Notes under the pieces: generated by a model
Database searches by the model: none
What the model was told of the DNA's origin: nothing
Seen by the model: only the letters and a program-made list of their open reading frames with translations
Source: Acetobacteraceae bacterium
Lineage (GTDB): Bacteria > Pseudomonadota > Alphaproteobacteria > Acetobacterales > Acetobacteraceae
Reading direction: 5' to 3'
DNA length: 64,000 nucleotides
Assembly: GCA_003164135.1 (NCBI GenBank)
Contig: PLSD01000039.1
Span: forward strand, 18,252 to 82,251
Made by a program: the position numbers and the translations under genes
Shown: positions 1-64,000 of the stretch, one piece after another
How positions within the stretch are numbered: position 1 is the first letter of the stretch
How the letters are laid out: every line of letters begins with the position of its first letter

Positions 1-1
1 G

Positions 2-181
2 CGCGACCGGGCGCGGGTGACAGACCAAGCGGCCAAACAAGTGCCACCGTCTGCCCCGGCGCAGACCCCGCCGCAACCGTTAATTCCACCTGCACCACCG
101 CCGCCAATGCCACCGTTGCAGGACACCTTCAATCCGAGCGGCCCGGCCAAGCCTCTGGGAGGCTCAGCCGTTCCGTTCTAG
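2..181 (+). CDS. C-terminal part of a proline-rich protein (truncated by window edge)
   Basis: Open frame from base 2 to TAG at 179-181: RDRARVTDQAAKQVPPSAPAQTPPQPLIPPAPPPPMPPLQDTFNPSGPAKPLGGSAVPF*. Confidence 0.5.
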   Translation, partial: RDRARVTDQAAKQVPPSAPAQTPPQPLIPPAPPPPMPPLQDTFNPSGPAKPLGGSAVPF

Positions 182-187
182 TGCAGC

Positions 188-1615
188 TTAGTCGCCGTAG
201 CCGACCATGCCTTTGATCTCCAGCATATCGTTCAGGCCAAAGTCGACGTATTCGCGCCCGTTGCCGGACTGCTTGTAGCCACCGAAGGGCGAGAACAGAT
301 CCCAGTCCGGGTAGTTGATGTAAACACTGCCCGCCCGCATCTGCCGCGCCACGGCGCGCGCTTTCTCCAGGTCTTTGCTCTGCACGTAAGCCGCTAGGCC
401 ATAGACCGTGTCGTTGGCGATCTCGATCGCCTCTTCCAGCGTGTCATACGGCAGGATGGACAGCACGGGGCCAAAAATTTCCTCGCGCGCGATGGTCATA
501 TTGCGGGTGACGTTGCCGAACACGGTCGGCTTCACGAAATAGCCGCCGCTCAGACCTTCCGGCCGGCCCAGCCCGCCGGCCGCCAGAGTCGCACCTTCAT
601 CGATACCGGCCTTGATCAACCGCTGCACCTTGTCGAACTGCACCTGGCTGACCAGCGGCCCGAGCACCGTACCATCGGCAAAGGCCGGTCCAACAGTCTG
701 CTTGGAGGCTTCGTCCGCGGCAATGGCCAGTGCCTGGTCGTGCAGCGCGCGCGGCACCAGCATACGCGTCGCCGCGTCGCAGGACTGCCCGCTGTTGATG
801 AAGCAGGCGCCAATCCCGCCCCGCACGGCCGCATCCAAATCCACATCGTCCAGCAGAATATTGGCTGACTTGCCGCCCAGCTCCTGCGCCACGCGCTTCA
901 CCGTATCGGCGGCGGCCTTCGCAACCAGAATGCCGGCACGGGTCGAGCCGGTGAAGGACATCATGTCCACATCAGGATGCTCGGCAAGCTTCTGGCCAAC
1001 TGACGGCCCATCGCCGTTCACCATATTGAACACGCCCTTCGGCACGCCGGCCTCGTGCATGATCTCGGCGAAGATGATCGCGTTGATCGGCGCAACCTCG
1101 GAGGGCTTGAGCACCATCGTGTTGCCGCCGGCAATCGCCGGGGCAACTTTCGAGACAATCTGGTTCAGCGGCCAGTTCCACGGGGTAATCAGGCCGACCA
1201 CGCCGATCGGCTCCTTCACCACCAGCGTGGTACCGCGCTTCTCGCTCCATTCGAATTTCGGCAACGCCTCGATCAAAGCCTTGAAATGCGCCTGCCCAGC
1301 GGCGGCCTGCGCGTCCTTGGCAAAGCCGATCGGCGCGCCCATCTCATGCGCGCACGCATCGGCGATATCATTCATCCGGCGCTCATAAATCGCCAAACAG
1401 GTCTTCAGCAGCTCCAGCCGTTCCTTCGGCGTGGTGCGTGCAAACGACGGGAAAGCCGCTTTTGCAGCCGCCACAGCCTTGTTCACATCCGCGACGCTGC
1501 CCCCGGAAATTTCGGTGTAGGGCAGCCCCGTCGAAGGATCGATAACGGTGATGCGATTGGGCACCACCGGGTCAACCCAGGCGCCATCAATATAAAACTT
1601 CAGGTTATTGGACAT
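188..1615 (-). CDS. Aldehyde dehydrogenase family protein
   Basis: MSNNLKFYIDGAW start at 1615; FTGSTRAG, ELGGKSANILLDD, GQSCDAATR catalytic region, EEIFGPVLSI. Confidence 0.93.
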   Translation of the reverse strand: MSNNLKFYIDGAWVDPVVPNRITVIDPSTGLPYTEISGGSVADVNKAVAAAKAAFPSFARTTPKERLELLKTCLAIYERRMNDIADACAHEMGAPIGFAKDAQAAAGQAHFKALIEALPKFEWSEKRGTTLVVKEPIGVVGLITPWNWPLNQIVSKVAPAIAGGNTMVLKPSEVAPINAIIFAEIMHEAGVPKGVFNMVNGDGPSVGQKLAEHPDVDMMSFTGSTRAGILVAKAAADTVKRVAQELGGKSANILLDDVDLDAAVRGGIGACFINSGQSCDAATRMLVPRALHDQALAIAADEASKQTVGPAFADGTVLGPLVSQVQFDKVQRLIKAGIDEGATLAAGGLGRPEGLSGGYFVKPTVFGNVTRNMTIAREEIFGPVLSILPYDTLEEAIEIANDTVYGLAAYVQSKDLEKARAVARQMRAGSVYINYPDWDLFSPFGGYKQSGNGREYVDFGLNDMLEIKGMVGYGD

Positions 1616-1713
1616 TTGCTCTCCTGTGCCACTGCGGTGTGTTAAACATGCCAAACAAAATAGCGGTTCGCGCCTCGCCTGCCATGCCGTGAATCTCGTC
1701 AGGAGTTTAGCAG

Positions 1714-2118
1714 ATGCAGCTCACCGGTGCTTGTCTTTGCAACGCAATCGCCTACGAATTTTCATGCACCGGCAACGAGGTCGCCGACTACTGCCATTGC
1801 CGCCAATGCCAGAAATCCAGCGGCGCCCCCATTCTCCCTTGGGTCCAGGTCCCCCCACAAAACTTCCGCATCACCCGCGGCCACGCCAAACCCTACGCCT
1901 CCTCAACCCACTCCACCCGCTGGTTCTGCCCGGATTGCGGCACGCCACTGTATATGACCGATCACGCCAACCGCTCGGTTGGAATCACGCTCGGCACACT
2001 GGACACTCCGAACGCCGTTCATCCAACCGTTCATGGCTGGGCGTCCGAGCGTTTGACTTGGTTTCAAATCACCGACGACCTGCCCCGGTATCCGCAGGCC
2101 CCGCCGTACGATTTGTAG
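1714..2118 (+). CDS. GFA (glutathione-dependent formaldehyde-activating)-type zinc protein
   Basis: GACLCNAIAYEF, YCHCRQCQKSSGAP, FCPDCGTPL Cys-rich GFA pattern. Confidence 0.85.
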   Translation: MQLTGACLCNAIAYEFSCTGNEVADYCHCRQCQKSSGAPILPWVQVPPQNFRITRGHAKPYASSTHSTRWFCPDCGTPLYMTDHANRSVGITLGTLDTPNAVHPTVHGWASERLTWFQITDDLPRYPQAPPYDL

Positions 2119-2141
2119 GGCGGGGTGACCCGGGCCGGAGA

Positions 2142-3764
2142 CTAAGCCGCCGCGCGGATGGCGGCGGCCTTCACATCTTCGTCCACAAGGTCGGCAAACG
2201 TCGCAAAATTATCGACGAAGCGTTGCACCAGGCCTTTGGCGGCCACGTCATAGGCGGCGCGGTCGGCCCAGGCGGTGCGCGGGTCGAGCACTTCGTCCGG
2301 CACGTTATTCACATGCACGGGGATTTGCAGCCCGAAGAACGGATCGGTGCGGTATTCGACGTTATCCAGCTCCCCGGCCAGGGCGGCGCGCAGCAGGGCG
2401 CGGGTGTGGGTGATGGACATGCGCTTGCCCACGCCGTAAGCGCCGCCGGTCCAGCCGGTATTCACCAGCCAGCAGGAGGCGCCGGTTTTAGCGATGAGCG
2501 CCTGCAGCAGCTTGCCGTACACCTGCGGATGACGGGGCAGGAATGGCGAGCCGAAGCAAGTGGAGAACGTCGCCTGCGGCTCGGAGCCCAGGCCCTTTTC
2601 GGTCCCGGCGACGCGCGCGGTGTATCCGGAGAGGAAGTGGTACATGGCCTGCGCCGGGTTGAGCTTGGAGATCGGCGGCAGCACGCCAAAAGCATCGGCG
2701 GTGAGCATGATGACGTTTTTAGGCGTCCCGCCGCGGCCGGAGAGTTCCACATTGGGGATGAATTCCACCGGGTAGCAGGCGCGGGTGTTTTCCGTATAGG
2801 TCTGGTCGGTCAGGTCCAGGCGCCCGTGCGGATCGGCGACCACGTTCTCCAGCACGGTGCCAAAGCGATGCGCGGCGGCCCAGATTTCCGGCTCGTTCTT
2901 CTGGCTAAGGTCGATGACTTTGGCGTAGCAGCCGCCCTCGAAGTTGAACACGCCCTCCGGGCCCCAGCCGTGCTCGTCATCGCCGATCAGCCGGCGGGTC
3001 GGGTCGGAGGAGAGGGTGGTCTTGCCGGTGCCAGACAGGCCGAAGAAAAGTGCCGAGTCTTCCGCAGGGCCGATATTGGCCGAGCAATGCATCGGCAGCA
3101 TGCTGCGTTCGGGCAGAATCCAGTTCATCACCGTGAAGATGGATTTCTTGATCTCGCCCGCATACTGCGTTCCGGCGATCACGATGGTTTTCTCGGCGAA
3201 CGAGAGCACGATGGCGGAGGAGGAGTTCACGCCATCAATGGCCGGGTCGGCCTCGAAATCCGGGGCATGCAAAATCACGTAGTCGGGCACGAAACCGGGC
3301 AGGTCCTCCGCCGGCGGCCGGATGAACATGTTGCGGGCGAACAGTGCGTGCCAGGCACCTGTGGTAACCATGCGGATGCTGATCCGGTTGGCCGGATCGG
3401 CACCGGCGTACAGGTCCTGCGTGAATAACTCGCGGCCCTGCAAATATGCCTGCACGCGCGACTTCAGGGTCGCGAACTTATCCTCGGGCAGCTTCTGGTT
3501 AACCTTGCCCCACCAGACATTTTCGGTGGTGGAGGGCTCGTCGACGACAAACTTATCCCCAACCGAGCGCCCGGTATGCACGCCGGTACGCACGATGACG
3601 GCACCGTGGGCTGAAAGACGTCCTTCGTTTTTGCGCAAGGAATGGGCCACCAGGGCCGGAGCGGTCAGGTTGGCATGCAGAGCGGCGGCAACGCGCACAC
3701 CCGTACCGGCGAGGGGGACAGCGTCCCGGAGATTGGCGAGGTCGGTCATGTGGGGCACGGTCAA
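2142..3764 (-). CDS. pckA: Phosphoenolpyruvate carboxykinase (ATP)
   Basis: FFGLSGTGKTTLSSDPTRRLIGDDEHGW kinase-1a motif; full-length 540 aa. Confidence 0.97.
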   Translation of the reverse strand: MTVPHMTDLANLRDAVPLAGTGVRVAAALHANLTAPALVAHSLRKNEGRLSAHGAVIVRTGVHTGRSVGDKFVVDEPSTTENVWWGKVNQKLPEDKFATLKSRVQAYLQGRELFTQDLYAGADPANRISIRMVTTGAWHALFARNMFIRPPAEDLPGFVPDYVILHAPDFEADPAIDGVNSSSAIVLSFAEKTIVIAGTQYAGEIKKSIFTVMNWILPERSMLPMHCSANIGPAEDSALFFGLSGTGKTTLSSDPTRRLIGDDEHGWGPEGVFNFEGGCYAKVIDLSQKNEPEIWAAAHRFGTVLENVVADPHGRLDLTDQTYTENTRACYPVEFIPNVELSGRGGTPKNVIMLTADAFGVLPPISKLNPAQAMYHFLSGYTARVAGTEKGLGSEPQATFSTCFGSPFLPRHPQVYGKLLQALIAKTGASCWLVNTGWTGGAYGVGKRMSITHTRALLRAALAGELDNVEYRTDPFFGLQIPVHVNNVPDEVLDPRTAWADRAAYDVAAKGLVQRFVDNFATFADLVDEDVKAAAIRAAA

Positions 3765-3819
3765 ATCTTTCCTCTACGGCTGAAACTCTGACCCTTCATA
3801 AGCAGCCGCTTCCCGCGTA

Positions 3820-4323
3820 TCAACCGGAAGTATTCTCCAGAAGGCGATTAATTTCATGTTGCAATGCAGCGATCTGTAGCCGGGCCGCCGCGGCAAAACC
3901 GCCTACGTAATGCGCATCGCTCACCGCCAGCCGCCAGAGGTGAAAATCCACGAAACCCACGTACTGGCTGGCGTAGGGATGCGCCCGCAAAAACCGCGCC
4001 CGGGCGTTGGCATCCGCATCCGCGTCATCGCTGAGCAGCTCCGCGGTGCCGGAGAGTAGCAGCCGGGGTGCGGTTTGCGGGTTGTCATCCACCGGCGCGC
4101 CGGTCACCAGCAGGGCGCAGGCCGGGTTGGCGCGCAGGTTCCTGGTATGCGCGGCCAGGTCAGAGAGCAGCAAAATCGGCGCCCCGCCGGCATCCAGCGC
4201 CGGTGTCACCAGCGCCGCATGCGGCAAACCGGCGGCGGTTGTGCTCGCCAGCGTGCCACTGCGCGCGGCGGCCAGCAGCGCCGCCGCCTCCCGGTAAAAA
4301 TTACGCTCTTGATTTGCTGCCAT
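3820..4323 (-). CDS. Pyridoxamine 5'-phosphate oxidase-like flavin-binding (HugZ-type) protein
   Basis: LAAARSGTLASTTAAGLPHAALVTPALDAGGAPILLLSDLAAHTRNLRANPACALLV; start MAANQERN at 4323. Confidence 0.75.
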   Translation of the reverse strand: MAANQERNFYREAAALLAAARSGTLASTTAAGLPHAALVTPALDAGGAPILLLSDLAAHTRNLRANPACALLVTGAPVDDNPQTAPRLLLSGTAELLSDDADADANARARFLRAHPYASQYVGFVDFHLWRLAVSDAHYVGGFAAAARLQIAALQHEINRLLENTSG

Positions 4324-4382
4324 AATCCGGTCACTCCCTCGGTGCACTTGACACTTATGTCCGCAAATATGAGTCCCACCCG

Positions 4383-5084
4383 ATGAAATATACAATCGCC
4401 CTTGTCGACGACGACCGGAACATCCTCACCTCAGTCTCCATGACGCTGGAGCAGGAAGGGTTCGACGTGCGGACTTTCACTGATGGAGAGTCGGCATTGC
4501 AGGCGCTCCTCGCCAAACCGGCCGACCTCGCGGTGCTGGACATTAAAATGCCCCGCATGGACGGCATGGAGCTGCTGCAAAAACTGCGCGTGCGTACGGC
4601 GATGCCGGTGATCTTCCTCACCAGCAAGGACGATGAGCTGGACGAGCTGATGGGCCTGCGCCTGGGCGCCGACGATTACATCACCAAGCCGTTCAGCCAG
4701 CGCTTGCTGCTGGAGCGCATCCGCGCCCTGCTACGCCGTAACGAGGCCTCCAAGGCCGAGGGTTCCGGCGCCGCCCCCGCCGCCGTGCTCACGCGCGGCC
4801 ACCTCACGCTGGACGAAACCAAGCACCAGTGCCTCTGGAAGGGGAAGGACATCCAGCTCACCGTGACTGAGTTCCTGCTGGTTAAAGCCCTGGCGCAGCG
4901 CCCCGGCATGGTAAAGTCGCGTGACCAGCTGATTGACGCGGCCTACGGCGAGAATGTATATGTGGACGACCGCACCATCGACAGCCACGTGAAGCGCCTG
5001 CGCAAGAAGTTCCGCAACGAGGACGGCGAGTTCGACCAGATCGAGACGCTCTACGGGATCGGCTACCGCTACAAGGAAGCGTAA
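4383..5084 (+). CDS. chvI: Response regulator, OmpR family, ChvI type
   Basis: Receiver plus winged helix ([16 protein letters not shown]); next to pckA and a ChvG-like kinase. Confidence 0.88.
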
Positions 5085-5117
5085 TTTGGCCCCCTTCCGG
5101 TCGGGTAGCCCCGCATA

Positions 5118-6752
5118 ATGACGCAAAAAAAGCCCCGCCTGTCGCGTCTGCTGCGCGACATCCTGCTGGTTAACCTGCTCCCCCTGGCGCTGATTTTCGC
5201 CGCGTTGTTTTACCTGGACCAGTACCAGCAAGGCCTGCTCAGCGCCGAGGTCTCCGCTTTGCGCGAACAGGCCCGCATCTACGCCGGCGCGCTGGCGCAA
5301 ACCGCCGTGCAGGAAAACAGCAGCGGCGCCACCATCAACCCGGACCTGGCCGCGCCGCTGCTCTACCAGCTCACCGAGCCAACACCTAACGCGCAGGCGC
5401 TTATCTACGGGCCGGATGGCGAGTTGATCGCCAATTCCCGTGTGCACCCCGGCCCAGGCGGGGTGATTATCACCGAACCGCTGTCCGCGCCGCCGCCGCC
5501 GGGCTTTTTCTCCCGCGTGATCGGCTTCATGTACGATCATTTGTTAGGTTCCGTGGCTGGCCAGAACGATGAATCCGGGCTGGTAGGCTCCGGCGCCGGG
5601 GAAGACCCCGCCACGTTGGGCTGGCAGCCTGACGCGCGCGAGGCCCTGCAACTGACCAGCGCCTCCCCGGACCAGGAGGCCCCGCCCTTCGTGCGCAGGG
5701 AGAAACAGGGTGAGCTTCTCATCACCGTCGCCGAGCCGATCGTTAGCAGCCAGCAGAATGTAGGCACCGTCCTGCTGACTCGCGGTGCTGATGAAGTAGA
5801 CAGCGCCGTGCTGGCGGTGCGGATTTCCATCCTCGGCCTGTTTGCCCTGGCACTTGGCCTCACCGTCATCGTCTCCTTCTACCTAGCCCGCACCATCGCC
5901 AGCCCGATCCTGCGCCTGGCCAACGCCGCCGCGCTGATGCGCGAGGGCCGTGCGCGCACCCAGGCGCTGCCGGAGAGCATTACCGACCGCAACGACGAAA
6001 TCGGCACCCTCGCCCGCGCGCTGGACGGCTCGGCCAAAGCCCTGTGGGCCCGCATGGACGCCATCGAGCAATTCGCCGCCGACGTCAGTCACGAAATCAA
6101 AAACCCGCTCTCCTCCATCCGCTCGGCCATCGAAACCCTGAGCCGCGTCGAGGACCCCACCCGCGCCGCCCGCCTGCTCGCCATCATCACCCAGGACGTT
6201 GCGCGGCTGGACCGCCTGATCACCGATATTTCGGACTCCTCGCGCCTGGATTCCGAACTTTCCCGCAGCAAAATGGAAATCGTCGACATGGCGCGCATCC
6301 TCGCCACGCTGGCCGAAATCCATGACGCGACCCGCAAGGAAAACGGCCCCTACGTGCTGGTCGACGCCCCGGCGGTCGGCCTCTTCGTGCGGGGCGCTGA
6401 AAGCCGGCTGGTGCAGGTGCTGCGCAACCTCATTGGCAACGCCATTTCCTTCAGCCCGGCCAACGGCAAAATCTGGCTCCGCGGCCGCGAAACCGGCGGC
6501 ATCGTCGAATTGTCGGTGGAGGATGAAGGCCCAGGCATTCCCGATGCCAAACTCGACGGCATTTTTGACCGTTTCTATTCCGAGCGCCCGCAGAGCGAGC
6601 AGTTCGGCAGCCATTCCGGCCTCGGCCTCTCCATTTCCCGGCAGATCGTGGAAGCGCACCAGGGCCGCATTTCCGCCGAGAACCGCCGCAACGAGGAAGG
6701 TGCGATTATCGGCGCCCGCTTTGTGATAAGATTGCCAAAAGCCGAAGGGTAA
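5118..6752 (+). CDS. chvG: Sensor histidine kinase, ChvG type
   Basis: TM-periplasmic-TM-HAMP, [24 protein letters not shown]-box, [15 protein letters not shown]-box; follows chvI. Confidence 0.87.
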
Positions 6753-6756
6753 GAAA

Positions 6757-7380
6757 ATGGTAACCGTAATCGACCATCCGCTGGTGCAGCACAAGCTGAC
6801 GCTGCTGCGGAAAAAGGAAACCACCACCGGCGATTTCCGCAGGCTATGCCGCGAGATTTCGCTCCTCCTGGGTTACGAGGTATTGCGCGACCTGCCGCTG
6901 GAGCCGATCACCATCGAGACCCCGCTGGAGCAAATGCAAGCGGTGCAGGTCTCCGGCAAAAAACTCTGTTTCATCTCGGTATTACGCGCCGGTGCCGGCA
7001 TCCTCGACGGCATCCTCGACCTCGTCCCCGCCGCCCGCATCGGCCATGTCGGTCTCTACCGCGACCACGACACCCACAAACCGGTAAAATACTATTTTAA
7101 GGTCCCCGAGGACATGGCATCGCGCCTATGCATCGTCGTGGACCCGATGCTGGCAACGGGCCATTCCGCCGCCGCCGCCGTGACCATGTTGAAGGAAGCC
7201 GGCGCCAAAAATATCAAATTCGTCTGCCTGCTGGCCGCCCCCGAGGGTGTGGCCGCATTCGAGGCCGCACACCCGGACGTTCCGGTCTTTGCCGCGGCGG
7301 TGGACCGGGAACTGGACGCCAACGCCTACATCCGGCCGGGTCTGGGCGACGCGGGCGACAGGCTTTTTGGGACGAAGTAG
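6757..7380 (+). CDS. upp: Uracil phosphoribosyltransferase
   Basis: [25 protein letters not shown]-like [27 protein letters not shown] loop. Confidence 0.96.
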
Positions 7381-7382
7381 GC

Positions 7383-7421
7383 AGTAAGGCCAGAGGGGCG
7401 TTCCCCCCCTCTGGCCTTACT
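7383..7421. terminator. Bidirectional intrinsic terminator-like hairpin between convergent upp and acs
   Basis: AGTAAGGCCAGAGGGG ... CCCCTCTGGCCTTACT, 16-bp perfect stem. Confidence 0.75.
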
Positions 7422-7426
7422 TTCCT

Positions 7427-9361
7427 TTACCCCGCCCGGTTATCCACCAAATCGGTCACCACGCCCGGATCCGCCAGCGTTGACGTATCGCCCAGGCTAT
7501 CCGTCTCATTGGCGGCAATCTTGCGCAAAATCCGGCGCATGATCTTGCCTGAACGGGTTTTCGGCAGGCCCGGCGCCCATTGGATCACATCCGGTGCGGC
7601 AATCGGCCCAATTTCCTTGCGCACCCAACCAACGAGTTCCTTGCGCAATTCTTCGGTCGGCTCCGCATCCGCCACCAGCGTTACGTAAGCGTAAATGCCC
7701 TGGCCCTTAATGTCATGCGGGAAGCCCACCACGGCGGCTTCCGCCACTTTCGGGTGCAACACCAGCGCCGATTCCACTTCCGCCGTCCCCATGCGGTGCC
7801 CAGAAACGTTAATCACGTCATCCACGCGGCCAGTGATCCAGAAATAACCGTCGGCATCGCGGCGCGCGCCGTCACCCGTAAAATACAGGCCTTTGAAGGT
7901 GGAAAAATACGTTTGCACAAAGCGCGCATGGTCACCGAAGACAGTGCGCATCTGCCCCGGCCAGCTATCGGCGATGCACAAATTGCCTTCGGTCGCCCCA
8001 TGCAGCCGGTGGCCTTCGCCATCCACCAGGACGGGGAACACGCCCGGCAGCGGCAGCGTCGCCGAGCCCGGCTTTTGCGCAATCGCGCCGGGCAGGGGGG
8101 AGATGAGAATGCCCCCGGTCTCCGTCTGCCACCAGGTATCGACGATCGGGCAACGGTTGTCGCCGACCACGCGGTAGTACCAGTTCCACGCCTCGGGGTT
8201 GATAGGCTCGCCCACCGAACCCAGAATCCGCAACGATTTACGCGAGGTCTTCTTCACCGGCCCCTCGCCGTCGCGCATCAGCGCGCGGATCGCGGTCGGC
8301 GCGGTGTAGAATATATTCACCTGATGCTTGTCGATGACCTGCCAGAATCGCGAGGTGTCCGGGTAGTTGGGGATACCCTCGAACATCAGCGTGGTGGCGC
8401 CGTTGGCGAGCGGCCCGTACACAATATAAGTGTGCCCGGTGACCCAGCCGACGTCGGCGGTGCACCAGTACACCTCGCCCGGATGGTAATCGAACACGTA
8501 TTCATGCGTGAAGCTCGCCCACACCATGTAGCCGCCGGTGGTATGCAGCACGCCCTTCGGCTTGCCGGTCGAGCCTGAAGTATACAGGATAAATAGCGGA
8601 TCTTCCGCATTCATTTCGGCGGCGGCATGCACCGGTGAGGCAGCGGCGGTCACATCCTCGTACCACATATCCCGCCCGGCCTGCATGTCCACGGCGCCGC
8701 CGGTGGCCTTCACCACGATCACGGTATTTATCGTCGGGCAGCTCTTCAGCGCCTCGTCGGCATTCAGCTTCAGCGCCACCTTGCGCCCGCCGCGCCGGCC
8801 TTCATCGGCGGTAATCAGCGCCACCGAGCCGCAATCCTGAATGCGGTTGGCCAGAGAGTCCGGCGAGAACCCGCCGAACACCACAGAGTGGATCGCGCCG
8901 ATCCGCGCGCAGGCCAGTAGCGCCACCGCTGCTTCCACGATCATGGGCAGATACACGGTAACCACATCGCCTTTTTTCACGCCTTGCGCGGTCAGCGCAT
9001 TGGCCAGCCGGCAGACCTGTTCATGCAATTCGCTGTAGGTGACCTTTTTGGAGGAATTCGGGTCATCACCCTCCCAGATGATTGCCACCTGATCGCCGCG
9101 CTCGGCGAGGTGCCGGTCCAGGCAATTGGCGGAGGCGTTCAGCGTGCCGTCCTCGAACCATTTGATCGAGACATCGCCGGTGAAATTTGTGTTTTTGATC
9201 TTCGTCGGCGACTTGATCCAGTCAATGCGCTTGCATTCCTCGGCCCAGAATTCATCCGGCGCGGCCGCCGCCCGTTCGGTCATGTCGTCATAGCGTGCCC
9301 GTGGCATCAGCGCCGCAGCCGCAATCTCTGGTTTCACCGGCACAATATCCGTATCCGACAT
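7427..9361 (-). CDS. acs: Acetyl-coenzyme A synthetase
   Basis: [61 protein letters not shown]. Confidence 0.96.
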
Positions 9362-9685
9362 GTTCGACCCTCCGTAATTTATTGTAGGCTTCCCCTCTTA
9401 TGCCAAGAATCCCTTGCATCCGGAAGTCTGTCCCAAATTTTAGCACTTCACCGGCCAGCTTCATGCAAAAAATCCGGTTCTAAGGGATGCCGCCAGGGCC
9501 GCCCATTAGGAAGTCGTTGACAATACCAAAGGTTTCTGCGCGAGATTTGGTGGCAATCGACTTTGGCTTGACTTGGGAACGCGCACCCGGCGATCGGACG
9601 CATACAAGACTTCCAATCACCCGGTTGTCCCTCAATCCGCGCGGCAGGCGCGCGGCGGGCCAATGTTAAGGAGCGACGACTAGTT

Positions 9686-9889
9686 ATGGCTACCGGCACT
9701 GTTAAGTGGTTCAACACCACCAAAGGATATGGGTTTATTGTTCCCCAGGATGGCGGCAAGGACGTGTTCGTCCACATTACCGCCGTACAATCCGCGGGTC
9801 TGCGTGGCTTGAACGAGGGCCAGAAGGTCACATTCGACATCGCAATGGAACGTGGCAAAGCCGCCGCGATCAATCTTAAAGCCGTCTGA
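9686..9889 (+). CDS. Cold-shock domain protein
   Basis: [38 protein letters not shown]1/RNP2 motifs. Confidence 0.96.
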
Positions 9890-9937
9890 GACACCCTGCC
9901 GGCAGTTCGCGGGCCAAAACCGGTCTTTCGCACTTTT

Positions 9938-9966
9938 AACGGGGCTCAACGGCCCCGTTGTTTTTG
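9938..9966 (+). terminator. Rho-independent terminator after the cold-shock gene
   Basis: AACGGGGC-TCAACG-GCCCCGTT followed by GTTTTTG. Confidence 0.8.
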
Positions 9967-10114
9967 TTGCAGCCAGTTTGTTGCAATCAGGTGAAAACAT
10001 CGCTACCCCGGCACGTACCTCAGGTTAAGACCCAACGGGCGTCCTGATGGCTGAGTCCGGCTGTATCCATGCGGAATATTTGGCGGCCTCAGCGGATTAA
10101 TTGAGGGGGAAGAC

Positions 10115-11767
10115 ATGGACGGTTTGAGTACGCCGCAACCGGTCCCGGCTTTCGAGCCGTCGAGCGAGCCTGCGTTTGCCATGCTCGACGATGCGGTAGG
10201 CCAGTTCGGCCCGCGCCCGGCCATAGATTTCCTTGGCCGCCACTGGACTTATGAACAACTCGGCGCGTTGACCAATCGTGCCGCCGCCGGCATGCAGAAG
10301 CTGGGCGTCCGCCAGGGGGTAAATGTTGGGCTTTGCCTGCCCAACTGCCCGTATTCCATCATCATGTACTACGCCATCCTCAAGGCCGGCGGCACGGTGG
10401 TGAACTTCAACCCGCTCTACACGCTGGCGGAAATCGAGTCGCAGGCGCGCGAGACCGATGTCAGCATCATGGTTTCGCTGGACGTCGCCCTGATCCAGGA
10501 TAAAATCGGCAAACTCGCCGCCAGCGGCGTGTTCAAGCGGGTTGTCATCTGCCGCATGGCCGCAGTCCTCACCCCGCTCAAGTCCCTCGCCTTCAGGCTG
10601 TTCAAGCGCAAAGAGTTGGGGCAGGTTCCCGATCACGCCCCTTATGTAACGTTCGAGCGCCTGATCTCCGGCCCGGCACTACCCGCCCCGGTCGCGATCG
10701 ACCCCACCCGGCACATCGCGGTACTGCAATTCACGGGGGGCACCACCGGCACGCCCAAGGCCGCCCAGCTCACTCATGCCAATATCAGTGTCAATGTCAG
10801 GCAGGTACTGGTGGCCTTGCCCGAAACCATCCCCGGCGAGGAACGGATGCTGGCGATCCTGCCGTTCTTCCACGTCTTCGCGATGACCGCCGCGATGAAT
10901 CTCGCATTGAGCATCGGCGCCGAGATTATCCTGCTGCCCCGGCTCGACCTGAAACTGCTGATGCGCACCATCTACCACCGCCGCCCGACCATTCTGCCCG
11001 GCGTGCCCACGCTGTTCACCGCCATCAGCAACGCTGCCGAGGCTTCGGGCAAAACCGATCTGCGCTTCATCAAATTTTGCGTCTCCGGCGGTGCCCCGCT
11101 CTCGGCCGAAGTGCTCGACCGGTTCGAGCGCATTTCAAATTGTCATATCCTAGAGGGCTACGGTCTTTCGGAAACCTCGCCGGTACTCACCCTCAACGTG
11201 CCGAGTGCGACCAAACGCGGCAGTGTCGGCCGCGCGCTGCCAGGCACCACAATCGAAATCCGCGATCCCGAAAACCCACCCATCCTGATGCCCCAGGGCG
11301 CGCGGGGCGAAATCTGCGCCCGTGGGCCGCAAGTGATGCAGGGCTATTACCACCAGCGGGAAGCGGCGCAGGTCTTTGTCGAAGGCGCGTTCCGCACGGG
11401 GGATATCGGTTATCTCGACGAGGAGGGCTATCTCTTCATTGTCGACCGCATCAAGGACATCATCATCTGCGGCGGCTACAACGTGTATCCGCGCACCATC
11501 GAGGAAGCCGCCTACCAGCATCCCGCCGTGCAGGACGCCATCGCCATCGGCGTGCCGGACCAGTACCGGGGGCAGGCGCCTAAGCTCTTTGTCACCCTGC
11601 GCGCCGGCCAGCAGGCCACCGGCCCGGAAATTCTTGAGTTTCTGAAAGAACGCCTGAACAAGATCGAAATGCCCCGCGCCGTGGAAGTGCGCGAGACCTT
11701 GCCGAAAACCATGGTCGGCAAACTCTCCAAAAAAGAACTGGTGGCAGAGGAAGCCAAACTAGGCTGA
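10115..11767 (+). CDS. Long-chain fatty acid--CoA ligase (FadD-like AMP-binding enzyme)
   Basis: LQFTGGTTGTPKAAQLTH P-loop, EGYGLSETSP, VDRIKDIIICGGYNVYPR, KTMVGKLSKKEL. Confidence 0.9.
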   Translation: MDGLSTPQPVPAFEPSSEPAFAMLDDAVGQFGPRPAIDFLGRHWTYEQLGALTNRAAAGMQKLGVRQGVNVGLCLPNCPYSIIMYYAILKAGGTVVNFNPLYTLAEIESQARETDVSIMVSLDVALIQDKIGKLAASGVFKRVVICRMAAVLTPLKSLAFRLFKRKELGQVPDHAPYVTFERLISGPALPAPVAIDPTRHIAVLQFTGGTTGTPKAAQLTHANISVNVRQVLVALPETIPGEERMLAILPFFHVFAMTAAMNLALSIGAEIILLPRLDLKLLMRTIYHRRPTILPGVPTLFTAISNAAEASGKTDLRFIKFCVSGGAPLSAEVLDRFERISNCHILEGYGLSETSPVLTLNVPSATKRGSVGRALPGTTIEIRDPENPPILMPQGARGEICARGPQVMQGYYHQREAAQVFVEGAFRTGDIGYLDEEGYLFIVDRIKDIIICGGYNVYPRTIEEAAYQHPAVQDAIAIGVPDQYRGQAPKLFVTLRAGQQATGPEILEFLKERLNKIEMPRAVEVRETLPKTMVGKLSKKELVAEEAKLG

Positions 11768-11818
11768 ATTCGCAAAGCCCTTCCGCTCGCGTTAAAAACT
11801 TGCCACATTCCCTCCATC

Positions 11819-12253
11819 ATGCGCTTACACGCCTCTTGCGCCGCCCGGCCTGGTCCGGACGGTTACGACGCCATTCTGCTCCTCGGTCCCCCGGGGGCGG
11901 GCAAGTCCGACTTTTTGCTGCGCCTGATCCATGAGGGCTTTACGCTCGTGGCTGATGACCAGGTGGTGATTTGGAACGGCATTGCCTCCGCCCCGGAGGC
12001 ACTGGCCGGCCTGCTGGAAGTGCGCGGCCTGGGTATTTTTCGCCTGCCGCATCTGGCCAGTGCGCCGTTGCGGCTGGTCATCCAGTTAGGCGTGCCGGCG
12101 AAGCGCCTGCCGCAGCCTGAGACCCACCCGGAATTGGGCCTGCCGCTTGTCACCATCGACCCCTCAGCCCCGTCAGCCCCCGCTCGCGCCGTGCTGGCGC
12201 TGGAGGCCGCCTGCGGCCGCGTCACCCAGATTGCCGGGAGCTTCGCGCCATGA
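11819..12253 (+). CDS. hprK: Short alphaproteobacterial-type HPr kinase/phosphorylase
   Basis: ILLLGPPGAGKSDFLLRLIHEGFTLVADDQV Walker A; just upstream of rapZ-EIIA-HPr-EI. Confidence 0.87.
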   Translation: MRLHASCAARPGPDGYDAILLLGPPGAGKSDFLLRLIHEGFTLVADDQVVIWNGIASAPEALAGLLEVRGLGIFRLPHLASAPLRLVIQLGVPAKRLPQPETHPELGLPLVTIDPSAPSAPARAVLALEAACGRVTQIAGSFAP

Positions 12254-13149
12254 ATACGGTGGCGCCAAAACTCAGTATCGTCCTCGTCACCGGTTTCTCC
12301 GGGGCAGGCAAAAACGCCATCCTGCGCGCGCTGGAGGATCTCGGCTTCGAGACCATCGACAATCCCCCGCTCGCCACGCTGGAAGACCTCGCCGGCCGCG
12401 CCGAGAAAAACCTCGCCATCTGCGTCGATGCCCGTTCCCGCGGGTTTTCCGCCGAGGCCGTGCTGACAACCCTTGAGCATCTGCGCACGCGTCCCTCGCT
12501 CAACCCCTCGCTGGTCTTCGCCACCGCGACGCCAGAGGTGCTGCTAGGCCGCTATTCCGAGACCCGCCGCCGCCATCCGCTGGCGCAATCGGGCCCCGTG
12601 GCGGAGGGAATCGCGTTGGAACGCACGCTCACCGCCCCGCTGGCCCAGGCGGCCGACGTGCTGATCGACACCTCCAACCTGCCGCTGGCACGCCTGCGGG
12701 CCATCGTCGAACAGAATTTCGGCGCCGGCGCTCCGGCGATGGCAATTTCCCTGGTTTCCTTCGCTTATCCAGGTGGTCTGCCACCCGAGGCCGACCTGGT
12801 TTTCGACGCCCGATTCTTGCGCAATCCGCATTACGATCCCGCGTTGCGACCCTTAAGTGGCCTGGATCCTGAAATTGGAAGCTTCATCGAGCAGGACCCT
12901 GATTTTGCGGCTTATTTCAAGCATATCAAGGACATCGTTGAATTTTTATTGCCAAGATTCGTGCAGGAAGGAAAAAAATATGCAACAATCTGTATCGGAT
13001 GTACCGGCGGGCAACATAGATCAGTGTATATGATTGAAAAACTTAAAACTTGTTTAGGCAAAGCGGGATGGCGCGTGAGCGTGACCCACCGTGAAGCCGC
13101 CAAGTTTGAAGCCGCACGCGCCAACCAGAAATTACACGCCAAGGAATGA
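12250..13149 (+). CDS. rapZ: RNase adapter RapZ / nucleotide-binding protein (YvcJ family)
   Basis: VTGFSGAGKNAILRALEDLGFETIDNPP; CIGCTGGQHRSVYMIEKL. Confidence 0.95.
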   Translation: MNTVAPKLSIVLVTGFSGAGKNAILRALEDLGFETIDNPPLATLEDLAGRAEKNLAICVDARSRGFSAEAVLTTLEHLRTRPSLNPSLVFATATPEVLLGRYSETRRRHPLAQSGPVAEGIALERTLTAPLAQAADVLIDTSNLPLARLRAIVEQNFGAGAPAMAISLVSFAYPGGLPPEADLVFDARFLRNPHYDPALRPLSGLDPEIGSFIEQDPDFAAYFKHIKDIVEFLLPRFVQEGKKYATICIGCTGGQHRSVYMIEKLKTCLGKAGWRVSVTHREAAKFEAARANQKLHAKE

Positions 13150-13159
13150 GTCTCTTAAC

Positions 13160-13582
13160 ATGATCGGTCTGGTTCTTGTTACCCATGGCGCGCTCGCCAT
13201 AGCTTTGCGCGACGCCATGGAACACGTTGTCGGCAAGCAGAAAAATGTTGCCACCGTGTGCGTCGAATCGGACGCCGAGTTTGAGAGCCAGCGCGCGGAA
13301 ATCGCCAGCCGGCTGGACGAGGTCAATTCCGGCGATGGCGTGATTCTGCTGACCGACATGTTCGGCGGCACGCCCAGCAATCTGGCTATGTCCATGCTCA
13401 GCAAGCCCGGCGTGGAGATCATCGGCGGCGTGAATCTGCCCATGCTGGTGAAACTGGCGAAAATCCGCGGCACCCAGACCCTGGCCGAGGCGGTCCAATG
13501 CGCCGAGGACGCCGGACGTAAATACATCTGTTCTGGCCACGAAATTCAACACCCCACCACCACCCCGCGCGCCGCGGAGTAG
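13160..13582 (+). CDS. manX: PTS mannose/fructose-type EIIA domain protein
   Basis: MIGLVLVTHGALAIALRDAMEHVVG with active-site His; TDMFGGTPSNLAM. Confidence 0.9.
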   Translation: MIGLVLVTHGALAIALRDAMEHVVGKQKNVATVCVESDAEFESQRAEIASRLDEVNSGDGVILLTDMFGGTPSNLAMSMLSKPGVEIIGGVNLPMLVKLAKIRGTQTLAEAVQCAEDAGRKYICSGHEIQHPTTTPRAAE

Positions 13583-13584
13583 AC

Positions 13585-13872
13585 ATGAGCGAAAACAGCG
13601 CGGCGATTGCAATCGATGTTGGCGTCGTCAACCGGCGGGGCCTGCACGCGCGCGCGGCGGCCAAGCTGGTCACCCTGGCGGAACGGTTCAGCGCCTCGGT
13701 CGATGTCGCCAAGGATGGCCAAAGCGTTTCCGCCCGTTCGATCATGGGGCTGATGATGCTGGGCGCCGGCCAGGGCAGCACCGTGCGCCTCACCGCCGAG
13801 GGGTTTGACGCGAGGGAGGCCCTGGACGCCATTGCCGCGCTGATCGAGGCCGGCTTCCATGAAACAGACTAG
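13585..13872 (+). CDS. ptsH: Phosphocarrier protein HPr
   Basis: NRRGLHARAAAKLV (His15 region), SARSIMGLMMLGAGQG (Ser46 region). Confidence 0.93.
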   Translation: MSENSAAIAIDVGVVNRRGLHARAAAKLVTLAERFSASVDVAKDGQSVSARSIMGLMMLGAGQGSTVRLTAEGFDAREALDAIAALIEAGFHETD

Positions 13873-15625
13873 CCCAGCCGAGCGGCGCTTCACCGGCCAT
13901 CCGGTATCGCCCGGCATCGGCATCGGCCCGGTGCACGAGACAGCGGAGCCCGCGCTTGTCATCACCCATAAAAAAATCTCGGCGGCGGATGCTGCCGCCG
14001 AGATGGCCCGGCTGGAGGAAGCCCTGGCCCGCTCACGGCACCAGTTAGGCAAGCTCAAAGCGCGGCTGGCCGGCCTGCCCGAGCAAAGCCAGTCGGAGAT
14101 CGCGCCGCTGATTGACGCCTACCTGCACATGCTGGGCCCCTCCCGGCTGATGCGCGGCATCAAGGCACGGGTACATGATGGTCTGATCACCGCCGAAGCC
14201 GCCGTGCACGCGGAAGCCGAAGCTCAGGCCGAGGCCATCCTGGCGCTCACCGGCTCGGACCGGCAAGGCCGCGCGCGCCGGGCAGAGGAAGTACGCGAGA
14301 TCGGCCGCCGTATCCTGCGCAACCTTACCCGCCAGCCTTTCCGTAGCTTTGCCGGCCTGCCCCAAGGCTGCGTCCTCGCCGCCAACGACCTGCGCCCGGC
14401 TGACGCCGCGCTGATTCAGCCGGCCAATTTCGCAGGCATCATCACCGAGGAAGGCGGCTCCGACGGCCACACCGCCGTCATGCTGCGCGCGCTTGGCCTG
14501 CCCGCCGTGCTCGGCGCCACCGGCGTGCTCTCCGCCGCGGAGCCCGGCAGCCTCGCGATTATCGATGGCGACTCCGGCACCATCATCCTCAATCCCACCC
14601 ACGCCAGCCTGGAAGCCGCACGGCAAAAACTTGCAGCCATCACCCGCACCCGCCGCGCGCTCATCCGCCTGCAACGCCTCCCCGCCGCCACGCGCGACGG
14701 CACGGCCGTCAGCCTGCAAGCTAATCTCGAACTGCCCTTCGAACTGCCGATGATCGCGGAGTCCGGCGCGCACGGCATTGGCTTGCTGCGCAGCGAATTC
14801 ATCTTCATGAACCGCGAAATCCTCCCCGACGAGGATACCCAAACCCAGATCTACCAAAATATCGTGGAAGCCATGGACGGCGACCCGGTAACCATCCGCG
14901 TCCTCGACTGGGGGTCGGATAAGGAAATCGAGGCGCTCAGCGCGTATCTGCCGGTACAGGACGAGCCAAACCCGGCGCTGGGCCTACGCGGCATCCGCCT
15001 GCTGCTGCGCCACCCGGCGCTGCTGGAAACCCAGCTTGCCGCCATCCTGCGGGCCGGTGCCACCGGTCCGGTGCGCATCATGCTCCCTATGGTCTCGCTC
15101 ACCGCCGAAATTCGGGCCACCCGTGAAATCTACGATCGTGTCTGGAAGCGCCTGAAGCGCAAGGGTGTGCGCATTGCCGCGCAAAAACCGCCGCTCGGCA
15201 TCATGGTGGAAACCCCCGCCGCCGCCCTTGCCGCGCGCCAGCTTGCCACCCATGCCGATTTCTTCGCAATCGGCACCAACGACCTTACCATGTACACGCT
15301 GGCGGCTGACCGCGGCCTGCCAGTGGGCAGCAAACTCTACGACCCGCTGGAACCCGCAGTGCTCTCTCTCATCAGCATGACTGCCGCCGCCGCCGCCGCC
15401 GCGAAAATTCCCGTCTCGCTTTGCGGCGAACTCGCCAGCCGCGAACAAGCCGCCCCCCTGCTGCTTGGCCTTGGCATCCGCCAGCTCTCCATGCATGGCA
15501 ACGCCATCCCCCGCGTCAAACGCGCCATCCGCGCCGTCAGCCTTGCACAATGCGACGACCTCGCCACCGCCGCCTTGGCCGCCCCCGACGCCGACGCCGT
15601 CCGCGACATTATCCGCGAGGTTTGA
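13859..15625 (+). CDS. ptsI: PTS enzyme I (phosphoenolpyruvate-protein phosphotransferase)
   Basis: GGSDGHTAVMLRALGLPAV phosphohistidine region; LLRSEFIFMNR; FAIGTNDLTMYTLAADRG; ATG overlaps ptsH end. Confidence 0.94.
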   Translation: MKQTSPAERRFTGHPVSPGIGIGPVHETAEPALVITHKKISAADAAAEMARLEEALARSRHQLGKLKARLAGLPEQSQSEIAPLIDAYLHMLGPSRLMRGIKARVHDGLITAEAAVHAEAEAQAEAILALTGSDRQGRARRAEEVREIGRRILRNLTRQPFRSFAGLPQGCVLAANDLRPADAALIQPANFAGIITEEGGSDGHTAVMLRALGLPAVLGATGVLSAAEPGSLAIIDGDSGTIILNPTHASLEAARQKLAAITRTRRALIRLQRLPAATRDGTAVSLQANLELPFELPMIAESGAHGIGLLRSEFIFMNREILPDEDTQTQIYQNIVEAMDGDPVTIRVLDWGSDKEIEALSAYLPVQDEPNPALGLRGIRLLLRHPALLETQLAAILRAGATGPVRIMLPMVSLTAEIRATREIYDRVWKRLKRKGVRIAAQKPPLGIMVETPAAALAARQLATHADFFAIGTNDLTMYTLAADRGLPVGSKLYDPLEPAVLSLISMTAAAAAAAKIPVSLCGELASREQAAPLLLGLGIRQLSMHGNAIPRVKRAIRAVSLAQCDDLATAALAAPDADAVRDIIREV

Positions 15626-15634
15626 GAACGAAGC

Positions 15635-15826
15635 TTACGTCCCGGTCGCCATCAGCAGCACGACGAGGGCGACGGCCACGCCTTGCAGGATCACGCGCAG
15701 TCGCATGAGTTTGTTGGAGGTTCGCGGGTCACGGTTGGCGTCCACCATGCCGATGGCACCGATCAGCATGACGACGACGACGGCGAGCATATCGGCCATA
15801 AGCACGGCTATAATAATATCTCTCAT
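15635..15826 (-). CDS. Small two-TM membrane protein
   Basis: 63 aa with two hydrophobic segments flanking RDPRTSNKLMRLRVILQG; pattern resembles small alphaproteobacterial twin-TM proteins. Confidence 0.6.
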   Translation of the reverse strand: MRDIIIAVLMADMLAVVVVMLIGAIGMVDANRDPRTSNKLMRLRVILQGVAVALVVLLMATGT

Positions 15827-15920
15827 AGGGGCTATATAACCCTGGACTGGGCTTTGTGCATACCGCTGTGCACTGCCTTCGTGGTTGACTCTGCTGCCAT
15901 TACCCCTTCTGGCTCACCGC

Positions 15921-18248
15921 ATGCGCATTGCTCCTCTTCTTGCCCTTGTCCTGGTATTGGCTTTTGGTGTCCCGGCTGCTGGTTGGGGTTCTGCCCCGCC
16001 CCAAACCGTGCCGGCGGCGGCTGCTGCCGCACCCGCTCCGGCCAAGCCTGTCAGCGCCATTATTCCCGGCTCACCGCTTGCCGCCCTTACGGCCGCCGCC
16101 ACCAACCCTCCCGACCCCGACGCCAACACACCGGCTCCTTTTGGTACCAACTGGTTCGGCTTTTCCCTTGCCAGCGCCATTGGCGCGGACGCGGCTGGGA
16201 CGTTCGATGACTTTACCGGCGCGTTCCAGCAATCCATCCAGCTCACGCCCGTGCTGGACTGGCTGCAAAGCTTTGCGCAAGCCCCGGTCCGGCGCGCCCA
16301 CCTCGTCGGTATTGCCGAGGGTTTGTGCCTCACGATTCTTCCCGCCCTTATCGTCGCAGCCGCCTTGCGCTTCGTTTTGGGGCGCCCCCGCCGCGGACTG
16401 ATCAGCCATGCGGTGCCGCTCCCCACCACGGTTCCGCCCAATGATGACGAGGATCAGGGGCTGGCCGATGCCGAAGCAGGGGGAAGCGAAAAGCTCCCCG
16501 GCCGGCGAATCTCCTTGCGTGCCTGGGCGCGCCGCTTGCTGTTCGGCATGCTGCACTTTGGCCTTCAGCTCCTGCCACTGGTCGGTTTTGCGCTGGTCAT
16601 CGGCATCCTCCTCGCAAACGGGCTTGCAGCCCCCCGCCCGGCGCATCTTGCCGTCATCGGCCTGACCAACGCCTATCTGCTCGCGCGCGTCATCCTCGAA
16701 ACCCTTGGTTTCCTCATTGCCCCCGGCGCACCCAGCCTGCGCCTCATCGCCATGCCAGGCGTGCGTGCCGCCTGGTTGATGCGTCAGGCCGCGGCAATGC
16801 TTGCCACCGCCTTTTTCGGCTACGCCCTTGTCTCCGTTGGCGAGTTGCTGGGGCTCGTGGAGGCGGGCACCGCTGTTGTCATCCGCCTTATCGCTTTGGC
16901 CATTAACATCGAAATCGCCATCGCCATCTGGCAGAGCCGGCATCAAGTTGGGCAGTGGATTGCCGGCCCGCCGGAAGCAACCGGCGCTTTTGCGAGCTTC
17001 CGGCGGCGGCTAGGCAGCATTTGGCACTATCCGGCGCTGTTCTACGTTCTCGCCCTCTGGGTCGCCTGGGCCGGCGGCGTGCATAATGCCTTTGGCGTGT
17101 TGCTGCGGGCGATCCTGGTCTGCGTTGCCGCCCTGGTGCTTGGCCGCTTCGCGTGGACAGGCAGTTCAGTCCTGCTGGAACGGCTCTTCCCCGGCACGGC
17201 TGATACCGCCCACCCCGCATTGTTCGCACGGGCGCGTGCCTATAATCCGCTCATCCGCGTGCTCATTCGCATCACCATCGCCATTGCGGTCGTCGTCATC
17301 ATTTTGCAGGGCTGGGGGGTCGGCGCCGCCGGCTGGCTGCTCACCAACCCGATCAGTCTCAGCCTTATCAGTGCCAGCATTTCCATTGTCATTACCGTCG
17401 CCGTCGCACTGGTTTTGTGGGAATGCGCCAATCTGTTTCTCGCCGGCCGGATCGAGCGCCTGTCCATCACGGGCCGCACCACCCAGGCGTCACGCTTGCG
17501 CACCCTGCTGCCGATGCTCAAAGCCACGCTCGGGGTCACCATCTTCCTGATCGCCGGACTCATCTGCCTCTCCAAAATCGGCGTCAACGCCGCCCCGCTG
17601 TTGGCCGGCGCCGGCGTGCTCGGCATTGCCATCGGCTTTGGCAGCCAAAAGCTGGTGCAGGATGTCATCACCGGCCTGTTCCTGCTGCTGGAGGACGCGA
17701 TGCAGGTCGGCGACGTTGTTGCGCTGGCCGGCATGACCGGCACGGTCGAGCGCCTCTCGATTCGAACCATCCGCCTGCGCGGCGGGGACGGCTCCACCAA
17801 TATCATCCCATTCTCCGCCGTCACCACCGTCACCAACATGACGCGCGATTTCGGCTACGCGCAGATATCCATCAATGTCGGCTACCAGGAAAACCTCGAC
17901 CGCGCGTTCGCCGTGCTGACCGACATCGCACGCACCATGCGCGCCGAGCCCGCCTGGGCGGCGATGATCCGCGACGATCTGCAGCTTTTCGGCCTGGACC
18001 AGTTCGGCGCCAATGGCCTTGTCGTCACCGGGCAAATCCGCACCGGCCCCGGCCAGCACTGGGCCGTACGGCGGGAGTTCTACGGCCGGGTGCAGAAGCG
18101 CTTCGCCGCGGAAGGGATCGAAATCTCCTACGCCCAGCCGAGCTACACCATCGACCCGGCCTTAATCCAAAGTCTGGCCGAGGCGGTCGCTACCGCCCAG
18201 CATCCACCAGCACCCGCCGGCCAGAAGCCCGTCGCCGCGCCGGAATAA
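15921..18248 (+). CDS. Mechanosensitive ion channel family protein (MscS-like, extra N-terminal TM region)
   Basis: MscS core: LLAGAGVLGIAIGFGSQKLVQDVITGLFLLLEDAMQVGDVVALAGMTGTVERLSIRTIRLRGGDGSTNIIPFSAV. Confidence 0.92.
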   Translation: MRIAPLLALVLVLAFGVPAAGWGSAPPQTVPAAAAAAPAPAKPVSAIIPGSPLAALTAAATNPPDPDANTPAPFGTNWFGFSLASAIGADAAGTFDDFTGAFQQSIQLTPVLDWLQSFAQAPVRRAHLVGIAEGLCLTILPALIVAAALRFVLGRPRRGLISHAVPLPTTVPPNDDEDQGLADAEAGGSEKLPGRRISLRAWARRLLFGMLHFGLQLLPLVGFALVIGILLANGLAAPRPAHLAVIGLTNAYLLARVILETLGFLIAPGAPSLRLIAMPGVRAAWLMRQAAAMLATAFFGYALVSVGELLGLVEAGTAVVIRLIALAINIEIAIAIWQSRHQVGQWIAGPPEATGAFASFRRRLGSIWHYPALFYVLALWVAWAGGVHNAFGVLLRAILVCVAALVLGRFAWTGSSVLLERLFPGTADTAHPALFARARAYNPLIRVLIRITIAIAVVVIILQGWGVGAAGWLLTNPISLSLISASISIVITVAVALVLWECANLFLAGRIERLSITGRTTQASRLRTLLPMLKATLGVTIFLIAGLICLSKIGVNAAPLLAGAGVLGIAIGFGSQKLVQDVITGLFLLLEDAMQVGDVVALAGMTGTVERLSIRTIRLRGGDGSTNIIPFSAVTTVTNMTRDFGYAQISINVGYQENLDRAFAVLTDIARTMRAEPAWAAMIRDDLQLFGLDQFGANGLVVTGQIRTGPGQHWAVRREFYGRVQKRFAAEGIEISYAQPSYTIDPALIQSLAEAVATAQHPPAPAGQKPVAAPE

Positions 18249-18906
18249 GCCCTTGCAGGTTCTTGGTGGCTTCCACGATGTGCAGGCCGGCCAGCTGCGG
18301 CATAAGTATGTGTCCGGTGCGTTCGCACAGGTTAAAGGCACGTAGCGCCGGCTCCCAGGGCACCGGTGGCGCGAACAGGCAGCTTTCCTCTTTTTCCACC
18401 CGGAAAAATAACCCATGCAGCAGCCGGGTAAGCTGTGCTTCGGAATACGGCTGGCCTTGGCCGAACGGCGTCGTCTCCACATGGGCCCACAGCCCGCGCC
18501 GGTTCGGCACCACCACAATCAGCCGCCCGTCATCCTTCAATAGCCGCCACACTTCGCGCAGGCATCGCCGGGCATTACCGGCCTGTTCCAACCCATGCAC
18601 GAGCAGTATCCGGTCGAACATCATGTCGGGGAAGGGCAGGGCGTCTTCCTCCGCGCTGCAGGCCAAGTTCGCCCGCCCCGCCGGCCACGGATTCAGGCCC
18701 CCCAGTTGCGGTGGCGAGATGGCAATGCACCGCTGCGCCTGCTCACGCCACAGATGCAAATACGGCCCGGTCGCCCCGAGCCCCAAAATCGACATGCCCG
18801 CGCAATCCGGCCACAGGCCAAGCAATTTGCGCCGCAGCAGCGCGGCTGTCATCTGTCCCAGCGCGGTGGCATAAAATCCGCCCGCATCTCGCGTATCGGT
18901 AGCCAT
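18190..18906 (-). CDS. Class I SAM-dependent methyltransferase
   Basis: LLGLWPDCAGMSILGLGATGPYL, ALPFPDMMFDRILLVHGLEQ, LREVWRLLKDDGRLIVVVPNR. Confidence 0.82.
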   Translation of the reverse strand: MATDTRDAGGFYATALGQMTAALLRRKLLGLWPDCAGMSILGLGATGPYLHLWREQAQRCIAISPPQLGGLNPWPAGRANLACSAEEDALPFPDMMFDRILLVHGLEQAGNARRCLREVWRLLKDDGRLIVVVPNRRGLWAHVETTPFGQGQPYSEAQLTRLLHGLFFRVEKEESCLFAPPVPWEPALRAFNLCERTGHILMPQLAGLHIVEATKNLQGLIPARRRASGRRVLVDAGR

Positions 18907-18946
18907 TCGCCCTATATATACGCGCAAACGCCAAGGAGCGACACAC

Positions 18947-19672
18947 GTGACAGTGACAGCAACGCCTATCCCCATGCTGACCGACAATTATTCCTGGCTG
19001 CTGCGGGAATTGAGCACCGGCAAGGTCGCCATCGTGGACCCGGCGGCGGCGGAACCAGCCATCGCCGCCATCGAGGCCGCGGGCGGCCGCCTCGACTACA
19101 TTTTCCTCACCCACCATCACGGCGACCATATCGACGGCGTCCCGGCCCTGGTGGCACGCTATCATCCGGTGGTCGTGGGCAACGCGGCGGATGCGCACCG
19201 TCTGCCGAAACTCGACATCGCGGTGCACGAAGGCGACCAGGTGGAGTTCGGCGCCGCAAAACTGCGGGTCATCGCCGTGCCTGGCCACACGCTGGGCCAC
19301 ATTGCCTATTACATCGCCGACGGCGGCATCCTGCTCCCCGGCGACACGCTGTTCAGCCTGGGCTGCGGCCGGCTGTTCGAGGGCACGCCCCAGGACATGT
19401 TCACCTCGCTGCAAAAACTATCGGCGCTGCCCGGCGAGACCCTGGTCTGCTGCGGGCATGAATACACCCAGTCCAACGCCAAATTCGCCCTCTCGGTGGA
19501 CCCGGACAACGAAGCGCTGCGCGAGCGCGCCGCGGCGGTAAACGCGCTGCGTGCCGCCGGACAGGCAACCGTGCCGGTCACGCTCGCCTCCGAGCGCGAC
19601 TGCAACCCGTTCCTGCGCGCCCCGGATGCCGCCAGTTTAGGCCGCCTGCGCGCCGCGAAAGATGTCTTCTAA
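18947..19672 (+). CDS. gloB: Hydroxyacylglutathione hydrolase (glyoxalase II)
   Basis: FLTHHHGDHIDG metal site, VPGHTLGHIAYY, CCGHEYTQSNAKFAL. Confidence 0.94.
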   Translation: MTVTATPIPMLTDNYSWLLRELSTGKVAIVDPAAAEPAIAAIEAAGGRLDYIFLTHHHGDHIDGVPALVARYHPVVVGNAADAHRLPKLDIAVHEGDQVEFGAAKLRVIAVPGHTLGHIAYYIADGGILLPGDTLFSLGCGRLFEGTPQDMFTSLQKLSALPGETLVCCGHEYTQSNAKFALSVDPDNEALRERAAAVNALRAAGQATVPVTLASERDCNPFLRAPDAASLGRLRAAKDVF

Positions 19673-21248
19673 TCCCATGAACAGGCAGGAACGCCGCCGC
19701 CTCGCTAAAACCACCCCGCCCAACAGCGCGGCACTGCTGGCGCAGGGGTTTAACGCGCAACAGCAAGGCAATCTCGCGGCGGCGGAAACCCTATACCGGC
19801 AGGTGCTGCAACAGGAACCCGCGCATTTCGATGCCACGCGCCTGCTTGGCGAACTGCTGCTCACCCGTGGCCAGCTCCGGGAGGCGATCGCCCTGCTGAA
19901 CCACCTCGCGGCGCAGCACCCGCGCAACTTCCTCGCGCATTACACGCTCGGCAACGCCTGCCGTCTGGCTGGACAGACTGATACGGCCATCGCCTGCTAC
20001 CAAAACGCCCTGTCCCTGAAACCCGGCTTTCCCGGCGCGCTGCACGGCCTGGGTCTCGCCCTGCGCCGCGCAGAGCGTGAGCGTGAGGCAGCCGCCAGTT
20101 TCCGCCAGGCGGTTGCAGCGGAACCCAACTGGGCCGAGGCCTGGAAAGACCTGGGACTGACCTTGGCGACGCTGGGCGAAATCCCAGAAGCCGAAGCCGC
20201 CCTCAAACGCGCCGTTACCCTGCAACCGGGCTTTGGTGAGGCGCAGCGCCACCTCGCAGCCATTCGCCGGGACCAGGCCACGGAAGCCGAAACGGCCGCG
20301 CTGATGGCCTGCGCCGCCGACCCGCGCCTGCCGCCCGAGGAGAAGATCGAGATATTGTTCACGCTCGGCCGTCAGGAGGACAAGGCCGGGCATTACGCCG
20401 CCGCCTTCAAGCATTTCGCCGCCGCCAACGCACTGCTGCGCGCCAGACAAACCCAATCCGGCATCCACTTCGACCGCGCCCGCCTGACCAGCGACATCGA
20501 CAAATTGATCGCCATTTTTTCTCCGGCCTTCTTCGCCGCCCGAACCGCAACCGGCAGATCATCGGAGGCGCCAGTCTTCATCGCCGGCATGCCGCGCGCC
20601 GGCTCCACCTTGTTCGAGCAGATCGCCGCCAGCCATTCCCAGGTTTTCGGCGCTGGCGAGTGCTTTGGCATCGGTGCCGCCGCTTCGCGCATCGGCTGGG
20701 CGCCGTCTCCCGCGTGGACACCGGAGAGCCTGCGCACCGAGGCCGAAACCTACCTGCGCACCCAGCAGGCAAAAGCCGGGAACGCCGCGCGCATCATCGA
20801 TAAAATGCCCGACAATATTTTCCAGCTCGGCCTCATTGCCACGCTGTTCCCGCAGGCCCGCGTCATCTTCTGCGCCCGCGACCCACGCGACACCATTATC
20901 TCCTGCTTCTTCCAGCACTTCTCCCAGCCGCTCGCCTACGACACGGACTTACAGGACTGCGCCTTCCGCCTACGTGAAATCGAGCGCCTGACCCGTCACT
21001 GGCAAAACGTACTGCCACTATGCCACATGACGCTTTCCTACGAGGCGCTGCTCGCTGACCCGCAAGCCGAATCCCGCGACCTCATCAGTTTCCTCGGGCT
21101 GGAATGGGAACCGCAATGCCTGGATTTCCACCTGAGCGCGCGCGCCGTCCGCACCGCCAGTTGGGCCCAGGTCCGCCAACCGCTCTACCAGACCGCCGCC
21201 GGGCGCTGGCGCAACTATGAGCCGCACCTGAAAGACCTGCAGCTCTAA
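19662..21248 (+). CDS. TPR-repeat sulfotransferase family protein
   Basis: N-terminal TPRs; APVFIAGMPRAGSTLFEQIAASH PAPS-binding loop; VIFCARDPRDTIISCFF. Confidence 0.86.
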   Translation: MSSNPMNRQERRRLAKTTPPNSAALLAQGFNAQQQGNLAAAETLYRQVLQQEPAHFDATRLLGELLLTRGQLREAIALLNHLAAQHPRNFLAHYTLGNACRLAGQTDTAIACYQNALSLKPGFPGALHGLGLALRRAEREREAAASFRQAVAAEPNWAEAWKDLGLTLATLGEIPEAEAALKRAVTLQPGFGEAQRHLAAIRRDQATEAETAALMACAADPRLPPEEKIEILFTLGRQEDKAGHYAAAFKHFAAANALLRARQTQSGIHFDRARLTSDIDKLIAIFSPAFFAARTATGRSSEAPVFIAGMPRAGSTLFEQIAASHSQVFGAGECFGIGAAASRIGWAPSPAWTPESLRTEAETYLRTQQAKAGNAARIIDKMPDNIFQLGLIATLFPQARVIFCARDPRDTIISCFFQHFSQPLAYDTDLQDCAFRLREIERLTRHWQNVLPLCHMTLSYEALLADPQAESRDLISFLGLEWEPQCLDFHLSARAVRTASWAQVRQPLYQTAAGRWRNYEPHLKDLQL

Positions 21249-21332
21249 CCTGTCCTCCGGGGGGTTTGCCCTGGCCGGAACTTCTGACTAAGTCCCGGCC
21301 CAGAACGAACATCGCAAAAAGGGACCACGCAG

Positions 21333-22514
21333 ATGCAAGACGTCTTCATCCTCTCCGGCCAGCGCACCGCCATCGGCGACTTCGGCAAAAGCCTGAAAGA
21401 CATCCCACCGACCAAACTGGCGGAAATCGCCATCCGTGCCGCCATCGCCAAAAGTGGCGTTGAAGCCGCGGAAATCCAGAACGTCGTGATGGGCACCGTG
21501 ATCTACACCGAACCACGCGACACCTACCTCTCGCGCGTCTCCTCGCTGGACGCCGGCGTGCCGGTCGGCACCCCGGCCATGAATGTCAACCGCCTCTGCG
21601 GCTCGGGCCTGCAAGCCATCATCTCCGCCGCGCAAAGCATCATGCTGGGCGATTCCTCGCTCGCCGTCGCCGGCGGCGCTGAATCCATGAGCCGTGGCGG
21701 CTACCTGCTCCCCTCCGGCCGCTGGGGTGCCCGCCTCGGCGACGGCCAGATCATCGACATGGTCGTCGGTACCCTCAACGACCCCTTCGGTGCCGGCCAC
21801 ATGGGCATCACCGCTGAAACCGTCGCCGCCCGCTACGGCATCACCCGCGAGGCGCAGGACACATTCGCCGTCGAATCCCACCGCCGCGCGGCCCTCGCCA
21901 TCGCCGAAGGCCGTTTCAAATCGCAGATCACCCCGGTTGAACTCGCGTCGCGCAAAGGCACCACATTGTTCGAAACCGACGAACATCCGCGCGCCGAGAC
22001 CAGCCTGGAAAGCCTGGGCACCCTGAAAGCCGCCTTCCAGAAAGGCGGCACTGTTACCGCCGGCAACGCCTCCTCCCTCAACGACGGCGCCGCCGCCGTG
22101 GTTCTGGCCTCCGGCGCCGAGGTCTCCCGCCGCAACGCCAAACCCCTGGCCCGCCTTGTCTCCTACGGTCACGCCGGCGTCGAACCCGGCGTCATGGGTC
22201 TCGGCCCCATCCCCGCCTCGCAAATCGCCCTGAAAAAAGCCGGCCTCACCATCGCCGACATCGACGTCATCGAAGCCAACGAAGCCTTCGCCGCCCAGGC
22301 CTGCGCCGTCGCCCACGAACTCGGCTTCCCGCCCGAAAAAGTAAACCCCAACGGCGGCGCCGTCGCCCTGGGCCACCCCGTCGGTGCGTCGGGCGCCATC
22401 ATCACCATCAAAGCCCTCTACGAGCTCCAACGCACCCAAACCCGCTACGCCCTCGTCACCATGTGCATCGGCGGCGGCCAAGGCATCGCCGCCATCTTCG
22501 AGCGCGTAGCCTGA
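21333..22514 (+). CDS. phaA: Acetyl-CoA C-acetyltransferase (thiolase)
   Basis: NRLCGSGLQAIISAAQ, NEAFAAQACAVAHELG, NPNGGAVALGHPVGASGA, CIGGGQGIAAIFE; near phaC. Confidence 0.92.
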   Translation: MQDVFILSGQRTAIGDFGKSLKDIPPTKLAEIAIRAAIAKSGVEAAEIQNVVMGTVIYTEPRDTYLSRVSSLDAGVPVGTPAMNVNRLCGSGLQAIISAAQSIMLGDSSLAVAGGAESMSRGGYLLPSGRWGARLGDGQIIDMVVGTLNDPFGAGHMGITAETVAARYGITREAQDTFAVESHRRAALAIAEGRFKSQITPVELASRKGTTLFETDEHPRAETSLESLGTLKAAFQKGGTVTAGNASSLNDGAAAVVLASGAEVSRRNAKPLARLVSYGHAGVEPGVMGLGPIPASQIALKKAGLTIADIDVIEANEAFAAQACAVAHELGFPPEKVNPNGGAVALGHPVGASGAIITIKALYELQRTQTRYALVTMCIGGGQGIAAIFERVA

Positions 22515-22533
22515 CGAGGACTGGGGGTAGTTA

Positions 22534-22566
22534 GTAAGTCCAAGGGGCAGAGCCCCTTGGACTTAC
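22534..22566. terminator. Bidirectional intrinsic terminator-like hairpin between convergent thiolase and phaC
   Basis: GTAAGTCCAAGGGGC-AGA-GCCCCTTGGACTTAC, 15-bp perfect stem. Confidence 0.75.
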
Positions 22567-22592
22567 CTTGCTAAATCCCAGCCCCGCCGGGC

Positions 22593-24380
22593 CTATTGCA
22601 TGCGGACGTAGGAACCGGGAGCGGCTTCGATAACCGGCAGCTTGCCCGTCCCCGGAGCACGCGCCGGCACTTTTGCACCGCCGTTATTGGCGACCAGCCA
22701 CTGTTGCCAGTTCGGCCACCATGAGCCCTCGTGTTTCTTCGCGCCGTCAAACCATTCCTGCGGCGTTTCGGGTAGCTCGTCGTTCACCCAGTAGCCATGC
22801 TTATTTGCGGCCGGCGGGTTGACCAACCCGGCGTTATGCCCGGAGCCGCCGAGCACGAAGCGGGATTTGCCGCCGAAGAGTTTGGCGCCGTCGTAGGTTG
22901 CCTGCCAGGCGGACACATGGTCGTCCTTCAGGGAGATCACCGTAACCGGCACTTTCACTTTGCCGAGGTCGATTGGTGTGCCGTTAATCACCACGCCGCC
23001 CGGCTGGTGCAGCAGATTTTCGCGGATCATCGCCCGGGCGTATTCCAGCAGGAAGGCTTTGGGGATATGCGCGCCGTCGGCGAACCAGAACAGCAGGTCG
23101 GAGGCAGGTGCCACGCGGTCCATCAGGTAGTGGTTCACCACCGAGGACCAGATCAGGTCGTTCGACCGCACCACGCTGAACAGAGCCTGCAATTTATCCG
23201 CATCCATCACCCCGGCTTCGTCCAGGTGCGTCTCGAACGCCTCGAAATGTGATTTCTCGTAGAACGCGCTCCATTCGCCGGAATGGGTGGTGTCCAGCAA
23301 CGTGCCGATGACGGTTACGGTACCCATGCGGTTCCCCTGCTTGGTGGCTGCTAGGTATCCGGCGGTCATGGAAAGCAGCACGCCGCCCATGCAGAAGGCG
23401 AAGCAGTCCACCGTGGTCTCGCCGGTCGCGAGTTCAATGGCATCAAGTGCGGCAATCGGCCCCTGGCGGAGGTAGTCCCACATGCCTTTATAGGCGAGGC
23501 TCTGCCCCGGGTTGACCCAGGAGATGACGAACACGGTATGCCCCTGGTCAACGAGCCATTTGATCAGGCTGGATTTTGGTTGCAGGTCAAGAATATAATA
23601 TTTGTTGACCAGCGGTGGCACGTACATAATCGGCCGCTTGTAGACCGTTTCGGTCGTGGGTATGTACTGGATCAGCTGCATCATCTCGTTCTGGAAGATG
23701 ATGCTCCCCGGCGTCGCGGCGATGTTCACGCCGAGTTCAAAATTGTCCTCCGCGCGGCGTTTCACCAGGCCGCTGGGCGAGGCCGCGTCGGCGAGCAGGT
23801 TGGCGTAGCCTGAAAGCAGGCTAACACCGCCGGTCTCGAACGCCTTGCGGATCGCCTCCGGATTGGTGAATGCGAAGTTCGCCGGCGAGAGCGCATTGAT
23901 GAACTGGCGCGCATAAAAATCGGCGCGGATGCGGGCCGGTGGGTCCAACTCGCTGGAGGCAACGGTTTCCAGAATCTGCCGGCTGGCAAGCAGGTACGCT
24001 TGCTTTAGGTAATCGAACGGCGGCAACTCGTTCCAACCGGCCTCATTAAAGCGGCGGTCGCTGCGCTCAGGCGCAATCACCGGCTCACGTTTTTCGCCAA
24101 AGGCGCGGGCCGCCGTGGTGGTCCACAAATCCGACCATTCCTTGAAAAACTTCTGCTGCGCCGAAAACATCTGCGTGGGGTTGGCCAGCACCGTTGCCGT
24201 CAGGTCGGAGAACGCGCGCATCGGCGCCAGGGGATCGTAGGGCAGGGCGGTTTTTTTGCCAGTGTGCTTTTTCGCGGTCGATTGCAGCGCATCCAGACCG
24301 TTGGTGAAGATGCGCATCCAGGTGGTGGCGAGTTCCTGCGGGTCCGCGAGCTTTACCTGGAATTCTTCCGGTTTGGTCAT
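22593..24380 (-). CDS. phaC: Class I polyhydroxyalkanoate synthase
   Basis: FAFCMGGVLLSM lipase-like box, GHTVFVISWVNPG, LGGSGHNAGLVNPP, GSWWPNWQQWL. Confidence 0.96.
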   Translation of the reverse strand: MTKPEEFQVKLADPQELATTWMRIFTNGLDALQSTAKKHTGKKTALPYDPLAPMRAFSDLTATVLANPTQMFSAQQKFFKEWSDLWTTTAARAFGEKREPVIAPERSDRRFNEAGWNELPPFDYLKQAYLLASRQILETVASSELDPPARIRADFYARQFINALSPANFAFTNPEAIRKAFETGGVSLLSGYANLLADAASPSGLVKRRAEDNFELGVNIAATPGSIIFQNEMMQLIQYIPTTETVYKRPIMYVPPLVNKYYILDLQPKSSLIKWLVDQGHTVFVISWVNPGQSLAYKGMWDYLRQGPIAALDAIELATGETTVDCFAFCMGGVLLSMTAGYLAATKQGNRMGTVTVIGTLLDTTHSGEWSAFYEKSHFEAFETHLDEAGVMDADKLQALFSVVRSNDLIWSSVVNHYLMDRVAPASDLLFWFADGAHIPKAFLLEYARAMIRENLLHQPGGVVINGTPIDLGKVKVPVTVISLKDDHVSAWQATYDGAKLFGGKSRFVLGGSGHNAGLVNPPAANKHGYWVNDELPETPQEWFDGAKKHEGSWWPNWQQWLVANNGGAKVPARAPGTGKLPVIEAAPGSYVRMQ

Positions 24381-24432
24381 GCCTCAAATCCCCTTGCATC
24401 TCGGCCGGTTGAAATACCCGCCTGTTGTCACT

Positions 24433-25434
24433 CTAGCCGCGGGCCAAGAACCCGACTAGCCGTTCCGCTTCGTCCACAATCGGGTTGGCGATGGCCGCCG
24501 CACGCCGTGCCCCTGATTGCAGAATATGGTCCAGATGCGCCGGCTCTGCCAGCAGATCCTGCGCGCGGGCGTTGATCGGCGCCAGATGCGCCACCAGCGC
24601 CTCCACCAGCCTCTCCTTGAACGGGCCAAACCCGGAACCGGCGAACTCCGCCAGCACGGCGGCAGTTTTTTGCCCCGTCATGGCGGCGTAGATACCCACC
24701 AGGTTCGCGGCCTCCGCCCGTCCGGCCAGCCCCTCCACCGTTTCGGGCAGCGGCTCCGGGTCGGTCTTGGCGCGGCGGATTTTTTGCGCAATCGCATCGA
24801 CATCGTCGGTCAGATTGATCCGGCTCTGGTCCGAGGCCTCGGATTTGGACATTTTTTTGGCGCCATCGCGCAAGGACATCACCCGCGCGGTTTCGGGCAG
24901 AATCAGCGGCTCGATGCGCGGGAAGAATTCCACGCCGAAATCATGGTTGAATTTCTCGGCGATGTCGTTGGCGAGTTCCAGGTGCTGGCGCTGGTCATCG
25001 CCCACCGGCACTTGCGTGGCGTGGTAGGCGTGAATGTCGGCGGCCATGAGGTTGGGGTAGACGAACAGGCCGGTGGAAACCGCCTCGCGGTCCTTGCCGG
25101 CTTTGTCCTTGAACTGCGTCATCCGGCTGAGCCAGCCAAAGCGCGCGACGCAGTTGAAAATCCACGCCAGGCGCGCATGCGCGTGCACGGCGGATTGGTG
25201 GAACAGGATGTTCTGCTCCGGGTCGATGCCGCAGGCGATCAAGATCGCGGCGTTCACCCGTGTCTGTTCCCGCAGCAACACCGGGTTTTGCGCCACGGTG
25301 ATGGCATGGAGGTCCACCAGGCAGAACACACATTCGTTGCCTTCCTGTAGTTTTACCCAGTTTTGCACGGCGCCAAGATAGTTGCCGAGATGCGCGATGC
25401 CAGTGGGCTGAATGCCGGAGAATATACGTGCCAT
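24433..25434 (-). CDS. trpS: Tryptophanyl-tRNA synthetase
   Basis: [41 protein letters not shown]. Confidence 0.96.
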
Positions 25435-25465
25435 AGGCGCTACGTCGCGCGGTTTTTTGCCCCGG

Positions 25466-27019
25466 TCAACCGGGCGCCGGTTTCCGCCGCCGGCGTCTCA
25501 GCAACGCCATCAGTTCGGAGAGATCGAACGCCCGCAGCAAAATCCCGGAGCCGCCGTAAGCAACGCCCCCCACCAGCGTAAGCAGCAAAAATTGCGGAAT
25601 GGTGGTTTTGCCGAGCGGGAGGATAAAAACCTCGGTCGCATATAGGGCGGCCGCCATGATCGCCCCGGCCAACAGAATCCGCGGCACCCGGTGCCGGGCG
25701 GGCATGTCCAGCACAAAATGCCCGCGCCGGTGCAGCAGGTACAGCAATACGGCGGCGTTGAAGGCGGAGGACAGGCTGGTCGCCAGCGCCGGGCCGACGG
25801 CTTGCAGCGGATGCATGAACACCAAATTCATGCACAGGTTCAGCAGCACCGCGACGACGCCGATCTTCAAGGGCGTCACCGTATCCCCGCGCGCGAAAAA
25901 GCCGGGGGTGAGCACTTTCACCAGCGCGAACACCGGCAGCCCGAGCGCGAAGGCCGCCAGCGAATTCCCCGCCAGCACCGCCGTATGCAGCGAAAACGCG
26001 CCGCGCACGAATAGCACATCCATCACCTGCCGCCCCGCGACCGAAAGCCCGATGGCCGCCGGCAGGGTCAGCATCAGCACCCCCTCCAGCGCCCGGTTAA
26101 GCGAGGACAGCGCCTGATTCTCCTCGCCCAGCGCGATATGCCGTGTAATCGCTGGCAGCAGCGCGGTTCCGGCGGCGGTGCCGATGACACCCAGCGGCAA
26201 CTGGTTCACCCGGTCGGCATAATACAAAATGGAAACCGACCCCGCCGGCAGCAGCGTGCCGATGATAATGTCGATGGACACATTCAGCTGCGTGACGCCG
26301 GCGCCGACCAAGCCCGGCGCCATGCGGCGGAACAGCGTCTTCATGCGTGGCGTTAGCCTTGGCTTCGGCACCGTGATGCGCATGCCCGCGCGCCGCATCG
26401 CCCAGATCAGCAGACCCATTTGGGCGACGCCGGAAACAGTGACGCCCCAGGCCAGCGCATAGCCAGGGTTGGGCGTGTAGCGGCTCAACCCCAGCATGAA
26501 GGCGATGGAGAATGCGTTGAACAGCAAGGGCGCGGCGGCGGCGGCGGCAAACCGCCCCATCGCGTTCAGCACGCCCGAGAACAGTGCCGTCAGGCAAACG
26601 AAAAACAGGTACGGAAACATGATCCGCGTCAGCACCACCGCCAACGCAAACTTGCCGTGATTCCCGGCAAACCCCGGCGCCAGCACATACAGCAGCCAGG
26701 GCATGAAAATCTCGCCCAGCACGGTAATGCCGCCGAGCCAGAAGATCATCACCGCCGTCGCCTCCTCGGCGAAGCCCGTGGCGGCATCCATGCCTTGCGT
26801 GTGCAAAATGGTGGAAATCGAGGGCACGAAGGCGGCATTGAACGCGCCCTCGCCAAACAACCGCCGAAAAAGGTTCGGCAGCCGCAGTGCCACGAAAAAC
26901 GCATCCGCCACCGGCCCGGTGCCCAGAATCGCGGCGATGAGAATATCCCGGACGAAGCCCAGAATGCGGCTCGCCATCGTCCACACCCCGACCGTAAAGG
27001 CACCGCGCATCATGGGCAT
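25466..27019 (-). CDS. murJ: Lipid II flippase MurJ
   Basis: [46 protein letters not shown]; multi-TM; next to trpS. Confidence 0.95.
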
Positions 27020-27031
27020 CGCTCTATCTTA

Positions 27032-27493
27032 TTAGTTGGGCAGGATAAACCCATAGGTGGGATATACCGTATGGCCCATCCCATGCGCCGGCTCGTACCA
27101 CACCCGCACGCGCGTCCAGTCGTTATCGGCGGAAACGTCCACCACCGGCTGGTCATGCTCGATGCGGCGCGGCAGCCAGTTGGACTGCGTCACCAGAATT
27201 TTCCGCTGCCCCTGCACCGCGGTCACCACCGCCAGATGCCCCACATGCATGTCCCCATGCGGCACAAACACCAGCACGGCTCGTGCCTCGGGCTTATGGC
27301 TGCGCGGGTAAACGCCATCGGCCTCGCTCCACCATTCATAGGCATTGCCGCTGAGCTGAACACCCGAGACTTCCCGCGCATACGGCACGCAGGTCAAATG
27401 CGTCGCCGTGCCGACATGGTTGGGTGATTCCATGCGCGGCCCCGCGCAGGCAACCAGCGCCACGCAGAGCAGCAGCGGCCGCAGGCGCATCAT
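27032..27493 (-). CDS. CHAP-domain lipoprotein-like protein
   Basis: Signal MMRLRPLLLCVALVACAG; CVPYAREVSGVQLSGNAYEWW; MHVGHLAVVTAV. Confidence 0.8.
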   Translation of the reverse strand: MMRLRPLLLCVALVACAGPRMESPNHVGTATHLTCVPYAREVSGVQLSGNAYEWWSEADGVYPRSHKPEARAVLVFVPHGDMHVGHLAVVTAVQGQRKILVTQSNWLPRRIEHDQPVVDVSADNDWTRVRVWYEPAHGMGHTVYPTYGFILPN

Positions 27494-28641
27494 GCCGGCC
27501 CAAGCGCCTGACCCCGCCACTGTTGCAGCGTCACAAAACTGCGTGTGTTCTGCCCTGTATGGTCGAACGCCACACCGAACCCGTTCTCCAGCCCGCCCAG
27601 AGGAATATCCGTCTTGCGCAGCGCATCGAGAAATTTGGCCGCGCTGCCGCCCTGTGCGTTCAGCGTGTCGAACACCAGTTTCGCACCCGCATAGGCTGTC
27701 AGGCTGTCCGCCCCGCGCGGCGGGTTGCCGTATTTGGCCTGATAAGCATACGCGATCCCCACCGCCCCCGCCGGGTAGAACGGCGCGCCGATTACCATCG
27801 TTCCATCAAACACCGCGCCCAGCGCATCGGCCGTCTCGCGCAGCAAATAACCGTTGTCGCAGCCGATCACCGTACCCGGCCGCCAGCCCTGCACCTGCAT
27901 GGCCAGGTAAAACCCCAGCACATCCGCCGGCCCGCCCGCATGCAGCACCACATCCACCCCGGCGCGTTTGAGCCGGCCAACCGGGTCGTACAAATCGGGC
28001 ACATCCTCGGGGTAGCCAATGGCCAGCAACACGGGGACTTTCGCGGCGTTGAGTGCCGCAATCGCCGCCGCCGCAATTGCCCCCCCGGTGGCCCCGGTGT
28101 TGAACAACAGCCCGATCTTCCGGCCCGCAAACCGGCTCTGGATCGTGCTCGCCGCCAGATTTCCCATCATGCCCGTAGTTGGTCCGGTGCGGAGCAGGAA
28201 TTTGAACCCCCGCGCGGTGATGCCGTCGGCCGGCGCGTTCAGTTCAATATAAGGTGTCTGCGCCAGCTCCGCCGCCGCCGACCCAGGGTAGGAGAGCGCT
28301 GAAGCCCCCGTGCCGAGCACCGCATTGGCATGGCTGCCGGTAATCAACCCGTTCACGCCCGCCCCCACATGGCTCTGGTCCACGGCATCCACCGCCACCA
28401 GCGCCACGGGCTGCCCGGCAACGCCACCGGCCCCGTTCACCGCATCGGCGGCGAGCTGAATGCCGCGCAGGCACTCGTCCCCTGTCAGCGACAAATCGCC
28501 CGAGAGCGGCAACGCAATGCCAATTACCGGCGGCGCGGCGGATTTTGCCGGGGCGTCACTGGCCCTGGCGCGGCCCACGGCGAAGCTGGTTGTAAGGGCA
28601 GTAAGCAAAAAGCGGCGGGTAGGGTATGACATTGGCTGCAA
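27490..28641 (-). CDS. Branched-chain amino acid-type ABC substrate-binding protein
   Basis: Signal sequence; IGIALPLSGDLSLTGDECLRGIQLAADAVNGAGGVAGQPVALVAVD. Confidence 0.82.
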   Translation of the reverse strand: MQPMSYPTRRFLLTALTTSFAVGRARASDAPAKSAAPPVIGIALPLSGDLSLTGDECLRGIQLAADAVNGAGGVAGQPVALVAVDAVDQSHVGAGVNGLITGSHANAVLGTGASALSYPGSAAAELAQTPYIELNAPADGITARGFKFLLRTGPTTGMMGNLAASTIQSRFAGRKIGLLFNTGATGGAIAAAAIAALNAAKVPVLLAIGYPEDVPDLYDPVGRLKRAGVDVVLHAGGPADVLGFYLAMQVQGWRPGTVIGCDNGYLLRETADALGAVFDGTMVIGAPFYPAGAVGIAYAYQAKYGNPPRGADSLTAYAGAKLVFDTLNAQGGSAAKFLDALRKTDIPLGGLENGFGVAFDHTGQNTRSFVTLQQWRGQALGPA

Positions 28642-28678
28642 ACTGACATTTGGCTACAACCCCGGCAAGGTGACATAG

Positions 28679-29683
28679 ATGAACCCACTTCCCGAGACCA
28701 TGCGCTATATCGAAATTGCCGCCCCCGGCGGGCCGGAGGTCATGCGCATTGGCCACACCGCGCTGCCCGTGCCCAAGCCGGATGAAGTATTGATCCGCGT
28801 CACCGCCGCCGGGGTTAACCGGCCGGACGTGCAGCAGCGCAAGGGGCTGTACCCGCCGCCGCCGGGCGCCAGCCCGATTCTGGGGCTGGAAGTGGCCGGT
28901 GAGGTCGTGGCGCTCGGCACCCTGGCCAGCGGCTTCTACCCCGGCCACAAGGTAACGGCGCTGTGCAACGGCGGCGGCTATGCCGAATACGTCGCGGTGC
29001 CCGCCGCGCAATGCCTGCCCTGGCCGCACGGCTTCAACGCCCTCCAGGCGGCCGCCTTGCCGGAGAATTATTTCACCGTCTGGGCCAACCTGTTCGACAT
29101 GGGGCACCTCACCGCCGGCGAAACCCTGCTGGTCCACGGCGGCACTTCGGGTATCGGCATCACCGCCATCCAGCTTGCCCTGGCGGCTGGCGCCAAAGTT
29201 TTCGCCACCGCCGGCTCGCCGGAAAAATGCGCAGCCATTGAGCATTTGGGCGCCACGGCGATCAACTACCGCACCCAGGATTTTGTGGAGATTATCGCCA
29301 CGCTGACCGACAAGCGCGGCGTGGACGTGGTGCTGGACATCGTCGGCGCCCCCTACACGCAGCGCAATTTCAAATGCCTGGCGCTGCGCGGGCGGCTGCT
29401 GCAGGTGGCCTTCATGCAGGGCAGCAAGGCCGAGGCGCTGGATTTGCTGCCGATCATGACCAAGCGTCTCACCTACACCGGCTCCACCATGCGCCCGCGC
29501 ACCACCGAGGAAAAAGCCGCCATCGCCGCCTCGCTCAAACGCAAGGTCTGGCCATGGCTGGAAGCGGGCAAGGTCTCACCCATCATCGACAAAGTGTTCT
29601 CGCTGGAAGACGCACCCAAGGCGCACGCGCTGATGGAAAGCAGCACGCATATCGGCAAGATCATGCTGAACCTTGCCGGTTAA
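28679..29683 (+). CDS. NAD(P)H-quinone oxidoreductase (zinc-independent MDR family)
   Basis: AAGVNRPDVQQRKGLYPPPPGASPILGLEVAGEV; LLVHGGTSGIGITAIQLA. Confidence 0.92.
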   Translation: MNPLPETMRYIEIAAPGGPEVMRIGHTALPVPKPDEVLIRVTAAGVNRPDVQQRKGLYPPPPGASPILGLEVAGEVVALGTLASGFYPGHKVTALCNGGGYAEYVAVPAAQCLPWPHGFNALQAAALPENYFTVWANLFDMGHLTAGETLLVHGGTSGIGITAIQLALAAGAKVFATAGSPEKCAAIEHLGATAINYRTQDFVEIIATLTDKRGVDVVLDIVGAPYTQRNFKCLALRGRLLQVAFMQGSKAEALDLLPIMTKRLTYTGSTMRPRTTEEKAAIAASLKRKVWPWLEAGKVSPIIDKVFSLEDAPKAHALMESSTHIGKIMLNLAG

Positions 29684-30152
29684 AACCACCATCGGCCTGG
29701 CTGGCGAGGTGTTGCACCAGCTCGGCCAGCCTGCCTCCTCATTGCCCGCGGTCAGCCCGCGAGACCTGGAGCAGGCGTTGGAAGCAGCCCACGACCGCCT
29801 GCGCACCGCCCCGGTGCGCGGCTTTAGGTTCATCGCGCCGCCAGCCCCGCCGGTGGAACTGGTGCTGGCGGACCCGGACGCCGCCGCGTGGGCCGTGGCG
29901 GTTGAGCGCACGGCGGGGCTTGCCACGCCGCAAGGCATCTCCGTGTGTCTGCGCCTGCTCGCTTTGGTGGCGCTGCTGGCCGATGCCGCCTGGGCGCGCG
30001 CCTGGCTCGCACTTGGTGGAGGCGGGGTGGAAATCCACCCGCAACTGCTGCGCGCCGCTGCCCTGGTGCCGCTTACCGATGCGGGAGGTTTTGACGAAAC
30101 CGCCCTGCGCGCTCTATTGCCCCACACACAAGCCCGGGGTGCAAATACATGA
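29673..30152 (+). CDS. Hypothetical protein
   Basis: Overlaps preceding and following ORFs in the same direction; no motif recognised. Confidence 0.5.
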   Translation: MPVKTTIGLAGEVLHQLGQPASSLPAVSPRDLEQALEAAHDRLRTAPVRGFRFIAPPAPPVELVLADPDAAAWAVAVERTAGLATPQGISVCLRLLALVALLADAAWARAWLALGGGGVEIHPQLLRAAALVPLTDAGGFDETALRALLPHTQARGANT

Positions 30153-30484
30153 TGAAATTCCTGACAGTGGTTCTGGCCTGCGGGGCACTTGCCGCCTGCG
30201 CGCCAGCCGAGCCGCAAAGCCAAGCCCAGCAGGCCGACGCCGCCGCCTGCACCGCCCAGGCGGATGCCGCCTATAACGCCAGCACGCTCGACCAGCAGGC
30301 CCGCCCCTCGCAGAACGGCCTGCTCTACGGCACGACTCCAACCCAGGTGTTCACAGGCGAGAAGCTAGGCGCCGAGCATGACCGCCAAAGCCAGATCAGC
30401 GATTGCGAACAAAATGGTAATAACGGCACCCCGGACGAGGTGAACGGCACCCCGGTCGTCGTGCCGCACATCATCAACCCCTGA
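30149..30484 (+). CDS. Hypothetical lipoprotein
   Basis: MKFLTVVLACGALAACAPAEP lipobox. Confidence 0.65.
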   Translation: MMKFLTVVLACGALAACAPAEPQSQAQQADAAACTAQADAAYNASTLDQQARPSQNGLLYGTTPTQVFTGEKLGAEHDRQSQISDCEQNGNNGTPDEVNGTPVVVPHIINP

Positions 30485-30507
30485 ATTTTTGAGAGAGGAA
30501 TATCCAA

Positions 30508-30858
30508 ATGAGCCGCATTATCCGCACCGACGCCAATCCGGTCCTGTCCAAGGCCGTGGAGTACCATGGCTTTGTTTACACGCAGGGCGTGGTCGCCTCC
30601 GACCCGAGCCAGGACATCACAGCCCAGACCAAGGACGTCCTGGCACAGATCGATTCCTTGCTGGAAATTCATGGCACGGACAACACCCGCCTGCTTCAGG
30701 CGCATATCTGGCTCAAGGATATGGCAGACCGCGAAGCCATGAATAAAGTCTGGACAGCCTGGCTACCGGAAGGCGCCGCACCCGTCCGCGCCTGCGTGCA
30801 GGCGGTTCTCGCCGACCCCGGTTATCTGGTCGAGATCATGGTCACCGCCTGCCGCTAA
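30508..30858 (+). CDS. RidA/YjgF family protein
   Basis: VEYHGFVYTQGVVASDPSQDITAQTKDVLAQIDSLLE; PVRACVQAVLADPGYLVEIMVTA. Confidence 0.9.
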   Translation: MSRIIRTDANPVLSKAVEYHGFVYTQGVVASDPSQDITAQTKDVLAQIDSLLEIHGTDNTRLLQAHIWLKDMADREAMNKVWTAWLPEGAAPVRACVQAVLADPGYLVEIMVTACR

Positions 30859-31141
30859 ACGGTGTAAATTTATTTATTGTTAATATTGAGGCGCTTAGCC
30901 ATGCGTCATGGGACTCGCGGCCGCCGGAAAATCCGGCGTCCGCTTTTCTTGGAGGCAAAAAACGTAACAAAAAAATCAAATAGGAATGTTGTCTTAAGTT
31001 GATTCATTGCGTGCGGGGTAAACTACGAAATTCTTACCCTGTTGTAATTTTGTCGCAAATTTGTATTGCGTTACACGCAGTACACCCCTAGCCCATGAGC
31101 ATGACAAATTGGCTTAACGGAAATCTGGGACGGAGTATTTG

Positions 31142-31891
31142 ATGGCCGGTAAGAGCAAATCCAGCAGATTTGGGGCAAAAGCCCGTTTGATACTGCTCAG
31201 CGCGGCATTCGCCACTGCATCACTTCTCACCGCCAATACGGCCAAGGCCACCACCCGCCACCATATCCGCCACATCGGCCCGCAACTGGCCGCCGCGCAT
31301 ACCCACACGCGCAGCCATACCCAGTATGCCCGCAACCACCGCGTATACGGCGCTCACGTGCAAACCGCTGAATACCGTCCGCACTACGCCCATTACCGCA
31401 GCGCGCGTTTCCACTACTCCGGCCTGCAATGCGTTCCTTATGCGCGGGAAGTCTCGCATATCGACCTCTCCGGCAATGCCTTCCTCTGGTGGGCCGAAGC
31501 CGCCGGCCGTTACGACCGCGGCAACGCCCCGGTTGAAGGCGCCGTGCTCAACTTCCGCGCCATCGGCCGCATGCCGCTTGGCCACGTCGCCGTGGTCACC
31601 AGCGTTATCGACAACCGCACCATTCTCGTCACTCAGGCCAATTGGGTCCGCGGCACCATCACCAACGACGTAACCATGCAGGACGTCTCCCCGAATAATG
31701 ACTGGACCCAGGTCCAGGTCGAACTAGGCGACAGCTCCACCTGGGGTGCGGCCTACCCGACCTACGGCTTCATCTATAACAAACCCGCCGGCAGCACCGT
31801 CATCGCCGCCAACGGCCAGGGCAACGAAGTCGCAGAAGCCCCCACCATCCAACCCGTCAGCACTGACGCTCCGAACCGCAACCTGCAATAA
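31142..31891 (+). CDS. Secreted CHAP-domain protein
   Basis: Signal peptide; CVPYAREVSHIDLSGNAFLWWAEAAGRY; PLGHVAVVTSVIDNRTILVTQANW. Confidence 0.85.
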   Translation: MAGKSKSSRFGAKARLILLSAAFATASLLTANTAKATTRHHIRHIGPQLAAAHTHTRSHTQYARNHRVYGAHVQTAEYRPHYAHYRSARFHYSGLQCVPYAREVSHIDLSGNAFLWWAEAAGRYDRGNAPVEGAVLNFRAIGRMPLGHVAVVTSVIDNRTILVTQANWVRGTITNDVTMQDVSPNNDWTQVQVELGDSSTWGAAYPTYGFIYNKPAGSTVIAANGQGNEVAEAPTIQPVSTDAPNRNLQ

Positions 31892-31916
31892 TGCGCGTTT
31901 GAGGCTGAAACTTTGA

Positions 31917-32000
31917 GGTAAGCAAGGCAATCGGGCGTCGCGCCGGAGGCGCGCTAGTTAGCTAATGGGCGCCCCATCGCCTTACTTACTTACTTACTTA
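31917..32000. terminator. Long imperfect inverted repeat between convergent CHAP gene and rsmA, ending in (CTTA)n
   Basis: GGTAAGCAAGGCAATCGGGCG ... CGCCCCATCGCCTTACTTAC with internal GCGCCGGAGGCGC. Confidence 0.55.
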
Positions 32001-32817
32001 AAAGCATCAACATCAACTGCTCGAATTCCTGCACCGTCAGGGTTTCGGCACGCCGCGCCGGGTCGATGTCGGCAGCTTCAAGGAGTTGGTTGCCGCCGAG
32101 GCCTTTCAGGGCGCCGCGCAGCATTTTACGGCGTTGGCCGAAGGCGGCGGCGGTGAGTTTTTCCATGGCCTGGAGTTGTTGTTTCGGCGGCTGGTTTGCC
32201 TTTGGCACCAGCCGGATCAGCGCGGAATCCACTTTTGGCGGCGGCGCGAAGGCGCTGGCGGGTATGTGCATAACAATAGCCACATCGCACAGCCATTGTG
32301 CCAGCACGGAGAGCCGCCCGTAGGCTGGGGTATTGGGTTCGGCGCAGATGCGCTCGGCCACTTCCAACTGAAACATCAGCGTAAGTGACTGGTATTCCGC
32401 CGCCCGCATCAGCCAGGAGACGAGCAGCGGCGTGCCGATATTATACGGCAGGTTGGCGACAATGGCGCGTGGCGCCGGCACCAGCGCTGGCAGGTCGGCT
32501 TTCATCGCGTCGGCCTGGATTATCGTCAGCCGGCCCTTCGAGGTTTCCGCCAGCGCTTTTATCGCGGCCACGGCGCGCGGGTCGTATTCTATCGCGGTAA
32601 CGTGGTTCGCCTTGGTGGCCAGCAGCGCGCGGGTCAGCCCGCCAGGCCCTGGCCCAATTTCGATGACATTCACCCCCGCCAGCGGCTCCGCCTGCCCGGC
32701 GATGCTCGCCAGCAGGTTCGGGTCCAGCAAAAAATGCTGCCCCAGCGATTTATCCGCGCGCAGATCGTAGGTTCGTATGACTTCGCGGAGCGGGGGTAGC
32801 AAAGTTTCATCCATCAT
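31990..32817 (-). CDS. rsmA: 16S rRNA (adenine1518/1519-N6)-dimethyltransferase
   Basis: DKSLGQHFLLDPNLLASI, VIEIGPGPGGLTRALL, IVANLPYNIGTPLLVSWL. Confidence 0.96.
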   Translation of the reverse strand: MMDETLLPPLREVIRTYDLRADKSLGQHFLLDPNLLASIAGQAEPLAGVNVIEIGPGPGGLTRALLATKANHVTAIEYDPRAVAAIKALAETSKGRLTIIQADAMKADLPALVPAPRAIVANLPYNIGTPLLVSWLMRAAEYQSLTLMFQLEVAERICAEPNTPAYGRLSVLAQWLCDVAIVMHIPASAFAPPPKVDSALIRLVPKANQPPKQQLQAMEKLTAAAFGQRRKMLRGALKGLGGNQLLEAADIDPARRAETLTVQEFEQLMLMLLSK

Positions 32818-32822
32818 GGCGC

Positions 32823-34646
32823 TTGTTAGCCGAGGCGTGGCCGTGGCAACAGGGGTATGTGAGCCAACAAGGAACGAAACCTCCGTCCTACCGGCCAATT
32901 GGCGACTGGGTGCTGCACGCGCCGCAGATGCTACGCGCGCTGGTCCGGGCGGACGAAATCTGGCTGGCAATATTATCAGCCGTCGTCGGGGTACTCAGTG
33001 GGCTGGGCGTGGTCATCATCAACGCCATCACGCAAGTCATGCACGAGCGGCTGTTTGCGCTGCCAGCGGGGCAGGGGCTTTCGGAATCCCTGCACATTGC
33101 GCCGCTGCGGGCTTTTGTGGTGCCGGTTCTGGGTGGCACGGTACTGGGTGTGAGCATGTGGGCACTGGCCCGGCTGCGCCCGCGCAACCTGGTCGACCCG
33201 GTGGAGGCCAATGCGCTCTACGGCGGCCGGGTTTCGCTTAACGACAGCCTGATCGTGGCGGCGCAGACAGCCTGGTCCAACGGCGTCGGCGCTTCGGTGG
33301 GCATGGAGGCTGGTTACGCGCAGCTGGGTGCGGGCATCGCCTCCCGGCTCGGGCGCAGTTTCCGGCTGCGCCGTAACGACCTGCGGGTGCTGGTCGGCTG
33401 CGGCACCGCCGCGGCAATCGGCGGCGCCTTCAACGCCCCCTTATGCGGCGCCTTTTACGGCATCGAGCTGATTATAGGCATATACTCTATTACTACGCTG
33501 CCTTTCGTGGTGATTGCCGCCCTGGCCGGCACGCTCACGGTCCAGGCCATCTCCGGCGGTAGCCCGCCACTGCTGGTCACCTTGCCGGCAGTGGTGCCAA
33601 ACGCCGCTTACGCCGCGGTGCTGGTGGAGGGTGTGGCCTGCGGCCTGGTGGGCATAGCCATCATGCGGGGTGTCACCGCGATTGAAATGTTGTTCCGCCG
33701 TTCCCGGATTCCCCTCTGGGCGCGCCCCGCCCTGGGCGGCGCCGTGGTCGGCCTGCTCGGCTGCATCACCCCCAAAGCCATGTCGTCCGGCCATTCGGCC
33801 CTGCATGCCGACATCAACATCGCTTACCCGTTTCTCGTCGTGCTCGGGTTCCTCATCATAAAATCGATTGCCTCCGCCTTTTCCATAGGCTCCGGTTTTC
33901 GCGGTGGCCTGTTCTTCGCCTCGCTGTTTCTCGGCGCCCTGTTCGGCAAGGTTTTTGCGGGCGTGCTCACCGTGCTGCCTTTCGTCACCCCCATGCCAAG
34001 CGGCTTCTACGCCGTGGTGGGCATGAGCGGCTTGGCGGTTGCCATCGTCGGCGGCCCCATGACCATGACCTTCCTGGCGCTGGAGAGCACGCAGAATTTC
34101 GGCGTCACCATGGCTGTGCTGGCCGCCTCCATCGTCTCGGCGATCACCGTGCGCCGCCTGTTCGGCTACTCCTTCGCCACCTGGCGCTTCCATTTGCGCG
34201 GCGAGCAGATCCGCAGCGCCGTGGATGTCGGCTGGATTCAAACCCTCACGGTTGGGCGGATGATGCGCCGGCCCACGGCGATGGTGCACCAGAGCATGAG
34301 CCTGGAAGCGTTTCGCGCCGAAGTGCCCCTGGGCGCCACGCAGCGCGCGATCGTCACCGATGCCGAATCCACCTACGCCGGCATCGCCTATCCGGCGGAG
34401 GCTTTCGCCATCACGGGGGAGGGGCGTTCAGTGTGCGATATTCTTCACCACCAGGAGCATTTCCTGCTGCCCGGGATGACGGTGAAACAGGCCCTTGCGG
34501 CATTCGAGGAGGCCGAGGCCGATGCCCTGGCCGTGCTGGACGGGCCGGACACCCGCAATGTGCTGGGCCTGCTGACCGAGCAATACGCCCTACGCCGCTA
34601 TAATGAGGAACTCGACCGCCGCCGGCGTGAAATGTCCGGCGAGTAG
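32823..34646 (+). CDS. CLC-family chloride channel/antiporter with C-terminal CBS-like region
   Basis: GASVGMEAGYAQLGAGIASRLG, GCGTAAAIGGAFNAPLCGAFYGIE, GSGFRGGLFFASLFLGALFG; TTG start uncertain. Confidence 0.88.
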   Translation: MLAEAWPWQQGYVSQQGTKPPSYRPIGDWVLHAPQMLRALVRADEIWLAILSAVVGVLSGLGVVIINAITQVMHERLFALPAGQGLSESLHIAPLRAFVVPVLGGTVLGVSMWALARLRPRNLVDPVEANALYGGRVSLNDSLIVAAQTAWSNGVGASVGMEAGYAQLGAGIASRLGRSFRLRRNDLRVLVGCGTAAAIGGAFNAPLCGAFYGIELIIGIYSITTLPFVVIAALAGTLTVQAISGGSPPLLVTLPAVVPNAAYAAVLVEGVACGLVGIAIMRGVTAIEMLFRRSRIPLWARPALGGAVVGLLGCITPKAMSSGHSALHADINIAYPFLVVLGFLIIKSIASAFSIGSGFRGGLFFASLFLGALFGKVFAGVLTVLPFVTPMPSGFYAVVGMSGLAVAIVGGPMTMTFLALESTQNFGVTMAVLAASIVSAITVRRLFGYSFATWRFHLRGEQIRSAVDVGWIQTLTVGRMMRRPTAMVHQSMSLEAFRAEVPLGATQRAIVTDAESTYAGIAYPAEAFAITGEGRSVCDILHHQEHFLLPGMTVKQALAAFEEAEADALAVLDGPDTRNVLGLLTEQYALRRYNEELDRRRREMSGE

Positions 34647-34649
34647 CGG

Positions 34650-35720
34650 TTACATCACGCGGCGGGAAAACCGCTGCAATGGCCGATCATACAAAAACGT
34701 CACCAGCGCGCTCAAGCCGAGGGATATCAACAATAAAACCGTGAACACGGTGAGCGGGCTGAACATCTGCTTATCGGCTGGGTGGTAGTATATAAAGACT
34801 CCGCCCAGAAACAGCACCGAAGGGTGGAATATATAAAATGGGTAGGACATGGCGCCGAGCGTGGCCAGATGCGGGCTCAATTTCAAATGCCCGCCACGCT
34901 CCAGTGCCGCCAATGCGAAAATGATCGCGGCAAAACTGCCGGCCACCAGCGGCGTTCGGTCCACCGTCGGGTAGGCAAATCCCCAGGCATCCAGCCGCGC
35001 CAGCAGCACCAGGGCAATACCGGCGCCCCCCAGCAGCAGCCAGAGCCACCGCCGGTGCCATTTTAGCCGGGCAAAAGCAACGCCCGCCGCCAGCCCGGCG
35101 AAAAACATAACCTCATGCGTCCCGAAAAAATGCCAGGCCACCAGATGCGGCAGGCGCAGGTGAATATGCATGTATTTCATCGGCAACAGCGCCGGGTACA
35201 AATGCCACGCGACCAGGAAGATCCAGGCGCCCAGGATATAGCGCCCCACCCGCGGGAGCAGCACCAGCGCGAACATCAGGTAGAAGGCCAGCTCAAACCG
35301 CAAGCTCCATGCCGGCGGGATGACTTCGACGAAGCTGTTGTCCCTAATGAAAGGAGAGAGCGTGAAAATCTTCACCAGATAGTCCGGGCTGCATGTGGAC
35401 CAGAGGAAATACAGTGGAATTGCCAGCGACAGCCAGTAAACCGGAAAAATGCGCCAGAACCGCCGCCAGAGAAACCGGGGCAGCCGGTTCAGCCGCCCAA
35501 AATCCTGCCGATGCGCGGTATAGATAACAAAGCCGCTGAGCACGAAGAAGAACAGCACGGAGGTGATCGGTGGCAGGTCGAACCCGCCCAGCACCGGGCC
35601 GGGGCTTAGCGAGGCGGCAAAACTTACAATGTGGTCGGTCCCGACGCAGACGGCCGCGGCAAACCGGGCAACTTCCAGGCTGACCAGCTTGTCCGGGTGC
35701 TTTGTCGAACTTTCGTTCAT
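34650..35720 (-). CDS. Acyltransferase 3 family membrane protein
   Basis: MNESSTKHPDKLVSLEVARFAAAVCVGTDHIV; multi-TM; RFLWRRFWRIFPVYWLSL. Confidence 0.85.
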   Translation of the reverse strand: MNESSTKHPDKLVSLEVARFAAAVCVGTDHIVSFAASLSPGPVLGGFDLPPITSVLFFFVLSGFVIYTAHRQDFGRLNRLPRFLWRRFWRIFPVYWLSLAIPLYFLWSTCSPDYLVKIFTLSPFIRDNSFVEVIPPAWSLRFELAFYLMFALVLLPRVGRYILGAWIFLVAWHLYPALLPMKYMHIHLRLPHLVAWHFFGTHEVMFFAGLAAGVAFARLKWHRRWLWLLLGGAGIALVLLARLDAWGFAYPTVDRTPLVAGSFAAIIFALAALERGGHLKLSPHLATLGAMSYPFYIFHPSVLFLGGVFIYYHPADKQMFSPLTVFTVLLLISLGLSALVTFLYDRPLQRFSRRVM

Positions 35721-36019
35721 ACCTGACCCGATTCGGTTAACCGGAAGCTCATGAAGTGGGTGATGCGGGCTTCCCCCTCGGGCTGTCAAGCGCGAATCGG
35801 CGGTCCGCGGCGCCTGCGAAATGTCGTGCCGCAATATAGGTCATGGTAGCTGTCTATACATATTTCCGGTACTATTTGGGATGCATATTTTCCGCGATAC
35901 ATACGGTAAAGGAATGAATCGAAGTAAAAACATACAGAAATCAGAAATGTCAACGCTAAAAACCGTAAAACCATATAAAAACAATATACTTACAGCCGCA
36001 TGAAGAGGTTGTAATTTTG

Positions 36020-36061
36020 GCAAAAAAGTGAATCAATCCAGAAGATTCTGTGCTTTTTTGC
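36020..36061. repeat. Nested inverted repeat upstream of the beta-roll protein gene
   Basis: GCAAAAAAG ... CTTTTTTGC enclosing CAGAA-GA-TTCTG. Confidence 0.6.
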
Positions 36062-36122
36062 TTGCTTCCGCTGCGCTGCAACGGTAATAAAATGCAACGG
36101 CGATTTAAACAGGGGTCATGCT

Positions 36123-37532
36123 ATGTCAGGTACAACAATGTTAACGGTGGGCGGTTCTCCCTTTACTAATACTGGTATCGTATCCATTCCATCGGCCTTC
36201 TCGTCGGTTGGCGCAGGCGCTGGGGTAAACGGTCTGCTCCAGAGCTATTTGGACGGCATCAGCACCTCGATTGCGGGCGGTCCGCCGGTCCTGTCTCTCT
36301 TTAATAACGATATCGCGGCAGGTACGACTTATTCGGTCGCGGGTTCCGGTGGCAGCGTTTATGAGGAAATCACCAACACCGACTCAGTTGGCGGTACGGT
36401 TGCTGGCGGTGGCGTTTACAGGGGCCTCGTCGTTCCGGCGACCGTAGTGGATTTGGTTGTTGAGGTTCCGGGTAAGAGCGTTATTACCGGCAACGGCGCG
36501 ACCTCGCTCGCTCTGTTTGGCGCCAACAGCAACGTCAACTACACCGACACCAACGGTGGCACGGCGCTCGCTGCGGACTCCATCTTCGCGGCTGGCGGCA
36601 AAGACACCATCAACACGTATGGCACGGGCGCCAATGTGAATTCTTCCTACAACATTACCGTCACGGGCGATGACACTGTTAACATCGGTGCTTCTTTCGA
36701 CTCAGTGACCGCAGACGGCAACGCCAGCACCACCGTGTACATCTACAACGGCGCCACCACTGTTACCGCGAACGACTCTTCCGCCGTGTCCGTGCAGTTC
36801 GGAAAGAACGTCGGTGGAAGCCTGGACTTCATCAACAACAGCTCCAGCGCGGCAACCATCTTCTCCGGTAACTATGTTGGCGGCTCAGCTCCGAACTCCG
36901 TCACGGCTTACGGCGGCGCGGGCGGTGGTTACTTGGTCGGCGGCCGTGCCGGCGGCAACTCGCTGGTCGGCGGTACTGGCGCGGTTACGCTGCAGGGCGC
37001 TGGTGCGAATGACTTCCTGGAAGGCAATTCCTCGGTCGGTAATGTGATGTTTGCCGGCACTGGCAACGAAACGCTGCTTGCTTCGTCCACCTCCGGGAGC
37101 AACACCTTCCAGCTTGGTCTGAGCTACACCGGCTCCACCGGCGCGATCATTGCCAACGCCGTTGTTTCCACGGCAGGTAGCGGTCAGCAAGCCTTCATTC
37201 TCGGCAGCTCCTCCAACAGCACGCTGACCGGCTCCTCCGCAACCGGTGCAAGCAACCTGTACATCTTCGTGAGCAACGCTGCGACCGCAGCAAACGGCCC
37301 GAATGATTACACGATCACTGACTTCAGCTCGGTCAACAGTTCGCTCTACTTGAATGACACGCTGTTCGGTTCGACCAACACGCTGAGCATTTTCTCGGAA
37401 ACCAATGTTACTACGCCGATCTTCTCCGGTGCTGTCATCACGCTGAGCGATGGTTCAACCATCAAACTGGCTGGTGTCGACGCCAGCACCCTCACCTCGG
37501 TGCAGGGCGCGGGCTACGTCCAGATCACCTGA
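36123..37532 (+). CDS. Gly/Ser/Thr/Asn-rich beta-roll (RTX-like) secreted protein, no cysteine
   Basis: GGAGGGYLVGGRAGGNSLVGGTGAVTLQGAGANDFLEG degenerate beta-roll; C-terminal DYTITDFSSVNSSLYLNDT...VITLSDGSTIKLAGVDASTLT resembles type I secreted RTX tails. Confidence 0.7.
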   Translation: MSGTTMLTVGGSPFTNTGIVSIPSAFSSVGAGAGVNGLLQSYLDGISTSIAGGPPVLSLFNNDIAAGTTYSVAGSGGSVYEEITNTDSVGGTVAGGGVYRGLVVPATVVDLVVEVPGKSVITGNGATSLALFGANSNVNYTDTNGGTALAADSIFAAGGKDTINTYGTGANVNSSYNITVTGDDTVNIGASFDSVTADGNASTTVYIYNGATTVTANDSSAVSVQFGKNVGGSLDFINNSSSAATIFSGNYVGGSAPNSVTAYGGAGGGYLVGGRAGGNSLVGGTGAVTLQGAGANDFLEGNSSVGNVMFAGTGNETLLASSTSGSNTFQLGLSYTGSTGAIIANAVVSTAGSGQQAFILGSSSNSTLTGSSATGASNLYIFVSNAATAANGPNDYTITDFSSVNSSLYLNDTLFGSTNTLSIFSETNVTTPIFSGAVITLSDGSTIKLAGVDASTLTSVQGAGYVQIT

Positions 37533-37550
37533 TCTAATCCATCAGGCCAA

Positions 37551-37594
37551 CAACAAAAAACCTGCGATGCTTTGGCATCGCAGGTTTTTTGTTG
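37551..37594. terminator. Strong bidirectional intrinsic terminator
   Basis: CAACAAAAAACCTGCGATGC-TTTG-GCATCGCAGGTTTTTTGTTG: 20-bp perfect stem with A and T tracts. Confidence 0.93.
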
Positions 37595-37628
37595 CCCTCA
37601 TATCTGACCTCTTATCTGGCAGAATGCC

Positions 37629-38042
37629 TCATTCCTCCGGCGTGAAGTTCATTGCCACGCCATTAATGCAATACCGCAGGCCGGTCGGTGCCGGCCCATC
37701 CTCGAACACATGGCCCAGATGCCCGCCGCAACGGCTGCAATGCGCCTCGATCCGTATCATGCCGTGGCTGCGGTCGATTGATGTCGCAACCGCACCTTCC
37801 ACCGGCTGGTTAAAGCTGGGCCAGCCAGTCCGGCTATCGAATTTCGTGCCGCCGATAAACAGATCCTGCCCGCACCCGGCGCAGGCAAAACGTCCTGGCC
37901 GCTTCTCATGGTTCAGCGCGCAACTGCCAGGCCGTTCCGTGCCGTGGCCACGTAAAACCTCATATTGCTCCGGCGATAGAATTTCGCGCCACTCCGCTTC
38001 CGTATGGCTGACGGGAAAGTTTGTTTCAGCGGGCACGCTCAT
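37629..38042 (-). CDS. msrB: Peptide-methionine (R)-S-oxide reductase
   Basis: CAGCGQDLFIGGTKFDSRTGWPSF; CSRCGGHLGHVFEDGPAPTGLRYCINGVAMNF. Confidence 0.96.
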   Translation of the reverse strand: MSVPAETNFPVSHTEAEWREILSPEQYEVLRGHGTERPGSCALNHEKRPGRFACAGCGQDLFIGGTKFDSRTGWPSFNQPVEGAVATSIDRSHGMIRIEAHCSRCGGHLGHVFEDGPAPTGLRYCINGVAMNFTPEE

Positions 38043-38206
38043 GCAGGATATCCTTCTCAATTGTTTGGGCGAGGCGAAACATCCATACGCCGACGCACTA
38101 AACGCAATCGTAAGAGGCTGAACCACTGAAGATTCCACCTCAAACAACTACACGACAGCTACTATATAAGAGGCTCTCGGCCAGACCCAAATTAAAGGTG
38201 GTTTCC

Positions 38207-38908
38207 ATGCCAGCATCACAAGAAAAGCACAACCCGTCGTTGTGCTTGGTGGTAATCGCAGTCCTCGTCTTGGCCCTGCCTCTATCCGCCCAAGCCAGCC
38301 CCGCGTCTGTTCCACCACCCACCTACAACCCGCCCGATTCCACGAACACTGAACAAGCGACCCTCTCGGGCGGCTGCTTCTGGGGAATGCAGGGTGTGTA
38401 TGAACACGTAAAAGGCGTTGAGCATGTATATGCCGGCTACACCGGCGGTTCCGCTGCCACCGCCAAGTACGAGACGGTAAGTACGGGTACAACCGGCAAC
38501 GCAGAATCGGTCCAGATCACCTTCAACCCGCAGATGGTCTCCTACGGGCAAATCTTGCAAATCTACTTCGCCGTCGCCGCGGACCCCACGGAACTCAACT
38601 ACCAGGGGCCGGACAATGGGCCGCAATACCGTTCAGAAATCTGGTACGCCACACCCACGCAACAAAAAATCGCGGCGGCCTATATTGCGCAGCTCTCAGG
38701 GGCACATGCCTTCCCGGCCCCCATCGTGGTCCGGCTGGGCCCGGCCCGGAGTTTTTACCAAGCGGAACAGTATCATCAGGATTTTTTAGTCCAGCACCCG
38801 GACTACCCTTATATCGTGTTCAACGACATCCCCAAGGTGCAAGCGCTTCAAACTCAGTTTCCGGCGCTCTACCAAGCCAAGCCGGTCACGGTCTTTCCGT
38901 TAAACTAA
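38207..38908 (+). CDS. msrA: Peptide-methionine (S)-S-oxide reductase with N-terminal signal sequence
   Basis: ATLSGGCFWGMQGVYEHVKGVEHVYAGYTGG; QYRSEIWYATPTQ; hydrophobic N-terminus. Confidence 0.94.
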   Translation: MPASQEKHNPSLCLVVIAVLVLALPLSAQASPASVPPPTYNPPDSTNTEQATLSGGCFWGMQGVYEHVKGVEHVYAGYTGGSAATAKYETVSTGTTGNAESVQITFNPQMVSYGQILQIYFAVAADPTELNYQGPDNGPQYRSEIWYATPTQQKIAAAYIAQLSGAHAFPAPIVVRLGPARSFYQAEQYHQDFLVQHPDYPYIVFNDIPKVQALQTQFPALYQAKPVTVFPLN

Positions 38909-38918
38909 GCCGCCGTCC

Positions 38919-39092
38919 TCAGGACGGCTTCATCTCATTTTTCGGAGCGTCCTGCGCCGAGATGCTCAAACGGCGCCAGCGCTCCAGAGTCGCTTCAAGT
39001 GCCGGCTTGCCGTTACTCAACGAGGCGGCAATCAACCGGTCCATCGCGGCATTACGCAGGTCGGCTTCGGTTTTCAGCATATTCGCGGACAT
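38919..39092 (-). CDS. Small hypothetical protein (57 aa)
   Basis: ATG at 39092: MSANMLKTEADLRNAAMDRLIAASLSNGKPALEATLERWRRLSISAQDAPKNEMKPS*; too short for the ORF track. Confidence 0.5.
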   Translation of the reverse strand: MSANMLKTEADLRNAAMDRLIAASLSNGKPALEATLERWRRLSISAQDAPKNEMKPS

Positions 39093-39302
39093 AATAATTC
39101 TCCGTAGTCAAAATTCAGGATCAATCATCCATGTGCATAAACTGGATGGAGACAAAGGCGCGAATAAGGCGAGGTGCTGATATGATTGTGGCAAAAAAAA
39201 TTATGCAATGCAGCAAAAAACTGCACGCAGAAGGCGAGAATCCTCCTGTCAAATCGGTAATCATTTGTTATAGAGGACCGGGGTTCAGCTTTCGGGAGAC
39301 GC

Positions 39303-39686
39303 ATGGCGCGGCGGATAACTTTTCAACTTTTTGGCGCGGCTTGCGGAACTTTCTTGCTTGCTGGCTGCGCGAATCTGCCGGTGCAATCCGCGCAAACCGG
39401 CTCAGCTGCTCCCCCTTTGCTCACCGCCATTAACCTGGTCGGCGCCACCCCCGCCACCCTCAACGCCGCCTTCGGTCAGCCTGCGCTGCTCCGGGTCGAC
39501 GGCCCTGCCCAGGTCTGGCTCTACCACTCCCCCGTCTGCGGTTTAAACCTGATTCTCTACCCCGATTCCTCTGGTATTCCCCATGTTGCCACCGCCGTAC
39601 CGGATAACGGCGATGCCGCACGCTGCACGCTCAGCCTGGAACACGCCACGACCTCGGCGGCACTGGAGCCTCCGGCCTCCTCCTGA
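39303..39686 (+). CDS. Hypothetical lipoprotein
   Basis: MARRITFQLFGAACGTFLLAGCANLP lipobox. Confidence 0.65.
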   Translation: MARRITFQLFGAACGTFLLAGCANLPVQSAQTGSAAPPLLTAINLVGATPATLNAAFGQPALLRVDGPAQVWLYHSPVCGLNLILYPDSSGIPHVATAVPDNGDAARCTLSLEHATTSAALEPPASS

Positions 39687-39718
39687 TACGCTGATCCCGA
39701 CAGAGTATTGAGGATCAC

Positions 39719-40663
39719 ATGACCGGCCTGAAAATCGCAGTACAGATGGACCCGATGCACAGCATCGACATCACGGGCGACTCCACCTTTGCCCTGATGC
39801 TGGAAGCGCAAAAACGCGGCCACGTACTCTGGCACTACGAAGTTCACCACATGTGGCTGAACGGCGCCACGCTCCAGGCGCGCGTACAACCCGTCACCGT
39901 GCAGAATATCGCCGGCAAACACTACACATTCGGCCCGGAAAAAACCGTCAACCTGGCGGAAATGGACGTAGTGCTGATGCGCCAGGACCCACCCTTCGAC
40001 ATGGCCTACATCACCGCCACGCATCTGCTCGAACACATCCACCCAAAAACCCTGGTGGTTAACAACCCGGCGGCCGTGCGCAACGCCCCGGAAAAAATCC
40101 TCGTCACCCACTTCCCAGACCTCATGCCCCCCACCCTCATCGCCTGGGATCGCGGCGCCATTAAAGACTTCCGCAAGCTGCACAACGACATCATTGTCAA
40201 ACCCCTGTTCGGCAACGGCGGCATCGGCGTCTTCCGCATCAAACCAGATGACGAAAACCTCGGCTCCCTGCTCGACATGTTTTTCGCAGCCTCGCGCGAA
40301 CCCCTCATGGTCCAGCGCTACGAACCAGCCGTCCGCCAGGGCGACAAACGCATCATCCTCATCGACGGCGAACCTCTGGGAGCGCTCAACCGCGTCCCGG
40401 CCGCAGGCGACAGCCGCTCCAACATGCACGCCGGCGGCCGCCCGGAACCCACCAAACTCACCCCCCGCGAGCTCGAAATCTGTGCCCGCATCGGGCCAAC
40501 TCTCAAACAACAAGGCCTGCTCTTCACCGGCATTGACGTCATCGGCGACTACCTCACCGAAATCAACGTCACCTCCCCAACGGGCCTGCAACAAATCGCT
40601 CGCTTCGATGGCACCAATCTCGCGGAAGCCATCTGGGATAAAATCGAGGCTATGCGGGCGTAA
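39719..40663 (+). CDS. gshB: Glutathione synthetase
   Basis: [74 protein letters not shown]. Confidence 0.96.
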
Positions 40664-40760
40664 CCGGGGCCTTGTGCATGCCCGGCAGTGTCTTCGAATT
40701 GTAGCAGACGGCGCGGGGCTTGGTTTGCTAGATGGGGCAGAATCTTTGAAGGGCTATCTG

Positions 40761-41696
40761 ATGTTGCTTTCACGCCGGCGGTTTATTTCCACCTCGGTCG
40801 CCTTGGGTGCTGGCTCAGCCTTTTACGCGGGTCCCGCGGCGGCTGACACGCAGGCGCTCAATTGTGTCCTCATCGGCGACTGGGGCCGCAACGGGCATGA
40901 CGACCAGCGCGCCGTCGCGATGCAGATGGGCAAATCGGCGGCCGCCATCGGCAGTCAATTCACAGTTTCCGTCGGCGATAATTTCTACGAAGACGGCGTG
41001 ACCAGTGTGGCCGACCCGCAGTGGGAAAGCTCGTTCGAGCAGATATACACGGCCCAATCCCTGCAATCCCCCTGGAAGGTCATCCTCGGCAACCACGACT
41101 ATCGCGGCAACGTACAGGCGCAACTCGATTACAGCGCCAAGAGCCATCGCTGGCAGCTCCCCGCGCGCTACTACGTGGAAGCGCAAACCCTGCCGGATGG
41201 CGCCCGCGCCGATTTCTTCTACCTGGATACCTCCCCGGTCATTAAAAAATACCTCGGCTCCGCGGTAAAAATCGAAGGGCAGGACTCCCAGGCGCAGCTC
41301 GACTGGCTGGATAAATCCTTGGAGGCCTCGACCGCGCAGTGGAAAATCGTGATCGGCCACCACCCCATCTACACGGCGCTGGATGATTCCGACGGCGAGG
41401 ACCACGACCAGCCGGATCTGGTGGCGCGGTTGAACCCGATTCTCGTGAAGCACGCCGTGCCGATTTACATCTGCGGACACGACCATTTGCTGCAATCGGT
41501 GGCGCTCAACGGCATCACCTACGTCGTCACCGGAGCCGGATCACAGACTTACACCCCTCGCCCGGCGATCCGCGGCGGTTTTGCCTCAGGTGCGCATGGC
41601 TTTATGACTCTGCATATTACCAGTAACAAACTTAACTATAGCCTGGTCGATATGACCGGCAAAGCTCTCTACTCTGGGTTGATAACCCCGGCCTGA
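40761..41696 (+). CDS. Tat-exported metallophosphoesterase (purple acid phosphatase-like)
   Basis: LLSRRRFISTSVALGAGSAFYAG twin-Arg signal; GDWGRNGHDDQ, SVGDNFYEDG, ILGNHDYRGN, CGHDHLLQ. Confidence 0.87.
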   Translation: MLLSRRRFISTSVALGAGSAFYAGPAAADTQALNCVLIGDWGRNGHDDQRAVAMQMGKSAAAIGSQFTVSVGDNFYEDGVTSVADPQWESSFEQIYTAQSLQSPWKVILGNHDYRGNVQAQLDYSAKSHRWQLPARYYVEAQTLPDGARADFFYLDTSPVIKKYLGSAVKIEGQDSQAQLDWLDKSLEASTAQWKIVIGHHPIYTALDDSDGEDHDQPDLVARLNPILVKHAVPIYICGHDHLLQSVALNGITYVVTGAGSQTYTPRPAIRGGFASGAHGFMTLHITSNKLNYSLVDMTGKALYSGLITPA

Positions 41697-41703
41697 GTAA
41701 TCC

Positions 41704-43095
41704 CTAGCCTACCGCGTCCCAGGCCTCTTTCTTGCGGTAGATGGTGGAGGCGCTAATGCCAAGTTTGCGGGCCGCAAGCTGAATATTGCCGTCACACAGG
41801 GTAATGGCGCGTTCCACGTATTGGCGCTCCATATCAGAAAGCTTGATTATTGTTTCGTCGGCCGCCGTAATCACCCGCTCCGGCGCGGCGGGCGTTAGGG
41901 CAGCAATTGGTGCATTTGCGGTTGGCTCGGGCAGCGGCGGCAGCATCTCTTCGGTTAGCACCGGGCCGTTATTTAAAATCATGGCATTATGGATGACGTT
42001 TTGTAACTGCCGGACATTGCCGGGCCAGGAATACTCAAGCAGCCGCGCCTCCGCCTCAGAGCTCAGCGATTTAAAGGCACGGCCCTCCTGCTGCGCCAGC
42101 TCGGTCATAAAGTGCCGGGCGATAAGCAGGATATCCTCGCCGCGGTCCCGCAAGGGCGGCATTTCCAGCGGCACGACGAACAGCCGATAGAACAAATCCT
42201 CGCGTAGCCGGCCTTCCTTCACCGCCTGCATCGGGTCACGGTTGGTGGCCGCGATAAAGCGTATATTCGCCTGGCGTGTGCGGCCTTCGCCCACCCGCTC
42301 GTAGGTGCCGGTCTGGATAAAGCGCAGCAGCTTGGTTTGCAGCGACATGTCCATTTCGCCGATTTCATCGAGGAACAGCGTGCCGCCGTCTGCGCGCGCC
42401 GCCGCACCTTCCTGGTCATTCGTGGCCCCGGTGAAGGAGCCCTTGATATGGCCAAAAATCACGCTTTCCATCAAATCATGCGGAATCGCCCCGCAGTTCA
42501 GCGCTACGCAGCGTTTGTTGGCACGCAGGCTCAACCGGTGCAGCGCCTGCGCCGCCAGTTCCTTGCCGGTCCCGCTCTCACCGGTAATGAACACGCTGGC
42601 ATTACTGCGCGCCGCCGCCTCTATGGTGCGGTACACCTTCTGCATTGGCAGAGAGCGGCCGATGAATCCCTCGAACGCCCCATGCTCCACCGTGCGCCGA
42701 AATGTCTCGACCTCGCGTTTGAGCTGGGTGTTGGAGAGCGCGTTGGAAACGGTGGTCGCCAGCCGCGCCGGGGCAAAGGGCTTCACCAAGTAATCAAACG
42801 CCCCCAACCGCACGGCTTCCACCGCCACGGTGAGCGCCGCATTGGCGGTGGTTACCACGATGGCCGGAGCACTAGGCCATTGCTGTGCCTCGCGCAGAAT
42901 ATCCATGCCGTCCATGTCCGGCAGCTTCAGGTCCAGCAGCATGCAGTCCATCGGCTGCTGGCGCAGCATCGCCAGCCCTTCCTGCCCGGTGGTAGCCACC
43001 AGCACGTTATGGCCCAGCCGTTCAAGTTGCAGTTTGCAGGTTTCGGCGAGCGACGGGCTGTCTTCGACGATGAGGATGGTATTGCTAGGCGGCAT
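41704..43095 (-). CDS. LuxO-like sigma-54-dependent response regulator (REC-AAA+-Fis HTH)
   Basis: ILIVEDSPSLAETC; ITGESGTGKE; GHIKGSFTGATNDQEGAAARADGGTLFLDEIGEMDMSLQTKLLRFIQTGTYERVGEG; NIQLAARKLGISASTIYRKK. Confidence 0.92.
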   Translation of the reverse strand: MPPSNTILIVEDSPSLAETCKLQLERLGHNVLVATTGQEGLAMLRQQPMDCMLLDLKLPDMDGMDILREAQQWPSAPAIVVTTANAALTVAVEAVRLGAFDYLVKPFAPARLATTVSNALSNTQLKREVETFRRTVEHGAFEGFIGRSLPMQKVYRTIEAAARSNASVFITGESGTGKELAAQALHRLSLRANKRCVALNCGAIPHDLMESVIFGHIKGSFTGATNDQEGAAARADGGTLFLDEIGEMDMSLQTKLLRFIQTGTYERVGEGRTRQANIRFIAATNRDPMQAVKEGRLREDLFYRLFVVPLEMPPLRDRGEDILLIARHFMTELAQQEGRAFKSLSSEAEARLLEYSWPGNVRQLQNVIHNAMILNNGPVLTEEMLPPLPEPTANAPIAALTPAAPERVITAADETIIKLSDMERQYVERAITLCDGNIQLAARKLGISASTIYRKKEAWDAVG

Positions 43096-43231
43096 GCGGT
43101 TCTCCTGCCTTGATACCGGCTTCAACCTGGGCCCAGTCGCTTTCCACCTCCGCGAGCAGCCGCTCAAGCTCGGCCACAGGCGCCTCCAGGGCGGCGGCGG
43201 TAAGGCGGGTAGCACTCTGGGAGAGCGCCAT
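43085..43231 (-). pseudogene. C-terminal fragment of a histidine phosphotransfer (Hpt)/kinase protein
   Basis: MALSQSATRLTAAALEAPVAELERLLAEVESDWAQVEAGIKAGEPHAA*, Hpt-tail-like and lacking the His helix; upstream frame is unrelated. Confidence 0.5.
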
Positions 43232-43238
43232 GGCGCAG

Positions 43239-43346
43239 AAATGGGATATCGGCGCGGCCGGATACCTGCCACAGGCCGGTGAGGCCAGGTTTGCCGGCGA
43301 GGCGGCCGCGCTGATACGGGGTGTAGCGTTCAACCTCGGAGGGCAG
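43239..43346 (-). pseudogene. Fragment of bacterial sugar transferase (undecaprenyl-phosphate sugar phosphotransferase type)
   Basis: LPSEVERYTPYQRGRLAGKPGLTGLWQVSGRADIPF, the conserved C-terminal signature, both ends missing. Confidence 0.8.
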
Positions 43347-43683
43347 AGCCGGGGGCGGATTTCTGGAGGTCCGCGGCGGCGGCTTCGGCAATGCCGGGTT
43401 GGCCGCCGAGCAGGAATACGGAGTGGCGGGTTGCGGCCACGCGCTGGCACAGCTGCGGAATAAGGTCCGTACCGTTCAAATTCGCGGTGAGCTTGCGGCC
43501 GTGCAGACGCAGGCCGAGTGTGGTGCCCGAGCCGTCCGGCAGCACGGCGTCGGCGGTGTTCAGGGCGTGCGCGTGGTTATCGTCACGCAGGCTCACGTTA
43601 GCGCAGTGCGCATTATAAAAAGCGATACGCGCCGGCGTGCGCTGTTCAAGGCGGTCGCACAGCCAGTCCAGCGTACTCGGCAT
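43330..43683 (-). pseudogene. N-terminal fragment of WecB/TagA/CpsF family glycosyltransferase
   Basis: RIAFYNAHCANVSLRDDNHAHALNTADAVLPDGSGTTLGLRLHGRKLTANLNGTDLIPQLCQ ... SVFLLGGQPGIAEAAAADLQ then abrupt end. Confidence 0.78.
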
Positions 43684-43830
43684 GTCGCTATTGATGAAGA
43701 TCGTGCCGAGAAGTTTTTCGATAGGCAGCTTATGCGTTATTGTCTCTGTTGTCTAGTTAGCGAGTGCGGCGTTGCCCTGAAACTTATGCATTCGAAGTCT
43801 TCTTGCGTGATAAAATATCGAGAACGCAGG

Positions 43831-43846
43831 AGCAGGGGCCGTGCCA
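43831..43846 (-). promoter_or_regulatory. Candidate sigma-54 promoter P1 (leftward)
   Basis: Minus strand TGGCACGGCCCCTGCT vs TGGCACG-N4-TTGCW; GG/GC spacing correct, one mismatch. Confidence 0.65.
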
Positions 43847-43959
43847 TGTTATTAAGGTATTGAAATTATTAAATAATTGGCAATTCTCACGCGGTCGTGA
43901 TGCGCTTGCTTCGCACAATACTAGAATGTTCCGTAGCAAATCTCGAATGGTCTCGTGAA

Positions 43960-44021
43960 ATGCAATTTGCAAAGTGCCAGGGTGGATTCTCGCAAAATGC
44001 AATTGGTGTGGCGAAATGCAA
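43960..44021. promoter_or_regulatory. Cluster of three LuxO-like operator sites (candidate UAS)
   Basis: ATGCA-ATT-TGCAA (43960-43972), TCGCA-AAA-TGCAA (43990-44002), TGGCG-AAA-TGCAA (44009-44021). Confidence 0.6.
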
Positions 44022-44099
44022 GGGGCGGCGCGGGGTGCGGTAGCGGGGGGTATAGTGCAACTTATTGAAATAAACAGGAATTATGGAAATGGCATCGTC

Positions 44100-44115
44100 T
44101 GGCCCGATCCTTGAA
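44100..44115 (+). promoter_or_regulatory. Candidate sigma-54 promoter P2 (rightward)
   Basis: TGGCCCGATCCTTGAA; mismatches at -12 GC (GA) and one -24 position; 31 bp before the glycosyltransferase ATG. Confidence 0.5.
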
Positions 44116-44146
44116 TAGAGGCGGGGGTAACCCGAGGAGCCTTGTT

Positions 44147-45094
44147 ATGAAAAAGCTGAACAACCCGATGATCACGGTTATCATGCCCTGCTACAACGCG
44201 CAGGACACTTTGCGCTGCGCCGTTGAGAGTGTGCTGACGCAGAGCGTAACGGATTTTGAGCTGCTGATTATTGATGATGGCTCCACGGATGTTTCCGTCG
44301 CGGTGGCCCGTGACCTGGCGGTTAAGGATAAGCGTATCCGCCTGATCCGCCAGCACAACGCCGGGCCGGCCGAGGCACGCAACCGCGGCTTGGCGGAAGC
44401 CACCGGCCAATACATCGCTTTTCTGGATGCTGATGATCGCTGGGCGCCTAATTTACTGGAGCGCCACCTCGCGCAATTTGCCGCGCATGCGGATTGCGGC
44501 GTGTCGTTCGCGCGGGTGCGTTTTTATGACAAATATCTACGTCGCGCCGGCAGTGTTTCGGCGGCGGTGACGCATTTGCAGCTGGGCGAGGTGCTGGGCG
44601 AATATCCGGTGTGCACCACCTCCAACCTGATGTGCCGGCGCGAAGTGTATGAGGCCGCGGGCGGCTTCGACCCCAGCCTCACCCATGGCGAGGACCAGGA
44701 ATGGATTGCCCGCGTGCTGGCGACGACGCCCTGGCAGGTGCGCGGTGTGAAGGAAATTCTCGTGCATTACCGCACCTCGCCCGGCGGGCTTTCGGCTGAA
44801 TTGGAGAAGATGCAGGAAGGCTGGGAGGCGATGTTGGAATGCGTGCGCAGCTACGCGCCGAAAGAAGTCGCGAAGGCGGAGCCGGAGGCCGATGCGCTGT
44901 TCCACCGCTACCTCGCGCGCCGCGCCCTGCGCACCGGCCAGCCGCGCCTGAGTCTGCAGCCGCTGCTGCGCGCCTGGCGCGTCTGCCCACGCGCCCTGCT
45001 GCGGCACGCGCCGAGCCGCACCTTGCTCACCACGGCCGGCGTGCTCGCCGCCATGCTGCCTTTCAATCCCACCCGCATTTTGCTGGCACGCTGA
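44147..45094 (+). CDS. Family 2 glycosyltransferase
   Basis: ITVIMPCYNAQDTLRCAVESVLTQSVTDFELLIIDDGSTD; FLDADDRWAPNLLE; RBS-like GAGGAG before ATG 44147. Confidence 0.92.
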   Translation: MKKLNNPMITVIMPCYNAQDTLRCAVESVLTQSVTDFELLIIDDGSTDVSVAVARDLAVKDKRIRLIRQHNAGPAEARNRGLAEATGQYIAFLDADDRWAPNLLERHLAQFAAHADCGVSFARVRFYDKYLRRAGSVSAAVTHLQLGEVLGEYPVCTTSNLMCRREVYEAAGGFDPSLTHGEDQEWIARVLATTPWQVRGVKEILVHYRTSPGGLSAELEKMQEGWEAMLECVRSYAPKEVAKAEPEADALFHRYLARRALRTGQPRLSLQPLLRAWRVCPRALLRHAPSRTLLTTAGVLAAMLPFNPTRILLAR

Positions 45095-45115
45095 ATTTTT
45101 TAAGGAATTTTCAAA

Positions 45116-46111
45116 ATGAACACCATCACCCCGCGCGTGAGCGTCATCATGCCGGTTTATCATGTCGAGGCCTATGTCGGGATCGCAATTCAATCCGTGC
45201 TCAACCAGAGCTTTACGGATTTTGAGCTGATCATCGTCGATGACGGCGGCCATGATAACAGTGTCGCCATTTGCCGGGGTTTTGATGATGAGCGCATCCG
45301 CATTGTCAGCCAGAAGAATCGCGGCGTGGCCGGTGCGCGCAATACCGGCATCGCCCAGGCGCGCGGCGCCTACATCGCGCTGCTGGACAGTGACGATATC
45401 TGGATGCCGGAAAAACTTGCCGTGCATGTCGCGCATCTGGATGCCAAGCCCGATGTCGGCGCCAGTTATGCCGCAGCCGCGCTGATCGACGAGCAGGGCC
45501 ATTTTCTGCGCATCCGCCAGCAGCCCAAGCTTGGGCCGGTCAGTGCGAAGGATGTGTTTTGCGGGCGTGCCATTTCCAACGGGTCTACGCCCGTGTTTCG
45601 CATGGAAATGCTGGCTGAGGCCGCGCTGAATCACGACAATGAAGGCCATGTGTGGTATTTTGAGGAATCCTTGCGCCGCTCGGAAGATGTGGAGTGCTGG
45701 ACCCGCCTGGCCTTGCTCAACACCTTGCGTTTTGAGGCGTTGCCAGGCGCGTACACCTGCAATCGCGTGAACTCCGCGAGCCTTTCGGCGGATGTGATCC
45801 GCCAGCTCGCCTCCTGGGAAGAGATGTGCGCCTGCATCGCGCAATTCGCCCCCGGCTTCATCGCCATGCACCAAGCCGAGGCCCGGGCGCGCGAACTGCG
45901 TTACCTAGCGCGCCGCTGCGTGTTCATGCGGGACCACGCGTTGGGGCTCTCCTTGATCCTCGAGGCGGTTTCAATCTCACCACAATTGCTGTGGCGGGAG
46001 CCAATTAAAACCGGCACGACCTTGCTCGCGTGCCGCGCCTTGCGCGCGTTGCCACAAGCGGGCTTTACCCAGTTGGTGCGCTTTGCCCGCCCGCTATCAT
46101 CGGGCGTGTGA
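45116..46111 (+). CDS. Family 2 glycosyltransferase
   Basis: VSVIMPVYHVEAYVGIAIQSVLNQSFTDFELIIVDDGGHD; LLDSDDIWMPEKL. Confidence 0.92.
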   Translation: MNTITPRVSVIMPVYHVEAYVGIAIQSVLNQSFTDFELIIVDDGGHDNSVAICRGFDDERIRIVSQKNRGVAGARNTGIAQARGAYIALLDSDDIWMPEKLAVHVAHLDAKPDVGASYAAAALIDEQGHFLRIRQQPKLGPVSAKDVFCGRAISNGSTPVFRMEMLAEAALNHDNEGHVWYFEESLRRSEDVECWTRLALLNTLRFEALPGAYTCNRVNSASLSADVIRQLASWEEMCACIAQFAPGFIAMHQAEARARELRYLARRCVFMRDHALGLSLILEAVSISPQLLWREPIKTGTTLLACRALRALPQAGFTQLVRFARPLSSGV

Positions 46112-46122
46112 ACCCGGCTTAA

Positions 46123-48846
<2,724 letters not shown>

Positions 48847-48852
48847 CCGGGA

Positions 48853-49245
48853 ATGCTCATTTGCATTGTCGATGACAGCGACACGAATTTAACCCTCCTG
48901 GAGCTTTCCCTGCAACGGCTGGACCCATCGTTGCGCTTTGCGGTTTTTACCGACCCGCTCGCCGCCCTGGAGGCATGCGCGCGCGATCTGCCGGATGTCG
49001 TCTTGGTGGATTACATGATGCCGGGGATCGACGGCTGCACGTTCATCGCCCGCTTTCGCGCTCTGCCCGGGGCTGAGGAGATTCCCGTGGTGCTGAGCAC
49101 CGCCGCGACCGAGCGCGAGATCAAGCGCCGGGCGATCGAGCTGGGAGTCACGGATTTCCTGCCCAAGCCGGTGGACCCCCATGAGCTGAAGACGCGCATG
49201 CGATGCATGATCGCCCTGCGCCGCCTCACCCAACGCGCCGGCTGA
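48853..49245 (+). CDS. Stand-alone receiver domain (RpfG-type REC without output domain)
   Basis: CIVDDSDTNLTLLELSLQ; DVVLVDYMMPGIDG; GVTDFLPKPVDPHELKTRMRCMIALRR; 6 bp after kinase stop. Confidence 0.88.
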   Translation: MLICIVDDSDTNLTLLELSLQRLDPSLRFAVFTDPLAALEACARDLPDVVLVDYMMPGIDGCTFIARFRALPGAEEIPVVLSTAATEREIKRRAIELGVTDFLPKPVDPHELKTRMRCMIALRRLTQRAG

Positions 49246-49432
49246 ACCCGGAGTTTTCCTCGCCCCGCCACTCGGCTCTTGACAATCACTGACTAAACTG
49301 TCGAGTATTAGACGGAAACGACGATCTGCCGCCCTATCCCAGGCGGCAGCGTCCGTGCGGGGAGAAAAATAGCCGGATAAATCGCCGGCTTCCCGGCATG
49401 GGCAAGGCGTCAGCCGGGAAGGAGAGCACGCG

Positions 49433-50032
49433 TTGGAAAATGGTTTACGGTTGCAGGGGGTGCATCACACAGCCCGCCCCACCTGGAAGCTCAAGGAGAC
49501 GGTCGAATTCTACCGTGACACGCTTGGCCTGCCGCTTATCCATTGTGTCTCGGCGCGCGGCTGGGGGCCGAGCAATCACCCGGATTTCCTGCATTTCTTC
49601 TTCGACAGCGGCCTGGGCAGCACTATCGCCTTCTTCTACTACCTCGGCACCACGCACCCCGAGCACCTCGTCCACCGCCCGGAATACGACAGCGACGCCA
49701 CCCACACCGCCTGGAAAGTCGACAGCCGCGAGGATCTGCTCGCCTGGCGCGCCCGTCTGGAAAGCCGTGGCGTGCCCATCATGTACCAGATCGAGCACGA
49801 GATCGTGGAGTCGATCTACTTCCGCGACCCCAACGGCTACTTCATCGAAATCGGCACCCCCGTCCGCCCGGTCACTCCGCTGGACATCGCCGACGCCCAA
49901 CTCACCATGCGTGTCGCCATCGAGGAAGAACAGCGCCGCCTGGATGCCGGTCTGGGCAAATTACAGCATGTGGAGTCAATCTATCAGGCCAAGGGCGCGG
50001 CCCTGGAAGTCCTGCTGGGAGACACGCCATGA
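49433..50032 (+). CDS. VOC family (glyoxalase/extradiol dioxygenase-like) protein
   Basis: GVHHTARPTWKLKETVEFYRDTLGLPLIH; RDPNGYFIEIG; TTG start. Confidence 0.85.
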   Translation: MENGLRLQGVHHTARPTWKLKETVEFYRDTLGLPLIHCVSARGWGPSNHPDFLHFFFDSGLGSTIAFFYYLGTTHPEHLVHRPEYDSDATHTAWKVDSREDLLAWRARLESRGVPIMYQIEHEIVESIYFRDPNGYFIEIGTPVRPVTPLDIADAQLTMRVAIEEEQRRLDAGLGKLQHVESIYQAKGAALEVLLGDTP

Positions 50033-50283
50033 CCGTCACCATCTTCGTCGCCGACCTCGCCGAGTTCAGCCCCCTGGTCAAAGCCGCTTCGGCCGTGCCC
50101 GACATCACCGTCGTACCGCCGCGGCATGGCTACTGGCGCATCCAGGCCCCACAGCAACTTGCCCTGCATCGCAAAACCCTCGGCCTGCGCGTGGCGTTAT
50201 GGAACTCCGCTTTATCGGGCGGCATTCGCGGCCACCTGAAGGAATACACCAACGACAGCATCATCCTTGAGAACGAGCGGTAA
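50029..50283 (+). CDS. Small hypothetical protein (84 aa) in oxygenase operon
   Basis: ATG overlaps the VOC stop; MTVTIFVADLAEFSPLVKAASAVPDITVVPPRHGYWRIQAPQQLALHRKTLGLRVALWNSALSGGIRGHLKEYTNDSIILENER. Confidence 0.7.
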   Translation: MTVTIFVADLAEFSPLVKAASAVPDITVVPPRHGYWRIQAPQQLALHRKTLGLRVALWNSALSGGIRGHLKEYTNDSIILENER

Positions 50284-50284
50284 C

Positions 50285-51466
50285 ATGAAAAAAATTGCCG
50301 TCATCGGCGGCGGCCCGTCCGGCTTGTTCTTCGCGCTCATGGCCCGCCGCCGCTTCCCCAATGTCGCCGTCGAGGTCTTCGAGCAGAACCCCTTCAGCGC
50401 CACCTTCGGCTTCGGCATCATCCTGGCCGAGGGCGGCCTCGGCCGCTTCCGCGACGCCGACCCCGAAGCCGCCGATGCCATCATGGCCGCCTCCTACATC
50501 ACCCGCGACCGCGTGTTCTCGCACAACGGCGAGGCCATCAACATCGAAGGCGGCGCCTATGGCGGTGCCATCGCCCGCATCAAACTCCTCAACACTTTGC
50601 AGGATCTTTGCCATGCGCGCGGCATCCCGGTGCATTACGAGCAACGCATCGAAAACCCGGACATGCTGGACGCCGACCTTATTGTCGGTGCCGACGGCGT
50701 CAACTCGGTCGTCCGCCGCGCCTACGAGGGCCAGTTCGGCAGCTCGTGCTGGTATCTCACCAACCGCATGGCCTGGTACGGCACCACCACGCATTTCCCC
50801 AGCCCCATCCTCTCCTTCAAGACCACCAAATTCGGCCATTTCTGGGCCGCCGCCTACCCGCACTCAGAAACCACCAGCACTTTCGTTGCCGAATGTGACG
50901 CCGATGCCTGGGCCCGCTCCGGCCTCAACCGCATGACCGCCGAGCAGCGCATGGCCTTCTCCGAACAGATTTTTGCCGGCGAACTCGACGGCCAGCCTTT
51001 GCTCAGCAACCGCTCGGACTGGATCAGCCTGCCCGTCATCCGCTGCAAAAACTGGTGGGTCGGCCATCGCGTCCTCATCGGTGACGCCCTGCACAGCCCG
51101 CACCCCTCCATCGGTTCTGGCACCCGCATCGCCATGGAAGACGCCATCGCCCTCATCGACGCCCTGGCGGACTACGCGGACGACCTGCCGCGCGCACTCG
51201 CCGAATACCAGCGCCGCCACACGCCCGAGACCGCCAAACTCGTGGACGCCATGGAAAAGAGCTACGAATGGTACGAGCAAGTGGGCGAGAAGATGGACAG
51301 CATGGACGCCATCACCCTGGCGTTTGACTTCATGACGCGCACCGGCCGCCTCAGCCCGCAGCGCCTCTACCGCGAATACCCCAAATTCATGCAGAAATAC
51401 GAAACCAAATGGAACGCCTGGCAGGCATCGCGCAGCCAGACAGAAACCGTTTTGGCAGGAGTGTAG
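50285..51466 (+). CDS. FAD-dependent aromatic monooxygenase
   Basis: KKIAVIGGGPSGLFFALMARR; LIVGADGVNSVVRRAY; VLIGDALHSPHPSIGSGTRIAMEDAIAL. Confidence 0.9.
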   Translation: MKKIAVIGGGPSGLFFALMARRRFPNVAVEVFEQNPFSATFGFGIILAEGGLGRFRDADPEAADAIMAASYITRDRVFSHNGEAINIEGGAYGGAIARIKLLNTLQDLCHARGIPVHYEQRIENPDMLDADLIVGADGVNSVVRRAYEGQFGSSCWYLTNRMAWYGTTTHFPSPILSFKTTKFGHFWAAAYPHSETTSTFVAECDADAWARSGLNRMTAEQRMAFSEQIFAGELDGQPLLSNRSDWISLPVIRCKNWWVGHRVLIGDALHSPHPSIGSGTRIAMEDAIALIDALADYADDLPRALAEYQRRHTPETAKLVDAMEKSYEWYEQVGEKMDSMDAITLAFDFMTRTGRLSPQRLYREYPKFMQKYETKWNAWQASRSQTETVLAGV

Positions 51467-51470
51467 AGCA

Positions 51471-52793
51471 ATGTCTGAAAGAGCCGTTGTCATCAACAGA
51501 ATCGCCAAATATGAATCGCGCTACCTGCAGCACGATCCGCAAAACCACGTCTTCCGCGTCCACCGCGACGCCTACGCCTCCCCGGAAGTCTTTGAGGAAG
51601 AAAAACAAAAAATCCTCTATAAATCCTGGATCGTCCTGGGCCACGAAACCGAAATCGCCAACCCCGGAGATTTCGTCACCCGCCGCGTCATCGACCGCGA
51701 ACTCATCTTCAACCGCGACAGTTCAGGCACCGTCAACGTCTTCTTCAACAGCTGCATGCATCGCGGCCCCGCTATCTGCAAGCACAAGGAAGGCAAAGCC
51801 AACGTCTTCGTCTGCCCCTACCACGGCTGGGTCTACAAAAACGACGGCTACCTCGCCTCCGCCGGGTCCAAAAAAGCCGATGCCGGTTACCCCGCCGCCT
51901 ACCTGGAACGCGGCGAGGGCGCTGTCCGCCTGCAACGCATCAAAAACGTCGCGCAACGCGCCGGCTTCTATTTCGTGAATTTTGACGACAACGCCGGCCC
52001 GCTGGACGACTATCTGCAAGGTGCCGGCGCGCGCCTCGACCGCATGGCCCTGCAAACCACCGCGGGCTTTGAGATGATCGCCGGCGTGCATGAATACGAC
52101 ATCAGCGCCAACTACAAGCTGCTCTGCGAAAACAGCTACGACGGCTACCACCTCATGCAAACGCACGCGACATATCTTGATTACGTCACGCAAATCCTCA
52201 AAGGTTCCAATCTTGACCCCAAGCTCGGCGGCATTGTCATGACTCTCGGCAATGGCCACGGCGCGTTCGAAATCCCCGTCCTCTCCGGCCGCCCGGTTGC
52301 GCAATGGCTGCCGCACTGGGGCGAGGAAGCGCGCGTGCTGCTGGAGGAAAAACGCAACGAAGTCATCGGCCGGCTGGGCGAGGAACTCGGCGCCAATGTC
52401 TGCGACATGAACAGCAACATGGTCATCTTCCCCAACTCCGTCATCAACGACCAGCAGACCATCCTGGCGCGCACCATCATCCCCCTCTCGCACAACCGCA
52501 TGCGCGTGCGTGCCTGGACGGTGGCGCCCAAGGACGAACACCCCAAGCTGCGCGAAATCCGCATGGAAAACATTCTCTCCTTCCTCGGGCCAGGCGGCTT
52601 CGCCACGCCCGACGACGTCTCCATGCTGGAATGGGCGCAAACCGGCTACGAAACCACCAACGTCAAGTGGAACGATTTCTCGAAAGGCATCACGCCGGAG
52701 GAAAACACCCAGAACTCAACCGCCGTATACGACGACGAGATGCAGATGCGCGCCTACTGGTTGCAGTGGGATAAAATGATGTCGCGTACTTAA
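51471..52793 (+). CDS. Aromatic-ring-hydroxylating dioxygenase, Rieske alpha subunit
   Basis: CMHRGPAICKHKEGKANVFVCPYHGW Rieske CxH/CxxH; NSYDGYHLMQTHATYLD Fe(II) site. Confidence 0.94.
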   Translation: MSERAVVINRIAKYESRYLQHDPQNHVFRVHRDAYASPEVFEEEKQKILYKSWIVLGHETEIANPGDFVTRRVIDRELIFNRDSSGTVNVFFNSCMHRGPAICKHKEGKANVFVCPYHGWVYKNDGYLASAGSKKADAGYPAAYLERGEGAVRLQRIKNVAQRAGFYFVNFDDNAGPLDDYLQGAGARLDRMALQTTAGFEMIAGVHEYDISANYKLLCENSYDGYHLMQTHATYLDYVTQILKGSNLDPKLGGIVMTLGNGHGAFEIPVLSGRPVAQWLPHWGEEARVLLEEKRNEVIGRLGEELGANVCDMNSNMVIFPNSVINDQQTILARTIIPLSHNRMRVRAWTVAPKDEHPKLREIRMENILSFLGPGGFATPDDVSMLEWAQTGYETTNVKWNDFSKGITPEENTQNSTAVYDDEMQMRAYWLQWDKMMSRT

Positions 52794-52831
52794 AGACTCT
52801 GAATGAGCACGTTGAAAGGCCGCAAGAAGCC

Positions 52832-53338
52832 ATGAGCGAAACATCCCTGAAGCACGAGATCGAGCAGCTGCTTTATCTGGAGGCCGACTACGCCGACGAC
52901 TGGCTATTGACCGACTGGCTCGGCCTCTGGGCGGACGGCGAACTGCTCTACGAGGTCGGCCCGCTGGACACCCCCCGGGCCGACCGCTTCTCGCACAACC
53001 AGGTGCTCTATCTGCTCAGCGACGACCGTTTCCGCCTGGAACAACGCGTCATCCGCATGGGTAAACCAACCGCCCACGCCGAGGCCCCCGTGCGCTCGCA
53101 GACGCGTCATAACTACACCCACCTGCGTAACATCATTGTTGCGGGTGATACTGTCACCTTCAAGGTCAACATGCTGGTCACCCGCACGCGCAGGGATAAC
53201 GAGGGCGTCACCATCCTCCCCGGCTACGTCCTGTTCAAATGGGTACGCCAGAACGGTGCCTTGAAAATCCAGGAAAAACGCATCTTCCTCGACCTCTGGG
53301 TGCTCTCCAACCCCGGCACGATGTCGATTATTCTCTAA
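52832..53338 (+). CDS. Aromatic-ring-hydroxylating dioxygenase beta subunit
   Basis: EIEQLLYLEADYADDWLLTDWLGLWADGELLYEVG; follows alpha subunit. Confidence 0.88.
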   Translation: MSETSLKHEIEQLLYLEADYADDWLLTDWLGLWADGELLYEVGPLDTPRADRFSHNQVLYLLSDDRFRLEQRVIRMGKPTAHAEAPVRSQTRHNYTHLRNIIVAGDTVTFKVNMLVTRTRRDNEGVTILPGYVLFKWVRQNGALKIQEKRIFLDLWVLSNPGTMSIIL

Positions 53339-54054
53339 TCGCCATCGACGCTGGTAGCTTGTAGCTGGTAGCCGATCGGAACGGTAATCTGATATGTGCG
53401 GCCGGCGAGGCCCGGTAGCGGGGCGGGGTATTGCGTCTTGCGCGTATCTTCGAGTGCTGCCGCATCCAACAGCGGAAAGCCGCTGCTTCTTGTTATCGCG
53501 ATATTTGTCACCACGCCGTTCAGATAAGTGAACGTCACCTCCACCGAGCCGGTTTCGTGCGCCATTTGCGCTGCCTGCGGATAGGTTGAGTTGACATTCC
53601 CCTGTAGCGCGGCCCTCACCTCGGCAGCGAACATGTTGACATCACCCTGGCTCGGCTGTGGCGGGGCAGGGGGCTGCGGCGGCTGTGGCACCGGCGGTGG
53701 CTGCACCACCTGCGGCGGTGGCGGCAACTGCTTGGGCACAGGAATATGCCGCACAATATGACGCACCGACGGTTTCGGCGGCGGCGGCAAAGGCTTGACC
53801 ACTGGCCGCACCACCGGTTTCGGCGGGACTGGCACCGGCGGCGGCGGCGCTGGTTTGGGCGGCGGTGCGACGATGGAAAGTTTCACCACCGAAGGCGTCA
53901 GCGCCGGCATTTCCTTATGCGCCATCACTGGCAGCAACACGCCCAGCGCCGCAAGTTCCAGCAACAGCCCCAGGGCAATGGAAATGGCAAAGTGCTTGTT
54001 GCCGGCATCCGGGTTCAGCCAGGGCGAGTTCATCGTGTCAGCCATTTGCATCAA
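53335..54054 (-). CDS. TonB-family energy transducer
   Basis: N-terminal TM, long Pro-rich region, C-terminal YPQAAQMAHETGSVEVTFTYLNGVVTNIAITRSSGFPLLDAAALEDTRKTQYPAPLPG. Confidence 0.92.
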   Translation of the reverse strand: MMQMADTMNSPWLNPDAGNKHFAISIALGLLLELAALGVLLPVMAHKEMPALTPSVVKLSIVAPPPKPAPPPPVPVPPKPVVRPVVKPLPPPPKPSVRHIVRHIPVPKQLPPPPQVVQPPPVPQPPQPPAPPQPSQGDVNMFAAEVRAALQGNVNSTYPQAAQMAHETGSVEVTFTYLNGVVTNIAITRSSGFPLLDAAALEDTRKTQYPAPLPGLAGRTYQITVPIGYQLQATSVDGD

Positions 54055-54151
54055 TTCAATTTCTTACAGGTTGGGCTTGTAACGCATCAGGGCCCAGCTT
54101 GCGCCGGGCCCTGAGCTGTTCAGTTTTGGTTTCTCTAAACGGTCACAAATC

Positions 54152-56551
54152 TCAGAAGTTGATCGGCACCGAGATCGTCACGAAAGCCGACACGCCCGGC
54201 AGCACCCAGTACAGCAAATCACCCGCGCCGTTGGTACCGTTGTCGGAGATGATCTGGCGCTGGTTGGTGATGTTATCCACGTTCAACTTCAGCTTGATCT
54301 GGTCAAGATGCGGGTTCAGGTGGTTGAAGGTATAACCAGCCGCCACGTTCACCACATTGTACGGATTGTACCAGCCGCTAGGATACTTGCCACCCTTGCC
54401 GACGTCGCCGAGCGGACCACCAGTTGCGGTGGTCGTGCCGGAGGGGCCGGGCGTACCGGAATTACCACTATAAGAACCGCCGGTTGTCTGATCGATGATG
54501 GACCCGTAGATGCCATTCTTGTCGTAGATCACGCCAAGGTTGGAGGTGAACTGCGGCGCATTGAGGATATAGGTGTTGGATGAGGTCTGGTAGGCCTGGT
54601 TATAGCCGGCATTGCCGAACAGGCTGATGCCGTTGTCGAAGGTGTAGGTCACATCGCCTTCGATGCCGCGATAGATCACGCCGCCGGCATTGGTGAAATA
54701 CGCCGTGTTACCGCCGCCGACCTTCTGGATAAAGTTCTGAAAGTGGATGTGATAGATATCCGCGCCCAGAGCCAGATGTTCGTCCTGATAGGCCACACCG
54801 GTCTGGAAGTTCACCGTGCTCTGCGGCTTGAAGCTGTTGGTGCCGGGAGCCGCGATGTAATAGGTGTTCAGGTTCGGCGCGAGGAAGCCTTCCGCGGCCT
54901 GCGCATAGACCGAGAGGTTCGGGCTGATGCTGTACTTCGCTTCAAACGAAGGCAGCAGCTTGCCGTAGTTATGCGAGTAGCCCGTTGGCAGCTCGGTCTT
55001 CTGGTCGACCTGCGCGTTCAGTGCGCGTCTGAAGAAGGCGTATTTCACGCCGCCGGTCAGGGTCAGCCTGTCGATCGGCTTCCAGTCCACCTGGCCGTAG
55101 GGCTGGAAGGTGTAGAGCTGGTCGTGCATCAGGCGCTCGATTGAGCCGCCGGCGTTAGTTGGTGTGATTTTGCCGCCGTTGGAGTCACCGCTAAAATAGT
55201 TGATGGCGTTGCCATTGCTCAGCGAGACATTCTGCACCATGCGGCTATTGGTCTGGTGGTCGAACCAGAAGCCGGTCTTGATATCGCCCCAGTCGAAATC
55301 CTTCTCGGCGCGCTGAATGGTGCCGACGGAACGGTAATCCATCTTGAAGGTCTGGCCTGGAACACCGGCGATAACCGCGCCGGTCGGCGTGAGCTGCACC
55401 AGATTCGGCACCGCGGGTCCGTAGGCGCATCCGGGCATGGCGCAGGAATCCTGGGTGATGCCATCGCTCAGCGTGTCGTTCACGTCATCGCCGTTCAGGT
55501 CGTGGTGGTAATAGGCATAGGTGTAAACCTTGCCGTCATACAGCCAGCCGTTGCCCAGGTTGGACTGCACGTCGATGTATTCCATATCCGTGACGATATG
55601 GTCGTTGTTGTACCGGTTATAGGCCTGCGAGTTCGGGTTGGTGTTATAGGCGTAATTATGCCCGAGGGCCGCCATCTGCTCCGCCGTCGCGCCGATGGAG
55701 GGGTTCTGGTAGATGTTGTTGTAATCTGACATCAGCGTCACGGTGGTGTTGCTGCCAACCGGGATCACGATCTTGCCGAAGAAGTTCTTGCGTTCCTGCC
55801 CGGCATTCTGCAACGCGCCGTTGCTCTGGATATGCTCGGCATCCACCACGGCGGAGGTGCCGTTCAAGGTCTGGATGCTGCCGGTGTCGTAGCGGATACC
55901 AGCAAGGTTGGTACCGTAGCTGCCCCATTCACCATAGGGGGTGAGGGTCTGCGTCGCCGCCGGGTCGATGGTACGCAACGAAATCGTGCCGCCGAAGGTC
56001 GCATCGCCCACGGTTTCCGCCGTGCCGGGGCCGCGGTCCACAATCGTCTGGCCGATCTGGCTGTCGGTGAAGAACGAGGTCGAGTGATGCGTGAAGTCGT
56101 TGGAATCGCCAAAAGGAATGCCATCGAACGTGATGTTGTACTGGCCATCCTGGAAGCCGCGGATGGTCGGGCCATTGGCTTCCTGCAAACCAGGGCCGTT
56201 CGGGCTGATCTGCGAGACGGACGGGGTGAGGCGGGCAATATCAGCAAAACTCTGCGTGCCGATCAGCATGTTATCGGTGGTCTGCTTGGTCACCACGGAG
56301 GTCGGCTGCGTCGAGTTCAGCGGTGTGAGTGAAGGCGCTTCATACGGTGCGGTGCCCGGCGTGCTGGCCAGTGCCGCGGTGTCCGCGGTGCCGGTGGCGA
56401 GCACGGCGCCAAGGTCCAGGTTCACCGGCGCGGTGCTGGTCTGCGCATGCGCGGGTGCCGTGGCCAAAGCCAGCCCCGCGAGGGCAAACGCCAACGCCCG
56501 GTATGAAGACGCGCGACGCAATGCGCCCCGCAATGTGTTTGCAGAATCCAT
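54152..56551 (-). CDS. TonB-dependent outer-membrane receptor
   Basis: Signal peptide, plug (GPTIRGFQDGQYNITFDGIPFGDSNDF, DRGPGTAETVGDATFGGTISL), barrel with LKLNVDNITNQRQI and C-terminal Phe. Confidence 0.95.
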   Translation of the reverse strand: MDSANTLRGALRRASSYRALAFALAGLALATAPAHAQTSTAPVNLDLGAVLATGTADTAALASTPGTAPYEAPSLTPLNSTQPTSVVTKQTTDNMLIGTQSFADIARLTPSVSQISPNGPGLQEANGPTIRGFQDGQYNITFDGIPFGDSNDFTHHSTSFFTDSQIGQTIVDRGPGTAETVGDATFGGTISLRTIDPAATQTLTPYGEWGSYGTNLAGIRYDTGSIQTLNGTSAVVDAEHIQSNGALQNAGQERKNFFGKIVIPVGSNTTVTLMSDYNNIYQNPSIGATAEQMAALGHNYAYNTNPNSQAYNRYNNDHIVTDMEYIDVQSNLGNGWLYDGKVYTYAYYHHDLNGDDVNDTLSDGITQDSCAMPGCAYGPAVPNLVQLTPTGAVIAGVPGQTFKMDYRSVGTIQRAEKDFDWGDIKTGFWFDHQTNSRMVQNVSLSNGNAINYFSGDSNGGKITPTNAGGSIERLMHDQLYTFQPYGQVDWKPIDRLTLTGGVKYAFFRRALNAQVDQKTELPTGYSHNYGKLLPSFEAKYSISPNLSVYAQAAEGFLAPNLNTYYIAAPGTNSFKPQSTVNFQTGVAYQDEHLALGADIYHIHFQNFIQKVGGGNTAYFTNAGGVIYRGIEGDVTYTFDNGISLFGNAGYNQAYQTSSNTYILNAPQFTSNLGVIYDKNGIYGSIIDQTTGGSYSGNSGTPGPSGTTTATGGPLGDVGKGGKYPSGWYNPYNVVNVAAGYTFNHLNPHLDQIKLKLNVDNITNQRQIISDNGTNGAGDLLYWVLPGVSAFVTISVPINF

Positions 56552-56689
56552 TCTATAAAGCCCCTGTTATTTAATCACAGCCGTCCCATTGCGAGCTGCG
56601 TAGATACACGGGCGATGCGATAACTTATTGCACTGCAAAAAACGGTGTCAGTTTTGCGAACAATGTGTGATCTTTTTGTGTCAAGCCAA

Positions 56690-56728
56690 AATAAAAAAAG
56701 CCCGCCGGACCAAAGGGCCACGCGGGCT
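56690..56728 (-). terminator. Rho-independent terminator for exbB-exbD
   Basis: Minus strand AGCCCGCGTGGCCCTTTGGTCCGGCGGGCTTTTTTTATTTT. Confidence 0.8.
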
Positions 56729-56758
56729 AATTTCTTAAGTCGCGGTCTACAAAAAATC

Positions 56759-57169
56759 CTAATTCCCACCAGCCACCGGCTGCGCCGCAATCCCGATATC
56801 CGTCACCCCCGCTTTGCGCGCGGCGTCGATCACCGACATGAAATCCTGAAACGGCGTGGTCTTGTCAGTGGCAATCGTCAGGTCGGTCTTATCGGGCGCG
56901 CCATCGGCCACGAACATGGCGGTCAGCGCATCCGGCGTCATCACCGCATCCTTCACCTTAATCGTCCCATCGGGCATCACATTCACGGTGAATTTCGGGT
57001 GCGGCAGCGGGTCGGTCTGGCTGGACGTAGGCAGTTGCAAACTCACCCCGGCATCGGGGATCATCTGCAATGTCACAATAATAAAAAACACCAGCAGGAA
57101 CAGCATCACGTCGATCATCGGAATGATCTCGATGCGCGCCTTGCGGCGTTCGAAATAACGCATGTTCAT
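56759..57169 (-). CDS. exbD: ExbD/TolR family protein
   Basis: RRKARIEIIPMIDVMLFLLVFFIIVTLQ. Confidence 0.94.
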   Translation of the reverse strand: MNMRYFERRKARIEIIPMIDVMLFLLVFFIIVTLQMIPDAGVSLQLPTSSQTDPLPHPKFTVNVMPDGTIKVKDAVMTPDALTAMFVADGAPDKTDLTIATDKTTPFQDFMSVIDAARKAGVTDIGIAAQPVAGGN

Positions 57170-57172
57170 CGC

Positions 57173-57874
57173 TCAGGCGCTCACCAGCCGGGCGCTGCCC
57201 TGGGCCCGCAGCGGCACGCTGCGCGGCGGCACCACGGGAGTGCCATCGGTGCGGTTCACAATCATCATCTTCATCGAGTCGAGCTGGTGCACAATCAACC
57301 GCACCTGGTTGCTCAGCGCGTTAAACCCGGTCAGCCCCAGCATCGCGATGAAAATACCAAACGCGGTGGCGACCAGTGCATCGGCCACACCGCCGGTCAC
57401 GTCCGCCGGCGCGTGGCCGGGCTGCGCCAGCACGTTAAACGCATGGAACATGCCGATAATGGTGCCGAACAGCCCCAGTAGCGGGGCCAGCGTCACCACC
57501 GTATCCAAAATCCACAGGCGGCGGTCCAGCACCGGGGCAATCAACATAATCGACTCATCCAACCGGTTGGCCATGCCATCGGCATCAGCGGTGTCCAGGT
57601 GACGGATGGCGGTGTCCAGCAGCGCCGCCTCGGGCAGGCTACCCGCCGCGTGCAGCAGCGCGGCCAAGTCCGCATGCCCCAGCGCGGATTTCTCCGCGGT
57701 CGCGTGGATAATGGATTGGCCTCGCAAAATCGTGCTGCGCAGCGCCCAGGACCGGTCAATAATCACCGCCAGCGCCACCAGCAGCAAACCAGCCAGAACA
57801 TAAAGCACCCCGTCCGAGTAGTTGGCGAGATAGATAATATACGCGTAGGTCACAATACGGCTCCCATTATTCAA
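57173..57874 (-). CDS. exbB: MotA/TolQ/ExbB proton channel family protein
   Basis: LWILDTVVTLAPLLGLFGTIIGMFHAFNVL; GGVADALVATAFGIFIAMLGLTGFNAL. Confidence 0.93.
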   Translation of the reverse strand: MNNGSRIVTYAYIIYLANYSDGVLYVLAGLLLVALAVIIDRSWALRSTILRGQSIIHATAEKSALGHADLAALLHAAGSLPEAALLDTAIRHLDTADADGMANRLDESIMLIAPVLDRRLWILDTVVTLAPLLGLFGTIIGMFHAFNVLAQPGHAPADVTGGVADALVATAFGIFIAMLGLTGFNALSNQVRLIVHQLDSMKMMIVNRTDGTPVVPPRSVPLRAQGSARLVSA

Positions 57875-57918
57875 AGAGGCCGATACGCCAACTTTGCCAT
57901 TTTAAGTGTGATAGATTT

Positions 57919-58926
57919 ATGTCAGTGGCGCGTCCCCCCACGCCCGCATTTGGCCCCGGCGCGTTCCGGGGGCTAAGAACTCGCCGCATGTCTCATGCAA
58001 TGGTCCCCGAGGGGCGCCGAAAACTCCCCCCGGAAGCGGTCCTGGTGTTCATCACCATGATCTGGGGTTTCACCTTCCTGGTCATCAAGCTCGGCCTGGC
58101 GCACGGCGGCGCGCTGGCGCTGGTCGGGCTGCGCTTTGCCATTGGCGCCGTGCTGCTCGTCGTCATCACCCGCCCGTCCTGGCCCCGGCTTGCGGAATGG
58201 CGCGCCGGGTTTCTCATCGGCGCCTCGCTCTTCGCCGGCTACGCGTTGCAGGCCCAAGGCCTCACCACCATCGCCTCCAGCCGCTCGGCCTTTTTCACGG
58301 CGCTCTACGTGCCCCTCGTGCCGCTGCTGCAGCTGGCGCTGTTCCGCAAGCCCCCCGGCTGGACCGGCCTGCTCGCCATCGCGCTCGCCTTCGCGGGGCT
58401 GGCCCTGCTCGCGCACCCCAAGGGCGGCGTGTTCCAACTCTCCCTGGGTGACGCACTGACCATCGCCGCCGCCCTGGCCTGCGCGTTCGAGATCATCCTG
58501 CTGAGCCGCTATGCCCCGCACTGTAATCCCCAGCGTCTGGCCGTCGTGCAAATGGCCGTGGTGGCCGCACTCAGCCTTGCCGCAAGCTTCGTTACGGGTG
58601 CTGCCACGCCCTGGTCCTATCCGCCCTTCTGGTTCAGCACCATTGCTCTGGGGGCTGCCACCAGCCTCATCATGTTCGCCCAGGCCTGGGGGCAGGCGCG
58701 CGTCCCTGCGCTGCGGGCGAGCGTCATCTATGCCATGGAGCCAGTCTGGGCCGGCATTGTCGGGGCCATTGCGGGCGACCCAATGACCCTGGCCACCCTG
58801 GCGGGTGCGGGCATGATCGTGACCGGAATCCTGGTCGAGCCGTTCAGAAGGTTTTTACGCCGGAAAGCTGCTCCGCCCGAATCTGCTCCGGCGGCGCGCC
58901 AAACCAGCGGCGGCACGCCCGGCTGA
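57919..58926 (+). CDS. EamA/DMT family transporter
   Basis: Ten-TM-like; PPEAVLVFITMIWGFTFLVIKLGL; YAMEPVWAGIVGAIAGDPMTLATLAGAGMIVTGILV; true start may be 57988. Confidence 0.88.
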   Translation: MSVARPPTPAFGPGAFRGLRTRRMSHAMVPEGRRKLPPEAVLVFITMIWGFTFLVIKLGLAHGGALALVGLRFAIGAVLLVVITRPSWPRLAEWRAGFLIGASLFAGYALQAQGLTTIASSRSAFFTALYVPLVPLLQLALFRKPPGWTGLLAIALAFAGLALLAHPKGGVFQLSLGDALTIAAALACAFEIILLSRYAPHCNPQRLAVVQMAVVAALSLAASFVTGAATPWSYPPFWFSTIALGAATSLIMFAQAWGQARVPALRASVIYAMEPVWAGIVGAIAGDPMTLATLAGAGMIVTGILVEPFRRFLRRKAAPPESAPAARQTSGGTPG

Positions 58927-59920
58927 ACGGGCTCAGCTCCGCATAACCCAGCAACTGGCCGATGCATGAGATCGACAGATGCGGCAGCGACAAATAACTC
59001 AACGCCAGCGCCAGGCGCACCTGCTGCACGGCATCCGAGTAACTGAGCCCCAACTCCGCCAACCGCCGTTGCAAGGTCCAGCGCGCCACGCCCAGCGCGT
59101 CCGCCACCTCTTCCATCGGCGGATACCCATCGGGCAACCGCGCGCGAATTTCCCCACGCACCCGCTCCGCCAGCGGCACCGCCCCGCGCGGCAGCCGGCG
59201 CATGCAGCTCTCAGCCAGCAGGCGTGAGAATTTCCCAGCATCCGCGCCCGGCATCGCCCGGTTCAAATCGCGCGGCCGGAAGGCAATCGCATTGCTGCAC
59301 TGGCCAAAATACACCGGCGCGCCAAAACTGGCCTCATGCTCGGCGCCATGCCCTGGGCTCGGGTGCTCAAAATGCACTTCCTCCGGCACAAACCCAGGCC
59401 CGAACGCATGCCGCAACAGGTTCTGGAACATCGCGATAGTCAGCTCGGCATCCTGCCGTCGGTCAAAAATCCGCCAATCGAGAATCCGGTATTCCAGCCG
59501 CAGCAACCCGCCCTCGGCGCGCAGGCCCACATGGCTGGCTTCCTGGTGCAACGGAAACAAATCCACAAACTGCCGTAGTGCCATGCCGACGGTCGGTGCC
59601 GCCAGCGCAACGTCGCCCACCAATCCATGGCTGGAGGCGGGAAACTGCCGCCCGTAGCGCAGCCCGAAATTCTCGCAGCCGGAAACTTTCGCGGCCCGCT
59701 CCATGATATCCACATAGGCCGAAAGGTGCAGGCTCCCCTCGCTGGCGCCATTCAGCCGGCCAGCATCAATCCCCGCCGGCCCCATAACCCGGTCGGCATC
59801 CGCGCCGATCTCATCAAGAAACGGCAAAAGCCCCAAAGTCGCCACCAGGGCGACTTGTGCGCCCCCGGTCTGCTCAGCCTGGGTCTGCTCAGCATGGGTC
59901 TGCTCAGCCAATCGGCTCAT
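58844..59920 (-). CDS. AraC family transcriptional regulator
   Basis: GVARWTLQRRLAELGLSYSDAVQQVRLALALSYLSLPHLSISCIGQLLGYAELSPFSRACRRWFGAPPEQIR. Confidence 0.93.
   Translation of the reverse strand: MSRLAEQTHAEQTQAEQTGGAQVALVATLGLLPFLDEIGADADRVMGPAGIDAGRLNGASEGSLHLSAYVDIMERAAKVSGCENFGLRYGRQFPASSHGLVGDVALAAPTVGMALRQFVDLFPLHQEASHVGLRAEGGLLRLEYRILDWRIFDRRQDAELTIAMFQNLLRHAFGPGFVPEEVHFEHPSPGHGAEHEASFGAPVYFGQCSNAIAFRPRDLNRAMPGADAGKFSRLLAESCMRRLPRGAVPLAERVRGEIRARLPDGYPPMEEVADALGVARWTLQRRLAELGLSYSDAVQQVRLALALSYLSLPHLSISCIGQLLGYAELSPFSRACRRWFGAPPEQIRAEQLSGVKTF
59869..59913. repeat. Three tandem 15-bp repeats encoding AEQTx near the AraC N-terminus
   Basis: TCTGCTCAGCCTGGG / TCTGCTCAGCATGGG / TCTGCTCAGCCAATC. 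Confidence 0.8.
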
Positions 59921-59997
59921 AATTTCAAACTCCGCCCGCCTTAATGAGTGCGGTGCGCGTGGTGTATCCCGAAGTATCAAGCTACGCCGATTAGGAA

Positions 59998-60789
59998 CTA
60001 GCGCGCAACCCGCCCGGAATCGCCGATCAGCTTTTGCGCCAGCAACACCGGCACGGCGGTAAACACAATAATCGCGAACACCACCACATTCACCTCCGGC
60101 AGCTTCTGCCCCAGCCGGATGGCGCCAAAAATCCACAGCGGCAGCGTATTCTGCGCCCCGGCAGTGAAGGTGGTCACAATCACCTCATCAAACGACAGCG
60201 CAAACGCCAGCAGCGCCCCGGCCCCAATGGCACTCGCCATCATCGGCAGCATCACCCGGCGGAAGGTGAGGAACGCATCCGCCCCCAAATCCGCCGACGC
60301 CTCCGCCAGCGAGCGCGGCAGCCGCCGCAGCCGCGCGATCACGTTATTATACACAATCACCACGCAAAACGTCGCATGCCCGGCCACGATGGTCCAATAG
60401 GAGAGGTTAACCCCCCAGAACGCAAAATATGAGGCCAGCGCCATGCCGGTGAGGATGCCCGGCAGCGCGATCGGCAGCACCACGATGAAGCTGACGGCCT
60501 CCTTGCCAAAGGAGCGCATGCGCGCCACCGCCATCGCCGCCAGCGTTCCGAGCACAATGGCGATAAAGCTGGCCACCGCGGCCACTTCCAGCGAGAGCAC
60601 CAGCGCCTCGCGCACTTCGCCGTCATTCCAGGTGTCGGCAAACCAGTGCAGCGCGAACCCCTGCACCGGCCACGCCGGAATGGGTGCGGCGGAAAACGCA
60701 TAAACCACGATGACGAAAACCGGGACGAACAAAAACCCCAGTGTCGCGATCACCGCCGCCCAAATGATCCATTCGCCCCTAGAGTGCAT
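59998..60789 (-). CDS. ABC transporter permease, spermidine/putrescine (PotC) type
   Basis: ALPGILTGMALASYFAFWGVNL; RLRRLPRSLAEASADLGADAFLTFRRVMLPMMASAIGAGALLAFALSFDEVIVT. Confidence 0.91.
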   Translation of the reverse strand: MHSRGEWIIWAAVIATLGFLFVPVFVIVVYAFSAAPIPAWPVQGFALHWFADTWNDGEVREALVLSLEVAAVASFIAIVLGTLAAMAVARMRSFGKEAVSFIVVLPIALPGILTGMALASYFAFWGVNLSYWTIVAGHATFCVVIVYNNVIARLRRLPRSLAEASADLGADAFLTFRRVMLPMMASAIGAGALLAFALSFDEVIVTTFTAGAQNTLPLWIFGAIRLGQKLPEVNVVVFAIIVFTAVPVLLAQKLIGDSGRVAR

Positions 60790-61663
60790 CGAACGCCCCC
60801 AGTTTGCGCGCCAGCAGCAAAAACAACCCCATCACGCCCAGCGGCAGCGTCGCATAGGCCGCCGCGAAGGGAATGTTATTGGTCACGCCAACATTCGCGT
60901 ACACCACGTTGCCAATAAAGTCCGACCCGGTGCCCCCCACCAGCATCGGCGTCACGAAATCCCCCAGTGTGAGCGAAAACGTGAAAATCGCCCCCGCCAC
61001 CATGCCCGGCAGCGCCATCGGCAGAATCACCCGCCGGAATGTCGCCATGCCGCGCTCGCCCAAATCGGCCGAAGCCTCCAGCAGGCTCGGCGGAATCCGC
61101 TCCACCGCCGCCGCCAGCGGCAAAATCATGAACGGCAGCCACAGGTAGGAGAACACAATCCACATCGCCCAGTTGCTATAGCCGATGTGTAAATCGGGAA
61201 GCCCCAGCGCGCTCAGCGTCCAGTTCAGCACGCCGTCATGCGCCAATATCAGCCGCCAAGCATACACCCGCGCCAGATAGCTCGACCACAATGGCACCAG
61301 CACCAGCGCCATCAGCACGGCGCGCAGCCGCGGCCCCGCCAGCCGCACCATCGCATAGGCAAACGGCCAAGCCAGCACCGCATCGGTCACCGTCACCGCC
61401 GCCGCAATAAATATAGTCCGCACCGCAATGGTGCGGTAAATCGGATCGCTCGTCAGCTCGGCGAAATTAGCGAACGAAAACCCTGGGATCAGGTCGCCGC
61501 TCATATCATCGACCGTCCAGAACGCCGTCACCAGCAGCGCGCCGATCGCCGCCAGATACAACGCCACAAACCAAATCGCCGGCAGGCCGAGCAGGGCGGC
61601 ATTTGCCGCCCCCTCATGCCGCCAGCCGAACGCGGACAAGGCCGCGCGCCATGTCCGCTTCAT
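60779..61663 (-). CDS. ABC transporter permease, spermidine/putrescine (PotB) type
   Basis: RIPPSLLEASADLGERGMATFRRVILPMALPGMVAGAIFTFSLTLGDFVTPMLVGG. Confidence 0.92.
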   Translation of the reverse strand: MKRTWRAALSAFGWRHEGAANAALLGLPAIWFVALYLAAIGALLVTAFWTVDDMSGDLIPGFSFANFAELTSDPIYRTIAVRTIFIAAAVTVTDAVLAWPFAYAMVRLAGPRLRAVLMALVLVPLWSSYLARVYAWRLILAHDGVLNWTLSALGLPDLHIGYSNWAMWIVFSYLWLPFMILPLAAAVERIPPSLLEASADLGERGMATFRRVILPMALPGMVAGAIFTFSLTLGDFVTPMLVGGTGSDFIGNVVYANVGVTNNIPFAAAYATLPLGVMGLFLLLARKLGAFDAL

Positions 61664-61667
61664 TGCA

Positions 61668-62816
61668 TCAGCCCTTTATAATCTGCCATTCGCGCTGCCA
61701 GGCGGCATAGTCCAGGCAATCATTCTTGCCATTGCCGCATTCCGTGCGCGGGGTCTTCCAGAACTTTATCTGGTCGAAATACGCCGCCGAGGCATCGCCA
61801 TGATACTGCGCGCAAGCGCCCGGCTGCTGTGCGTCCATTTCCTTGCACGCCAGCGTATTCGCCGGTGTCTCGCCGAAATAAATCGCCTGCTGTGCCTGCA
61901 CCTTCGGCGTCGTCACCCAGTTGATCCACTCATAGGCGCAGTTGGCGTGCGGCGCCTTGGCCGAGACCATCCACGTATCCGCCCAGCCCGTCGCCCCTTC
62001 GGCCGGAATCGTATCCGCCACCGGCACTTTCGCGGCCTGCAACGTATTGGTCTGGTACGGCCACGCCGCGCCCACCACCGCATCGCCCGAGGTAAACAGT
62101 TGGATTTCATCCGAGGCCAGCGCCCAGTATTTCTTAATCAGCTTGGTCTGCGTCTTCAACAGCGCCGCCACCGCATCCATCTGCGTCTGGTTCAGCTCAT
62201 ACGGGTCGGTAATGCCTAGCGACGGCTGCGTCTTGGACAAATACAACGCCGCATCGGCAATCTGGATCGGGTTATCCGGCACCGTCACCTGCCCGGCATA
62301 TTTCGGATCATAGATCACGCTCCACGAGGTCGGCGCGGTGGGGAATGTCTTGGTGTTGTACAGCAGCGTATTGGGGCCCCACTCGTAGGAAACCCCGTAG
62401 TGCACGCCGCCAACCGTATTGAAATCCGGCGCCTGCAGTTGCGGAATGAAATTCTTCCACGCCGGGATCAGCGCAATGTTGATCGGCTGCACGTTATGGC
62501 CATAAATCAAACGCAAGGTGGCATCGCCGGAAGCCGAGACCACGTCGTACTGGTCGCCGCCGCCGGAGCGCATCAGCGCCACCATTTCATCGGAGGAGCC
62601 TGCATACTTTGCATGCACCTGGCAGCCGGTTGCTGCTTCGAATGGCTTCACCCAATCATCCTGCGCGTAGCCTTCCCAGGCTACGACATTAAGCGTGCCT
62701 TCACCCTTGCCGATCATGCTGAGCGGCTGCATCGCCGCCGCCGCCTGCACCATCGGCAGAACAGTTGAAAGCCCCAGCGCTACCCTTGCGAGTTTCCGTT
62801 TGAATCCTGTCGTCAT
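61668..62816 (-). CDS. Polyamine-type extracellular substrate-binding protein (PotD/F-like)
   Basis: GEGTLNVVAWEGYAQDDWVKPFEAATGCQVHAKYAGSSDEMVALMRSGGGDQYDVVSASGD. Confidence 0.9.
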   Translation of the reverse strand: MTTGFKRKLARVALGLSTVLPMVQAAAAMQPLSMIGKGEGTLNVVAWEGYAQDDWVKPFEAATGCQVHAKYAGSSDEMVALMRSGGGDQYDVVSASGDATLRLIYGHNVQPINIALIPAWKNFIPQLQAPDFNTVGGVHYGVSYEWGPNTLLYNTKTFPTAPTSWSVIYDPKYAGQVTVPDNPIQIADAALYLSKTQPSLGITDPYELNQTQMDAVAALLKTQTKLIKKYWALASDEIQLFTSGDAVVGAAWPYQTNTLQAAKVPVADTIPAEGATGWADTWMVSAKAPHANCAYEWINWVTTPKVQAQQAIYFGETPANTLACKEMDAQQPGACAQYHGDASAAYFDQIKFWKTPRTECGNGKNDCLDYAAWQREWQIIKG

Positions 62817-63901
62817 CGAACCTCTCCCTTGTTGTTGATAGGCGCAAGTCTGGTTGCCGCCGTGCGCGGCCAGGCGGTCAGAACCGTATCTCCGGGCACA
62901 AGCCGCAGCCGGTTGCCGAGCGGCGTGGTATTAGCCTCCATCACCGCGAGCATGCCGCCGTCGGCCAGCACCACCTGGTAACGCGTCACGGCCCCAAGAT
63001 AAGTAGCCTCCCGCAATTGTGCCAGTTGTGATTCATACCCCTCCGGCACCGCCGCTTCCGGCGGCAGCAGCACAATCTTCTCCGGCCGCAGTAACGTATC
63101 GTGCCCGGCGCCGATCAAATTGGAACTACCGACAAAATCCGCGACAAACGCGGAGTTGGGCCGCTCATAAAGGTCAAAAGCCGTCCCCACCTGTTCGATG
63201 CGCCCCTGGCTGAACACCGCGATACGGTCGCTCATCGCCAGCGCCTCGTCCTGGTCGTGCGTCACATAAATAAAGGTAATGCCGCTCTCATGCTGGAGCC
63301 GTTTCAACTCCGTCTGCATCTGGTGCCGCAGCTTCAAATCCAGCGCGCCCAGCGGCTCATCGAGCAGCAGCACGCGCGGCTGGTTCACCATTGCCCGCGC
63401 CAAAGCCACGCGCTGGCGCTGCCCGCCGGAAAGCTGGGCCGGCTTGCGCGCGCCAAACTCCCCCAGCCGCACCTGCTCCAGCGCCGCCTGCGCCTGTGCG
63501 TGCGCCTCGGCCTTGGGCACTTTGCGCGCCCGCAAGCCGTAGGCCACGTTCTCAATCAGCGTGAGATGCGGAAACAGCGCATAATCCTGGAATACGGTAT
63601 TCACCGCGCGCGCGAACGGCGGCAGCGCCGCCACATCCTCGCCATCAAGCATAATCCGCCCGGTATCCGGCCGCTCAAACCCCGCGATCAACCGCAAGGT
63701 AGTGGTCTTGCCCGAACCCGAGGGGCCCAGCAGCGTAAAAAACTCCCCCGGATAAATGCTCAGGTCCAGCCGTGCCAGCGCCACCGCGCCGCCATACGCC
63801 TTGCTCACACCCTCAAGTGCTACAATCGGCTGCCGCGCTGCGGGTGCGCTCTGCTCCACGGTGTCACGCGCAATCTGCTCCAGAGTAACATCTCCCACCA
63901 A
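62813..63901 (-). CDS. ABC transporter ATP-binding protein (PotA-like)
   Basis: LLGPSGSGKTTTLRLIAGFERPDTGRI; LSGGQRQRVALARAMVNQPRVLLLDEPLGALD; C-terminal TOBE-like region. Confidence 0.95.
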   Translation of the reverse strand: MVGDVTLEQIARDTVEQSAPAARQPIVALEGVSKAYGGAVALARLDLSIYPGEFFTLLGPSGSGKTTTLRLIAGFERPDTGRIMLDGEDVAALPPFARAVNTVFQDYALFPHLTLIENVAYGLRARKVPKAEAHAQAQAALEQVRLGEFGARKPAQLSGGQRQRVALARAMVNQPRVLLLDEPLGALDLKLRHQMQTELKRLQHESGITFIYVTHDQDEALAMSDRIAVFSQGRIEQVGTAFDLYERPNSAFVADFVGSSNLIGAGHDTLLRPEKIVLLPPEAAVPEGYESQLAQLREATYLGAVTRYQVVLADGGMLAVMEANTTPLGNRLRLVPGDTVLTAWPRTAATRLAPINNKGEVR

Positions 63902-64000
63902 TCACCCGGGCAGGATGGCACAAGAGCAAACGCATCTGGTTGACCATGCAACACAGCCGGGGGCTTGGGTTGAGACTTATAGTAATTTCAATTAAGAGTG

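Follow-up and report, generated by a model that had tools for sequence, protein, structure and literature searches.

A predicted LuxO/SypG-type sigma-54 enhancer between divergent promoters on an exchangeable polysaccharide gene island of an Acetobacteraceae bacterium

Results

The analysed stretch of DNA (the window) was 64 kb long and belonged to a 4.4-Mb draft genome consisting of 137 contigs with a contamination estimate of 5.4%. A blastn comparison against stretches of the congener G009 revealed a 7.7-kb island at 41697–49399, as synteny with G009 ended at 41696 and was picked up again at 49400. At the corresponding place, G009 holds a different and more AT-rich gene set (53% GC), which is probably polysaccharide-related as judged by eye. 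The regulator gene of the island was not found in any of 37 other genomes of the genus at E ≤ 1e-90, and its conservation could therefore be tested only in more distant genomes. The glutathione synthase encoded 2 kb from the regulator was 94% identical to that of G009; this identity, together with the collinear flanks, indicated that the contig belongs to the genus and that only the 7.7-kb island is foreign, and bin contamination was thus rejected as the source of the contig. Since the G009 flanks are collinear and the regulator is absent from the congeners, a cassette was exchanged at this place, and with it came a separate set of regulator, kinase and receiver genes, operators, and glycosyltransferase genes. 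The predicted exchange spot extends from a metallophosphoesterase gene to 49400.

The regulator (41704–43095, minus strand) is a sigma-54-dependent response regulator of the LuxO/SypG superfamily, as determined by Pfam and NCBIfam searches, a PDB match, a phylogenetic tree, and an alignment. Its Pfam domain order is REC, LuxO-type linker, AAA+, and Fis-type HTH. The best NCBIfam match was LuxO, at 530 bits where the cut-off is 800, while a LuxU-linked Vibrionaceae LuxO (L183) received 829 bits and a SypG-type protein 645. The best solved relative was LuxO 5ep0 (402 bits, compared to 297 for the NtrC-family structure 1ny5). The linker alignment showed the G that is conserved in the G-A-x-[FY]-x-GFIG stretch, and the AAA+ domain carried GSFTGA in place of GAFTGA, which was also seen in the homologue of locus L050.

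A quick maximum-likelihood tree with SH-aLRT supports, the backbone of which was weak, placed the regulator in a 100% group with its homologues from G283, L049 (an uncultured Rhodospirillales), L050, and L052 (the last two being Acetobacteraceae/Alphaproteobacteria loci). Vibrionaceae LuxO formed a 100% group of 20 rows that excluded the window regulator, and the gammaproteobacterial SypF-linked SypG-type regulators also grouped apart from it with 99% support. On its 3' side the regulator gene is flanked by the convergent metallophosphoesterase gene and not by luxU, and the Hpt remnant lies on its upstream side, whereas in Vibrionaceae the Hpt gene luxU follows luxO. The gene before the regulator is a hybrid kinase with a terminal Hpt in SypG-type loci, and an intact free Hpt gene (Pfam Hpt) in G283 and L049; the window retains only the remnant upstream of the regulator, and its kinase has a C-terminal Hpt. 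A Qrr RNA search of the 64-kb window gave no Rfam match. Membership in LuxO was rejected on the bit score below the cut-off, the clade, and the lack of luxU downstream, and membership in PrsR of the PEP-CTERM system on 376.8 bits against the TIGR02915 cut-off of 502.6. Because the tree grouping differs from those of both LuxO and SypG, as does the Hpt gene order in G283 and L049, the regulator is best read as a superfamily member outside the two named families, in a separate alphaproteobacterial clade. The initial annotation had placed a LuxO-like activator less than 1 kb from the operators; a LuxO-superfamily activator does lie at approximately 0.75 kb, but it is not LuxO itself.

Upstream of the regulator, on the same strand, only gene fragments could be recognized. 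These were a C-terminal Hpt remnant (43097–43234; 35% identical over 46 aa to the Hpt of G283 in a weak and short tblastn match), a fragment of a bacterial sugar transferase domain (43239–43358; 65% over 40 aa to residues 396–435 of the L049 protein), and the N-terminal remnant of wecG (43333–43791; Pfam Glyco_tran_WecG). The wecG remnant has an in-frame TAG after 12 codons, and about 240 codons are absent between the WecG and sugar-transferase fragments. On the plus strand lie two family 2 glycosyltransferase genes, GT1 (44147–45094) and GT2 (45116–46111), both matching Pfam PF00535 and showing 47% and 59% identity to their syntenic homologues in L049, respectively. They are followed by further plus-strand reading frames at 46316–48846, a short ORF and then a sensor kinase, which were delineated using Pfam, codon-position composition, and hydropathy. 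The short ORF, starting at 46316, has a lipoprotein-like start (by eye) and lies in another frame than the kinase. The kinase combines half an APC permease domain with HAMP, HisKA, HATPase, and a C-terminal Hpt domain. Its long ORF (46123–48846) opens upstream of the second operator cluster described below; the first ~120 codons are without coding composition, which appears only from about 46480. The half APC-type permease sensor and this non-coding ORF start suggest a fusion scar or a misassembly. A stand-alone receiver domain (48853–49245, plus strand; Pfam Response_reg) is a possible phosphorelay partner. With wecG and the Hpt gene broken and the product of the 46316–48846 frames apparently truncated, the cassette may be in decay or wrongly assembled.

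The intergenic region, which is richer in AT than its surroundings, contains three candidate LuxO-type 13-mers between two sigma-54-like elements facing outward, at exactly the coordinates that had been claimed for them: operator 1 (ATGCAATTTGCAA, 43960–43972), operator 2 (TCGCAAAATGCAA, 43990–44002), and operator 3 (TGGCGAAATGCAA, 44009–44021). The register of operator 1 is ambiguous because it is embedded in an overlap shifted by 7 bp (43953/43967). Compared to TTGCAWWWTGCAA, which has been published as the upstream site of LuxO (PMC10162802), they agree at 12/13, 12/13, and 11/13 positions, in line with the one or two mismatches noted earlier. Simulation of the 407-bp intergenic region with the same dinucleotide make-up produced 0.1 operator sites on average, and a triple within 60 bp occurred in 1 of 2000 composition-matched simulations. 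None of 60 simulations of 64 kb contained a triple, compared to two in the real window, overlapping in the same cluster. Genome-wide, 164 operator sites were found at two or fewer mismatches, while the reversed pattern gave 86.

On the minus strand, the sigma-54 -24/-12 element P1 (TGGCACGgcccCTGCT, 43846–43831) received a pattern score of 15/16, with GG at -24 and GC at -12. The first base of P1 is 55 nt away from the wecG ATG (43791). The plus-strand element P2 (TGGCCCGatccTTGAA, 44100–44115), whose start codon is 47 nt 3', scored 14/16 and is non-canonical, as its -12 pair is GA and the C is missing. Strict elements scoring at least 15 are expected by chance 0.013 times per 407 bp and P2-grade elements 0.13 times; P2 is therefore weak taken alone. 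Counted to the first base of each element, the operator edges lie approximately 113–162 nt from P1 and 78–127 nt from P2, where about 80–115 bp from each -24 had been proposed. No match to a sigma-70 promoter was found in the intergenic region. The sigma factor gene rpoN, the absence of which would have counted against the proposal, is present in the genome. As proposed, P2 reads toward two glycosyltransferases. The proposed targets of P1 are indeed there as wecG and sugar-transferase remnants, but the gene is broken and the regulator is the main intact gene in its path.

A second operator cluster (46149–46205; TCGCATTTTGCGA at 46149, TCCCATTTTGCAA at 46169, and CCGCATTTTGCGA at 46193) lies 2 kb from the first and has its own sigma-54 element, P3 (TGGCGCGagaaTTGCG, 46266–46281, plus strand), 2.2 kb downstream of P2; the ATG at 46316 is 50 nt 3' of P3. 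In the same genome, every occurrence of the stringent sigma-54 pattern TGGCVCGNNNNTTGM was collected, and the 230 bp upstream of each were inspected, using ~700-bp stretches around the matches. The pattern matched 78 times, compared to 22 for its reverse. LuxO-type operators were absent upstream of 71 matches, a single one was present at 4, and only P2, P3, and an element on another contig, C8:4751 (TGGCACGagaaTTGAA, within the region 4600–5158 of locus L149, G000:C8), had three or more. The operators of C8:4751 form a third cluster of three. Operator starts lie 73–121 nt upstream of P3 and C8:4751 and 91–147 nt upstream of P2, and the spacing at all three promoters is 19–24 or 30 bp, close to two or three turns of the helix. 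The unusual -12 TTGAA of P2 recurs in C8:4751, which speaks for P2 being real. Downstream of C8:4751 lies a gene with a family 4 glycosyltransferase-like start (VVHSIDDPALGGVTRCVDAL, by eye) that breaks off close to the end of the contig. Two of the three clustered promoters stand before glycosyltransferases. A P450-ferredoxin gene pair, read by eye, precedes the C8:4751 cluster. Since the -12 of P1 is CTGCT, P1 was found separately from the TGGCVCGNNNNTTGM matches and is a candidate fourth promoter of the set. The genome may hold further operator clusters away from stringent sigma-54 matches, the two-mismatch sites having been covered among the matches listed, to contig C18.

The surroundings of regulator homologues were surveyed in 100 loci (L049–L148), with 20 permuted palindromes as control. 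At least two palindromes upstream of a sigma-54 element were present at 23 promoters, compared to a mean of 0.85 for the controls; under other thresholds the count was 30 against 2.9. At 17 of the 23 promoters an ORF starts 40–70 nt past the -24 base, the start codon being mostly at 45–61 nt. The genes behind these promoters encode NAD-dependent epimerases, glycosyltransferases, a flippase, a STAS protein, and hybrid kinases. One operator cluster common to two divergent sigma-54 elements was seen in seven loci (L074, L078, L079, L080, L100, L106, and L134), and the bidirectional layout is therefore not peculiar to the window. In L134 (6112–6263, genome G201), a common operator cluster separates the divergent genes of a glycosyltransferase and of a 96-aa protein that is STAS-like by eye, a SypA-like layout in an alphaproteobacterium. 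Behind operator and sigma-54 promoters at L078 9727, L103 11101, and L123 5444 lie genes for large proteins that look secreted and, read by eye, have LruC-like C-termini; in these gammaproteobacterial loci they are possible matrix proteins of the same regulon. Among the control palindromes, TGTCAWWWTGACA, which we take to be a NorR-like palindrome, occurred near sigma-54 elements 7 times in these loci, above the other controls and their mean of 0.85, and is perhaps the site of another activator.

In G283, whose regulator is 77% identical, the sole perfect site in 5.6 Mb is located ~50 bp from the regulator gene and is accompanied by a sigma-54 element. For G422, to which L049 belongs, the sole perfect site in 4.5 Mb lies upstream of a polysaccharide flippase beside the regulator, and in G201 four of five near-perfect sites are on the contig of the regulator. 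Locus L049 has the layout of the window, with GT2 and GT1 in one direction and a WecG-sugar-transferase fusion, Hpt, and the regulator in the other. Its shared intergenic region carries outward sigma-54-like elements ~55 nt before each gene, while the operators there are only degenerate; canonical operators precede the flippase (10629) and the epimerase (13211), at two other promoters of the locus. When the intergenic regions of the window and of L049 were aligned, no extended conservation emerged. In this relative with the same genes, the sigma-54-like elements on both sides were thus kept, and the operators only in degenerate form.

Discussion

The sigma-54 elements, the clustering of the operators, their recurrence, the homology, and the synteny could be established computationally. 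The arrangement is probably a real LuxO/SypG-type sigma-54 enhancer, at which the regulator would occupy shared operators, serve P2, P1, P3, and C8:4751, and exert feedback on its own gene within a small polysaccharide regulon. This reading is favored because the operators exceed chance, cluster at only three promoters, and recur beside homologues, and because rpoN is present. Points against it are the -12 GA of P2, the damaged wecG and Hpt genes, the apparently truncated P3 product, the GSFTGA of the regulator, and the degenerate operators of the L049 intergenic region. The regulator would be phosphorylated, probably via the Hpt domain of the neighboring kinase, and would bind the three TGCA-WWW-TGCA palindromes at 43960–44021 as dimers. 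Looping of the bound protein to RNAP-sigma54 would then activate P2, serving GT1 and GT2, and the divergent P1. As the wecG/sugar-transferase and Hpt genes are broken, P1 would now mainly read through the remnants toward the regulator, and this direction suggests positive autoregulation, that is, a positive feedback loop. The same regulator could also activate P3 (46266) and the glycosyltransferase promoter C8:4751, in a small polysaccharide regulon carried mainly on the 7.7-kb exchangeable island. We infer binding, activation, phosphorelay, and autoregulation from these patterns. In the initial annotation, the region was proposed as a bidirectional LuxO/RpoN enhancer for exopolysaccharide genes; the comparative evidence, the LuxO-type operators, and rpoN uphold the core of this proposal, while the activator is another than LuxO and the P1 gene is broken.

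Some of the geometry would also suit a cluster that acts in one direction, activating P2 only, with P1 as an evolutionary leftover before a broken gene. The nearest operator starts 73–91 nt upstream of P2, P3, and C8:4751, whereas P1 is farther away at 113–162 nt; the clusters before P3 and C8:4751 are one-sided, and the gene behind P1 is interrupted by a nonsense codon and has lost internal segments. However, enhancers tolerate distances such as that of P1, which is the better -24/-12 match of the two and whose 55-nt distance to the wecG ATG fits the 45–61 nt of the relatives. Moreover, the regulator lies downstream of P1, and divergent use is seen again in other loci. A one-way cluster is thus unlikely, though it is the alternative to be taken most seriously.

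It is improbable that the sites bind another activator, such as a PrsR-type protein of the PEP-CTERM system, with the adjacent regulator as a bystander. At PEP-CTERM promoters, too, an activator motif lies upstream of a sigma-54 element (PMC1569441), and the regulator has a PrsR match, albeit below threshold; but the palindrome occurs beside regulator homologues in many genomes, in two of which the sole perfect site is found there, and the family that the regulator matches best, LuxO, has this palindrome as its published site. Chance, by which AT-rich intergenic DNA would have yielded accidental TGCA palindromes and sigma-54 matches, is very improbable. The AT-richness of the region and the expectation for P2, which alone is not significant, speak for it. 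They are outweighed by the rarity of triples under matched composition (~1/2000), by the restriction of clusters to 3 of the 78 stringent sigma-54 matches, of which two precede glycosyltransferases, and by the recurrence across genomes far above controls.

Under the favored enhancer reading, the function of the regulator would be closer to that of SypG of Vibrio fischeri than to that of LuxO, judging by analogy. SypG acts via sites overlapping TTGCAWWWTGCAA and drives a polysaccharide locus (PMC10162802). Both systems combine a LuxO-superfamily sigma-54 regulator with polysaccharide genes and upstream palindromic enhancers, as predicted for the window, and an Hpt, which feeds SypG, may also feed the window regulator. 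Sigma-54 elements with putative enhancers stand before polysaccharide genes at P2 and C8:4751 and, in relatives, before epimerase, flippase, glycosyltransferase, and STAS genes; the STAS gene behind such a promoter in L134 is SypA-like by domain. Divergent promoters with common operators are likewise found in gammaproteobacterial SypF-SypG-type loci. The window differs in that its regulator branches outside the SypG clade, its operators are LuxO-like and unlike the SypG motif TTCTCANNNTGMDWN, and its kinase, unlike SypF, pairs a permease-like sensor half with a receiver that is separate. It is also an alphaproteobacterial island with two family 2 glycosyltransferases, unlike the syp locus.

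The LuxO-LuxU-Qrr relay shares with the window the regulator domain order, the LuxO-type linker, the operator palindrome TTGCAWWWTGCAA, and, by prediction, sigma-54 dependence; the putative sites deviate from the palindrome by one or two mismatches, and perfect ones stand beside homologues. In contrast to that relay, the regulator falls below the cut-off and outside the clade, no Qrr match exists in the 64-kb window, and the predicted targets are polysaccharide genes. PrsK-PrsR/PEP-CTERM (PMC1569441, PMC9850573) resembles the window as an exopolysaccharide-linked sigma-54 regulon with one activator motif 5' of -24/-12, but the window regulator is below the PrsR cut-off and its predicted targets are glycosyltransferases.

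In the literature searched, the LuxO operator was described for vibrios only. With its presence ahead of polysaccharide genes and beside homologues in Alpha- and Gammaproteobacteria, the ancestral role of the LuxO/SypG superfamily becomes testable. It is quite possible, though we put this forward tentatively, that TTGCAWWWTGCAA is an ancient code of the superfamily in both classes, with polysaccharide switching via sigma-54 as the original function, often from shared operators between divergent promoters, the quorum-sensing LuxO of vibrios as a derived and specialized form, and the window as a deep alphaproteobacterial branch on a mobile polysaccharide cassette. A divergent enhancer of this kind would be a compact means of co-switching the regulator and the biosynthetic genes, and the operator and sigma-54 pattern is a ready predictor of polysaccharide and biofilm regulons in uncultured bacteria.
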